A DNA stretch of 64,000 nucleotides, taken from assembly GCA_033439295.1 (NCBI GenBank), contig JAVTLE010000008.1, positions 2,852,001 through 2,916,000 on the forward strand, written 5' to 3'. The position numbers were made by a program, and so were the translations under genes. Every line of letters begins with the position of its first letter. Within the stretch, counting starts at the first letter, position 1. This stretch comes from Deuterostichococcus epilithicus (Eukaryota; Chlorophyta; Trebouxiophyceae; Prasiolales; Stichococcaceae). A model generated the notes under the pieces. It had not been told where the DNA came from and made no database searches. It saw only the letters and a program-made list of their open reading frames with translations. Below, one piece after another: positions 1 to 64,000 of the stretch.

Positions 1-3000
1 GCCGATTACTTGAGGTCCTGGGGGTTCGGTGCAAGCATGCATCGTAGCTGACTGAACGGGCTCTGAGGCTCTGCCACGGCGCTGATGAGGATTTGCAGCC
101 ATTGGGAGCTGCATGCTCGGCGTGTGCATCCTTGAGTGGCTGCAAAGCATGTCCAGTGCCGACCCTGCCTCACCTGCGCTGGCGTGCTCAACCCACAAGC
201 CGATTGTCAGGCGCCGCTGTGTCGAAGAGCCGAGGGCTGTTCGAGCAGCCGCACAGCAGACCGCCTGCAGCAACTGACTCGTGGATCTCTCATGCAGGTA
301 TTGCGGCGCGCGAGTCGGATGCGGCAGTGGCTGCGGGGCTGAACCTCATGCTGTGGCACGAGGTCACTGCCGGCATCTGCCAGCTGCAGGTGCGGCTGTG
401 ATCTCTGCAGTGGTAAGCTCGAAATAATAACAGCACGTTCCCAGTGCGGTGAAATGTCAGCCTCCTCCGGAAGCTGAAGTGATCAATTGCACCCTTGCAT
501 GGAGGCAGTCACCTGCAGATGCGACAGAGCCTGGTGCAGCAACTCTGTGTCTGCCTGATGAAAGCTGCCTTTCTGTATGCCACAGGCGCTGTCGCCGGTG
601 GGGCGCTGCCAGTCGTTCGAGGCCGCCGCCGACGGCTACGGCCGCGGCGAGGGCGTCGCCGTGCTGCTGCTGCGGCGAGCGGCAACTTCCATGGACGGCG
701 GCGGCGGCAGTGGCAGCCTTCGGCGATGTCAGGGTGGTGCCCCGCACCAGGCGGCGCCACTTGCGGTCGTCTGCGGCTCTGCTGTCAACCAGGATGGGCG
801 GTCGAGCAGCCTGACGGCCCCTAACGGCCCGAGTCAGCAGGCAAGGCCTCTGACGCTTGAGTATAATGATTGTATGAACATCACAGCTGAGCACAAGCCA
901 CCCTGGACTGTGACGGCTGTCTCTCGCTGGTTCAGTCTAAAGCCTCGAGCACTAAGGGATCTGGCGGCGAGGGCTCAATGGCGACGGCCTTAACCCTTTC
1001 TCCACAGTGCTGTGGGCCACGCTTGCAGCCAGCGTGCAAGCCTGGACTTCCTCCAGGAGGCTTGAATGGGACCTCCAAGCTTTCGGGGCGCTGCTTGGGG
1101 CTAGCAAGGGGAGGAACCCCAACCAGGCATCTCCAGGCATCATGGGTTTCGGGAACGCTCAGACCTGCGGAAACGCATGCCTGCAGAATTAACAGAGCCG
1201 GGCATCTACGCCATGTGGAATCTCTCCGATGCGCCTTTGTTGTTTCTCGTATGACAAGCACAGCCTGCTGATACAGCACACACGGCCTCGCTGCCCCGAG
1301 AGCTTGTCGGTCCCAGCTGGTGTCCTCAGCAAATCTGGTCCAGGCCGTACGCACGTGCCGGAGTTCTCTGTCAACACTCATCTGCTGCATGAATTGCTGC
1401 GACTCATCCATGCAAATCCCCAACCCGTTCCAATGCACAGGCGCTGGTCGCCACCGCGCTGGCTGCAGCGCACCTCCCAGCGTCCGCCGTGGCCTTTATC
1501 GCGGTGCACGGCACCGGCACGCCGCTGGGCGACCCCATCGAGGTTGGCGCCCTGGGTGCGGCGCTCGGCAGCGGCGGCAGCGGCAAGAATGCGGGAAACG
1601 GCAAGCAGGCTGGCCGCCCGATGCTGGGCTCTGTGAAGGCGTGCTTCGGCCACACCGAGGGCACCGCCGGCATCACAGGCAAGTCGCGCTCGTGCTGCTC
1701 CACATCTCGATTCAATCACCCACCCTGGCAGCAGCAGCAGCAGTCGTTCTCCCTTTTCGCTAGTCTGGCGGCTCATCAACAGCTTCAGCGACGAGCTGTT
1801 ACACGGATTGCCCAGCTGGCCGGCTGCCAAGCGCCCTTGCGGCTGATCTGATGGAAACAGCCGTGCAGAAGCGACACCGCATAACCCAGCGAGTGTGGCG
1901 CTGCAGCTGTGCTGCCGTCTCGACGCCGCCGTGCTGCGGCAGCCATTTGGCGACCAAGAAGCCGTCCAAATCTTCAGGGACTGCTGTCTGCTGGTTCATC
2001 TTGGCTGCTGCAGGCTGCTCCGCAGAGTCTGTGATGATTTGCAGCCAGATGGAGTCTTTAAAATCGCTCAGCTTCGCTTGCTCGTTGCGCTGCAAATTTG
2101 CCTCATTCTGCATTGTGCTGCTGTAGAAGCGAAGGAAGCTTGCATCCTGGACTCGCATAATGATGCAATATCATGTACAGCAGCCTGCTCCATAAGGCCA
2201 CCTACACAGCAAATAGCCTGGCAGCTGGAGAAATTCTGGGTCTGGGAGCAACCTGGCAGCCATCCAAGTGCCAAGTGTTCCGGCCAGCAGACACTGTGAA
2301 TGCTGCGACGCACAGGCGCGCTGCTGGCAATGGCGGCGATGCGGCACGCTGCCGCTCCCGGCGTGTTGTGCCTGCGGGCCGTCAACCCCTACGTGGCGGC
2401 GGCGCTGGGCGACTGGCGGCGGCGCGCCGGGATAATGCCGCTGGTGCCGCGTGCCACCACTGCCGCGCCGCAGCTGCGCCGCGACGGCGCTGCGGCAGGT
2501 GTGTGCCGAGTCATTTGCTTGTTGGGACAGTGTCGCGTCTCTGCTCTTGGGCTTGGGCTTACTGCGAGCAGCGCACAGTAGCATCATCCGGCTTTCTGCG
2601 TCTCATTCTGCACTTTGGCACCGTACCACTGTCGCGACAGAGGCGCCGCCGTAGCTCGAAGCGCATACATTTCCCTCTGCGTGGCTGGCAGCTGCTCGTA
2701 TCTTTGGCTGGCCTCTGCGCCCTTCCCTTGATTATTTGAGGTTTTGAATTAGCATGTCAGCTCGGCTGTACTTCGGTATGTTATCGTGCATTCAAAATGG
2801 CCTTAAAGCTCGGAAGTGACAGCTGCATGGCACAGCTTGAGCCGTGGCTGGCATCTGAGCGGGAAGCAGCACGTCAACAGAGACATGCGCTGCCTTGGAA
2901 CAGGTGGACGCCACTGCGCGGACGCTTCCGCAGCTGTCACGGAAAATCTTCTTTGACAGTTGTCCGCTGATGTACCGCCGTCAGTTTGCTAGACCCTGGT

Positions 3001-6000
3001 GTTCAGGCTAAACCCTGGTGTTCATGCTAAACCCTGGTGCACGGACCACAGGCACCAGCGCCTTTGGCATGAGCGGGGTGAACGCACATTTGCTGCTGGC
3101 GGCCCCACCATCGACTTCCAGCAGCTGTGCCGCGTCGCCAGCTCCCAGCTCCCAGTGGCGCCGAGCCCGCTTCTGGCCGTCGCCGTCCGCCCGCCACTTA
3201 GCGCAGCCCGCGGCGGCTCAAAAGCAGCACGGCGGCTACAGGCGAGTCTTTTATGCATGCGGCTTGAATCCATGTCTGCCGCCGGTGTATATGGCACCTG
3301 AGCATGAGGTCGGCTCGGTGGATCATCGCACGTCAACTGGCAGGCGTAGGAAGTTGCCCTCAGGTGTGCTCCCCATGGGACTGGCTGGAGTCCCACAGGT
3401 TTGCGGCGTCACTCCAGACAGCGGCACTGCACGGCCTGTGGGACCACGCCGTCAATGGCCGGCCGCTGCTTCCGGGTGCTGCCATGCTGGAGGTGCGACC
3501 GTCAAGGGTTTTGGCGGCTGTTGTAAATGCCTGACATGTCCCTGTTGCCACCCAAATATATCAAACCAACCGTGTTATGGATCGATAAGCTTTGACAGGC
3601 CCTGCCAACCCTTTGCATTTGTGTTCCGCCATGAAAGTGAAAAAGACTTTGTGAGACTGTGCTTTCAATGACAGAATGCGCTGTGTGCTGCAGGCCGCCG
3701 CCGTGGCAGCCAGCTCTCTGCTGGACGATGCAGCGTCCGCTGCAGGGGCGACGCTGGCGCTGGTGCGAGCCGCCATCTTGGCGCCCATGCTGCTGCCGCG
3801 CCGCGGCGCGCAGCCAGCTGTCAGGTGTGTCTGGCAGCAAACTCAGATCAATTTAGAGGTCAGGCTGCGGTCGCGGTTCAGGACCTTGTCCGATGGGAGG
3901 CGGCCGGCGGGTACAAGCGAGCGCATCTTCGCACAAGCATGGCCGTCAAACAAACGCTCATTGCTGATTTCTGTACGGACCATGGCCCTCCGTGGACAAG
4001 TGTCGCACCGAGATCAGATAGCAGTTGCTGGCGGCACCTTCTGCAATCGAGCCCTGCCCGCTCTCTGTTGAGGCGCTGATGCTGAGCTGGCTGACCTGCA
4101 GGGCCGCCGTCTTAGAGACCGTCATCTCGCCCGTGGACGGTGGCGTGGCCGTCCAGTCGCCACCCGCCGCCGCCGGCGCTCCAGCAACAGTGCACCTGCG
4201 GTGCTCGGCCGTCGGCCTGCCGCCAGTCGCAAAGCAGCCGCACGAGCATCGCTTGCTGTGCTCGCATGACATCTTCAGGGCAGCCGCGACAGCGCTGTTG
4301 TCGGACCTGACGGCCGCGGAAGGGATTGGCGGCCTTCCCCGGCAGCTGGCATCTGTGTCCATTGGCAAGGCTGCAGCTTCAGGCAAGATGTTCACTGCAG
4401 TCGTGCTTCGCTGATTGCACAAGAACCTGCTGTTAGAGATTTGGAAGCCTGCAACTTTCCGCAGGGGCTGTGCTGTCTTTGCATTTGCAAGGCACTACTT
4501 GTGCCTGCAGTTTTATGAGAAATTCTGCATTACATGGTGCATGACCAATGCTCGATGACTGCTCGCTGAACCTTGTCCTGCCTCTGATTGCAGGGTACTG
4601 TGTCAGTCCAGCATTGGCAGACAATGCCCTGCACCTCAGCGCCGTCGGCGTGCCTCCGGCTCCCGGAGACTCCGCAGCGACAGCCATGGTGCCGGTCTCC
4701 TTTGCAGCCTGCCCCGTGACGACAGCCGGGAAGCAGCCGCTGCTTGGCGGCTGGGCGGCTGCGGCATCGCGGCCGGCGGCACCTCTCGAGGCAAGCTAGT
4801 CGTTCCCCTGTCACTGGCTGGCAGCGTGCAAGCCAGCTCCCTGTGGGTCGAGCTTCACCACTACAAGGGAACCTGGGCTAGACCTGGGTTTGCGGACGCG
4901 CTGGGCTGTGAGAACGTGCCGTCACCTCTGGCGTGCGCAGCGAAGATCTCGACATGACACCGAAAGTGACCAATCTGCAACATGACGGGCCGTCTGGCAT
5001 CGGACCTGGCTGTCATCGCTGTGCCGCTGCCGGCGTTGCCAATGCTGTGCTGCTGCCTACACAGCAGCAAGCGAAGCCGTGGCCGCCAGCTGCGACCACA
5101 GCAATGATGTGTTCGGTTCCCCGCGACAGAGGGCCTGAACTGCATGTGCCCTGCAGGCATCAGTCCAGGGGCTGTGCACCTTTTTGAGTCTGGGTTTACG
5201 GTTCGTGAGGGCAACCAGCCGCACAAAGCGTAGGCGTAAGCGTAGCCACCGTTCCTCGCAAACTGTATGGCAGACGCTCTGTGCTCCTGCCTCGCAGGCT
5301 ATTGGGGACATGCACATGACGGACGGCGGGAGCTTTGCCGTCCATGGCCTGGTATCCAAAGCCATGCGCAGCGCATCTGTCGACAGCAGTGCCAAGGTTC
5401 GAGGCGATGCAGGGAGGCCGGCTGCAGATGCTGTGTTCGCACTCGCCTCATCAACTGCCTTCACCCTCTGTGCCGATTCCAGCAGCTCGTCCCCCAATTC
5501 TTTGCTGACCCTCACAGTCTCTGCTGCAGACGGTGGCGCATACTCGGTACACGGTTCAGTGGCAGGCCTCGCACACCGAGCAAGCAGTTGCAAGCCCGGC
5601 AACTGGCAAGCTGGCGGCTCAAGTCGTCAGCCTGCGCCAGCGCCGGCGGCGGCACGGAGCCGCCCGCACGGTATACGGCGCAGCCCTGGCTGCAGCCCGG
5701 CAGACGCTGCAGCAGCTGCAGCTGCACGCATCCTGTCGCGCAGGCGGCGATGCCAAGCTGCTGCAGCTCGTCACGGCAGGTTCAGGCAGCTCGCAGATGG
5801 CGGCGGGTGGCCGAAACAACCACGAGTCTGATGCGGCGGCTGCAGCCGCAGGCGCCCTGTTCAGGGTGGCCGCGTCTGAAGCGGAAGGCCAGGCTGCGTT
5901 CTGGGGTGTGGCCATGGACGCAGCCGCTGAGGCGCCGCTGCAGCCCCAGGCGGCAGCAGCAATGCGACACGCTGCGACAGACTCGTATGGCGCGGCGTGT

Positions 6001-9000
6001 GTGGCTGGAGCGGTGCTGCTGCCGCGGCTGCTGCCCGCAGACACACAGAGCAGCTCCTCTGCTCTGCGCATTGGCCCCGGAAGCAGCGGTGCCGGCGGCG
6101 GCGGCGGCGGCAGCGATGGTCAGCTTGCAGGGCAGCCGTCCAGCTGGCGACAGGTCGCCATCAGTGGCGGCCTCGGCGGCCTCGGCCTGCTGGCGGCGCT
6201 GTGGCTGGCGTGGCAGGGCGTGCGCAGCCTGCTGCTGTTGGGCCGCAGCGGCAGGTGGACATTGCTGCACTGGTGTCCAATGACCGATCTTGCTTCCGAC
6301 TTTTGACTGCATCTGCACCGAGGCATCAACCGTGAGGCGGCCAGCTCGTTGGCGCTGATATTGCACTCTGCCGGGCAGAATCGCCAGGCTGAACTGTAAC
6401 ACGTGTCCGCGAGCTGGCCGTGTTCGCTGTAGGTGCTGAGAGTCTGTCTGGTTCTACATGCACACCATCGTCTTTCTCCTGTCATCAAGTTGCCTCCTTT
6501 CATCCGATCTTTACATCAGCTTGTCACCGTTCATCAGACTTTTCACCTCCCTTCCTCCTTTCACGACCCATCTGCCTGTGACAGGTGGGACGGCGCCGCA
6601 GCGGCGCCGCTGGTCGCGCTGCTAACGGAGAGGCACGGCGGCGCCAGCGTCACGCTGCGGCGGTGCGACGTCGCAGCGGCGGAGGAGGCACGCTCCGCGA
6701 TGGGCATCTCAGACGTGCTGCTGCATGCCGGCGGCGTCCTGCGGGTGAGATTCCGCAGATCCGCTGCCTGCGGAACGATACTAGGTTCTGTTTTGTCGCG
6801 GTGCATGAGACACCCTGTGAGTGAAGCTGGCCTGCGGGCAATGCTGCTCTATCCAGCGGGCCTGTGTGGACTCAGCTTGGTCTTGTTGGGCTGGCGGGGA
6901 TCTGGGGTTTCTTCAGGCAATGTCCGCCGAATGCTCTCCGCAACAGACTTTCGCAAGACTTTGATGTTGCAAGGCGGATGCCAGCTGAGCTGCGGCGCAA
7001 TTCCTCGTTCCTCGCAGGGCAGTGTCATGGTACGTTCCCTGGGTTGAAGGCGCGGCGCTGCGTCAGCAGCCTCCATTCCTGAGAGTCTGTAAACCTCGTT
7101 CAGGTCCACGCCTGTAGAGTGCACCGGCTTTCCTGGATCGTTCCCTCGCACATGCGGGCAGCAGCACAGGCATCAGCATCGTCTGACCTGAACCGCGGTC
7201 GATGCCCGACTGGAGATGCAGGCGGTGCTGGCAGTGGGCGGCCGGGAGGCGGAGGCGGCGATTGCAATGCGATGCAACCCCACGCCGCCACCAGCACAGC
7301 GATCTGAGCTGGCTGGTGACAGCACACACCTCTTGCACATGTACAGGACGGGCTGCTGAGGAGCCAGACGCTTGGCGCGCTGCGCGCCGTGCTGGCGCCC
7401 AAGGCCAGCGGCCTTACCGCGCTTGCGTCCGGCGGCGGGGGCGGCGGCGCCGCCGGAGGCGCCCGCTGCCTGCTGGCCTTCTCCTCCATCGCCGGCGTGC
7501 TCGGCTCGGCGGGGCAGGGCGGCTACGCCGCCGCCAACTCGGCAATGGACGCCTGGACGGCGGCCGCGGCTGCACAGGTGGGGAATGACGCTCGCTGCAT
7601 GGTCGTTTGGCTGGCCTGCCCTCCCACGCTGCTGCACGTTACTGGCGACTAAGTGGCCACTCAGCCCTTCAACTGCAGTGTCCGGAGACCTGCTGCAGCG
7701 CATCAGAGTTGTGGGTTGCGGTGCGCATTGCAAGCAGCCTTGGGGCAATGACGCAGTGTACAATCAAGCGGCTGTCTAGCTGAGTAGTCAAGCAGCCGCA
7801 TGACTGGCTCTCTTCAAGCGTCATTGCCCTGGCGCTGTGCCGACCCAGCAAATTTGAACACACAGCTCAGCCTGGTGTAGGATGATACGACATAACTGGA
7901 TGTGAGCTGCACCTGGCGGTGCAACGCGTCAAAGCAGACAGGCCGGTGCAGGCAGTACGGCAACATGGTGCACGGCTGCACAGATCCCCTGGTGTCTCTG
8001 AAGCACCACCCTTAGCACCTCTCACAGTCTGTTTACCTTCATTCTGCAGGGCCAGCCTGCGCACGCGGTGCAGTGGGGCGTCTGGACCGGCGCCGGCATG
8101 GCGGCCGGGCAGGTTGGGCTCATCGCCGGGCTGGCGCGGCACGGCTACGGCGCGCTGAACCCCGCGGACGGCCTGGCAGTGCTGAGGCAGGCGCTGGCGG
8201 GCGCCGGCGGCGGCGCGGCGCTGATGGCGGCGCCGTTCCACTGGGCGCGCTTCCTGACAGGTGCGAGGCTCTTCGTGCTGTGGTGAGCTGTGAAGCCGTG
8301 GTTTTTGACAATGAGGGCGCTGGAGCTCAAGTGGACCGAAGGGAATTGCAGGCGGGTAGCATGGTTGTCATTCTCGGCTGCAGCACATGTGGGCACCGCT
8401 GCTTGGAGTGGCCCGCAACATCACCAGGTTCGACTCGGTAGGATTTCACTTCACGACAGCAGCATCTAGGCAGTTGCGCGATTGAACGTGCAGTATTGAA
8501 CCTTGTCTCGTCGCACTGCCGCGCATGCTTTTGCAGGCAAGCGGCGGGATGTGCCGATGTTTGCCGAGTTCACTACGCCGCTGGTGACTGGACCTGACGC
8601 CGGCGCCTGTGTCAAAGCCGACGCTTCGGCCAGGACCAGCTTGCGGGCGGCGCGGCCGGCGGTCGACACTGCGGCGGTCGACCCTGCGGCGGTGCTTCAA
8701 AGGCTTACAGGTTTGCTGCTGGTCTTCTGTGCAATGTGCGGATGGGCCCTCAGGCTCCTGAACACTTTGCGCAGTCTAGCTGTAATTTTTGGCAGTCTGT
8801 CCTGGATGCCTCGTGGCATTGCAATCGGCATTCCACTGACTGCTGATGCCTTGCCGCATCCGTCCAGCACAGGCGGCCCCGGCTTTTCACCCTGCTGCAA
8901 CCTAGACCGGAGCATTTCATGACAGGCTTCGCTTGCTTCGTCGTCACATGCGGTCGCCCAGAAGTTGCACGACAGCAGAAGTCGGTCTGCAGGCATCGCG

Positions 9001-12000
9001 AGCGGCGTGCTGGGCGTGGCGCACATTCCATCCAACCAGCCGCTCATGGAGGCGGGGCTGGACTCGCTGGGGGCGGTCGAGCTGCGCAACGCCGCGGCGG
9101 CGGCCTTCGACATCCATCTTCCTGCCACTGCGGCGCTGGACCACCCTACCCTTGAGTCCCTGGCAGGCCTCGTGGCGGCTCGACTGGCGGCGGCGGCGGC
9201 GGCGGCGGATCCAGAAGGCTTGATCGACGAATCTTCTTTAGCATTCGATGACGCCGATGACGGCAGCCGGTGGCGGGGCAGCGAGGATGGCTCTGTCGAG
9301 GAGCCACCAACCAGCTCGAGGGCGGCGGTGGAGGTGGGTGACATTGTGGAGGCTGTGGCGGCTGCTGCCGCAGAAGTCGCTGGCGCACCTGTCCTTCCCG
9401 ACCAACCCTTCATGGAGGTGAGCTTCCCGGCCCGACAAGATTTCAAGTTTGGCATTGATGGTCGAAGGCCACGTTGGCTTGATGAACGTTGGCATTGCTA
9501 GAGCTGCAAATGCTGGCACGCAGACCGGTTGAGCAGCCATTCGCGGGTCTGGCAATACATTGTGGTTATCACCTGTGGAAGCTGACTGGTGGCGCCTCAA
9601 AAGGTGGACCTCTGCGACCACAGCGGCCCTCGTGGTGGCACCGCTGGACTCCTCCTCGCCTGTGGTTTCGAAGAATGCTGACTGCAGAACCCTCCATAGA
9701 CCCTTATAATGATGATCCGTTCCTTTTCTGGTCAACAGGCGGGTCTGGACTCTCTGGGCGCCATGGAGCTGCGAACGGCTGTCGCTTCCCGCTTCGGCAT
9801 CCAGCTTCCCGCCACCGTGACCTTCGACCACCCCACGCCCGCGGCGCTGGGCGCACATGTGGCGTCGTTGCTGGCGCAGGCGGCGGCGCCGGCGGCGCGG
9901 CGGAAGCTGTCGGCGCCGCGCAATGCTTCCAGCAGTGCAACTGCACAGGGGGGTGCCGGCGCGGTGACGCATGTTGTGGCTGCTTCCACTCGCTTCCCCG
10001 GAGCCGCGTCAGGTTTGGATGCCCAACTTTAAACTCGGAAAGTTGCAGAACATTCGGAGCTGGTTCGAGTGCAAGTGGTGTAGGCACATCAGCCAGCATG
10101 TACTGGTGCAGAAACACACCTTTGCATGATGGAGCACACGCCTGTAGAGGTGTTGCTTGTGCACCAGTACATTTGCACCAGTCACACGTGGGGTACTCTG
10201 CACTGATCTGCATCTGTGCGGAAGCGTGCTGTGCAGACTTGCTTGTTGGTGCTCGCTATATGGGCATGCCCTCTGCATACGCATTCTAATTCCTTTCGCC
10301 ATGCTCGCATGTCTAGCGAGCCTCATCTTCCCACATCACTTCTGCCTAGCATCTCTTGTGACTGCCACGCCAGGTGTGGACGGTTTCTGGGCGCCGCTCG
10401 CCGCCGGCGCCAGCTTAGCGCGCTCCATCCCGCTGCAGCGCTGGGACGTTGACGCACTGTACAGCCCAGAGGTGTGCTGTGCTTCTGCCGTTTTGAAAAT
10501 GGGAAAGCTTGCCAGGCTCGACTGCGCACGACCAGGCTGTGAGCTGAGACCATGCAAGTTCAGCATGCCGTAGCTGTATCAAGAAAACCAGCCGAATAAG
10601 GCTCGAACTCGGCCGCAACACATTTGGGCAAAGCTCGGCAATGAATTCAAGCATCCATCAGAGGCTTCGTCCAGGTCATCTGTTCTGACTTTCTCCAGAG
10701 TCACTCCAATCAATTTGCAAGCAATAGTGAATCAATCCAGTCTGGAGAGTTTTGCTGGAACAACGGCTTGACCTGCTGACATCAGCATTACACCATCCGT
10801 GGTTCAGGCGCCGCAGCGCGGGAAGAGCTATGCGCGCTTTGGCGCCTTCCTGGATGCCGACGTGGCAACATTTGACGCTTCCGCCTTCCGGCTGCCGTGG
10901 CCCGAGGTGGTGCCTCTGGACCCGCACGCAAGGGTGCTCCTGGAGCAGACGCTGGTAGGGGCTGTGCTCTCCTGTGGAAGTCATCTCAAACCCACTTGAC
11001 TACGAGATGCGGCAGGTACTTGACTTTACATTCTGTTTGTGAGACGACTGAGCGTCATCTGCTCCTGCCTGCGTCTGACCGTGCAATTAGAACAGCGGAT
11101 GCTGGTCGCTGCGCAGCTGGGTGTGATTTGGTACCAGGTGTGCGCTGTGCAGCTGGTAGCGCTTTGCAGCTGTCGAAGCGGTCAGCTGTAGGATCCATGT
11201 TGCTCTGTGGACGAGCCCACTTCTGCAAACAGCCGGCTTCGCTATCGCCAGCGACACCAGGACTGGACGATGTCAGGACAATTGTGATTCGTTGTGATTC
11301 GTGGGGCTGTATCCCCTTGCAGGAGGCGCTGCACGGCGCCGGTATCCCTGACGCCTCCACCGGCGTCTACGTGGGCGCCATGTGGGCGGCGGAGTACCTG
11401 GACGTGCTGTCAGCAGCAGGGTATAACGACACCTCCGCCGCCGCATCCACTGGCAACACCCTGCCGTTTCTGGCCGGCCGCGTGTCGTACACCTTCGGGC
11501 TGCGCGGCCCGTGCGTCGCCACCGACACGGCCTGCTCGTCATCCCTCGTGGCGGCGCACCTTGGCCACTCGGGTGCGCACTTGCAATCTGGGGTTTAGGG
11601 TTATTTAGTGCAGGCGTCCAGGGAACCCTGCCGCGCACTTCATGAACAGCAGCCTGTCCTCAGGCGGTGGCGGGTGTGGCAGGCTTTCTGGCTGCATCTT
11701 ACAGCAGTAGGCGGATGCAGTTCGGGAACATGAAATTGCGTGGCTGCTCCCTGCTACAGGGGTGCTGGGCGGTGAGTGCGGGACGGCGCTGGCAGCCGGC
11801 GTCAGCGCCATGCTGTCGCCCAAGACCGCCGTCAAGATCTCGCAGCTGCAGGTGAAAATCTCCTGCGCTGCAGAGCGTGTGGTGCCGCACATCAGCATGG
11901 CCACAGTCACACTCTCGGCGCCTCACCTGCATGTTAGCATTGCGGGCATTACTGCTGCTCCCAAGAGCCGAACCACTTCATGGCATGGCGCATCACCACA

Positions 12001-15000
12001 TGGGCCATGCCATGAAGTAGTTCGTGAACTTGAATGCAGCAGCGCACCTGTTGCACGGCATCCGACCGAGATCGATCACAGCGTTGCATGAAAATCAGGT
12101 CCACAACACTTTGTCGGCACCGTTGACAGGAGCACTGCACAACAGACACGGGTCGGAAATTTGTACCTGGTGTGCATGCAGGCGCTGTCGCCTGTGGGCC
12201 GCTGCCAGAGCTTCTCTGCAAGCGCCGACGGCTACGGCCGCGGCGAGGGCTTTGCTGTCATCGCACTGCGGACGGGGAGCGGCACGAGTGGCGGCGCCAT
12301 TGCCGTCATCAGGGTGAGTGCAGCAGCACCGCGGCGCGCTTGTCAAACACCACGACATGCGCGAAATGCTGCGCCTCTTTGGCGGGCTCAACCCGACGAC
12401 TTGGCAGCTGCAAGGCTGCTAACTGGGCCTCATGCACATGTTTGCCGTTGCTGTACAAGTATTGAAGGCTCATGCACATATCCGCCGCTGCTGCGCAAAT
12501 TATTGAAGGCTGCCGCCGAGGGCCTGCCCAACACCCCGACTCGCAGGGCGGCGCGGTGGGCCAAGATGGGCGGTCTAGCAGCCTGACGGCGCCCAATGGG
12601 CCGGCGCAGCAGGCGCTGGTGGCCACGGCGCTGCTGCGGGCGGCGGCGAGCGCCACGGACGTTGCGCTGGTGGCAGTGCACGGCACCGGCACGCCGCTGG
12701 GTGACCCCATAGGTGTGCTCTGTGCTCGGCGCCGGAGTGACAGAATCTGGGGACTCTGTGGCTTGCTGCGATGGCTGCAAGATCTCGACGCTACATTAGA
12801 AGGCATAGCTGACATGCGGGCGACAGGCCTTGCGGTCATGCAGGGAAGGTGAAAGCTGACCGTGACTGCGCCTAGCGCACCAACCCAATGATGGGAGATG
12901 GCTGCCGGTGGCACCGACACTGCCACTACTGCCCGTGAACAGTCACCAGAGGCCCGTGGGCGGATTGAGCACTGTTCATCGTTGCGCTTCGCACGATGGT
13001 CAGTTGATCCACAAGACCCCACGGTCAGCAGCTGCATGGTCAGTGGCAGGGTCCTGCGACGGGCAGCATTGGGCACAGTATCCCCGACCCAACAGTTCTG
13101 GCTGTAATACTTTCAATGCCCAACGCATCTGTTTCGTACGCTAGCTATTGTCTTGTAAGCAAGAGGGTGAACCTGTGCGTTGCAGAGGTGGGTGCGCTGG
13201 GCGCCGCGCTACAGGGCGGCGACGCAGCTCAGCCGCGGCTGGCGCTCACGTCCGTCAAGTCGGTGTACGGCCACACGGAGGGCGCCGCAGGTATGATTGT
13301 GTGTGTGCACCTGGGTCTCTGCGTCCCATGTGCCTATTTCTCTGCCCTATGCCCTAAACCCTAAAACCATAATAGTGACTGTGTGGCAGTGGCCGGCAGC
13401 TGGATTAGACCCGCTCCTTCACAGTCAGCAGGCAGTGGGTTGCGCTGGGCATGTAGTTGCCACAGCATGTCTGAGTAAGAGTTCCTGTGCTGCGCTGTAC
13501 AGTTTCCCCAATGCACTCCCTGTTCTGTGTGTCGTCACCCTAGCCATGATCGATCGGCTGCAACCAGCTTGTGGCGACTGGGTCGGGTGAAAATGATAGT
13601 TCACCGGTCCTGCGGTTCCAGCTACCACCACCTGCTGCAGGCCTGACGGGGGTGCTGGCAGCAACTGCGGCGCTGCGGCATGCGTGCACACCGTCGGTCG
13701 CGAATCTTGGGTTGCTCAACCCGTATGTCTCAGCGGCCTTCGAGGAGTGGGGCAAGCCAGCATGCGGAGGCAGCGGCATTGCGGCGGTCGTCGGCNGGCN
13801 GGCCGCGGCCGCGGCGCCGCTGGCACAGGCGCCTGTGGCCGGTGAGTCAATTTACGGAGTGAGGGCCATCTGTCGATCAGAGCCTGCTTACTCGATGTAT
13901 CGCTTCCACACAAAGTCGGACATCTCTAGAAGCCTGCGCCACTCTAAGCAGAGGTAGATAAGGGCTTAAGCGGACATGTTGTGTGCGGTCGAGACCCAGC
14001 TGGCAGGTTGTGCAACCAATGACGAAACTATTGATCAGCTTCCCTCCTGGCTGCAGGCACCAGCTCCTTCGGCCTCAGCGGCGTCAATGCGCACCTGCTG
14101 CTCAGTGCTGCCACAGACACCGCATCATCCACCCCCACGGAGCTGCCGCCCAGCCGCCTGCACTGGGAACGGCAGCGCTTCTGGCCGACGCCGTTCCTGT
14201 TGGCGCTGCTGGCCGGCCACCTGCCGTCTTCGGCCGGTGAGGACTTGGTCATCCGCGTTGCCGCCAACCTGGCCGGCAGCCCAGCGCTGGCCTTCCTGTG
14301 GCACCACACGGTGCAGGGCAGAGTCCTGCTGCCCGGCACAGCGCTGTTTGAATTTGCAGCGGCGTTGGCAGCGGCACTGGCTGGCGACGGCATCCTGGCA
14401 GCAAGGATGCAACCGCTGCTGTCGGCGCTGTCGATCGTCAGTCCCAAGCTGCTGGGCGGCTTGGCAGCCGGCGGCAGAGCAGACAAGCCTGCGGCCGGCG
14501 GCGAGCAGGCAGCTGCGCCGGTCGAAGACATGATGTTGTGTGAGGTGCAGCCAGCAGGAGGGCAGCTCCGGGTGCTCTCGGCGCCTCAAGCCGCTGATGG
14601 CGCCGCAGCGCCAGCGGCGCCAGCGCATGTCAAAGCCAGCATCAGCATCGCAGCAGGCGACTCACACCTGGCAAGCACGACGGCGGCTGCTGCCGCGAAA
14701 TCTGCAGTTTCAGCTGCCGCCAGCCTGCCGCGAGGCATCTTCGTGAAGCTCCTGGCCGCGGGACCTGGCCACAGCGACGGCAGCGGCGGCGGCCACACCG
14801 TCGCGCAGCCACAGCTGCAGCCGACGGCGGCAGACGCAGGCGCAGATTCCTTCCTGATGCACCCTGCGGTGGCGGACAATGTGCTGCACCTGGGAGCTGT
14901 GCGCGTGGCAGCAGGAAGCAGCAGCACCAGCCGTGTGCCCGTGGGCGTGGCCGCCTACCGCTGCACCTCTCCTGCAACTCCTGACAGGTCACACAAATTC

Positions 15001-18000
15001 AAGTACCACTGTTCCTGACCTTTTAAAGTAGATATTGGCGCTGCATAAAAGCGAGGGGTGTTTTCCCCCTGTTTCAGATCGTTGCATTTGTCTTCATGAA
15101 ATTGCGCAAATTCTTGCAGGTGGCATGGCTGGGCGCTGTCAGAGGCGCCGCGCATCGCTGCGAGCGACCGCAGCAGCACCAACGACGCCTACTGGATGCA
15201 TCAGCAGTCACTCAGCTCAGGGCTGCAGATTGCTGGCCTGCATGCGAAGCCGCTGGCCGCGCCAAAGGTGTGCTTTGGGGTCCCCCTTGCCTGTTGGGCC
15301 AAAAGTGAAAACTTGGAGACGATTTCCACTCGCTGGTGCATTTTCCGAGAAGACTTACGTGGTTCTGCAGGCTCGAGACGGGCTTGCCGCAGCAGCAGTG
15401 CAGCCGGCGCAGCAGAGTTTCATGTACGCGGTAGTCTGGCAGGCGGCCGCCGCACTGCTTCCTGCTTCCACCACACCCATGAAGCGCTTCTGCAGCCACT
15501 CGGCCAAGCGAACATCAAGTAATTGCAAGGCCCTCGTCGCCCGACATGGCAGCATCGGACAGCAAAGCGCCGCTTCTTCGGCCCTTGCTCAGCTACAGGG
15601 CGGCGACGGCGGGTTGGCGACCAGTGGCGCAGCCACCGCAGCGGCTGGCGGCATCACCTGGCGGCCGCAGCCAGGCGGCAGCCGCATTGGCGACAGGCAG
15701 ACACCCTTTGCCGCATCTCCGGCTCTCGCCTGCCAGGGTCTGGAAATGCTGCAGCAGCTGCTGGCACAGGGAGGCGGAAGCTCTTCGGCAGGCGGCGCTA
15801 CGACCGCCTTCGCGCTGGCAAGCCGCGGCGCGCTGCCAGCGGCGGCCAGTGGGATCGACATTGCCGGAGCAGCACAGCTGAGCGCCCACTCGACGGCCGC
15901 GGCGTGGGGCCTGGTGCGGGTGGCGGCCCTGGAGTATTTGGACTGTCAATGGTCTGGCATGGACGCCTCGCCATACGCCGCCCAACAGGCACTGGTATGG
16001 AGTGTTCTGTGAGCAGCTCAGATTCAAGATCTGAGCCATGTCCCTCACCTCCCGAGCTATGCACATTGTATTATTCTTTGTATACGTGTTTTGCCCTGGC
16101 AGGGTTTGAGAGGAGCTGCTGTCACCGGTCGGGACAGCTGCTGACACAGGAAGTGCTGGATCCCATCTTTCGTGACTTGGACATCCGCTAGTTCTCTCAG
16201 TGACGGAATTGCAGATGCAGCTCTTCCTGTACAGTGCCTTGGAGCAGAGGATGCGCCGTCGAGCCCCAGCTTCAGCTTGCTCCGAGCTGCTCCGAATCGC
16301 TGCCCATCGTTTGCGCTCACTGACTGTTGGGCACGCGACACAGCCCTGAGCTGGAGGGTCCCAAAAATTCCGCCTCAATGGCGCCGATTCAGCACCGGGC
16401 ACCTCTGGAGTGCACTGTTTACGGTTGAGGGTGTGCTGTGCACACCCTTTGCTTTGCAATTATTCAGTTGGTTCCATATGTGTACAGCCGCAGGGTCTGG
16501 AGGACGCCGAAGGCACCCTGGGGTGCGGCGCCGGCGCCGGAGTGGTGACGGCGCCGCGGCTGTGCCAGGCGCAGCTGGCGGCGCCGCCAGGGGACCTGCA
16601 CCTGGTGCCACGGTCACGGGGCGCCTTCTCGGACCTGGTGGCAGTCCCTGTGGACAGGTCAGCACCTCCCTTTGCGTTGTCTTCCTTACCAGAAAAACCC
16701 CTTCTTGCGAGGGTTCAGCAGCCGCAGGTTTCTCTAGGGTGGGATGCGTCTGCTGCATCCTGGGGTTTAGCCCTGGCGGGCTTGCCTGCTGCACAGCGCT
16801 TGCCAACGGGAGAGGCTATGATGGCCCCGCTGTCAGCGACGCCCTGCACGGCAGGCAACCCTGCCAGGTCGCTGCCTTCTCCCTCCACAGATCTGGCCGC
16901 TGTGTGAGCTGCTGCTGCTGCGGCGTGGATGTGTGCGAAGTGCGACACATTCAAGGCACTTGAACCTGCGGTGCCTCAATCAATGTTTGTGCAGACCTGC
17001 AGTCTGCCTGCCCTCTTTCTGTCGGCCGTCCGGCCGCAGCGCAGACTCGAAGACTGCCCATCTGCCAGCTTTTGCAGGCTGCAGCCCGGCACGAGGCGGC
17101 GCTGTGCACCGAAGCCGTCGGCCTCAAGTTTGGGGACTCGTTGCTGGACTTGAGCAAGGTGTACGTGCTGCTCTATTCCAACATTATTCGCCTGTCAACC
17201 CCGCAGGCTGCAGCCCGGCGCGCTGGCGCCGCACGAGGTGGCACTGCGCGTCACAGCCGTCGGCCTCAACTTCCGGGACGTGCTCAACGTTCTGGACATG
17301 TACCCTGGCGACGCCGGCGACCCTGGCGGCGACTGCGCGGGCGTTGTCACTGCAGCGGGCGCTGCGGCAGTGCACAGGTGTGGGAATGAACCTGAAGCCT
17401 TGCAGCTGTAAATCGTCCGAGTAAGGCAGTAGGGTGCACGATGGCGGACTGCCAATAATTTCTTTGCGGAGCTGTAGTTCGACAGCATTCAGCAGCACAC
17501 CGGGCATGTCGCCGGCACCACCCAGCGGTGTCAACAACGCACTGCTCCTGCGCCGCTGCAGGGTGGGTGACCTGGTCTTCGGCCAGGCGACCGGCTGCCT
17601 GGGCACCGCCGTTGTGGCCGACGGCCGCACGCTTGCCGCCGCGCCGCCGCAGCTGGGCGCCTGCGCTGCCGCCGCCGCGCCAACGGTGTTCCTGACGGCA
17701 GACACATGCCTGCGGGGCGCGGCGAAGCTGCGGCGCGGCCAGACCGTGCTCATTCACGCGGCAACAGGCAAATGCTACTTGGAATGAACTGACAGTGGGC
17801 AGTGCCTGCAGTCGAGCCCAAGAGCTTGGGCAGGTGGCAACAACCTCTTGAAAGTAGCGTGTCTTGCTGGCCTACACGAACAAGCGGCGGCTGCCACAGA
17901 CACTGACATCGTCGCAATGCGGCTGCAGAGGCTACTGCCTGTGGGCCTGTCTCACTCGCGCACAAGTGCATAGCACTGCCCTGCTTCTGGGCGTCGTACA

Positions 18001-21000
18001 TGTGGCATGTGGCCGCTTATGCTCCAACGCAGTGCACAACAGCGTACTGCATGTGTGCAGGTATGCTTGTAAGCTCTTTGGCGCCCAGCGCGCAAGCGAA
18101 ACCACCCTGAGCTTCGATTTGGCAACGTATCTGGGTGTCTACCTCATCGCCCCTTGCAAAGACCGCAGCTTTTCGCGAAGCCGGGGTGGCCTGCAAGCGC
18201 AGGCGGCCTGGGCCTGGCGGCGCTGCAGCTGGCCGGCGTGGCCGGCGCCGTCGCCGTGGGCACCGCCGGCGGACCGCCGAAGCGCACGTTCCTGCGGGCG
18301 TGCGGCGTGCAGCGGGTGGTCTCCTCGCGGGACACCCACTTTGCGACTGAGCTGCCTGCCGCAGGCATCGCAGCAGTGGACGTGGTCCTCAACTCGCTGA
18401 CCTCGCCGGGTGGGTCCCCGCTGTTAGGCACCCAGCTTTACCTGAGCGGCACCCCCGTTTGATGTAGCAAGCAAAGGTGGCTGCTGGGCGATGAGCACCC
18501 TGCCGCTGTGGAGGTCCGCCAGAGCTGTTGTCCCCATCCATGAGGCATTGCACCAGGGCCAGGGCGATTGTGCCGCAGAGCTTCCCCACAACCCTGGTCA
18601 AACTCCCACTGCCACTACTGGCGCTACTGGCCCTGCTGGCGCACAAGCCACCCTACACAGTGAGCTATCGTCGGATAGGCGCTGGCCTTCACTTTGATCC
18701 CGCCAGATCCTGTCGTTGCCTTAAAAACCAAATTTTGCAAAATTGCAGGTATGGTGGCGGCCTCACTGGCGTGCCTGGCCCGCAGCGGCGCCTTCACTGA
18801 GGTCGGCAAACGCGACATCTGGTCGCCTGCCCGGATGGCGCAGGTGAGCATAGCAGCGCCACAAAACCTGAGAGCGTCCAGCTTGAGCTTCCACATGCTC
18901 TCAGCGCTCGATTTGTGCTTCTTATGCGGACATGCCAGCCCTCGACGGTGTCAGCTTAGCGGTTGACACTGTCGAATGTTTGTTGTCCGCCATCAATAGC
19001 GCCATCAATAGCACAAATCGATGCTAAGTAGCAAGACTGGAAGCACAGCAGGCGGGTGACAGAACATTTCGAACAAGCGACCAGTTACATCTGACTCTTG
19101 GCGCCTGGCGACACGACAGGAGCGGCCGGATGTTGCATACCACCTGGTGGCGGTCGACTTCCTGCCGCCGCCCGTCATCCAGGCGTCGCTGGCTCGCCTG
19201 GCAGCCGAGTTCGCACAGGGTGCGGTCTGGCCGAAGACTGTGTCTCCACGTGCATGTTCTTGACGCTGGCCCAGACGTGTGATCACGACATATACCCGTA
19301 TCGGCTGCCAACGGCGACCAGGCATGCCTGTCTGTGTGTGGAAGCTAACGGCCGTCCCTGCTCCTCAACCGTACATCAATGTAGCTGCAGCCGTTCGTTC
19401 ATTTCGCTCACTGTCTGACGCTGATACAGAACACGCTTCCTCAGTGCTCTGCAAACCAACCGCCAGCAGTGGCTGACATCTGTGCATCGCATCAGAGCCG
19501 CTTCTGCTGGCATGCTGTAAACTGCACAGACGCCTTGCTTATTGCTGCTACTACTCCTGCCACTACTTTGTTGGCGAGCTCACTGAGGAAGTGCACTGAG
19601 GTTGTGGCGGTTTCCTACAGCAAAGTCTACTTTCATCAGATGATGCAGGGGCAGGTGGCAATTCAGAACTAACTGATTGCTTGCAAGCTGCAAGAGGAAA
19701 CCGGACGTACACAGTGGCTCACCAATTATCTGCGTGTTGCACACTACCTTTCCAAGAAACTGACCCCATAGACCGGCCTGACCAGTGTTCGCTCCTGCAC
19801 CGACAGGCGATGTCACACCGTTGCCGCCTCTGGCGTACGGCCTGGGCGCCGCCGCCGCGGCGCTGCGGCAGCTCGGCGGCGCCAGGGCGGTGGGCAAGAT
19901 CGTGACGGCGGCGACGGCACCCGCCGGCGGCCCGGCGGCGGAGGCCAGTCCGGGGCGCTGGGTCGTCACCGGCGGCCTGGGGGCACTCGGCAGCCTCAGC
20001 GCACGGTGCGGCGGACAAATCTGGCCACCATTAGATTCTGTCACTCGTTGCTTCCTTTCATTCTCTGCAGGAACCGCGCAAACAGTAGGCAGAGCATCGA
20101 GTGCGCTTTAACATTGCGTCCTTGAGGGGGCGGTCTCGGCGTTTGAGCGTGTGGGCGGGTGTGCAGCCGCTGCCTCAGCCGCAGACTGGAACAGTCATCC
20201 TGCCGAGCACACCGCGCATGGCTGCAAACGGTGACTGCGCCGTGGTCCGATCCTGGGTCTGGTGTCATTGGCATGCTGAAAGGCGAGCTACCATGGTCAC
20301 AACCAATGACTGCGCCATGGACTCCTTGACCTGCAGGGTACCGATGACACTCAGACCCAGTCCTGGTTGCATTTGCCCTTGTTCACGGGTCCAGCCTCAC
20401 GTCTGCTGGCCACGAACTGCCCGCGACTCCGCGCAGGTATCTGGCGGGACAGGGCGTTCGCCACATCAAGCTGCTCAGCCGCAGCGGGCACCTGGGCCGG
20501 AGCACCGCCGCCAGCCCCGAGCTGGCGGGGCTGCTGACCGGCGCCCGCGGCTGGGCAGCGGCGGTCACCGTCAGCCGCTGCGATGCAGCGTGCGCGGAGG
20601 AGGTCAGGGCGGTGCTGGCGCCTCGGCGCGGCGGTGAGTGCTTCCTCCGTCCAGTGTGGTGGATCGGACACTCAGATCCTGCTGCAAGGTGGCACTGCAC
20701 TTGAGTTGTCTATTGCAGCCGAGAGAGCTGGGAGGCTGCATCACGGCTCGTGGCGCGTGGACTTGAGTGAAGGAAAAGTAACAACAGGTTGTCAGTGCAT
20801 GCTTGCGCTACAATGATGCACAGCACTGTTTGTCTGAGCGTGCTGGTTCTTCAGGCTGCTGTGTTGCAGGACACGCTGGTCGTCTGCGTCAGGGACGGGC
20901 GCGTTAAGGCATGAGAACCACCACATCTGATCAAGCTTGCACCTATAGCTGAAGCCGCTTGCAGACCCAGATTTTGTAGATGTAGCCAGTGGCTATGGTG

Positions 21001-24000
21001 TGCCTGCCGCAGAGCCGGAGCTGCAGGGCGTGCTGCATGCCGGGGGCGTGCTGGCGGACGCCACGCTGCCGCGGCAGACCGCAGCCGGCATGCGCGCCGT
21101 CTACGGTCCGAAGGTCGGCCGACAATGCTTGCTCTCGATGTGCCGGTAGCTGCCGTCGAGTGCTGTGTCATCTGCGAGGCGGTTCTCAGCATCGTTGAGA
21201 GGGTGGCCTCATCGCCAGACCGCAAGTGCATAGGCAGGAATTTGGCGCCGCCCCAAAACGCGTCAGCACCAGCCGAGCAGCCCCGCGCTCGCGATATTGA
21301 CCTCAGACGTAAGCCAATCTTCTTGTCGGAGCTAGTAACAACGTGACAATATGCCATCACCACAACAGGTGGGCGGCGCCGCCCGCATCGCGGCAGCCAG
21401 CCATGGCGCGCCGCTGGTGGCGTTCAAGCTCTTCTCCTCCATCGCGGCCCAGCTGGGCTCTGGCGGGCAGGCCAACTACGCTGCCGCCAACACGGCGCTG
21501 GACGCATTCGCGCATGGCCAGCAGGCCCAGGTGCGCTGTGTCCAAACGTGCCCTTCTTGGTAGAGTGAGGCTGTACACAGCATGTACGCTGCCGACTGGC
21601 GCATGGGTGCCCGGGTGCTAAGTGCGGAAAGCTCCGGGCTCTAGGCGCAGCCCCATCATGACATATCTGGCCTTGCCTGAGCTCCTTTGCGCTGGGCGCA
21701 CTTAGCTTTCGACCACCGTCGTTCATGTTGCTAGAAAAGCGTACGCCCTGTTGTTTTCATGTGCACCGAGAGTCGTTATCAGAAGCAGTCCTCGACAAAT
21801 AAAATAATCAGCAGCACAGAGGCATGCGGCTCGTGCGACCCCAATTGCGTGCACAGGGCTGCGTCGCCGTCAGCGTCAACTGGGGCGCCTGGGCCGGCAG
21901 CGGCATGGCGGCCGCTGGCCTCGCCCGCATGGAGCGCCTGGGCTTCGGCGCTATCCCGCCGGCGGCGGGCGCGCTGGCGCTCGGCGGCGTGCTGCGCTCA
22001 CTGCACAGCGGCGGGCGGTCGGCGGCGCAGCTAACGGGCAGCGTCTTCCTGTGGGACAGGTGCGGCAGCTGGTGTTGTGCTCGGATGCTGGGCTTTCATG
22101 TAGGGTTAAAGAAGGTTGCGAAGCAGGCTGCCATGAACGGAGGACCTTTTGGGCACCCTGCGGTTCCGAACCCATGGCAGCCTGCGACTGCAAGCCAAGC
22201 CTGCAGTTGCACTCCACCAGGCATTCGGTCCCGCGCTGGTGCTCAGTGGTTCATGTACTGAAGGCACGATGTACAGGCGCTGCAGTGACAGCGCTCTTAT
22301 CCAGCGTGCAAACTTTCGGACCCCAACACCGACAAACACGAGCAGGGCAATGCGATGGTGGCAGCTGCATGAGCCTTGCTGAACCGCCTCGAACACTGCC
22401 CGACAGCACCCTGCTTGCTCATCATGTGATCGCCCTCGCGTCACGCCCGTGTTACGGCATGCCCAAATGTGCATGGCGTGCCGCCTGCAGGCTGAAGGTC
22501 AGCGGCGCCTATTACGGCGACTTCAAGGCTGCGGCGGCGGCGGGCGCCGATGCCGCCGCAGCATCTGCCTCGCCCGCAGCCGCAGCCGCAGCCGCAGCAG
22601 CAACCGCACCCAGCGCCGGCCTCGCAGCAGCTGAAGTACAGCGGAAGGTGGAAGGAGCAGTGGTGGCTGTCATGGGCGAGCTGCCGAGAGCGGACGAGCC
22701 GCTGGTGGAAGCAGGGCTCGACTCCCTCGGTACGTATTTGCGACTTCTGCACTCGCTGAGTGGCTGCAATGCTTCCTACGATGCGTTTGTATCGCTCGCT
22801 GTGTGCATGACTGGAGGCGGGATATGTTTCGAGTCTCCTTGGGATATGCGCCAGCTCCCTTGATTCCCGATGCAACTGAAGCTCCCGCCGGCTGGGAAGT
22901 TGTTGCCCGAGTGCTGGCAAGGTTCGAATGCTCACTCATCAAATGCAGCACAGTCGTGCAATGATACCCAGGCACTCCTCCCTGAGCATCCGGCACACCC
23001 ACATCATGCTGAGGCGCCGTGCATGCTGGTGTAGACGAGTCATTGGAGCTTCATTCTCGACTGTGTTGTAGTCCTGCTTGCTGGCATGGCAAGTGGCATG
23101 CAGCACAGAGATGCAGCACACAGCCAGGCTGTATTGCAGGATGACATGCCTTCTGCAAGCAATTCACACGAAGTAAGCCCTCAGTCGAAGCAAACGTGTG
23201 CATGAGTGATTGTACGGGGCCTGCTGAACGGGCATGTCCACGGAAACCAGGGTCGCACGTGCTCACAGACAAGGTAGACCATTGGTGTTGACCAACTACC
23301 CTGCTGGAGTTCAGTTCGATTCAGGCGCGTTGGAGGTGCCAGTGTGGACGCGCTTGGGCAATCGTCATGGAGTCGCCGGCCACAAGCTGGGTCTGTGGAC
23401 ATTGCTGTCTTCACATGTTGACACAAGGGGCATGTACCCACATCAGCAGGCCAGGTAGTTTGTTCTTGTAGGCGCGGTAGAGCTGCGAAACGAGGTTGCG
23501 CAGGCGGTGGGCATGGACCTGCCGAGCACGCTGGTGTTTGACTACCCCACAGTCGCTGCCATTGTGGCATACATTGCGGCCAAGGCGACCAAAGCGGCAG
23601 CCGCCGCCGCGCCGACGCAGCACCAGGAGCAGGCTGCTGTTCCCAGGTGCGTGTGCCAGGCTTCGTCCTGTTTGAGATGGAAAGCCGGTCGTTGCCAGCA
23701 TACTTCTTGATGGTGATCTGGCTCACTGCCAGCCGCCCCAGGGTTTTTCAGATGGCTGCTCAGATGGCTGCTCCATATATGTGGCAGTTTGTGTGCCGGC
23801 CCCCGCAGGGTGCCAGTCCGCAGGGTGCCAGTCCCCGCAGCGATATTTTGCAGATGGCTGCTCAATACAGTGGTCGGTGTGTTGCAGGGTGCCAGCCCAC
23901 CCTGCAGCGGTGGTAGCAGCAGGCCGCCCCGCCATTGCCCTGGAGGCGGTGCGGGGGCGGCTGCCGTCCGCGGCAGATTCCGCTGCTTCCCCCTTCCAGA

Positions 24001-27000
24001 CTGCCAAAACCCTGGACGCCGTGGCGCGCGTGCCTTCGGACCGCTGGGATGCGGATTGGCTGCTGTCGGCAGCCGGCGGCGCCGGCGGAACAGCCGCCGG
24101 GCTGGTGGGCCACTTCGGCACCTTTGTGGCGGGCTGGGCGGCGTTCGATGCCGCGGCTTTCGGCCTGGCGTCGGTGGAGGCGCTCGTCATGGACCCGCAG
24201 CAGCGTGTGCTGCTTGAGGTGGGGCCTGGGTTTCCTCGGCGCACCATCGCTGTGTTCGCTACCTCCCGGCTACTGTTGCAGCACATCTGCGCACCTGGAG
24301 ACATGCATCCTGTGGAGACGTGCGCTCCTGTGTCGATTGGCAATGTGTAGTCTGTTGTAGTGCACTAGGCTTCGCATTCGCTTTGCTTGGCGTCCAAGCG
24401 GCGCAAGATCCGGGACGAAAACACCCTTTGTCTGCTTGGCACATTGTTGCGATGCTGGCGTATCGCGTCTTACGGGCATGCGCATTGATGGTGAGGTTGG
24501 GGCTTCGCGTTTATGCAAGCAAAGCATATTCGTGGCTACCCTCCACCACCCTCAACGCCGCGTGCCACGAGGCTTTGCTTGGTCGTTCGCACTCAACCTC
24601 TGCGGCGCATTGACTATCGATTAGTTTGAGTTGAACCTGCAAGGGTTTAGGGTTTAAACCAGCATGCTGCCAGTGGGCCAGGCTCACGGAAGCCAGCGGC
24701 ACAATTTGTGCTAAGAGTTGTCAGCAGGCATACAACTGGCAGCACAATGCTAGCAATCGCCCCACGGTTCATGGCAGGGGACCCTGGCTGGCGGACGTGG
24801 GGCGACCCCTCCACGGTACTCGCCACAAGCTGTCCATTCAGTTGCCAGTCCAATACCGAGGTGCTGCATCTGGAAGATCCACGCCACTGTCCATCTGACA
24901 ACTGCGCAGGAGACCTGGGGCCTGCTGCCGGCGGACGCCGGCAGCGCCAAGACGGTGGTCGCCGTCGCCATCGCCAAGCTAGGCGAGCCGGCGGTGGTCG
25001 CCGATTTCACCAGCGGCGGCAGCTTCGTGGGTACTGGCCGCGCTCTGTCAGCGGCCGCCGGCCGGCTGTCCTATGTGTACGGCCTCAAGGTGAGATCGAG
25101 CGGCCCTGCACCGCCCCTGGCTAGGCCGCTGTCACGCAGGTGCTGGCGGGCTGAGGGAAGCCAGCGATTTTGGACGACTCCGGGAGCATTGCGAACGCTG
25201 CAATCTGGATGTTGTGGTGGAGCACGCATGTGAGTGATGCGATGCGTGACCCCGGAGTCGTCCGAAATCGCCGGCATTGCGCATGCCCGTCAGCACCAGT
25301 GCAGTGTTTTTTGCTGCGTGTTTTGCTTTAGACATTGCTGCATGAGCGGAGTGGAATAAGCTCCCTTGCCAGGCATCAACCTGCGCTTGGCAGTTGAAGA
25401 CACTGAGACTGCAAATGCGTAAACAAAAGGTGTTACGAATCAATCCACAGGGGCCAGCGCTCAGCATTGATACAGCCTGCTCCAGCTCGCTGGTGGCAGC
25501 TCACATTGTAGCGGGCGCCATGGCGAGCCGTGCAGCGCCGTGCAGCAGCGGCTTGGCTGCTGGCGTCAACCTGCCCATGAACTGGTGCGCGTCGTCATCT
25601 GCCATCAACGCCGATCTCGTCCACCAATTGTGTCAAGCCGAGATGACCTCAAACAAAGGGCCTTTGCCTTGCCGTAGCACGACCAAGTTCGTCCTGCAGC
25701 CGCAGCCCTACGGTAGTGCACAGAGTCAAACAGAGGCCAAGAGAGTCAAACAGAGGCCATGACACACTTCTCAGCCCAGGCGTGATGTTGTTCTCACGCG
25801 TCGGCAAATGTGCAACAAATGGCTGCAGGGAGACGAGCGCCATGTTTGCGGGCGCCGGCATGATGGCGGGCGACGGTCGCTGCAAGACCCTGGACGCCGC
25901 CGCAGAAGGCTACGTGCGCGGCGAGGCATGTGTCGTGATCAAGATGCGGTGCGCGGACGCAATCGAGAGTCGTCTCGCTCCTCTGTGAACACTTGCCTGT
26001 AGACCTGCCCCGGCTGCGCCTGCAGCAGTTTGCCGGAGTGTCGCGTAGTTTGGGGCTGGTCGTGTTCAGGCTACAGTGTTGCGGCAGCTTCATCGCATTG
26101 CCGCCTTCAAGGCTTATATACCACCTTCTCCAACTTGGGCGTCCTTGATGTGTGGCTTGCATGCGTCTCATTTCATCGGTCGCTTGCTCCTGACGTTGGA
26201 CCCGGTGCTTGCGGGGAGGGCCATTGTGGGGCTGGGCGTGTGCAGCTGCTGCTCCAATGCCAGCATATCATGAGGACCCGAGGCAGGCCAGTCATGCGAG
26301 CCGCCTTTGCAGCGGAGCTCGGTCATGTGCAGTCAATCCTGGAGTTGTGAATGAAGAATCCACAGAACAAGTCTTCGATGGACCAGGACCTGAGGATGAA
26401 TAGAAACGACCCAGCAGCCCTGAGCTTGAGAGAGTGTGCGTGAATCTCTCCTTTCGCCGCAGGGTGGTGACCAGCGATGCAGAGCGCGGTGCCATGGCCG
26501 GCTGCAACATCCTGCTGCTGGGCAGCGCCGTCAACCAGGACGGCCGGTCGAGCAGCCTGACAGCGCCGCACGGGCCATCTCAGCAGGTGCGCCTGACCAC
26601 CGAGCTACAGAGAGCCGAGCCAGCTATGTGATCACAAAAGCAGTTCATGTCGAAAGGCCCCATCGCAGACTGGGACCGGCCATGTGACGCTGCTGTGCGG
26701 CCTTCCTGCTGTCCGCCTTGCAGGTTCCTGCGCAGCGTTCCTGTTTCCTGCCGATCATACGCCGCAGGCAGTTGCATGAGTCGTCAACGGTGCTTCCACC
26801 TTGTCTCGGGTCAGCGTCACCGCCGGAAAGTCCAAACTCCTGCATCTCGATGGCCTGAGTTCAGTTCTGTTCTCGTGTGTTGTGCAGACCGTCATCCGCA
26901 CGGCGCTGGAAGATGCGCAGCTGCTTCCTGCTGCCGTGGGCGGCCTGGAGATGCATGGCACGGGCACATCACTGGGCGACCCCATCGAGGTCGGCGCCGC

Positions 27001-30000
27001 GAACGAAGTGTTTGCCGTCGACGCCTCAGGTGACAAACTGCTTTTCTGTTCACACTCTCGTGCTGTCAGCAAATTGAACCTCAGTGTTGGGCACAGTTGC
27101 ATGAACTGAAGACATTGACAGCCTTGCAGCGCGTCCACCAGCGGCTGCTGATGAGCTCACTGCGAGTGCCGTTCAGATCGCAAATTGCTGTGCAAGTAGC
27201 CATGCAATCAGCACTGTGGGTGCAAGGCATTCGACAAGGCGCTCCTGCTGCGTCAAGCATGAACGCTTTGTCGCGCGCCACGGTCGTGCAGCGCTGACGG
27301 CAGTAATTTACACCAGGTTGAGTGAAGTTGTTCCCACGCAGCTATGGCGCCGCAAATGCTGAGCGGCCGTCGTCCTCCATGGCGACGCGCCTTTGCTGAT
27401 TGCCAAACAAAAAGAGCTCATATACACCTGCCTTCTCGCGACGCAGGGTCGCCGCCCATCACGCTGAGCGCCGCCAAGTCGGCGATGGGCCACACGGAGA
27501 CAGCGGCGGGCGCAATCGGCGTGCTGCAGGCGGCAGTCCGACTGCGAGCCGCCACGCACCCGCAGATGCTGCACCTGCGGGCGCTGAACCCTTATGTTGA
27601 AAGCACGCTTACCGCCGCGGCGCGCGCCGCAGCCCGCACCCGGGCAAAGGCTGCACCCACTGCAGCGGCAGGGTCGGCCGCGCACTCGTCGGACCACAGG
27701 TCGGCGGCCGGTCCCGGCGCTCATGGCGGCTTCTCTGCCGCCAGGCAGCCGGCGCCAGACATGCTGAGCGCCCCGGCGGCTGCGGCGTCGGACAGCAGCC
27801 GCCCCGCCGGAGCAGTCCTCGGCGTCAGCGCCTTCGCTTTCCAAGGCACCAATGCGCATGTGTTGCTGGGCGCTGGTACCACTGGTGATGCGCCAGCTGA
27901 CGACACCGCCTTGGCAGCAAGCAGCGGTGCCGAAGCAGCAGCGGCGGCACCACCAGCGGCTCCTTTCTGGCAGCGGCGTCGCTTCTGGTATGCCCCGGCG
28001 CCCAGCCGGCTGCTGGTGGCAGCCGCCGCGTCAGGCGGCGGCAACGGCGCTGTGGCGGCCGTGGCCGCCTTTGCCTTGGATCTCAATGCGCCCAGCCTGG
28101 CCTACCTCCGCGACCACGAGGTATGAATATTCCCAAACAACATCTCAGCTTTCACCTTCGAATCCTCTGCGCTCATGAGCATGCCAGCGCGCCGCTTGCC
28201 GCAGGGTTCTCGCCCTTCCGCGCATTGGAGATACACCATGACGTGCCATTGTTATGTGCTGCAGGTCAACCGGCGCGTCGTGCTGCCCGCCGCGGCGATG
28301 CTGGAAGCAGCCGCTGCCGGCGCAGGCCTGCTGCTCCCGGCGGAGAGGTGCGGAGACGCCGCACTGGCACGAGTGGCCATCCCCACGCCGCTCATACTGG
28401 GTCACCAGGTGATTAATCTCGCAACGAACAAAAGCCGAGTCGTCGAAGCTATATTTGAGGCGTGAGCTGCAGCAGGTTGACACCTGCGTATCCCATGCCC
28501 TATGCTCATCTAGACTGACTGGAGTTGCCCTAGAGATTCCGACAGCAACTAGGGCTGCGCCGCAGCCTGAACAGCTAGAGGCTTGTTTCTGACTCGTGCT
28601 GTTCAGGCTGCATCGCAGCTCGGCCTGTGCTTCTTGCGTATCATACGACAGTTCTCCCTGTGGGGCATCGCATCAGTCCAAGCTGCGTGTGTCTCGTGAA
28701 CCCTGGTGCTTCACCCAAGCCTGCTGAGCTGCAACCAGCTCGACTTCAATCCGTGCACAGGCTCAGCCCAACCTCTTACGACTGGAGGCGAGCTGGCGCG
28801 GCTCAGCAGTTGGCAGCATCCGCTTGCTGTCGGCGCCAAGCTCAGCTGCCGACGCATGGACCGAGCACCTGCGCAGCAGCGCCTGCCTGCTGCAGCAGCC
28901 CACTGCCGCTGGCAAGTCGGCCCGCACCAGCGGCGGCGGCGCCGTCAAAATCTCTGCAGGCGACACACTGGCGGCGATCCTCGGCATGGCACCGATCAGC
29001 CGACTTCCGGTCAAGTTGCAGCATGGGAGGCTCGGCCAGAGCACGGCAGGCGTAACGGCCCGCCTGGCGGCCAGCGTTCAGCACAGCGCCGGAATTGGTT
29101 ACAGGGTGCATCCCGCTGCGGCGGACGCCGCGCTGCACTCTGGGGCAGTCAACCCGGCGGCGCCGCACGATGGCCGCGTGCGCGTCCCCGCGGCGCTGGA
29201 TGCGCTGCACCTCTCGACAGCTGCCGAGGCGGGCCAGGTGTGCAAGTTTCGAGATCTGCCTGACGCATGTTGACCGTCCCCGCGCAGTCATACTGCGCTA
29301 GCTGGATGTAGTGTCCTGCTGAGGTGGCGTTGCTGCAAGGGCGGTCAAGGCTGCAGTATCCATCTGGCATCAGATTAGCCATCATTACGGCGGCTCACCT
29401 GAAGTCCAGCAGGCATCTCCGCCCCTGTCGGTTTTGCTGCATACGAAGCTGTGAAGACGCTAGAGTGAGCACAGGCGTTTTTGCACCGCACGTCGATTCG
29501 CAGGGATCTTTAGGTGCCGGGAGGTTGTTGATAAAGCTCAACCTGGGATATCCTGACACAATGCGTACCATCCACGTTTACTGAGCTGACGCAAAACATC
29601 GGGGCGGATAAGATCGAAATATTAAGAACTGCTGTGAGAAGGCCGTCGATCCTGAATCCGGTGTGCACTCCACAGGTGAGCGATGCCTGGGCCGGCTGCG
29701 GCGCTGGATCCCTGGCGCCGGACGGCGCTGCTGCCAACACCTACCGCCTGTGCAACGACGGCGGCGGCTGCGCATCGGGGGGCTCTTCAGGAGGCCTCAC
29801 CCTGGAGGGGCTGCATGCAAAGCCGGTGGGGGCGCGGTCGTTTGGCGTCGCAGCCTCAGCAGCGCAGGCGGTCGGCCGTGCAGGTGGCAGTCTGCCTGCT
29901 GTCTTCCGCCCACTCTGCTCCGCCCTGACGCCTCATGCCTTGCCCGAGTCGACTTGAGGCCGTGCGATTGTTCGGACACTGCATCGGAGCTCTCGCGTAA

Positions 30001-33000
30001 GGTGCACCTCGGAAATAATTGTGCACCTCAGCATTGGTGCTTGATGCGATATCCAAGCATTTTTTTGCACGGCAGCAAGTCGACTCGGGAGGAGGCACGG
30101 TCTTCTATGCTTGCTCGCCAAATCTGCACTAGCACACGCTGGATGGTCATGCCTGGGGGTACAGCCATGGAAAAGGGGGCACTTCTTCCTAGTGCTTACT
30201 TCTTTGCCCACCGGCCAGGCGGCTGTGAGATGCATGCATCCTGCCAGAGGAATGTTCTGCGTCATGTCACGTCTGAACTCTCTCTTGCATCCCTTTGCGA
30301 ACCCCTTCCATTTTCCACTCTAGACATTATACAAATTGCTCTTCGACCGGGTCAGAAGTAAAACGGCAAAACTCCGTTTTCACCTTACCTCAGTAGGTGC
30401 ATGAAGTACGGCACTCGAGGATCGCATTCAGAGCATGAGCTTCTGACAATGCGTTTCAGGACCTGCAGAGCGCTTGTCACGAGAGACATGCGACGTGTCG
30501 GCGGCCGGCGCAGCGGAACCTGCGGCAGCGCAGCAGCCCACGAACGTACCGTCATTGTGCTACCAGCTGGAATGGCGCGCACACTCTACACAACTGCAGG
30601 GCAGCAGTGCGCTGCAGCAGAACCTCATAGCTGCCGCCATTTTGCCACTGCCGCCAGCGACCTGGCGGTGGTCAAACGGCCGCTGCTTCATCGCCGGTAG
30701 CCGCCACAGGCGGCGGCGGCATGGGCGGTACAGCGGCGGCGGAGCGGCGGCGGCGGCAGAAATTTTTGATGGCTGTCAGCGCAGCCTGCGCTTTGCCCAG
30801 CAGCACTTGCGAGGTGGGTAGGCAGCACCTCCCAACCTGTATCGTCTCAGACAAACCGATAGGGGTGCCAGCTGCTCCATTCCATGCATTGGCTGGCTCT
30901 GCTTTAAGCAACTCACGTACAATGCACGGCATTCGGAGGAGGAGCTATCTTCCAAAGTGATATGTTGTCAGATTGAGCATCTCTCCTTTCAGATGGTGGG
31001 GCGGATTGCAATCATTGCCCTTGTCCTACCTTGCTCAGGTACCCCAGCAATGCGGCTGCAGCTGGCCTGCCGTGTATCAGCGGCAGCCGCTGCAGCGCCT
31101 GTGGCTCAGCATGCTGCAACCCTAGCGCCGGCGGCAATGGCGGCGTTCGTCAGGGTCGCCGCAGCAGAAGCCACTTCCGTCGCTTGGTCCTGTGAGCAGC
31201 GCGACTTTGCAGCGGAGGCAGCCGGGGCAAGCCCACCTGACGCCTACGGCTCTGCCACTTTGGCTGCAGTGCGCCACCTGCCTCAGCTGGCGGCGGGTCC
31301 AGAAGCGGGTGTAGACCTCGCAGGTACGTGTCGAGGGTCGCACACCAGATGATGCTGTGGCCGAGGACACCGCTTCACAGGCAGTAGGACCATGGTGCAT
31401 GGGTTTCCCCTGTTGCGCGCATGGTCGCTGTGGCAACTTTCTCTGCGCCCTTGCTGCAGGCGGCATTGCTCCTGTACGCGGCTCTGGCACGACAGTCGTG
31501 TCCGGCGGCCTCGGCGGCCTAGGCAGCCTGGTGGCAGCCGCAATAGCAGCGGCCGATGGAGGCAATGGCACCCACCTGTTGCTGTTGGGGCGTAGCGGCA
31601 AGGCCAGTGCACCCCACGCCAGTTTGCAGGTGATTCGGAGTTTCCAAGAATCACAACGGACAATTGACGCTCGCAGGGTGTCGACGAGCTTTCTGGCAGC
31701 TGGAAGGAACTGACCCACCGAAGGCAGAAGCTGAATCACAGCTGGACCAGCATCGACGCCCAGCTCGAGGGTTTGCAAGGAGCACTGTAGAAGGTCTTCC
31801 CAGTCCTAGACTAGGGACTGTCAAGAGACTAGAGCACAACTCGGTGATGTGTGCTCTGCCCGGTGCAGGCTGTCATGGCGGGCAGCTGCAACGTCACCTT
31901 GGCGCGGTGCGACGTGGCGGTCACGACAGAGACGGCAGCGGCTCTGGCGGGGGCCTCTGGCGCTCCTGCTGTGAGGTCGATTGTCCATGCGGGTGGGAAT
32001 TGGCGACAGGCTGTCGCCGCTCAACGACGATGCTTTCCTGATAATCGGGTGTCTGTGCATTGACGGTGCAATTGGCATGGGAAGAGGCCCTGCTAAATGC
32101 GGTCAGCCTTTGAGAGAGCGAGCTAACAACACGTGAAGGTTTCGCAGTCCCTTCCTGGTGACTTGCTGGCAGTACCAGGGGCACTGTGGCAGGCGTGCTG
32201 TTTCCACACAATGCCCACGACCCCATGCCGAGCTGGACTCCGTGCAAGCAATGGCCAATGAGGCTTTATTACTGCTTCTGGAGTTGGCCCTGTAAAGGAG
32301 CCGTTCAATTGTGGGCCAAATTCGGCTTAGCCACAGTGCCCAATTCGGTCCGCGTTTTACGATGTTGAGGGCTTTCCGACCCCTGTGGTGCGCCGCCGAG
32401 CTGGAGCAGGTCCGTCCTCGGGTGCAAACAAAATCTTTCTGGAGATATCCTGTATGCGTTGCAAACATGTTCTGCCTGCAACACTCTCGCCTAAAAGCTC
32501 ATACGCTGCAAGAGCACCCCTGTGCAGGCGGCCTGGTGCGGGACGCGCTGGTGTCGAAGCAGAGCGCCGGCGGCCTGCGGCAAGTGCTGGCGCCCAAGCT
32601 GGCCGGGACCATGCATCTGGCGGCGGCCTGCCGCTGCGCGGCGCTGGACGGCTTTGCGCTGTTCTCGTCGATCGCGGCGCTGCTGGGCAATGCCGGGCAG
32701 GCAAACTATGCCTCTGCCAACGCGGTGCTGGACGGGACCGCGGCGCTGCAGCAGTCCCAGGTATGTGCCGTTGATCACCTGTTGAGCGGTGTCCATGCAT
32801 GTATGAGCGTCGTCACGAGCTAGTGCGCAGCACCCAAGCTAAGGCAATTTGACATCGCCAGCGGCTTGCCTGTGCGTGACAAGATGCAGTGCCTGCTCCG
32901 AAACCCGTGCCACCCTTCGTAGTCTGTGACCCCCGGCTCAGACGTGACAGTTGCACCTATGCAGGGCCTGCCGGCGGTGAGCCTGCAGTGGGGCCCCTGG

Positions 33001-36000
33001 GCCGGCGCGGGCATGNCGGCCGGCGACGGGGGCCTGGCGCGCCAGCTGGCGGCGGCCGGGCGCCGCCGCTGCCGCCCGCCGCGGGCCTGGCGGCGCTGGC
33101 CGCCGTGCTGGCGGGCGTCCGGCGCGCTGCCGCTGGTGCCACGAGCCAGGTGCTGCCCGAAGCACTGCTGCTGATGCTGTGTCGTTTCAGAGGACAGTAG
33201 GACATCCTGCAGCGCTGCACCAGACACTGCTCGTGGCGGCCTCTGCTGGAGCACCGGCACCATTGTGCTGAAGCCTCCAGCAGTCCCCAGCTGCACGCGG
33301 AGTCTGCTGCAGCAGCACTGGGCAATGCTTGCCTTCGATATTGTGCGAGCCAATGTTTTCCTCGGCACCAGATGCGATTGCGCCTTTGCTGCTTCACAAA
33401 TCACCTGCACCTGCCATGCGCCACGCACTTCCATGCGGTCTGAGCCGAGCCGTCAAGAGCGTCAGTCAAAGCATGCATTGGAGCAGGTGGCCATCGCGAA
33501 GCTGGAGTGGGGAAGGCTTCTGCAGCCGTGGCAGCGGGCGTCGCCCTGCTTCGCCGAGGTGGCGGCAGCCGAGGCAAGTCCGTCGGTTGCAGCACAGGCT
33601 GCGGCGCCTCCCGCGTCGCCTGTCCACGAGGTGCGACTCGCTGGCGTCTCCCGGCACGGCCGCGATGCCCTGCCACTGTTCTATTGTCCCTCTCTTGATC
33701 TTATAGTTGTGAACACCGCCTGGATGTCAGGTCGCAAGACACCGGCCGTCATGCTGAACGGAGCTTGACTGATTTTGATACCCCACGCAGAGATGTACGA
33801 AGCCTGAACCTTCTGCCGCAGGTGCTGGCGCAGTTGCGCGGCATAGTGGAGGACGTCCTTGGGTCGTCGTCTGTCGCAGACGACGAGCCGCTCATGGCGG
33901 CTGGACTTGACAGCCTGGCGGCGGTCGAGCTGCAGAGCCGCGTGAACGCCGCCTTTGGCGTCACGCTGCCCGCCACCGTCGCGCTGGACTACCCGACACT
34001 CAACGTGAGGCGACCCTTCCAGCGCGCCCCGGCGCGAGCAAAAATGACAGGCCGTCCCCAGCAGTTGTGTTTGTCTTGCCAGGCAGAGTCGACGCCGACT
34101 CAGCGCCGTGCCACACAGCGCACAAGAGTTGCCTCGCCGAGCTTGGATGCAGCCAGCCCGCAAAACGAAGACCTGCCCTGGCCGAATCTAGGAATTCTCC
34201 TGTGATGCAGGCCCTGGCAGGCTATGTGGCGACAAGCGCCGCGCCTTCTGCCGAGCCGGAGGCCTTCGCCGGTGGTGTCGCTTGGGACGCACGCCGCCGC
34301 CCCACCAGCAGGCGGAGGGCCGCGCCGGTAGCGGCGACGCTGGGAGCCGCTGTTGCAGCGGACGCAGCAGAGGTGCTGCAGCAGCTGCAGGGCATTGTCG
34401 CTGATGTGCTGGGGGCGCCTGTGGACTCCAGTCAGCCGCTTATGGAGGTGCGCTTGGAGTGAGATCGTTGCAGGGGCGATGTCCTTCGTTACTGGACATC
34501 GGCCCAGATCATGGCTGATTGCTCGGGGCCTCTGGATCACGAATGGTGTTTGCTCACTCAGAAGGTGCAGCATGCGCACGGGAGCGTGGAGGTGAACAGC
34601 TTCTATGCCCTAACAACAGAGATACTTCTGCTGCGACTGTCTAGGCCGAGACAGTGCTGAGACAAAGATTTGCTGCCATAGCAGACGGGACAGCAAAGCT
34701 TAGCGGCGGTTCAGCCAGGCTGCTTTTGCTATTCGCTCAAGGACTTGATACAAGTAAAATCTGTCTCAACAATCGCCCTGTCGCTGGGGGAGCTGCGCGA
34801 CGCTGGGGTCCACATCGAGATATAATCGGACGCGAGTGAATTGGAGAACATCGAAACTGACGGCTGAAACCTGTTCCAAAACAGGCGGGACTGGACAGCC
34901 TGGCAGCGGTGGAGCTGCGCAATGCGGTGGCGCGCAAGTTTGGCGTCGACCTCCCAGCGACTGTCACCTTCGACTACCCCACCGCTGCGGCGCTGGCGGC
35001 CTTCGTCATAGGCCAAGTCGCGCCTGTGGTGGCTGCCCCACCGTACAGCCCTCGCTCCGTGCTGTCGGTGAGCTGGGTGGCTAAGCTCATCTCATTAGCG
35101 GGGGACTCACTGCGATGACGATCAAAGCCGCTTTGGAGCTAACAGGTTTAGCCCGCACCTGGCAACTGGATGGTGCGCCACATAAAGGTGACATCTCCTG
35201 TGGGCCTGCCAAACAGCTGGCCGACCAGGCAGGTCCGGAGGGCAGTGGCGACGGTGTGCCTTTAGCTAGCTGCGAGTGTGGCCAGGTGCTGGCAGCGCGA
35301 TTTGAACCGCCTCACCACCATCTCATAGACCGCCTGGTCGACAGATGATGCTCTGCATGAGGGCAACGCCTTGTGGCATGCGCAGAAGCGCCGACATGGC
35401 GTTGAGGAGCCTGATCATAATGCCGCCTGCTGCTGCAGCGAGTAGGGCTCTTGCAGAGGCACCCGAGCTGTGCAGCTCTAAAGGACGATCAATGGCACCC
35501 AGTGAACGTTTGCCAGCGCGGCTTACCTGTGTCCTACGAGATCCGATATCACCACTTGCAGTACTACTTGGCCACACATAAGCCTGTCGAGTTGCATTAG
35601 CGGCAGCGGCGGACGCCGGGCGATCCAGATATGGAGCAATCCTCATAGGGCGGCATTTGGAAGTGCCACCCTCTGGGGACCACTTCGTGTCTGAATCGCT
35701 GGAGCTGCCGATATCGGATAAGGCACTGAGGTAGAGGCAGATTTGCTATCATTTGTTGTCAGCTGTTTTTGTGACTGTCCTTGGGTAGCCGCGGCCTCCA
35801 AGGCTGGTGTGGCCCGTTTCCACAGGGGCATGCCGCCGTTCTTGGTACTTGCTCACAAACTTCGAGAAACGAATCATGCAGCACCTCCAGCGGCCTCGGC
35901 GCCGGGCGTCCATCGGCACCATCCGAAACGATTCAGCACGCATACACTCAGCTCGAAAGCCTGGTCCCTTCACGCAGATGGACAGCGGCGTAGGTCAACA

Positions 36001-39000
36001 GCCGGAAGTCACCACCCGCATCGCGGCAGTTGCGTGCCGCTACCCCACGGCGGCAGGCAACAAGCAGCCCGGACCAGAGGGCTTCTGGGCGTCGCTGCAG
36101 GCGGGCGCCAACCTGCAGAGCGTGGTGCCGGCGGGGCGCTGGGACATCGACGCCTGCTTCGCGCCCGACTTCTCGCCAAAGTGAGACCCGCCCTGATGCA
36201 GTCTGCAGCAGTAGTTTTGCCAAAGATACGAGTGTGTCGCTGGCAGGCTGGCTGGCCTGGGCGGTAGGCTGCGAAATTTCCCGCCGCAGCAGCAGGTACT
36301 GCTGCTGTTTTTCCGATGCTGCACGCTTGATGCCGCAGCACCTTCTCAGCGAGCCAAACTGACATGCTAAACGTTCTGAGGAAAAGTTTTGTGAAGTAAG
36401 GTTTCCACGCTGTGCAGGGAGCTGGCAGTGTGCTTCTTGGACGTATCTGGCAATGTTCTCAGAGAAGTTTCAAAATTCCCTTTGCCGCCGCCACAGGAGG
36501 ATGTACGTGCGCTTTGGCGCCTTTGTGGACGGTGTGGAGCGCTTCGACTCGGGCGCCTTCCGGCTTCCGTATGCGGAAGCGGCGGCGCTTGACCCGCAGG
36601 CACGCATCCTGCTGGAGCAGACGCACGTGCGACTCCCTGTGCTTTCCTGCTGCAACTCTTGACTGCACGATTTGCAGCACCTTTGGCGACCTCAGGTCCA
36701 GCAGTCTGCAGTTTGGATGTGGCGTGAGGGCAGCGCTAGGCGACATGATGTGCAGCTGTCATATTCCAACTGGACATAGGATGGTGGTCTGCTGCTGCAG
36801 AACACAGCATGCTGAAGTCAAGTCAATCCGACTTGGGTGCCTGGGCTTCAATCTAAATAGAAATGCAGTTTCTCTCGTTGCCGACACCTTTGCCCCTCAC
36901 CAATGTATGATTATTCGACCTCGAAACCACACTTGCATTCGGCACTGCAGTCGACGTTCGCTCAGGCTCCTGCCATTTCATCAATCATGCAAACTCAACC
37001 GCCTGGCTTTGGACGCTCCCAGGAGGCGCTGCGCGCCGCCGGCTTGGCATTTTCCCTGCACGACGCCGCCGCCACCGGCGTGTACGTGGGCTGCATGTAT
37101 ACAGAGTACCTGGACGGGACTCTGGCGCCGCAGGGCGTCGCCGATGCGGCGTCTGCGGCTGTCACGGGCCATGGCCTCAGCTTCCTGGTCGGGCGTGTGT
37201 CCTACACTTTCGGCCTGCAGGTGCGGTTGCAGCTGCAGACTCACATCGAAGGGGTGCTGTTCACAAGGGTTGCAGCTGAACGCAGCGCCAAACACAGGAT
37301 GAATCACACTGCCTGGTCCAGTGAAGTACACATGGTGCGGGTGAGTAAGTGGTCACTTGGGATGGAACTAGGCTGGCAACTCGTGCTGTGGAGGTGCTGC
37401 AAGTCTAGAGACAGTTCGACGGCACCAGCCTTGGGTGACACGGCAGGCGTCAGCGCAGCAGGATGCGCGGAGTGCGCACCTTCTGACTGCGGCACCCGTG
37501 TGCACATTGGAGGAACTTGTCGACCGCGTGTGCACCTGCGCTGCCCGGTGGCCGCTGCGCCACAGCAGTAGCAACACAAACTCGAAGTTTGAACCCTACC
37601 AACTGATCAGACCGGTGCGGCGGCTGAGACTGAGGCTGAGGCGACTGATGCAGCAGAGACTAACATCACCTCCCCATGATATAGGTCCCTCGGGCGCAGC
37701 ACGGAGGCAGCCTATTCTTTGGTGCCTGAGACCCGGATGGCTGTACTGCAGGGCCTGTGTATGAGTGTGCACACAGCCCTAGCCACTCGTCGAGCTGCTT
37801 TTCAAAGAAACTTCGCCGAGCTTGCTGAAGCCTCTGAATCCTAGACTCCAAACCTGCACCCCCTCAATGCAGGGGCCGTGTGTGAGCACGGACACAGCCT
37901 GCTCCAGCTCGCTGGTGGCGGCGCACCTTGCTGCAGAGGGTTTGGCTGGCCAGGCAGGCGGCGCAGCGCTCGCGGGCGGCGTGAACGTGATGCTGCTGGC
38001 GCAGACAACGGCGCGCATCTGCCTGCTGCAGGCAAGTGGTGCTCTGCGCTGCCGCGACTGATCAGCCTTCGCACTGTTCTGCACCTGAGGCAGCGCGAAT
38101 ACGACAGTGCCTTACTGGGAGCCTCGCCAGCACACTACCACCAGCAGGAGTTTCGAAGACACCTTTGTCTTTGGGGTTATTGATGCTTGGTCAGCCAGCG
38201 GCGTCATCAACGTGACCGCAGGCGCTGTCCCCAGTGGGCCGCTGCAAGAGCTTCGATGCCAGCGGCGATGGCTACGGCCGCGGCGAGGGCTTCACGGTTG
38301 CTTACCTCAGGTGTGGGGCCTGTCCAGCATCGTCAAAGGCTACCTGCTGCTGCAGACAGACAACAAAACGGCTTCTGCTAGAATTCATGCCGGGCTCCCC
38401 TTGGGAATGCACAAGATCCGAATCCATGATGTCTGCAACTGTGCCGCCAGCCAGCATGCTGCTTGGACTGCCCCTGGCTGCACCGTCTCGTTTCCTTCAG
38501 GACATTGGACGCGCAAAGGTTCCTGCGTCTTTTCAGGTTGCACTTCTCAGGCTCCTTGCCACAACAAAGGTCAAGGCTGTCTACTGTGCACAGGCGGGCT
38601 GGCGAGGCGGAGCATCGGGACTGGGGCCACGGCGGCGCCGTCATCACCGGCTCAGCGGTCGCTCAGGATGGCCGGTCCAGCAGCCTGACGGCGCCCAACG
38701 GCCCGTCCCAGCAGGCCCTGCTTAGGTGCACAGACGCATCAAGCTCATGGTCGTCCCGATGCTCCGTGTCAGCGGGCTGCTCTGCAGATGACATTATTGG
38801 GCCTAGACTTTGTAAGTGTGTCACTGAAGGTTCCTGCATATCCGTTTTGGAAGTTTCGGCATTGCGTAGTCGCAGACTGAATCACAACGAGACGTCCGAC
38901 CCTGAAACTGCAGGACCGCGCTGCACACGGCGGCCGCAACGCCAGGCGCCGTGGCTTTTATAGCGGTGCACGGCACCGGCACGCCGCTGGGCGACCCCAT

Positions 39001-42000
39001 CGAGGTGGGCGCCCTGGGTGCGGCGCTCGGCGGCGGCGGCGGCGGAGGCTCTGGCGGCGATGCCGCGGCGCCGCTCGTGCTGGGCTCGAATAAGGTGGGT
39101 GGTCGTCACTATGCGTGGTCGGCACGCCCTTGAACGGCGGGGAAAAGGGATCCAGAGCACGCTACTCATCTGCGCTGGTGACTAAGGTGCGCTGACATTC
39201 ACGAGCTGCTGTGCTGGGTGCCGACGTGCACTGCTGCCAGTGTCAATTCGTTTGGGAAGCCTTCAGAGATTCCTCTGGGCATGTGCTCCTGGACGCCGTG
39301 ATGCCGGCTGCGCCCCTTGCATGCTAAGACTGCCCACGCTCTGCTTGCTGACGGTTGCCACGCTCTGGACAGGCATGCTACGGGCACACAGAGGGCACTG
39401 CCGGCGTGACCGGCGCGCTGCTGGCGGCGGTGGGGCTGGCCCGGTGCGTGGCGCCGCGCATCGTCAACCTGAGGGAGGTGAATCCTTACGTCGGCGCGGC
39501 GGTGGCGGACTGGCGGCGCGGCGGCGGCGGACGGACGGCGCTGCTGCCCCGGCAGACGGCACCCGTGGCAGATGCAAAGGTTGACGCCTGCCTTCGCTGC
39601 TCTCGATGATGCCCCGAGGGTCATGAGGCAACCTGAACCGCCAGGGACAGCGGCCGGCAGTAGTGGGTCTGGTGTTGCAGTAAGCGTGCACCTGTTCAGG
39701 TGCTCTACACTTTCAGAGATACTGGAATGCGGTCATGCCGCTGTGCCAGCATAAGGTGCCTGTGAATGCTGCACTCATGCTGTCATCTCGTGTGCCATGT
39801 TCCACTGCCTATCGACGCAGCTGAGCATCGAGGGCATGCCCTGAGCATTCGATGCGCAGTTCGCCGATGCACTGAAAAGACAAGCGCCTGAGATGTCAGC
39901 AGAACCACATGCTGCATGTCCTGGGTCGGTCAACTCCAGCGGCACATGTTGGGCAGGGCGCAGCCGCCGTGCGTTTCCGGCAGTGGGCAAACTGCCACAC
40001 TGTCCTTGCCGCGCAACACTGATGTAGATCAGCCCGACCAGCATTCACAGCGTCCAGAACCGTTTTCTGCAGGACACTTCTGGAGGAGCGCCAGTGGCAG
40101 GGACCAGCTCCTTCGGCATGAGCGGCGTCAACGCACACCTGCTGCTGCAGCAGCATGCGCCCGACGACCTGCCGTCACCAAAAGCCGCCGAAAAAGCTGT
40201 GCCTTGGCGGCGGGAACGCAACTGGTTTGCACCGGCGGCGCACGAGCTGCTCCGGTTGGCGCTGGCGCGATGCGGCGCCCCCGGCAGCTGGCACGCAGAA
40301 TTCGCTGCAGCGCTGCCATCAGCAGTGACGGCGTACCTGCGGGACCACCAGGTAGACAATGTAATTCTAGGAATAAGGCGATTCTGGAATGGAAAATCCC
40401 CCAAACATGCAATGGCAGCTGCTGCTTAGTGCACGCCTGAGGCTTGGCGCACACAGATTCGGGTTCCGCAAAACCAGCAGCGGCCCCCGGCATGCACCGA
40501 GCCTTTTTAAGTTCTTTTCGAAACCTTCATCGCCGCTCTTGTTGTCAGTGGTTTCGGTGACGGGCAGGCGGCTGGAACTGGGTCTGCGGGGTTTAGCCGA
40601 GCATGGTGTTTCGAACATTGCTGCACTGTGTGCACAGGTGCAAGGCAGGGCGCTGCTTCCGGGAGCGGCCCTCTTCGAAGTCGCGGCTGCCGCCAGCGGC
40701 ATGCTGGCCAGCTGCGACGCGCTGCCGCCGCCGGTGGCAAAGCTGTCGCTGCTGACGGGCGTCGCCATCCTGGCGCCGCTCGTGCTGGCGGCAAGCGGCG
40801 CACCGCAGCTTCTCGTCTGTTCCGTTGATGCCAGGTGCTCCCAAGACCGTTTCCTTCCCCGTCACGCTTGTCCTGCAGGCTGACACTAGGGCAGCAACAC
40901 ACCAACAGACACCAGTGCTGATGCGCACATCAGACCATGGACGTGTGTCCTGTTCGATGTACAGGGTCGGCAGCCTGACTGTGCGCACCCACCGCGGCGT
41001 GCATCTGTCAGGCGACATCGCGGCTGCCAGCGACGCCAGCCCGCAGACTACGGCAGGGGTTGCCCAGCCTGCAGCCCTGCCAAGCCTTCCAGCAGCCGCT
41101 GCAGCACACATCGCAGCTGCTCTGGCCTGCCTGCCGACGGGCAGCAGCCGGCGAGGCAAGGCGGCAGCGGAACAGCGCAAGCTGGCCCAGATCAACCATT
41201 CAGGCGCAGCTGCTTCCGGCTACCTGCTGCACCCTGCTGTGGGCGACAACTGCATCCATATCGCCGCCGTCTCAGGTGTGCATGCCGGTATTTCAACTTT
41301 CAATACTTGCTCAGCATTTCCTCTTGACAGCACCTCGAGACAGACGCGCCTCTTACTAGCGTATTGTTAAGTGTCTGTTCTTGCTGAGCTAGTCACACTG
41401 CAAGAACAGCGGCATATACTCCACATCTGGACAGAGACTGTTCTTGCTGAGCTAGTCACACTGCAAGAACAGCGGCGCATACTCCACATCTGGCATCCAG
41501 CTGGCACCCTAGCTCACATTCGCGAGACATACTTCGCGGTGTCGCAGACGGTGCACACGCGGAGTCGTCCACGAAGGTGCCGGTGGGTGTCGCGGCGCTG
41601 CGCATCCGCCGCGCCCTCGACGCTGGCAGAAGCGCCGCTGCTGCTTCCAGCAGCCTGTGGGGCGGCGCCAGCGCTGACGCCGTTTTTGCGGACGGCTCGG
41701 GGCTCAGCAGTGCGCAGTGGGGCAGCTGCTGCGCCGTCAGCGGCCTCATGGCGAAGGTCATGCTGGGTGAGTGGTTTGTCGCAAGACGCACTGTCTTCGA
41801 GGTCAGATGCGGGCCACATGACTGCTGCATGATGGGGTTCTATGACGAAAAGACATACACGCAAGCAGGTCTAATTCGGAGACGGTTGCAAGCCTGGGCT
41901 TTGCATCAGCAAGATGCTGAGACCTCAACGCCACTGCTGTCGAAACATGATGCAAACCGCCTCATTGTCGCTGTGCAGGCGCTGGCACACCACAGCAGCC

Positions 42001-45000
42001 GCCCGAGCAAACGTCCTACACTGTCGAGTGGCAGATGGTGGACTCGGCGGCGATGCCGGTGCTCAGCGGCGTCTTCGCCAGCCAGGCCGGCGGGCCGGCT
42101 GCCGCGTGGCATGCTGCCGGCGCCAGCTCGAGCAGCATGCGGCTTGCCGCGGGTGCTTTGCCCATTTCAGCCGTCATCCGCAGCCTGCAGTTCCTGCAGG
42201 TGTGCTTAGTGGTTGCTCAGGAAGGCTGCACCTGTCCACTCTAGTCTTGTGCAGCATATACCTTTGTGGAGTTGCGCATGGCATGATGGAATCGACATGA
42301 CTCGCGGTCCGGGCAAGGAAGGCGAGAGTATGCTCCGCCGCAGCAGGCTGACGATGCGCCGTAGATCCAGCAAATGCTCTTTCGGGCTCAATGCGGCTGT
42401 GTCGCTGCACAGGTAGCAACACGGGGGGCCGCTCAGACGCTGCGCTTCACGGCGCGGCACACACCCGCGGCCCTAGCGGGTCCCGCGGGAGCCCAGGGCG
42501 GNGCTGCCACCAGGGCAGCGGCCGGCCTCTGGGGGCTGCTGCGGGTGGCGGCGGCAGAGGCGCCACAGCTCTCCTGCAGCGGCATCGCCGCAGACTCGCC
42601 GGGATCGGCGGGCGTCCAGCAGCTCGCCGGTGGGCAGCCTGCAGGCCTGCGGCACAGCATCCGGCATGCAGCTGCCACCAGACTGCAGGGACCTGTGTAT
42701 GCAGACGGACACGTCGCGGCGTTGACGGCAGGCGGTTGGGCGGCACCGCGATTGCTTCCTGCTGTCGCGCCTTCTTCTCGCGGCACTGTGGCTGGGCGGT
42801 CCATGGGGGACCTCCATCACATGCCCCTGCGAGGTACAGAAACACTGTCCCTGAGTGTCACCAGCCTGCATCGGTGCAGTCGACATGCTTGCATGCTCAC
42901 ATCACGCAGTGGAGCTGCATACTCTCTGCTTCAAGCTGCAATCGGGTGTAGCGGCTGCTGGAACCATCGCAGGTCGGTGGCAGCAGCTGTGTCGACGCTT
43001 GCCAAGGGCTGACTCCTTCTGCATTTTTTGCCAGCTTGCTCTTCTTCAGGGATGGTTGCACACTGGTTTCTCCTGCTGACTGCACATTGCAGGAGAGATC
43101 ATCATCACTGGCGGGCTGGGAGCGCTTGGCGTCCTCATCGCATGCTGGGCAGCAGTTGCAGGCGGCGGCTCCGGCCGCCACAGCGCCGTCGGCAGTGGCA
43201 GCGGCGCAGCTGCCGTCCGCCTGCTCAGCCGCAGCGGCCGCCCGGACGCGGCGGCGCTGCGTCCCGCCTCCGCCCTGCACGGCCTGCTGGCAGCAGGCAG
43301 CGGCGTCGGCGACCTCTCGATCAGCATCGAGCGCTGCGACGCCGCTGTGGCAGAAGACGCACGGGGTGCGATGCGGCGGTGCGGGCGGAGCGTGTGCACG
43401 CTCCTGCATGCTGCGGGCGTGCTGAAGGTGGGCCAAGCTGATCTGGGCTCCGGTCAGAGACATGTTGAGCAAGTACATGCTTGACAGCGACACGACCGGT
43501 CACTGCCGCATGCACCGCGGACAGGCAGGTGCCTGTACCGAAGGCTCATCTGCTGCAGTGATTTCCCGCGGCGGAGTCTAATTGATAGCAGGAATTCATC
43601 ATGGCGTTGATGTCGCACATCGTCAATGATCTCTACAGGACGGCGCCATCGCCAACCAGACAGCGGCAGGCGTTCGCGCCGCCTGGGCGCCCAAGGCGGC
43701 GGCTGCGGACAGGCTGCTGGAAGCAGGGATCCGGCAGCCGCTGGCGGGCGTCGCCCTGTTCTCCTCAGTCGCGGGGCAGCTGGGCTCGGCAGGGCAGGCC
43801 AACTACGGCGCCGCCAATGCGGCGCTGGATGCCACCGCTGACCGGCTGCAGTCGCAGGTGCGGCTGCGTGGCGGCATCCGAGCATCTGGTCGCCACAGAA
43901 TATTGAACCTATTTCATCGGGCTTATTTCACAACGGATGTTTGATAACAAGCATTCGTCAGGGTGATCCTTTGAGCCTGGCCCGACGGCATCACCAGTCA
44001 GACATCAGAGTCATGCATCCAGCGAGCAGGTCCAGCGCGTCCCGCTGCACCTGACCCTTGATAAAGGCGCTGATGTCGCATGTGGTGCGGGACCATGCTC
44101 GGATAACGCGCACTGTGCCGGCCATATAACACAGCGCCATGAACCAGAACGCCACGACTGTCGTGCAGATGCCACGGCTGCATCCAGCTGAAGACGCATG
44201 CAGATGAACCAGGGCTGCTCTAAGTGCCTCTACAGGCCCACCTGACACATTGCTGCGGAGAGGCGCCTGGGGCGACGGCCAAGCTGTCGATTGCCTGCTG
44301 GGGGAAACGTGTTGCTTGTGGTCAATAGCATGGCGGCCAATCTGCCGCCTGCCTGCTGGCAGCAAAGCTTTTCTTATGGTGGATAATGTGTTTACATTGC
44401 AGCTTTTACCATTGCATCTGCTGGACGACTGTGGAGTCACAGAAGTGGGGCATCAGCTGTATGGAGGACGATGTGCAGCAGCACAATCTGTTTGCGCTGA
44501 CACACCTGGCTGTGACTTGAAGCTTCCTCCACCTCTGCCGCAGGGCCTGATGGGCGTTGCGCTGCAGTGGAGCGCCTGGGGCGGCGTCGGCGTGGCAGAC
44601 GACGCGAGCCTGGCAGCACGTCGCAGGAGCCTCCGACAGTAGACACAAAGCTGCACTGACCCTCTGGATTGAGCTCTGCAGGGCTTGGCGGGCGTGGCGC
44701 TGCAGTGGGGCGCCTGGGGCGGCGGCGGCATGGCGGCCGACGCGGGCCTGGCAGCGCGCCTGGTTCGGGCTGGCATGGGCCTGCTGCGCCCCGCGGCCGG
44801 GCTGGCGGCGCTGGCTGCCTCACTGCGCTTCGCAGCAGGTGCGCTGCTCGTGCAGTACACTGCAACAACCTCTGTGATTTACACTTTGTGCAATTAGAAG
44901 GGCATCTGCAGCGACAGGTGTATGACGCTGCGGCGCGCGCTGCGGCGCGTTGGCATGCACACTGTCCTGGCCTTTGCCCAATCTGCCATTATTGGGGTGT

Positions 45001-47905
45001 GTGCTGGCATCCGGTGACTTCCATCACCCTGAAACCCAGATCCTGCTCGGACACAAATAACGCTATCACTGGTTGCCACACGGTGTCGACATGAGCGAAA
45101 GACAAGGGTCTGTGATCCAGAATCCAGTGTCCTCACCGGCCGACCACTACAAGTAACGGTTGGCTTCCTCGGTGCACAGGCACCTCTCCGCAAGTCACGG
45201 TGGCGATGCTGCTGTGGGACCGCCTGCTGGTCGGCAGCCGCAAGGACGCTTTCTTTTATGGCGAGGCGGCCCTCGGCCTCGCAAGTATGGCAGTGCCGCT
45301 GGCCACGGCACCACACAGCAGCACAGCGGATGTTCCGGCGACGGGCCTGGCTGCCGCCACGGTTGCGACACTAGGTGCGGCGCCGGCGGCAGCCGCAGCG
45401 GCTGCTGTGGGGCCACCATGGCTGCGCTTGGACGCAGGCGAGCGCAGCCGCTGGGCGGCCAAAACGATCGGCACGGCGGTGTCGAAGCTGGTTGGCCGAC
45501 CCGTCGGCGCTGAGGAGCCGCTGATGACCGCGGGCCTGGACTCGCTGACGGGTGTCGAGCTGCGGACGGAGCTGGCCGCTGCCACGGGGCTGCAGCTGCC
45601 GGCCATGCTGGCATTCGACTACCCTACGCCAGAGGCGCTGGCGGTCTGCCTGGTGGAGCTGATGGCGGAAGCGGCGGCAGCGGCGCAGGCGGCGGCGGCG
45701 GCTGCAGGCAAGAGCGCGCCAGCAGCGGCGACGGCAAGTGCCGCGAGGCATGCAGGGCCGGCCGCGGTGGGCAGCAGGATCGCCGTTGTGCAGCAAGCAG
45801 CGCCTCAGGGTGGAGCAGCAGTAATTGCGGACGGGCCGGCCTGGCTGCATATGGGGCCGGCTGAGCGCGTAACCCACATCCGTCGTCAGGTGCGGAGAGA
45901 TGCGGTGGACACCTGCTGCTGTGTCCATGACGCAGAGGTACTCGGTGACAGGACCAGCCGAAGAAGGCTCGACCTCCTGCGCAAACGCTGGGTCAAATGC
46001 CTTCACTGCGGCCCACTCATCTGCAGTCACCACCGCAAGCACGAACATGAGCTGTTTCGACATGGACGTTCGCTCAGAGAACCTGCCAGCCGCCACAGGT
46101 GGCGTCTGTGGCGGAGCGCGTCGTCGGTGCGCCGGTGCCGCAGGCGGAGCCGCTGATGCAGGCGGGGCTGGACTCACTGGGGGCGGTGGACCTGCGGCGG
46201 GAGTTGGCGGCAGCGCTTCAGCTGGGTGAGTTCGGCTTCGTTTCGAGAGACGTGTTGCTGACGGTTTTCTGTGTGCAGGGCGCAGAGCAGTGCATGCGCG
46301 GCTGCAGATATGGCTGGCGCTGCTGCTCCGTCATGATCTGCTTCTTTCCTTTCCGTGCCTTCGCCGCTAGCAAAGCGAAGTTGAAATTGACCAGCGTCTA
46401 GTCTCATTCAGCAAGGCTTCGAGACCACGTCGAGACCACACCAAGCGTGAGCTGGCCGCCTGACGCACGCGATGGGCATAGCACGACTGGTGTATTCGTA
46501 GATGCTGATGTTGATACAGCTGCTGCTGTCGTAGGGCCGGACGAGCTGCCGCCGACGCTGGTATTCGACTACCCTTCTGTGGATGCCATCAGCGACTTCG
46601 TGATGACGCTGCTGCCTGCTGCGCTGCCCGCAGACGCTGCTGCTGTTATCACCGCATCCCCAGGTGAATTCAAATGCGGCGCCGTGGTGTAGATGACCAT
46701 CATTGGCAGGCACGTGCATGGCAGAAGGTGCACTCTCAGGCCAGCACCCTCCCAGCCCTGCTGCTTGACTTTTGCAGCGGATTATGCGTGGCGCTCCTGC
46801 AGCCAGACTACAGGCGTCATATACATCAGATATTGCACTTATGCCCACACTCAACACAGCAAATCGTCCATGGCCCAGGTGCCCCAGGTGCGGCAGCAGA
46901 GCTCAAGCCGAAGCAGCGGGCGGTGCCGGCAGCCAACCCGAACGCGCCCACGCTGACGCGGAAGGGCTACTACACCGTGCCGCCGTTGCGGCTGCTGCGG
47001 CGGCTGCCTGACGAGGAGCTGGCGGCCCTGGAGCGGTTCGTCGTCGGGCGCGAGGACACCGGCGAAGTGCAGTTCCTGCAGGTTAGTACGGTTCAGAGGT
47101 ATTTGGGGGTTCTGTAAGTTGTTGTTGGAGGACGATCAGGAGTTATTCTGACCACCGCATGTGTGCCATGCTGCGGTGGGTCGACCGCATCAGGTCTTCA
47201 GGCTAGACCACCAGACTACCTGTGCACTGGGGGCCTGCCAGTGGTACTGCTGCAGGATCCTCCACAATCTGCTGTTGCGTTTGTGCCGCTGCAGCCCCGG
47301 ATGAAGGGCATCGCAGCCGCATTCACTACCCACATGCATGCATCACTGCAGTGGATGCCATCATCATGTCCTGCCAGACCGCTGCTTCGACCGGCATCAT
47401 CGTAACGTGCAATATATGCTATGTGCAGCCGGTGGACGTGCGGGGCCTGGACATTGACGCCATTGCGGAGATCGAGAAGGGCAAGATCGTGCTGTATCCT
47501 GAAGCAGCAGCGGCGGTGACCGAGCAGCCCGCTGCAGGGCGGCCTGACGCCGCTGCGGGATCTGGCAAGCCAGCACGACAACCTGCCAGCCAAAAGGCCC
47601 ACACTTCGGGAACCGCTTCTGTGGAGACCAAGCCGGTGCTGTCGCAGCCAGCAGCAGCAGCGCTGCCGGGCGCTGCTCAGCCGGCAGGCCCGCAGCCGGC
47701 GGCTGCAACGCCAGAGCGGGGCACCGGGTTGAACGTGCCAGCACTGTTGACATTCAAGCGCATGCTCGTGAAGGACAGGGACAACGCAGCAGCTGTAGCG
47801 AGGTTCCGCGCCAAGCTCGAGGCGCACGCCGTGAAGATTGGCGCCGTGTTTGTGCACTACGAGGCATCGAGCGGCACCTGGGTCATGAAGGTGGACGGTC
47901 TGTAG
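1..47905 (+). CDS. Giant AT-less modular type I polyketide synthase, 3' part, ending in a Nup98-like domain
   Basis: Partial multi-exon gene; the 5' end lies outside the window and the first coding exon seen is 298-389. It builds a polyketide by repeated condensation, ketoreduction and dehydration on carrier proteins. I placed about 83 exons by matching GT/GC donors and AG acceptors to conserved PKS motifs. Phases chain from 298 to the TAG stop at 47903-47905, with one exception at 33060-33069. Order: KS1(partial)-DH1-KR1-ACP-ACP / KS2-DH2-ER-KR2-ACP / KS3-DH3-KR3-ACP-ACP / KS4-DH4-KR4-ACP-ACP / Nup98-type domain. No acyltransferase, thioesterase or terminal reductase motif was found. AT domains acting in trans are described for multimodular algal PKSs. 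Introns take about 60% of the span. Exon KS4 begins with ATG at 35978, so a separate gene for module 4 cannot be fully excluded. Certain as a PKS; exact exon edges are less sure. Confidence 0.93.
298..3241 (+). other. KS1 ketosynthase domain (C-terminal two thirds)
   Basis: Exons 298-389, 586-840, 1441-1678, 2316-2498 and 3052-3241. The exon with the active-site cysteine (DTACSSS) lies upstream of the window. What remains includes [14 protein letters not shown] and DGYGRGEG, then [14 protein letters not shown]. The first catalytic histidine is in [11 protein letters not shown] and the second in KACFGHTEG. The domain ends with the [15 protein letters not shown] motif. It catalyses decarboxylative Claisen condensation. 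Three of its introns begin with GC rather than GT (841, 1679, 3242). The KS is followed directly by a dehydratase, with no acyltransferase between them. Confidence 0.93.
3399..5396 (+). other. DH1 dehydratase domain and linker
   Basis: Exons 3399-3492, 3694-3824, 4102-4382, 4594-4790 and 5298-5396. The double-hotdog dehydratase signature is clear. The catalytic His (codon 3445-3447) sits in an HX3GX4P motif read as [11 protein letters not shown], and the catalytic Asp is in [10 protein letters not shown] (canonical HPALxDxxLQ). It should dehydrate the 3-hydroxyacyl chain made by KR1. Introns after 4382 and 4790 use GC donors (gcaaga, gcaagc). The last exon, with [11 protein letters not shown], is a linker whose equivalent recurs after DH4. 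A Ser replaces the usual first His of the HPAL motif; the effect is unknown. Confidence 0.88.
5530..8710 (+). other. KR1 ketoreductase domain
   Basis: Exons 5530-6254, 6585-6744, 7347-7577, 8050-8260 and 8537-8710. The first exon starts with the structural subdomain (RYTVQWQA) and ends with the Rossmann NADPH-binding motif [11 protein letters not shown] followed by LLLGRSGR. The catalytic Ser is in FSSIAGVLG and the Tyr (codon 7524-7526) in [13 protein letters not shown], so the Ser-Tyr-Asn set is intact. The domain reduces the beta-keto group to a hydroxyl. The final exon is a linker leading to the carrier proteins. Confidence 0.92.
8993..9417 (+). other. ACP1a acyl carrier protein, plus start of ACP1b
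   Basis: This exon carries a complete acyl carrier protein with [14 protein letters not shown]. The Ser codon 9064-9066 is the phosphopantetheine attachment site, followed by [11 protein letters not shown]. An acidic Ala/Gly linker then leads into helix 1 of a second ACP, and the exon stops at PFME just before the next GLDSL motif. The tandem arrangement recurs in modules 3 and 4. Confidence 0.93.
9739..10012 (+). other. ACP1b acyl carrier protein and start of KS2
   Basis: The exon opens exactly at [12 protein letters not shown] (Ser codon 9751-9753) and continues [12 protein letters not shown], completing the second carrier protein. An Ala/Arg/Ser linker follows. The last residues (TRFPGAASG) are the N-terminus of the next ketosynthase. 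The exon break just before AGLDSL is also seen in ACP3b (34885), a sign of module duplication. Confidence 0.92.
10098..10172. repeat. Intronic inverted repeat in KS2
   Basis: Perfect 13-base arms, 10098-10110 and 10160-10172, lie in the intron between 10013 and 10373. Weaker pairing continues inward (ACACACC at 10114-10120 with GGTGTTG at 10149-10155). The RNA could fold into a hairpin. Confidence 0.7.
11591..11603. repeat. Interstitial telomere-like TTTAGGG motif
   Basis: GGGTTTAGGGTTA lies in the intron 11573-11759. It matches about two units of the plant/Chlorella-type telomere heptamer. Confidence 0.6.
11969..12024. repeat. Intronic hairpin in KS2, near-perfect 21-base stem
   Basis: The left arm 11969-11989 pairs with 12004-12024 at 20 of 21 positions; the one mismatch is C11974 with A12019. 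The loop is 14 bases. It lies in the intron 11852-12181, well away from the splice sites. The size is compatible with a small-RNA precursor or a small foldback element. Confidence 0.85.
13352..13367. repeat. Interstitial telomere-like CCCTAAA motif
   Basis: CCCTAAACCCTAAAAC lies in the intron 13291-13640: two CCCTAAA units, the reverse complement of TTTAGGG. Confidence 0.65.
14250..15267 (+). other. DH2 dehydratase domain and linker
   Basis: Nearly the whole domain lies in the long exon 14057-14987, followed by 15120-15267. The catalytic His (codon 14305-14307) is in [11 protein letters not shown] and the Asp in [10 protein letters not shown], both matching the DH consensus. The next exon carries the linker [14 protein letters not shown], whose counterpart in module 3 (near 29800) reads [14 protein letters not shown]. 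It should yield an enoyl intermediate, which the ER in the same module can then reduce. Confidence 0.9.
15371..15994 (+). other. Module 2 structural KR subdomain
   Basis: A single exon begins with YAVVWQAA, the usual first strand of the non-catalytic ketoreductase subdomain. It includes the typical [16 protein letters not shown] segment. In fully reducing PKS modules this subdomain precedes an inserted enoyl reductase, and that is the order seen here. The exon ends at CTG before gtatgg. Confidence 0.8.
16494..19960 (+). other. ER enoylreductase domain (only one in the window)
   Basis: Exons 16494-16657, 17207-17377, 17562-17767, 18203-18409, 18749-18843, 19120-19219 and the first part of 19807-20005. 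Motifs in order: substrate-domain [19 protein letters not shown] with [14 protein letters not shown], the [12 protein letters not shown] segment, the NADPH-binding [16 protein letters not shown] split across an intron, [12 protein letters not shown], and [17 protein letters not shown]. The family reduces the 2,3-double bond with NADPH, so this module should give a saturated chain. The intron at 17768 starts with GC. A broken copy of the 17207 exon lies just upstream (17078-17158). Confidence 0.93.
17078..17158 (+). pseudogene. Degenerate tandem copy of an ER exon
   Basis: This 81-base block sits behind its own acceptor (tttgcag) and before a plausible donor (gtgtac). It closely resembles the true exon at 17207: both begin GCTGCAGCCCGGC and share the GCCGTCGGCCTCAA stretch. 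A net deletion shifts the frame relative to the real exon. In the phase supplied by the preceding exon it runs into TGA. Only 48 bases separate it from the real exon, too short for a normal intron here, so it is probably skipped. Confidence 0.75.
19940..22059 (+). other. KR2 ketoreductase domain
   Basis: Exons: end of 19807-20005, then 20437-20633, 21013-21113, 21369-21530 and 21857-22059. The NADPH motif is [12 protein letters not shown], continuing across an intron into [11 protein letters not shown]. The catalytic Ser is in FSSIAAQLG and the Tyr (codon 21477-21479) in [27 protein letters not shown] closes the fold. All catalytic positions are intact. Together with DH2 and ER it makes module 2 fully reducing. 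Confidence 0.93.
20252..20370. repeat. Intronic imperfect foldback in KR2
   Basis: CTGGGTCTGG-TGTCATTGG near 20255 is mirrored by CCGATGACACTCAGACCCAG near 20341, with one gap and one mismatch. Between and around them are two related direct copies of TGACTGCGCC(A/G)TGG (near 20231 and 20307). The element lies in the intron 20006-20436. Confidence 0.55.
22491..23646 (+). other. ACP2 acyl carrier protein (single)
   Basis: Exons 22491-22729 and 23472-23646. A poly-Ala linker precedes the carrier domain; the phosphopantetheine site is in VEAGLDSLG (Ser codon 22723-22725). The intron falls directly after that motif, unlike the ACP1b and ACP3b boundary, which lies just before it. The second exon gives [10 protein letters not shown] and [12 protein letters not shown]. 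This is the only module in the window with one carrier rather than two. Confidence 0.92.
23749..23890 (+). repeat. Short direct repeats around the KS3 acceptor
   Basis: CAGATGGCTGCT occurs at 23749, 23761 and 23851. GCAGGGTGCCAG occurs at 23805, 23820 and 23884. The last copy contains the acceptor I chose for exon 23888-24218, so the other two are possible competing 3' splice sites. Phase supports only the last. Confidence 0.75.
24642..24660. repeat. Interstitial telomere-like TTTAGGG motif
   Basis: AGGGTTTAGGGTTTAAACC lies in the intron 24219-24909: two TTTAGGG-type units followed by a short inverted end. Confidence 0.65.
25139..25297. repeat. Long intronic foldback in KS3
   Basis: The left arm, about 46 bases (25139-25184), pairs with the right arm 25251-25297. 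The inner 21 bases (25164-25184 with 25251-25271) pair completely with one G-U wobble; the outer part has several mismatches and one gap. The loop is about 66 bases. It lies in the intron 25090-25450. Confidence 0.82.
27950..29237 (+). other. DH3 dehydratase domain with altered HX3GX4P motif
   Basis: Exons: end of 27447-28120, then 28265-28408 and 28761-29237. The catalytic His (codon 28115-28117) and the Pro are present, but the motif reads [10 protein letters not shown], with Arg in place of the conserved Gly. The Asp motif [10 protein letters not shown] is intact. The His and Asp suggest it may still dehydrate, but the Gly-to-Arg change makes activity uncertain. Confidence 0.83.
28554..28619. 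repeat. Intronic hairpin in DH3
   Basis: A perfect 14-base stem (28562-28575 with 28598-28611) is extended, after a 2-base internal mismatch, by six more pairs (28554-28559 with 28614-28619). The loop is 22 bases. It lies in the intron 28409-28760. Confidence 0.82.
29676..33149 (+). other. KR3 ketoreductase domain, with a frameshift
   Basis: Exons 29676-29883 (linker with [14 protein letters not shown]), 30460-30696 ([11 protein letters not shown]), 31039-31323, 31460-31629 ([21 protein letters not shown]), 31869-31992, 32528-32760 (FSSIAALLG; Tyr codon 32707-32709 in [11 protein letters not shown]) and 32965-33149. The catalytic set is intact. In the last exon the frame of [13 protein letters not shown] changes to that of [14 protein letters not shown] between 33060 and 33069. 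The second frame is the one the next exon needs. One missing base would explain it, and an n at 33016 in the same exon suggests poor sequence quality. Confidence 0.88.
33487..34250 (+). other. ACP3a acyl carrier protein and linker
   Basis: Exons 33487-33630 (KR-ACP linker, [11 protein letters not shown] and [12 protein letters not shown]), 33822-34004 and the start of 34211-34447. The carrier domain runs [30 protein letters not shown] (Ser codon 33912-33914) and [13 protein letters not shown]. The intron at 34005 separates this last motif from the final helix. Confidence 0.92.
34340..35067 (+). other. ACP3b acyl carrier protein
   Basis: Second carrier of the tandem pair, on exons 34211-34447 and 34885-35067. 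The first exon ends SQPLME and the next opens [16 protein letters not shown] (Ser codon 34897-34899), then [12 protein letters not shown]. This is the same break as in ACP1b. A long interval (35068-35977, about 910 bases) follows before KS4. I see no coding motif in that interval. Confidence 0.92.
35978..40180 (+). other. KS4 ketosynthase domain
   Basis: Exons 35978-36180, 36497-36626, 37023-37220, 37873-38031, 38222-38310, 38594-38725, 38914-39094, 39373-39579 and the start of 40073-40351. The first exon starts with ATG right after a cgcag acceptor and gives [13 protein letters not shown] and GFWASLQAG. Catalytic Cys (codon 37900-37902) is in [12 protein letters not shown], His in [11 protein letters not shown], and the second His in [11 protein letters not shown]. 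The usual NQDG reads AQDG. It groups with KS1 and KS2 ([16 protein letters not shown]). The intron at 38032 has a GC donor. Confidence 0.93.
40200..41766 (+). other. DH4 dehydratase domain
   Basis: Exons: end of 40073-40351, then 40638-40834, 40965-41275 and 41548-41766. The HX3GX4P motif is split by an intron after [13 protein letters not shown] (His codon 40346-40348). The Asp motif is [10 protein letters not shown]. The final exon has [19 protein letters not shown], the linker equivalent to the one after DH1. Motifs are intact, so activity is likely. The intron 41276-41547 holds a 63-bp tandem repeat. Confidence 0.89.
41375..41493. repeat. Tandem 63-bp repeat with hairpins in a DH4 intron
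   Basis: Two copies of about 56 bases start at 41375 and 41438 and are almost identical (one reads CGGCATATACT, the other CGGCGCATACT). Each contains the inverted pair TGTTCTTGC / GCAAGAACA with a 15-base loop (41376-41408 and 41439-41471). The repeat lies in the intron 41276-41547. Confidence 0.88.
41979..44838 (+). other. KR4 ketoreductase domain
   Basis: Exons 41979-42199 (SYTVEWQMV), 42413-42833 ([17 protein letters not shown]), 43093-43427 ([20 protein letters not shown]), 43639-43857 (FSSVAGQLG; Tyr codon 43804-43806 in [13 protein letters not shown]) and 44682-44838 ([14 protein letters not shown]). The catalytic residues are intact. An n at 42502 lies in the second exon. The interval 43858-44681 contains a broken copy of the last exon. 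Confidence 0.92.
44544..44621 (+). pseudogene. Degenerate tandem copy of the last KR4 exon
   Basis: After its own acceptor (gccgcag) this block reads [20 protein letters not shown]. The true exon at 44682 reads [20 protein letters not shown]. Similarity runs for about 26 codons and then stops, before the RAGMGLLRP part of the real exon. In frame it soon meets a TAG (44641-44643), and I see no good donor. It is probably a partial exon duplicate left inside the intron. Confidence 0.78.
45180..45889 (+). other. ACP4a acyl carrier protein and long linker
   Basis: One long exon holds the KR-ACP linker ([12 protein letters not shown]), an Ala-rich stretch, and a carrier protein: [34 protein letters not shown] (Ser codon 45542-45544), [16 protein letters not shown] second Ala-rich linker (about 60 residues) and the first helix of ACP4b ([15 protein letters not shown]) complete the exon. 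Confidence 0.92.
46099..46663 (+). other. ACP4b, last acyl carrier protein
   Basis: Exons 46099-46225 and 46535-46663. The motif [17 protein letters not shown] contains the phosphopantetheine Ser (codon 46174-46176). After a phase-1 intron comes [16 protein letters not shown]. The exon ends ITASP with one leftover base (phase 1), which fits the acceptor of the Nup98-like exon. No thioesterase or reductase follows, so the release step must be supplied elsewhere or happen without one. Confidence 0.92.
46888..47905 (+). other. Nup98-type autoproteolytic-like domain at the PKS C-terminus
   Basis: Exons 46888-47081 and 47429-47905 (stop TAG). The sequence resembles the C-terminal domain of Nup98 (nucleoporin2 / peptidase S59 family): [12 protein letters not shown], then [32 protein letters not shown], a low-complexity Ala/Pro/Gln insert of about 72 residues, [12 protein letters not shown] and [11 protein letters not shown]. 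In Nup98 the domain ends in His-Phe-Ser, where it cuts itself; here the chain stops at GL, so that site is missing. No FG repeats precede it. The phase-1 junction from ACP4b fits exactly. Either it is fused to the PKS or it is a small separate gene whose ATG I could not identify. Confidence 0.8.
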
Positions 47906-49622
47906 GTCAGATTGACTCCATGATTTTAGCTCAACGGTCGGAACTATGTTTCTTTGTGTCTGCATGTGTGTGTCGTAACGCTTGCTTGATTGGGGTGTTC
48001 CTTCTGACTCGACCTGAGTGTTGTCATGTGGTTTGGGGTTGTTAATAAACGAACAAGGTTGGTATATCAAAGGCTGAGTCCTAAACACCTGCGCGGTGTT
48101 TGCTTCAATGAGCCGAATCATGCATCAGCAATTATCATCAGCCGCGGCATCCCCGTTCCCTATCACAGCGACAACTAACATCACGCTCACCAGAGCATGA
48201 GCGACTGAAAGTGAAAGTACTAAAAGTAATGAAAGGTATTACCAACATCTTCAGTAGCGAGAGTGCGGCGGCAAGCAACTTGCGCGCTGTAGCAAACATG
48301 GCCCCACTACTGGTATTTCATGGCGCTACGGCAAAGCACAAACCGTAGGCGGAGGCTCCAGCCTAATCATTCGCTGCGTTCAAGGGCTATATGTGGACTG
48401 CTCACCAAAGCAGAGCAGGCCCTCAGAGAGAAATTCACGGCAGCAAGTCTTAACCGCTGCCGTCAGCGGAGGCGAATGGCCTGCACGGCAAGGTTGTGTG
48501 GCTATGATGATTGTGGGGTGGAGAGGCCCTAAAACCACACACAAATAGAGGGCCAGGCCCTTTGACCTCAACGAACCGCACAGCGGTATGTCAAGCCGCG
48601 ACCCGCGAGCCAACTTCAGCATGGCGGCAGCGAACTCCACCACCTAGTCAAGCAGATTCGGAGCTGAGCTGCCTATCAGACGTCCGGTCCTGCTGCTACT
48701 TGCTTCGTCTGCTTCAGGGCTGGAGCATCGAAACCGTGGAGCACGGCCTGAACAACCCCATAACTGGCGTACATAGTATACACCCAAGTTCATTGACCAC
48801 CCAGCTTTTGCCACCGCCGTCATCTATACATATGCAGAGAAGAGTAACATGCACACAGAGACTAGTGCACGAGCAAACGCAAAGGCGGAGAGGTCGACCA
48901 CCCGCACGGTTCAAATTTGGAAACTTACAATTCTAACCAAGCTGTCAAAGAGAGGTTTGCGCTCTGTGCGGCGAGGTGGACTTGATCTGTCGGCACTGTT
49001 GGCTCAACAGGGGAGCGCCTCAGCGGCCTCGTCCTTTGGTGCGGTGTGCAGGTTGGATTCTACACTGCATGGTGCCGGCGGATGGAATGCACTCGAGCAG
49101 GGTTGGCCATATGCAGTAAGCGAAAGCACATCATCTGAGGGGTAGGGCCAGGCTGACAGAGGGGTGTGGTGTGTGCAAACCCCCCCGCGGGGGCGGCGGC
49201 GTAGCTAAGAAGGCAGCTGCGAGAACAGTCAACCGAGCTCCCTGCGCAATTGCTTGTGCCCATTATTTAGATGCGATGGCCCTTCGGAGGTGCGCATCGG
49301 TGAGGATAAGTCGCAGGTTCAGTACTCAAGGAGGTTACTCAGCATGTTTCCCTCCGCGCATCCATCTCATCGCAAGGGCGCTACGGCTGCACGTCTGGCT
49401 TCGGACCCTCGAAAGACCCGCAGAATGCTTGCGACCATCAGCAATGTGACAGTTGAATCTCGTGAGTCTCAAGCGGTGCCACGTCTTGAGGCTGCGGAAG
49501 GTCGGTCGCCGGCCCGCAGGTGCACCGCCCCCCGACCGCCCTGGCGCCGCCATGACGGCCGCACGCCGCTCGCGCCGAAGCCCCCAGCCTGCAGCCGCTG
49601 CCGGCGGCCGTTGCCGGCGCAT
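47906..49622. other. Intergenic region, no gene recognised
   Basis: About 1.7 kb between the PKS stop and the convergent SDHAF3 stop. I see no coding motif, tRNA or mobile element in it. An AATAAA at 48044-48049 could serve the PKS transcript 3' end; no TGTAA was found nearby on the plus strand. On the minus strand a TGTAA (plus TTACA near 48926) could belong to an SDHAF3 3' end, but it is distant. Confidence 0.5.
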
Positions 49623-49970
49623 CTACGTGGTGACCGCCTCCCGCAGCCGCGCCAGCTGCGCCTGCTGCTCCGGGGACAGCTGTGCCAGAGCGTCCTCGGG
49701 GAGGTCCCCGGAGCTGGCGCCCGGGGAGTCTGCCACACCCAGCAGCATGTGGGCGTAGCGCTCCCACTGGCCCTGGAACTCCTGCCACTGTGCCGTGGAC
49801 AGGCCGCTGGCGGCGCCCCAGGCGCGGAACTCCTGCCGCGCATATGTGTCCCCGATCGCGCGCATCGGCGGCGGCAGCCGGTCCCGGTGCACCCGCAGGA
49901 TCTGGCGGTACCCCGCGCGCAGCAGCGCCGCTCCGCCGGCCGTCGCGCCGGCCTTTGCGCCGCCGCTCAT
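49623..49970 (-). CDS. SDHAF3: SDHAF3/ACN9-like succinate dehydrogenase assembly factor
   Basis: Single-exon gene on the minus strand, 115 residues from ATG 49970-49968 to TAG 49625-49623. Members are small mitochondrial matrix LYR-type proteins that help mature the iron-sulfur subunit of complex II. Key segments: GYRQILRVHRDRLPPPMRAI near the N-terminus, GDTYARQEFRAW, and QGQWERYAHMLLG, matching the ACN9 pattern (YRxILRxHR, LGDxYVKxEF, WxxYAxxL). The Leu of the LYR motif is Gly here. The C-terminus is a Glu/Gln/Leu-rich tail. The frame is open upstream with no earlier ATG. It runs in the same direction as TOM22, about 230 bases downstream of that gene's stop, and converges on the PKS. Confidence 0.82.
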   Translation of the reverse strand: MSGGAKAGATAGGAALLRAGYRQILRVHRDRLPPPMRAIGDTYARQEFRAWGAASGLSTAQWQEFQGQWERYAHMLLGVADSPGASSGDLPEDALAQLSPEQQAQLARLREAVTT

Positions 49971-50197
49971 GGCTGGCTGGCGCTGCCCGTCGGCTGGTCC
50001 GGCTGCTGCGGCAGTGGAGTTTGTTGCAATCCTTGCCCGCCAGCCGCCTTGCAATTGCGTGCGGCTGAGCTGCTAGTTGCGGCCACGTGACAGCTCGGGG
50101 TCGAATTCTGTCCGGCTGCGATCCGCTGCTGTGCTGACCACCGGCGGGTGTCTGCCCGAGCTATCAGCTGCGGCTGCAGAACTTGCGGCCTTGCTGT

Positions 50198-50846
50198 CTA
50201 TTTGCCCGTGAGGGCCCCCAGAGACTGGTTCTCGAACTCCACCATCTGCTGCTCCCGATCCATCTCCACGATCAGCGGCGCCACCAGCAGCAGAAAGGTG
50301 GTGCTGGCGATCCAGGCCGCCTTGCCAGTGGACCTGCGGAGAAAAGATGTTTGCGCACATCAACTTTTGCCGTTACTATGCTAGCGATTTAAGTGTCGCA
50401 GGAGGGGCATGGGTCAGAAGGGCCACCGCTGGGTCGGGACAGCGCTTCTGTGTCAGTCTGCGTGATGCCTTAGCACCCAGTACAGTGGCAGGGCCGCCTT
50501 CTGCCGCTGCTCCCATGCTCTCTGGCCAGCTCAAGTATGCACCGGCCACTTCAAAGCGGGTTCTTGAACAAGATCGATACATGTAACATCATGCATCGAC
50601 GCACAGAGGCGTGCAAGCAACTTGGTCAGCTGCCAGGTGCATTCAGGTTTCCTGGATGTGACCTCCAACTGCTGCGCAGCGAATGCAATGAAGGCCGCAG
50701 ACGCAAGGCGCAGCAGGACGTTTCAAAAGCCTGAATAAGACGAGGTGCTGCGGCACGCACTTTGCGAGCTTCCAGGCCACGTAGCTGGTGTTGGCGACTG
50801 CGTTGCGGGCAGTGGTCACGACGTCACCGTTCGCGGAGGCCGCCAT
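50198..50846 (-). CDS. TOM22: TOM9/TOM22-like mitochondrial import receptor subunit
   Basis: Two exons on the minus strand: 50846-50761 (ATG, MAASANGDVVTTARNAVA) and 50333-50198 (stop TAG), joined in phase 2. The product has 73 residues. It is a tail-anchored subunit of the outer-membrane TOM complex. The diagnostic part is STGKAAWIASTTFLLLVAPL, then VEMDREQQ, which closely matches plant TOM9. Residues about 33-52 form the single membrane helix. As in plant TOM9, the long acidic cytosolic domain of fungal TOM22 is absent. The start is 205 bases from the divergent acetyltransferase start, so they probably share a promoter region. Confidence 0.88.
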
Positions 50847-51051
50847 ACCGTTTGCCACTAGTCTGCACGTCCACTGCTGGCAGTCTGTGGCAGCAATGCG
50901 AGGTTGTGGAGGCTGCCGGTGCACTCGAAGGTTACTCACATCCGCGGGAATCAACATCCCTCTTCGCGGGAGGAAATGGTCTCGGAACTGGTGCTGTGCG
51001 CAGTGCCACAGCGCCCATTTGGCGCTGTTTCGACGATTGAGATACATCTGA
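50847..51051. promoter_or_regulatory. Divergent promoter region, TOM22 / GNAT gene
   Basis: The 205 bases between the two divergent ATGs must hold both 5' untranslated regions and core promoters, unless further upstream exons exist. I see no clear TATA box or named element. Confidence 0.5.
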
Positions 51052-53291
51052 ATGGGCCGAGGCAAACCCAAGGCAGCGCACCAAGAGCGACCAGGCGCCC
51101 GCGAACAGTTTGAGGTGCTCCAGTGCCAGGGCGAGCATCACGTTATCACGCAAGTGAACGCGCTCGAGAAGCGCCTCTTCTCAAAATCTTTTGCTCTCAC
51201 TGGTGAGCTGACCCTGGTACCGAGCATGCAGCATTCCCGGCTGGCCAGACCATGCAGCAGCCTGCGGCACCTGCCCTTGTGGCCGGCCCTGACATCTTCG
51301 TCTATCAGCTGCATGTGCACTGATTTTGCTTGGTTCGGTGGAGTGTTTCGATGCTTTCATTTGCATGAAACTCATTGTCAGACGTCCAAGCTATACACAT
51401 CATGGCGGCATGGTCGGCGGCTCACATGACGCACCGTGCGGGCATCTAGATGTGAAGCATCAGCCTCGACGACCAGGGCGAGACTGACTGCGAGACGTGC
51501 AATGTCCGCATGCAGGGGCGATCCACCAGGAACTGACGCGGCGCAATACCGTGCTGCTGTACGCATACGCGAAGCGTGGCGCTGAGGAGGTGGTCCTCGG
51601 CTACATTGTGTGAGTCCCGGGCTGCAGCAACCTTTGAATATTGCCCCTCGTTCAACCACCAGCTGGGTGAAGGCTGCAACTGAGACTCAGACTCAGACTC
51701 GCTCAGGCGTGAGTCTGAGACAGCATCTTGCTCGGTCGCCACATGCCTTGCGAGGGGCTCGATTGGATGTCGACATTCAGGGTGTTGCGCACCACTCAAT
51801 CTGTCATGCCCGAGGATTCTGGCCCTCAGACAAGTGACGCTGACCACCATCCCAACAACCGCAGGTACCAGACCAACAGCGTCGTGTGCCACATCCAGAA
51901 ACTGGCGGTGCACCCCGAAAGCCGCAACCAGGGCATCGCGGGCACTCTGCTCCTGGTACGCGACACCATCCTTTTTCAAATGCTAAACGGCATGCTGTCT
52001 CCGTCGGAGCTTCCGCCATGCGGCATGCTCATCAGAGTCGCACAGCACAGCTGGCGGCATGCTTGCGGGGCGCATGAGGTTCACCTCCGGCACGACAACG
52101 ACTGCCACACCGCAGTGCACAATGCTGCGGTCAGCAACAAGGCATCGGGGTGTTGTGAGTAAAAGACGTCAAGCTCGACGACATCGTCTTAAATGAATGT
52201 GACCGTCCGACTCAATCAGCCTTGGCTGCCAGGTTGGGCACAGCTGAAGCCGCTATGCTGTGACAAGATGGATTTAGGTGGGCCGACCTGGTGAACATGC
52301 TGACAGCACAGAGCGACAGGATGGATTTGTGTGGGCGTGCTACGCTAGACATGCTCACAAAACATAATCAAACGGCAGCTGAAAATGGATGAGCCAATGC
52401 CTGTATGAAACTATCTTATCACCACGCAGCGGCGTTGGCTCATCCATTCGAAGCTGCAGCTGGGATCACGTGCCATCAGCATGTCTGAGCAGCAGGCCCA
52501 CCTAAGCCTATCTTGGCACACCTTAGCAGCTCCGGCTCAACCACCGTAGCTGCAGTTGGGATCGCGTGCCATCAGCATGTGAGGCGGGCAGGCCCACCTA
52601 AAACTGTTCTGTCACCGCGGCGGCGCCGGCGCGTTCACTCACTCTTCACACGTCCAGATCTGTGTATATCATTCCCCAAATTATACCCTGCGCAGGCGGC
52701 GCTGCAGAAGGCGGTGGGCGAGCGGCGGGTGCAGGAGGCGGTGCTCAACGTGGCAGTGGGCAACGCGCCTGCGCTGCGCCTGTACCGCCGCCTGGGCTTT
52801 GCTGACGGCGCCCTCGTCGACGACTACTACGGGCCGGTGCGTCACACACACTGCAGTGCACATTCTTTTGGGTATCGATGGGTTCCGAAATGGCGGAGCC
52901 CCTTCACCAGTCGATGGCGCTGCATTTCTGAAAGACTGCCTAGTCAGCTACGTACAGCCTTGGTGCCGACGGCCTGCTCCCGTGTGCCGCTGAATCGCGG
53001 TCTGTGGTTGGCAGGCTCAAACGACCTCATGATGAACCTTCAAGCCCTCTATTTGATGAAATTTTGAGCTGTCGCTGCTTCGGTGCCATCCCTTCCCAAG
53101 GAAGAGTCATTTCTTAAACTCCCTGAAGCATGCAACGTGGGTACCGTCCAGTAGCCGCTGGACAGTCGGAGCAACAGCTGCTTGCCATTCCGCTGCAGGG
53201 CCGCCCGGCGCTGCGCATGTCCAGCGTCCTGGACCCTGAGGCCAACCCTGCCTGGGCCGTCGCCATCCGTGCCGTGACAGAACCGCACTGA
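51052..53291 (+). CDS. GNAT-family N-acetyltransferase
   Basis: Five exons: 51052-51202, 51516-51609, 51865-51955, 52696-52836 and 53199-53291 (TGA). Phases agree at all joints and give 189 residues. The fold is the acetyl-CoA-dependent GNAT type: ITQVNALEKRLFSKSFAL, NTVLLYAYAKRGAEEVVLGY, HIQKLAVHPESRNQGIAGTL (acetyl-CoA pyrophosphate loop RNQGIA), VLNVAVGNAPALRLYRRLGF and VDDYYG. The architecture resembles RimI/NAA-type protein N-alpha-acetyltransferases, but the substrate cannot be told from sequence. The ATG at 51052 was chosen because it opens a frame that leads into the domain with matching phase. Divergent from TOM22. Confidence 0.87.
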
Positions 53292-53534
53292 CACAGTCAT
53301 AGCTCCCTCTCTTGGCCCTTTCAGGTGACTGTGTCGCCATCAGCTGCTCCACCTTGCGGCTGCGCAAGACAGTGACTCAGTGCTCTGACCTGCCGTATCG
53401 CCTTTTGGCTCACTGATATCTACGCGCCAGACTTTTCAACCGCCAGGCGTCCTGTTGCAGGTCGATGGGCATCAGCAACTTCGTTTTGTATCCCGTGTCT
53501 GACTTTTGCATTCCTGTGTTGTAGGTGTGAAGCC

Positions 53535-56500
53535 ATGAGCGCCAACGCCGGCTCTGCTCAGCCCAGCCTGCACGACGAGATTGTGCAGTTTGCGAAAGCC
53601 GTGGCAGGTGAGAAACAGTGCCTGACGGCTGAGTGAGACTCAGTCGCCTGGCACACGTCAGCCCTGCTGCAGCTTTCAGGCTGCAGGCCGCAAGCAGCGC
53701 CAGCCGGCAGGTGTCGCTTGGAAGCAACAGAAGGACTGCTGCTGTCCGGTGAGGATGCAAGCCCTCCGACGCCGAGTGCCTGCCGCGCTGGGTGTCAGTG
53801 GGCATGGATACTCACCGGCCTACCATGTGTGCTTGCTGGCGCCCGCTCTGTGCGCCTGCGATGACGCCGCGCAAGTCCGGGGTGCCGTGCTCAGCGAGCC
53901 TCAGGCAGGACATGCACCGCCAGCACCACAGCACAAGCATCTACAGGAGCTGTAGCCAGGAGCAGCCTTGCTGTAGCTGAAAGCGCTGAAAATTCCCTTG
54001 TTCTCCAAAACATTGGCGACAACCCATGCTTCAACACACCCTATCGTAAAACCCTGTCGTGTGTTCTGCAGCGACGCCACAGGAGGAGGTAAACAAAACC
54101 ACCGCCCTGCGCAAGGTGCAGGCGGCCGTGAAGGCGACCTTCCAAGGTACGCAGCAGGCCGGCAGCGTCAAGGTGCGCGCCAATGCTTTCTTTTGAAGAA
54201 AATCTGTTTCTGGTGTAAACCCTACACCCTGCTGTGGCCCCGCGCTCGCCGGCTGCTGCATGCAAGGTCAGCAGTTTCTCAGCCCGATCAAGGCAAGGCG
54301 CGCAATGGACTTTCGCCTTGTCATCTTGTGCCGGCAGCCTGCCTTGTGTGCACACTCCGAGCCAAGCAATGAGAGCGCGAAACTGCACCCACAGGCGGCA
54401 CGCCACCCCCTGCCTGAGAGATGGTAGCTGTGGCATGCGCAGCAGTGCGGCCGAACAAGTGCTGGAATAGCTGGTATAACCTAAGTTTCATAACGCCGCT
54501 CCCCTGCGCAGGTGCAGGCCTTTGGCAGCTACGTCAACAACCTGGGCACGCACGACTCGGACGTTGACGTGGTCATCACTGGCCTGCTGGAGCCGAACAA
54601 CGCTGAAAACGGAGGTGCGGCGCTATCACAAGAAAAAAGGGTTTAGGGAAGGGCAGTCCTTCCTATGGCTCCCATGCGGCTCGAGCTCTACATGCAGATG
54701 AGGCTCCGTACAATCTCGATGCGGCATGCTTGACAGGCGATCGGCGACCGCATATAGAGCTGGGAAGTCCTGGGAGGACAGGGGCTGCATGCCGGGCGGC
54801 CCATTGCTGCTGTGTGGGGATGGCGCATGTGGCTCACACGCGTCCGCACGCGGAAGGCGGCGTTCGCAAACACGCGCTGCGGCCCTGCTGCAAGTTGCAA
54901 GCTTGCACAGTGCGCCGCATCCGCAGCGCCACCCACGCGAGGCTGATCTGAAGAGGGCTCTGCCCATGAACTTGGAAAACAAGTCCATCAGTCGGACTTC
55001 CGTATCCCCTGTTACACACATCTGTCTCGCCTCCCCCTCTGACATTGTGGCCGGCCGCCAGCGCGCAGGGTACACCGAAAAGGGCAAGGCGCGCGTCAAC
55101 GCGCACCTGAGCGCCCTGCGATCCACCCTGTACCGGCAGCGGGACCTGGCCAGAGTGGTGCACGTGCGCCGCGCCCGTCTGCCTATCCTCAAGGTGGACT
55201 TGTCATGCTGCGGCGTGGCCCCGCCACTTGTCCAGCGTTGAGCCCGGCATCGGTTTTTCCGAGAACGGCTTGTGAGCAGGGGAGGCCCTGGATGGGGTGA
55301 AGGTTGCCCATCCCCGGGGATGTGCAGCGCGGTCTCTGCTCCCGATGCCACATCAGCGGAGCGTGATCGGCAGGGCAGCCGCTGACCTGCCTGGCGCTGC
55401 TGGCTCGCAGCGAGTGCGCTGTTCCCTGCTGATTCCGATCCTGGCACTGCATGCTGATGTTACACCTTTCCTGCACACCAGTGCACGCTGCTGGACGGGC
55501 AGCAGGTGGATATATCCATCTCCAATGACGCCGGGCCGAAAGCTGCCGCCTACATGGCCGAGAAGGCGCGCGCTGCCGGTCTCGAGACTGCTCGGTCATG
55601 TCACAGCAGCTGTCGGTGTGTGTGCATGTTCACGCGTTTGCTGCCCTTGCTGCCCACCTGGGAGGCTGTATTCAGGCCCGGCAAATGCGTTGTTGGATGC
55701 ACACGTCTTGCACCTGCGAAGTTCGGGCCGTCCGGTCGATGTAGCACTCAAGCAGCACGGCGGCATTGCACAGTGGCATGCGCTCCTGCACACTGCTCAG
55801 GCATGCGCAGCGCGTGACAGCGTATCGGTTCTCTCACCACCTGCTTCCTGGGCCGCACGCTGCGCAGGTGGCGCAGCTGCCGGCGCTGCGGCCGCTGGCG
55901 CTTGTGCTCAAGGCGCTGCTGCGGGGCTCGGGCCTCAACGACGTGTCCGTCGGCGGCCTCAGCAGCTTCTCCATCGCCAACATGGTCGTTGCCAGCCTAC
56001 AGGAAGACGCCAAGGTATCCACCTGATAAAATACCTCACCCCAGGGTTGCCGAACGCCATGCCAGTAGAATGCTTACAGAGCTTCCTCGCGGCGCAAAGG
56101 AGGCCTGGACCAGCACTGTCGTGCCCCCTTGAGTGGGCTGCACAGCCAGGCAAGGGGCCGGGGGCAGTGAAAAGGGGCATCCAGTCGGCTGCGCTTGGCC
56201 GTGTGTCTGTCCCTCACCGAGCACATTGTGCCGGGCATGGATGTGTGCCGCATTGCTTCCGTCTCATGTGAGGCTATGTATGTCCCTGCGGCACCTGCGA
56301 AAGCTGGTCCGCAGCTCCCTGCTGTGTCAGGGCTCACCGCCCCAATGCGCATGCGCATGCCTGGAGACGTGGTCGCTCTGACCGGCAGGCTGGAAGGGAC
56401 AGCAGCGACTATGGCGCCGCGCTGACTCGCTTCCTGCTGCGCTACGGCTCCAGCTTCAGCGTGTACAATGACGCGGTGGCCGTCGGCCGCGGAGGCATTG

Positions 56501-57058
56501 TCAAGAAGGTGTGCAGCACATTTGGAAGCGGAAGACCCCTTAGGACACATCTTGGGTCCAGGCAGCTGCCGTGCACTGCCGGCGAATCGCTGCAACATAT
56601 GGCTTGTCGCACTTCAGTCATCTTTAGAAGCTGTGCATGTACTCCTCCCTCTGCTGCTGTGCGCACATACTTCAGAAAGATGGTCCAGTGCTAGCTGCGT
56701 GTGCTCGAGCCACCGTGCGATGGCTGCGCACGGGAGCGCAGCACCAGCAATGTCTTTCAGTGCCTTCGAGCAACCTTCGCAACTCACTTGCAGCACCACT
56801 CGAGCAACCGAGGCGAGCGCCACACATAGGTTTGCGATTCGACTTGCCCACCCCGACCCTGGTCAAACTTCAAAGGTACCTGCGCAGGAGGCGGTGCCAG
56901 CCATGGCGCCAGTGCTGGCCAACCCGGTGCGCAAGGATGGCAGCGATGCGCTGGAACGCATCTGCATCGAGGACCCGCTGACTGGCAGGTGAGGCTTGTT
57001 ACAATGGGAGCCGCACCCTCTGCCGCGGCTGTACTGAGCTCGTCAGCCATCAATGCCC

Positions 57059-57148
<90 letters not shown>

Positions 57149-58626
57149 GCTGCAGGATGTGTCATTAGTAAACGGAAGTTGTCAGCGCAGCAACATTATT
57201 GGGAGCGATTCCAGCTCGTGAATGCATCCCTGCCTGCTGTGGCACAGGGAAATCGCGGGTGGCACCAACCGGATCACAGAGGTGGTGACAGCCTTCCAGG
57301 CGGCGGCCGCCGCGCTGCAGTCGGCTCAGTTCCTCGGCCAGCCGGGCAGCAGCCTGGGCGCGCTATTCGACGTGCGCGCTGCTGTTTCGCGCGGCGCTCC
57401 GGCCGCCAAGGTGGGACTGTACCCTGCAGTGCTTGTAGCACCAGTAGTTGCAGCTGTGGGACAGGCGATGCGCACACCTGATGAAGGTCTCAAATTCTGT
57501 ACCGCAATGCCTGCTTTGCCTCGGTGGGCTGCTCCGCTTGGTGTTTGAACTGTGACTTGGCAGGCGCTTTGTTCCAACGCAGGCCAAACCCGCTGCCAAC
57601 GAGCAGCAAAAGCCGGCTGGCGCGGCCGCCGGCCGCAAACGCCCCGCGGAAGCAGAGCCATCGAATGCGCAGCGCGGCGCCAAGCGGCGCGCTGGGGACG
57701 CAGCAGGGACGGCAGGCGCTTCAGGCGGCGGCGCCTGGCAGGCTGCGCCAGCANCAAGCCGNGGCGGCGGGGGGGGCGGCCGCGGCGGCGGCGGCCGCGG
57801 CNCAGCCGCTGGGCGATCGTCAACTGGAGCAGCCCCGCACGCCTTTGAGGCACCGCAACTTGCTGCTCGGCTACCAGGCAGCAGCGGCAGCGGCGGCTCT
57901 GGCGGCCGCCACAGCGGCGGCGGCGGCAGCCGTGGCGGGCGCNAAGGCGGCGGGCGCGGCGGTGGCCGTGGCGGTGGCCATGGCGGCACCGGGCAGCTGG
58001 CCAATATCGGAAGGCTAAGCGCGGCCGGCGCCTGGCCGGCAGGCGGCACAGCTGACGCCGCCAGCGGCGCCCATGCCAGCCTCCCCACGGGCGCCGCGGG
58101 CTCCAGGCGCTGGGGCGCCGGCACTGGCTGGCGGCCCGGCGGCTCACCGCACACCGCCGCCGGTGGCTGCTTAGGCGCAGGCGCTGCGCAGGGCCCCGCC
58201 TGGACGCAGGACCTGGCAGCATATAGCCCTGTGCAACGCCATGCGGCACCTGGGCCACGCAGACACGAGGACTGGTCCGCCGCCGCCTTCCCGGGAGGCG
58301 GCGCACACGCCGGTGACTCGCTGCCGGCGCTGTCCGGCGGTTCCAGCAGCGGCGGCTGGCGCGAGCCGGCGCAGCAGTGGCAGGCAAGCCCGCAGGATTG
58401 GGAGCCGCCGGGTGGGGTGCAGCCGCCGCCACCGCGTGACGGCCCGCCGCGGCACTGGCAGCGTCAGCAGGGTGGCCCTGACGCTTGGCACGAAGACTGG
58501 AAATCGCGCCCGCAGCCGCGGCCCGCCCCCGAGCACGACCAGGGGTGTGGCGAGCAGCAAGAGCAGCGGGGCATGCGCTGGCAGGCGGGTGGCGCACGCG
58601 GCGGCATGTCCTGTTCTCGATGGTAA
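53535..58626 (+). CDS. TRF4: TRF4/PAPD5-type non-canonical poly(A) polymerase with RGG tail
   Basis: Ten exons: 53535-53607, 54072-54172, 54512-54614, 55069-55193, 55482 to about 55565, 55868-56014, 56389-56508, 56888-56988, 57248-57410 and 57583-58626 (TAA); about 690 residues. These enzymes add short A-tails to nuclear RNAs for exosome surveillance. The nucleotidyltransferase motif is FGSYVNNLGTHDSDVDVVI (two catalytic Asp), with the third Asp in GQQVDISIS. LPALRPLALVLKALL and VGGLSSFSIANMVV are core helices, and RICIEDPLTGREIAGGTNRI is the PAP-associated segment. The last exon (347 codons) encodes a Gly/Arg-rich low-complexity tail; four n bases fall there. The donor of exon 5 is unresolved (possibly GC). 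Confidence 0.87.
57064..57147. repeat. TGC trinucleotide microsatellite, 28 units
   Basis: An uninterrupted run of 28 TGC units lies in the intron 56989-57247 of the poly(A) polymerase gene, about 100 bases before the acceptor. It would read as poly-Ala in one frame but is outside the traced coding sequence. Confidence 0.95.
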
Positions 58627-58653
58627 TGGCTTCAAAAATGGAGGCTGTCTGTA

Positions 58654-58658
58654 TGTAA
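58654..58658 (+). terminator. TGTAA polyadenylation signal
   Basis: TGTAA, the usual green-algal polyadenylation motif, lies 28 bases after the stop codon of the poly(A) polymerase gene. Confidence 0.6.
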
Positions 58659-59142
58659 TTGGGTTGTACACTAGGCAGGGCTGACCTGCGACGGCCAGCG
58701 GGTCAGAAGCAGCTGCTTTATTTATCCAAGGGTGCTGCTGCGAGGCCGCAGATGGTGTCGGATGAGAAGCTGTCTCCAGTCACGGGGTGGACTCGTTTCG
58801 CTTGAATGACGTTTGCGCTGGTCACCTTGGCCATTGCCTGTTGCTGTTTGAGACCCGAGTGCCTGCGTGGGTCGGCGCAGCCGCCCTGTGCCTCGACAGC
58901 GGCACCAGGATCACCGTGCACCATCACCGGCACTGGCCCCAAGGTTCCCCTTGCCTGCTTTTCCTGGTGTTTGGTGATTCGCGTAACAATACTTTTAGGG
59001 TTAGGGTTTCGCCGAGCACGACACCTTCTGAAGTGACGATCACGAGGATAAAGCGGAAACTATGCGTCGCCTTGTCCACAAGCAGGTTGGCAGCATAGCA
59101 CGGCTTTGAAGGCCAGCACAGCTGCGGCAGGGAGGGCTTGGA
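58659..59142. other. Intergenic stretch with telomere-like motif
   Basis: No convincing gene on either strand. It contains TTTTAGGGTTAGGGTTT (58993-59009), an interstitial telomere-like sequence. A minus-strand open frame (58942-58718) ending ICGLAAAPLDK has no recognisable domain. Confidence 0.5.
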
Positions 59143-60262
59143 GTGGCGCCACAGCAGGCGGCGGCCATCTGGCACAGGCGGCATCGTGCACGTTGGTCGT
59201 CACGACATTCAGCAGCAGCAGCAGCTCAAGGGGCCCTGGAAGCTCCGACGGCGGGAGCCTCGTTGGCGGCACGCCCAGAAAATCGCCCGGCTGGGAGCGC
59301 GCGTGCGTCAGCATCCTTGCGCAGCGTGCCGGCGTTAGCGGTGCAGAAGCCGCCGGCTGGCTCGCCAGAGCCGCTGAGGCTCGCAAGCGGTAAGGCGGCA
59401 GCCGCCAAGCAGCTTTCAGATGCCGGCGCGCCGCAGCCACAGGTGGTCGTCAGCGCGGTGCACGTGCAGCAGCTGGTTGACCTGCTGAGCAACGACTTCG
59501 GCCTGCCCGCGGGCGCAGCGGCCTTTATACTGCGCAAGTGACTGCGCCTGTTGGCGAGCGAGCCCGCTTCGGCTACCAGCGCCGCCTGAATCTTGCTGAC
59601 AGAGCTTAAGCTGCTTGCCGGCAGGGCCACATCATTGCTGCGCGGCTGGCCTGGGGTGCTGGGCATGGAGGTGGCGGTCCTGCGGCGGCGGCAGGACGCG
59701 CTGCAGAACAGCCTTGGCCCGAGTGCCGCCCAGCTGGCGAAAATGTTTCGTCTTGAGCCGATGCTGTTAGCGCACACAGCCAGCAGCATGAGCAGCGTGC
59801 GTCGGCATCGCTGGAGTGGTGCCGCGGCCTCGGCTGGACGCCAGAGGATGTCGCCAAGGGGGGTCGCAACAGCCGAAGATCCTGTCACGCAGGGTCACGA
59901 CACTGCAGACCAACTTTGACAGGCTGATGACAGCATGCAGCCTGACCCGGCACCAAGCCGCTGCCCTGTGCCGCAGCCAGCCGGCCCTGCTGACAACAAA
60001 CCTGACGACGCCCAACATGCTGCGCAAGCTGGACTTTCTACAGACAGTCATCGGGCGGCCGGTGGCAGCCCTCGCGCAGTCTGCGGCGTACATGACATAC
60101 TCGCCGCCGGAGTGCATCGCGCCGTGCACCTACTTCATGCGGGAGCGAGGCAGGGAAATCACTCCCAGCCTGGCTCACCTGACGGCTGCGCAGCCCCGGT
60201 TTTGTAAGGAGTGCGGCTGCACGGAGGCGACGTGTGAGCAATGTGTGGCGGCCTGGCGATAG
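59143..60262 (+). pseudogene. mTERF-like gene, apparently decayed
   Basis: Intronless-looking plus-strand locus with mTERF-repeat sequence spread over three frames. mTERF proteins bind nucleic acid in mitochondria or plastids. The clearest part is 59870-60262: LTRHQAAALCRSQPALLTTN, then LRKLDFLQTVIGRPVAAL and AAYMTYS, ending with a Cys-rich tail. Upstream, frame 1 gives LLSNDFGLPAGAAAFILRK, a TGA (59539-59541), LRLLASEP, a second TGA (59587-59589), then LLTELKLLAGRATSLLRGW. The repeat LEWCRGLGWTPEDVAK (about 59811-59858) is in another frame. No in-frame ATG was found at the 5' end. The breaks are too close together for ordinary introns. Sequencing errors are an alternative. Confidence 0.6.
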
Positions 60263-60730
60263 ACGCCAGAAGGTCGGCAGTGGGGCACTAGCTAGGCACC
60301 AATGCCAGCGCAGTCTTGGCGCTACGGGCTGAAAGGAATGCTATGACAACTTCTGGTCGGGTTGCAGGAATTTCAAAAGATGCATCGAATCATCATCAAT
60401 GCCAACTGCGCTGCGGCACAACGGCGTAAGGACTTGGTTTGTTTACCATTCCTGGTTCCGTTCACCTGCATACCTCTGTTATTATGAGCAGAATAGGGGT
60501 TAGCACTGCTCTCATGACCGCAAGTAGAAAGAGCAGCTGAGCACAGCTGACCAGGTGGGAATGCAAAGATTCGCATTTCAGGATTCTGCGGTATGTCGTT
60601 GTGGCTTTACAGACCAGACCTCGGACCTTGCTTTTTTTTGGACGTTTACAGTCGTTTGCACATTTCTACCGGCGGTTCTACTGCAGTAGAGACCTGGAGC
60701 CGACGGCGCAGGCGTACAGTACTCAATCAG
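60263..60730. other. Intergenic stretch upstream of the last gene
   Basis: No gene recognised. It should hold the promoter and 5' untranslated region of the gene starting at 60731. An in-frame ATG at 60593 would extend that protein by 46 residues, so part of this stretch may be coding. Confidence 0.4.
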
Positions 60731-63700
60731 ATGCTGCCAGAATCGCTACTGGCGAGGAGTTCCCGGTCGCTGCTGTCATCCAGCAGCACCGCATACCTTG
60801 TCAGGGCGGCCTCGAGGGTACGCATCGATGGACTCGCGCGGCACAGCCGGCCCCAGAGCCAGCGTACATACCAGCAGCCAGGGCAGCTGGGCCCTCAACA
60901 GGGTTGGGCCACCCTCATTTGCAGCGCGGCACGGCGGCCTGACGATAGCGGTCGCGACACAGGCAGTCGGTCCGACACAGTAGCAAACGCTGGCGATGCC
61001 GGCAGGCGCCGGCAGGTGGGGCTGCACCTCCTGTCTGACCTGGCAAGCACTGCAGGTTGGGGTGGCGGCGTGCACTTGTGCAATCAGGGCGATGCAGCTT
61101 TGCCGCATCACATGGGGGCTATATCAGCTCAGTACGCTCTGTAATAGGCTTGATATCTTCGCTGTAACGTGCATGCATGCGCACCATCATGCTGCCTCAG
61201 CTTCCGCACAGCTGCTGACACTGCGTGCCCGTCGCCTGAAGCTATGCGGCGAGAGGCAGATCAAGCGCTTCGCAACCTGCTGTCTGTGATGCTGCCCTGC
61301 GCACTGCTGTGGCTGCATTGACGTTGGCCGTGCGCCGCAGTCAGCTGGCGGCATGCAGCGCAGCACGGGGTCCCGCCAGCACAGCAACATTTTGCTCTGA
61401 TCTGAACCTCTGTGGACTGATTGAAGGTTCCATCTGCCCCCGCACAATTATTTGTTGTGCACCTGCTGCCGCAGTCTCGGCGGTTCGCATCGCAGCAGGC
61501 GGGCTCCGGCGGCGACGGTGACAACTCCCCGTTGTGGCCCGTGCGCTACATTGTGGAGCGGCTGTTCCTGCAGCAGCGGCAGCAGGAAGCAGAAGCACGG
61601 CCGCAGCAGCCTGCCAGGGTGCGCAGTCCTTCCGGACGCCATTCTGCTGCCATTATAGGCTTCTCTGGAGAGGCAACCTGACCTGCTTACCATCCGCGGG
61701 GTGCCAAGCTGTGCTGCGACGGCGGCGGGAGGCTGCCAAGCGGGGAGGTGTGACGAACCTTCACGGACAAACAGCAGCAATGGCAGTCTGCTGGGCCGCA
61801 ATTGCGATGCAGATGGTCCGTTCTGCAATGGTCTGCTGTGCAGCGAAGATTCGCGTTCATATCTTGAATGGCGCAGAAGCATTGCATCGCCTACGTCGCA
61901 TCTCCGTGGCTCTCTTTGCACGGCTTTTGGCGCTTCCTCCTCAGGCGGATGCGACAGGCCTGCCGGCCGCCTCGCTGCTGCGTGTTGGTGCGCGGCGGCG
62001 GCTGGCTGCGGCAGGCGCTGAAGCAGTCCAGAGTGGCGGCGCAGGCGGCCTGCGAGAAGCGGACACAGTATCTGCAGCACGTGAGTGTCAATCTGCTTCA
62101 ATGCAAAGCTACAACCTTGCGCCGTTGCTGGACGACATGACCCAAAGCCGCCATGCGCAGTGGGGTGTGCTGCCTGCTCCGTGCTGGGACTCTCCGAGAA
62201 TATTGGAGATCCTACCTCTTCTGAGCCGCCTGCAGCTCATGTGCACGCTTGATCTGGCGGGCCGACGCACAGACCTGTCTATCAGCGGCAGCGTCACTGG
62301 CGGCAGCTGCCGCACCGGCGCGACGTCCGTCTCGGAAGGCAGCAATGAGCCAGAGGCGCACATGCAGCTGTGGGTGGCTTTGTGTTTCCTTGGTGGCCCT
62401 GCTGCTGCTGATTGTCGACCAGGAACCGCAACTTCATCCGCACATGCACAGGGCCCAGCCAGCGAACAGACACCTCGGGCAGCCGGCCTGGCCCGCCGGA
62501 GGCGGATAGTGGTGGTGGCAGCGTGCCGCCCGACCGGCGCGGCGGCGCCGATGCGCGCTCGATGCAGGAGCTGACGGCGGCTGCTGAATGGCAGCTGCAG
62601 CGGGCGCGGTCGGAGCTGCGCCGCGCCACGGAAGCACAGGTGAGAGGCAACGCAAGGGTGATGCACTTTGATTCATATGTTGTCTTGGAGCTTGGCTTTT
62701 GGCGCTGCGCCAGTCGGGGTGCTGCAGACCACGGTTGTGAGGCGCCACTCGCAGACGACCTTGGTTGCTGCGGCGGGGACCTGCCATGGGGGCGCGGCAT
62801 GGCCGGCAGAATAGTGAGACGGCAGCCCTCTCCACAGCTCTGGAAGCCCTTTCCTTTCGAGCGTAGGCTCCAGTGCAATGGCGCCGAATTAGGGGCGTTC
62901 CCGTGTTGCATTGCATGTGGTATGCTGCCGACATGGGGATGCCTGCGCACTCCCGGTGTCTGGCGCGACACCCCACCGTTTACGCCTGGCCTGTCGAGCG
63001 CATGTCAGAAGTGGGCGAGCTTGCGGCCGCCTGGCCTGAAAGTTTTTGTTCTGTGATGGCAGGAGCGTGACGCGGCAGGAGCGGTGGCAGCCGCGAGCAG
63101 CGCAGCCGGTGCAGCCGCATCTTCACCCTCCTGTACAGACGGGAGGCCAGCCACAGCACAGCCAGGCGGTCCGGCGGGCGGTTCGGAAGACAGTAGTAGC
63201 CACGAATCGGCCCCGCATGGCGTCGCAGCAGGCGACAGCAGCAGCGGTGGTGGCAACGCCAAGGGTGCAGAGGCTCTTGCGCAGCCTGCGCCTGGGAATG
63301 GCTCAATGGGTGCGTCCGGCGCCGCTGCTCTTGTGTGCCAGGTGGTTTGACGCCGCTTGCAGAGACGCTAAATGCCGCGGCCCACTGCCACGAAACATCA
63401 GTGCAGAACCAGCAACTGCCTGCTGGAGCGTGCAAAAGGGTGGAGCGACACCGGAGACTCGCTTAAGAACAGCGCACGCCCGCTGATGCGCGCAGGTGCA
63501 GACGCCGCGGCGGCGGCGGCAGCGGCGCAAAAGGCGGGGCGCCGGGGCCTGCAGCAGCAGCTGCGGCGGCACCAGGAGCAGCAGCAGACAGAGGAGCAGG
63601 CGACGGGGCGGGAGGAGGGCCAGCGCCGCAGCAGCAGCTGGATCCGGCTGCCGCACATCCACATCCCCAGCCTGCGGCGGCAGAAGACGCCGACACTCGA

Positions 63701-63794
63701 CCTGCCGATGGTGCCGGTGAGTGCTTTGCTGCTCCGGACATCTGTGTTTTCCATGTGGTTACAGGCGTCGTACGTCGATCAGAAGCTGGCATGA
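60731..63794 (+). CDS. Hypothetical protein with mitochondrial-type presequence
   Basis: Seven exons with agreeing phases: 60731-60817, 61475-61618, 61945-62080, 62452-62639, 63063-63309, 63496-63716 and 63765-63794 (TGA); 350 residues. I do not recognise a family. Exon 1 (MLPESLLARSSRSLLSSSST) plus RRFASQQ in exon 2 look like a mitochondrial (or plastid) targeting peptide: Arg/Ser/Leu-rich, no acids after the start. PLWPVRYIVERLFLQQRQQ follows. Exons 4 and 6 hold charged, probably helical stretches (MQELTAAAEWQLQRARSELR; GLQQQLRRHQEQQQTEEQ), and exon 5 is Ala/Gly/Ser-rich and probably disordered. The C-terminus is SYVDQKLA. No membrane segment is evident in the spliced product. The ATG at 60593 is an alternative start. 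Confidence 0.6.
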
Positions 63795-64000
63795 GCCGCC
63801 CTGCGGGCCTGCTACGGCCGCTTCTTAGCGGCCACTGTGGGTGGCGGCATCACCGTGCGTCCCGCCAGCCCTTGTGCTGAAAGTCGTGCTGCTGACACAT
63901 TCTGCCTGATGTCGCCCTTCTCTGTTCCAAAAAAATGTCGGTCGCAAACCACGCCGGTGACTTCCATGTGCCAGCATACACACATCGGTGCAACAGTGAG
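63795..64000 (+). other. 3' flank of the last gene
   Basis: 206 bases to the window end. Nothing recognisable; no TGTAA is present, so the transcript end may lie beyond the window. Confidence 0.4.

Follow-up and report, generated by a model that had tools for sequence, protein, structure and literature searches.

A Nup98-type autoproteolytic domain as a probable docking tail on a giant polyketide synthase of Deuterostichococcus epilithicus

In a 64,000-nucleotide stretch of the Deuterostichococcus epilithicus genome (the window), we identified a giant modular polyketide synthase (PKS) whose C-terminus is best explained by the predicted order KS-KR-ACP-ACP-APD, where APD is a Nup98 autoproteolytic domain (peptidase S59, PF04096). 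We propose that this tail is probably a fused, non-cleaving docking domain that takes the place of a thioesterase. In this proposal we infer the splicing, the function, the partner, the place of docking, and chain release in trans.

Sequence comparisons identify window positions 46888-47905 as a predicted APD in two exons on the + strand, adjoining tandem terminal ACPs. This agrees with a preliminary description of the DNA, which had reported a Nup98-like domain here and proposed a profile search against the Nup98 family. The ORFs containing exon 1 (46888..47081) and exon 2 (47429..47905) both match PF04096 above its 28.4-bit cut-off (29.1 bits, E 1.3e-6, and 43.0 bits, E 6.5e-11, respectively), and a PF04096 search of the organism's own genome recovered both sites. 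The putative intron between them (47082..47428, + strand) is flanked by phase 0 on either side, and the motif PVDVRGLD then follows, as in other family members. Against PDB sequences, the spliced APD gave 23 matches at E<=1e-3, all to Nup98, Nup145, or Nup116 (best E 3.7e-14). A structure model of a related protein, P0020 (mean pLDDT 69, with the C-terminal third low), likewise matched only APDs of these three proteins (all 21 PDB hits with E<=0.001; query TM 0.42-0.69), and by homology to this relative the window APD would share the family's fold. An earlier model, with a pLDDT of 50, was of poor quality, and fold matches to it carry no meaning.

Upstream of the APD, all on the + strand, lie the pieces of the last PKS module. 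Exon fragments of a KS span 36465..38034, with PF00109 matches at 36465-36623, 37017-37220, and 37867-38034 (contig C7:2888465-2888623, 2889017-2889220, and 2889867-2890034). A KR piece follows at 43612..43857 (PF08659, C7:2895612-2895857, E 3.6e-14; this six-frame match contains a single TGA); the module also shows a weak DH match. The first ACP of the terminal tandem, with a GLDSL motif, lies at 45467..45643 (C7:2897467-2897643; PF00550, E 6.5e-9 for its ORF). The first exon of the second ACP, with limits set by eye, is at 46099..46225, in an ORF that scores slightly below the PF00550 cut-off (E 0.0019; 18.9 versus 20.8 bits). Its last exon (46535..46663) was placed by splice frame and by alignment with the related sequences P0043 and P0019; a Pfam search of the ORF with this exon alone gave no matches. 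We infer that the PKS on C7 is a single gene. It looks like a trans-AT enzyme, and a genome-wide profile search for PF00698 gave one match, on contig C5. A sister giant PKS on contig C19, with ACPs identified by eye, ends in thioesterases: PF00975, the one thioesterase family searched, matches twice in the genome, both times behind this sister PKS, and has no match on C7.

The preliminary description also noted that the domain lacks FG repeats and the cleavage triplet and carries a Pro/Ala insert of about 72 residues, and these observations hold. The ACP2-APD sequence contains no FG dipeptides, and the APD lacks His-Phe-Ser and ends in KVDGL, at the point where Nup98 terminates after cleavage. 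The Pro/Ala-rich loop measures 73 residues (47501..47719, + strand; codon score -0.09), compared with a spacer of 8 residues between YP and GTGLN in the genome's own Nup98. The latter, a separate gene of the kind that the preliminary description had suggested looking for, is a canonical Nup98-Nup96 on C5 with FG repeats, VEHFSRYG (containing His-Phe-Ser), and Nup96. The PKS tail further differs from it by a gap of about 6 residues after TFRRM and, within the window's group, by the long loop.

The window APD is, judging from two sequence searches, a member of a conserved family of at least 45 proteins, a few of which are canonical Nup98 fragments. All 26 members that reach the end of the domain lack HFS and stop at the cleaved Nup98 end or one residue beyond it (last residue F in 22, L in 2, and the one-residue-longer WL in 2); the remaining 19 of 45 stop short of the domain end, as judged by eye. 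Relatives such as P0003 terminate opposite the final residue of human Nup98 in 7r5j (a chain of 880 residues), which we take to be the mature end. In an alignment of 18 sequences (17 relatives from the first search plus the own Nup98), median identity to the window is 79% and 80% in the exon-2 cores and 25% in the loop; for the exon-1 core it is 70%, over 4 sequences only. The tail shared by these related environmental sequences is thus probably a conserved attachment module.

We considered whether the APD is spliced onto the second ACP or instead belongs to a small separate gene, 224 bases past the PKS, encoding a stand-alone mini-Nup98 without FG repeats. As the preliminary description stated, the ACP exon ends in phase 1 at 46663 and the APD exon begins at 46888 in matching phase. 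The spliced frame stays open through the phase 0 junction at 47081/47429 to the stop codon at 47903-47905, and the predicted intron (46664..46887, + strand) could also use an acceptor one step upstream, at 46878, with the APD exon then starting in frame at 46879. This interval resembles the APD intron in GC content (0.562 and 0.556, against 0.635-0.722 in the ACP2 exon and both APD exons), and its codon score is -0.50 per codon, versus +0.26 and +0.28 in the neighboring exons. The preliminary description had also argued from the absence of TGTAA here; the motif is indeed missing, but this says little about fusion, because the first one past the APD stop on the + strand is at 50582, and the APD intron itself contains one, at 47113. 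For a separate gene, the only ATG in the APD frame between 46301 and 46890 is at 46674, but it opens a stretch (46674-46886) that scores as non-coding, and the unspliced PKS frame runs past it to a stop at 46690-46692, so the two genes would overlap; 224 bases would also barely accommodate a 3' end together with a promoter and leader. A methionine does stand shortly ahead of the domain in P0002 and P0020-P0023, and the Met starts of P0021, P0022, and P0023 (13-28 residues ahead of PTLT) leave room for stand-alone copies in some species. The P0020 methionine is Val in its close relative P0004, however, and the window has Ala where P0002 has its methionine, so the starts are not conserved. Moreover, the divergent ORFs P0043 (matching both PF00550 and PF04096, on a contig of 123 kb) and P0019 (spanning the end of the ACP and APD exon 1, by alignment) carry an ACP and the first half of an APD in continuous frame, although as mechanical gene calls they read through probable introns. 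Together with the significant match to the Nup98 family, the separate Nup98-Nup96 gene, and the thioesterases of the sister PKS, these one-frame ORFs favor the fusion at the usual thioesterase position put forward in the preliminary description, and we consider the separate gene it named as the alternative very unlikely.

In the fusion that we favor, with the self-cleavage site lost and the coding sequence stopping at the cleaved-Nup98 end, translation itself would yield the "mature" docking form. The APD would most likely tether the megasynthase to an APD-binding partner; natural guesses are the Nup88 beta-propeller, the Nup96 N-terminus, or a protein that descends from or mimics either of these. 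A PF10168 search for Nup88 gave no matches, as did its controls. The docking site could be the nuclear envelope or a further subunit, and a separate enzyme would release the chain in trans. A special case of this model, with overlapping odds, is that the tail binds a trans-acting PKS partner (a trans-AT, a free thioesterase, or the next PKS) bearing a peptide like the Nup96 N-terminus. The apparent trans-AT character and the need for release in trans would fit, but the support is general plausibility only, and we regard it as unlikely. It is unlikely that the APD is instead a structural cap that packs on the terminal ACPs, for example to stabilize the dimer or protect the acyl chain, with no nucleoporin-like partner: its conserved core and its position directly on tandem ACPs, on a contig lacking PF00975, are compatible with this, but the sequences give no pointer to a catalytic gain, and we know of no APD activity on thioesters. 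That the tail is a functionless relic of a chance fusion, as loss of the cleavage site and FG repeats might suggest, is extremely improbable given the conservation of the exon-2 cores over the loop and the presence of the family in many contigs.

The PKS on C7 resembles the giant trans-AT PKSs of chlorophytes in being multimodular and mostly without AT in cis. As described in one report, the Chlorella variabilis PKSs and Chlamydomonas PKS1 are MDa-sized multimodular type I trans-AT enzymes with AT mostly absent in cis; TE and Red appear in the figure legend of that report but no APD does, and its main text contains no instance of "nucleopor" (PMC4661987). With the Nup98 APD, the PKS tail shares its sequence family, its modeled fold, and the end position of its relatives. 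It differs in lacking His-Phe-Ser, a following Nup96, and FG repeats, and in being carried by a PKS. The C-terminal domains of yeast Nup116 and Nup100 are not known to be cleaved in nature. Two further reports describe these as APD homologs that tether the Nup82 complex (PMC5653651), and the animal APD as anchoring Nup98 to Nup96 or Nup88 (PMC11148069). Nup116 and Nup100 are, however, FG nucleoporins rather than enzymes. PKS docking domains and terminal thioesterases occupy the same C-terminal position past the last ACP, and we know of no sequence relation between them and the APD; docking by an APD at a PKS C-terminus would be a new solution.

Profile and sequence matches identify the tail of the giant PKS (window 46888-47905, two exons) as a genuine Nup98-type autoproteolytic domain (APD; PF04096). 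Both exon ORFs score above the curated PF04096 cut-off (29.1 and 43.0 bits against 28.4), and a search of 177635 distinct PDB sequences with the spliced domain retrieves 23 at E<=1e-3, every one named Nup98, Nup145 or Nup116. The family assignment proposed in the preliminary description therefore holds. A whole-genome PF04096 search, in which five candidates were scored, gave four matches: the two APD pieces on contig C7, which carries the window, and two pieces on contig C5. C5 encodes a canonical Nup98-Nup96 (C5:1947400-1957037) with FG-rich exons, an APD that ends VEHFSRYG and is followed by an acidic stretch, and Nup96 (PF12110) behind, confirming that a separate Nup98 with FG repeats and His-Phe-Ser exists in this genome. 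By eye, the C5 APD and the PKS tail do not share their intron positions, making the tail unlike a recent segmental copy of the C5 gene.

The copy in the window ends KVDGL-stop without His-Phe-Ser, and no FG occurs from ACP2, the last carrier domain, through the APD, in agreement with the original observation that FG repeats and the cleavage triplet are both missing. Across window 36001-46663 (10.7 kb), each frame contains 6-7 FG and no GLFG, against 13-33 FG per frame in the organism's own Nup98 (4.2 kb). Nup96 was not found downstream of the C7 APD, both PF12110 matches in the genome lying on C5 behind the canonical Nup98; a downstream Nup96 is not universal among Nup98 members (Nup116, Nup100). 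The 10 ORFs downstream of the APD gave no Pfam match.

KS matches on the plus strand of C7 fall into six groups (our grouping) from C7:2826596 to C7:2890034, with KR and ACP matches interspersed on the same strand, the arrangement of a modular type I PKS; we treat these domains as one putative gene. In the last module, profile matches place a KS at 36465-38034 (+), a weak dehydratase below the cut-off (E 0.0045) and a KR at 43612-43857 (+). Two ACPs with GLDSL motifs follow, ACP1 at 45467-45643 (+) and ACP2 at 46099-46225 plus 46535-46663 (+), the limits of ACP2 being set by eye: its first exon is marginally below the Pfam cut-off and its second exon alone gives no match. The single PF00698 (AT) match in the genome, from a profile that a very divergent AT could escape, lies on C5, so that the C7 PKS looks like a trans-AT type, resembling the chlorophyte trans-AT PKSs of PMC4661987.

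A genome-wide search with the thioesterase family PF00975 found no thioesterase after the last ACP of this PKS. The sole two matches in the genome, at C19:2848912 and C19:2851841, belong to a sister giant PKS (C19:2755304-2851984; 10 KS groups, our grouping) that ends ACP-TE-ACP-TE, with both neighboring ACPs read by eye. The end of the sister PKS is a duplicated carrier-thioesterase unit. With thioesterases at this place in the sister, the proposal that the APD sits in the usual thioesterase position is supported; the C7 PKS has an APD in their stead, so that product release must fall to a different component, barring an overlooked thioesterase from another family. A further run of 14 PF00550 matches on one strand of contig C11 (C11:1151552-1242372), which has no ketosynthase match, is probably another giant synthetase, for example an NRPS.

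Whether the APD is fused to the PKS or forms a small separate gene, the alternative named in the preliminary description, depends on the interval between them. ACP2 ends at 46663 in phase 1 and the APD begins at 46888 (or 46879) in the matching phase, as first described, with the joined frame open up to the stop. The G+C content of 46664-46887 is 0.562, close to the 0.556 of the APD intron, and lies below the range of 0.635-0.722 seen in the ACP2 exon and both exons of the APD. The sole ATG in the APD frame between 46301 and 46890 is at 46674. Codon usage was scored against whole-window trinucleotides with a table built on 14 KS/ACP matches in the C7 PKS (784 codons; ACP1 is one of the matches). 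On this scale 46674-46886 scores -0.50 bits per codon and the APD intron -0.52 to -0.74; the ACP2 exon scores +0.26, APD exon 1 +0.28, and the exon-2 cores +0.39 and +0.15. The measure is coarse, since the coding Pro/Ala loop scores only -0.09. Among random stop-free windows (n=5484), 74% score at least as high as 46674-46886 and 3% at least as high as APD exon 1. A separate gene starting at ATG 46674 was rejected on these non-coding-like codon statistics.

Related proteins bear on the same choice. P0043, a single 223-residue ORF from a 123 kb ENA contig, encodes an ACP (PF00550, E 6.2e-7) together with the initial portion of the APD (PF04096, E 1.4e-6), and P0019 contains an ACP end and APD exon 1 within a single ORF; the two follow the ACP2-APD order of the window at 49% and 64% identity. 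As mechanical gene calls that probably run through introns, these ORFs indicate tight same-frame linkage, short of a sequenced message. For three other relatives, P0021-P0023, the species concerned may have the domain as a gene by itself. Moreover, the Met of P0020 is Val in its close relative P0004, and that of P0002 is Ala in the window, indicating that a Met at the N-terminus, as seen in some relatives, is no conserved feature. Overall, the splice frame, the G+C and codon statistics of the interval, the ACP-APD ORFs and the non-conserved Met favor fusion, and we consider a PKS-APD fusion in this genome highly probable on sequence grounds. The small separate gene is disfavored by the codon score of the ATG 46674 reading and by the linked ORFs P0043 and P0019. 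The earlier argument from the absence of TGTAA in the interval was dropped as uninformative, since the plus strand has no TGTAA behind the APD stop before 50582, and one occurs inside the APD intron (47113).

Our first and third protein searches yielded 18 and 44 relatives, together at least 45 distinct proteins (P0002-P0046), a lower bound given that each search scored 8000 candidates sharing most words. Of the 25 candidates in a search with P0019, covering the APD exon 1 region, just P0002 matched besides the query itself. Scanning viral and genome contigs with alignment A1 (first-search relatives and own Nup98 against the window) gave 32 and 173 hits to the pattern; no relative was encoded at any of them, as expected for viral and prokaryotic collections. 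By reading, P0040, P0044 and P0045 resemble canonical Nup98 fragments.

The domain end is reached in 26 of the 45 relatives, and all 26 stop there without His-Phe-Ser, the final residue being F in 22 and L in two, with WL, one residue further, in the last two; the other 19 stop earlier, cut at introns or ORF ends by reading. In phmmer, the last Phe of P0003 aligns to the C-terminal residue of human Nup98 in 7r5j, a chain of 880 residues, and we take this position to be the mature, cleaved end; the same alignment ends three residues short against most yeast Nup116 chains. Stops at the mature position suggest that the family is made directly in the form that Nup98 attains only after self-cleavage. 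Compared with own Nup98, the APD family also shows a gap behind TFRRM, roughly six residues long. The divergent members P0036 and P0037 end DTWL, one residue longer, and have an Ala/Pro/Arg-rich loop.

Median identity to the window across the 18 rows of A1 (17 first-search relatives and own Nup98, with the more distant third-search members outside these figures) is 79% and 80% in the exon-2 cores but 25% in the loop, which ranges from 15 to 102 residues among relatives; the exon-1 core reaches 70%, in 4 rows only. The exon-2 cores of own Nup98 are 42% and 38% identical to the window. This pattern of conserved core and divergent loop points to selection on the fold. Most of P0006-P0017 have loops with common basic motifs (about RRRSIVRG and RSRSGAG), unlike the Pro/Ala loop of the window; these are possible phosphorylation or targeting sites. 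A 24-row tree separates the family from own Nup98 only via long branches and supports no statement on origin.

We assessed the fold with AlphaFold2 on P0020, standing in for the window copy. A first model, built on an alignment of 27 sequences, reached a pLDDT of only 50, rendering meaningless its lack of PDB structure matches at E<=0.001. A second model, from a cleaner 9-sequence alignment, has a mean pLDDT of 69, with blocks at 73-93 over the first 80 residues and 37-61 over the last 36, so that its N-terminal half is usable. All 21 PDB matches of this model at E<=0.001 are Nup98, Nup145 or Nup116 APDs (query TM 0.42-0.69), and the family is thus predicted to have the APD fold.

To our knowledge, APDs occur only in Nup98-family nucleoporins, and a literature search, with most subscription journals outside its scope, found nothing linking Nup98 with polyketide synthases in algae, or nucleoporins with polyketide synthases in Chlorella. 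If the fusion is real, a nuclear-pore anchoring module is open to takeover by metabolism. The tail would then offer a testable handle on the cellular site of giant algal PKSs and on product release without a terminal thioesterase, and the family a natural series of non-cleaving APDs ending at the mature position, which helps to ask what cleavage is for. In the simplest reading, the PKS would have taken over a docking domain already in binding form. Its partner could still be a nucleoporin, in which case the megasynthase would sit at the nuclear envelope, or it could be a different protein, for example a PKS enzyme acting in trans. The specific proposal that the captured domain, made in post-cleavage form, tethers the megadalton PKS to Nup88 or Nup96 and holds the assembly line at the nuclear envelope is tentative, and we judge it rather unlikely. 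A Nup88 profile search gave no match and neither did its controls, making it uninformative. The APD anchors Nup98 to the Nup96 N-terminus or the Nup88 propeller in animals (PMC11148069), and in Chaetomium the Nup145N APD binds the Nup82 propeller (PMC5653651). Chlamydomonas PKS1 reportedly has a role in forming the zygote wall (PMC12633428), so that a PKS with a defined cellular place would not be far-fetched.
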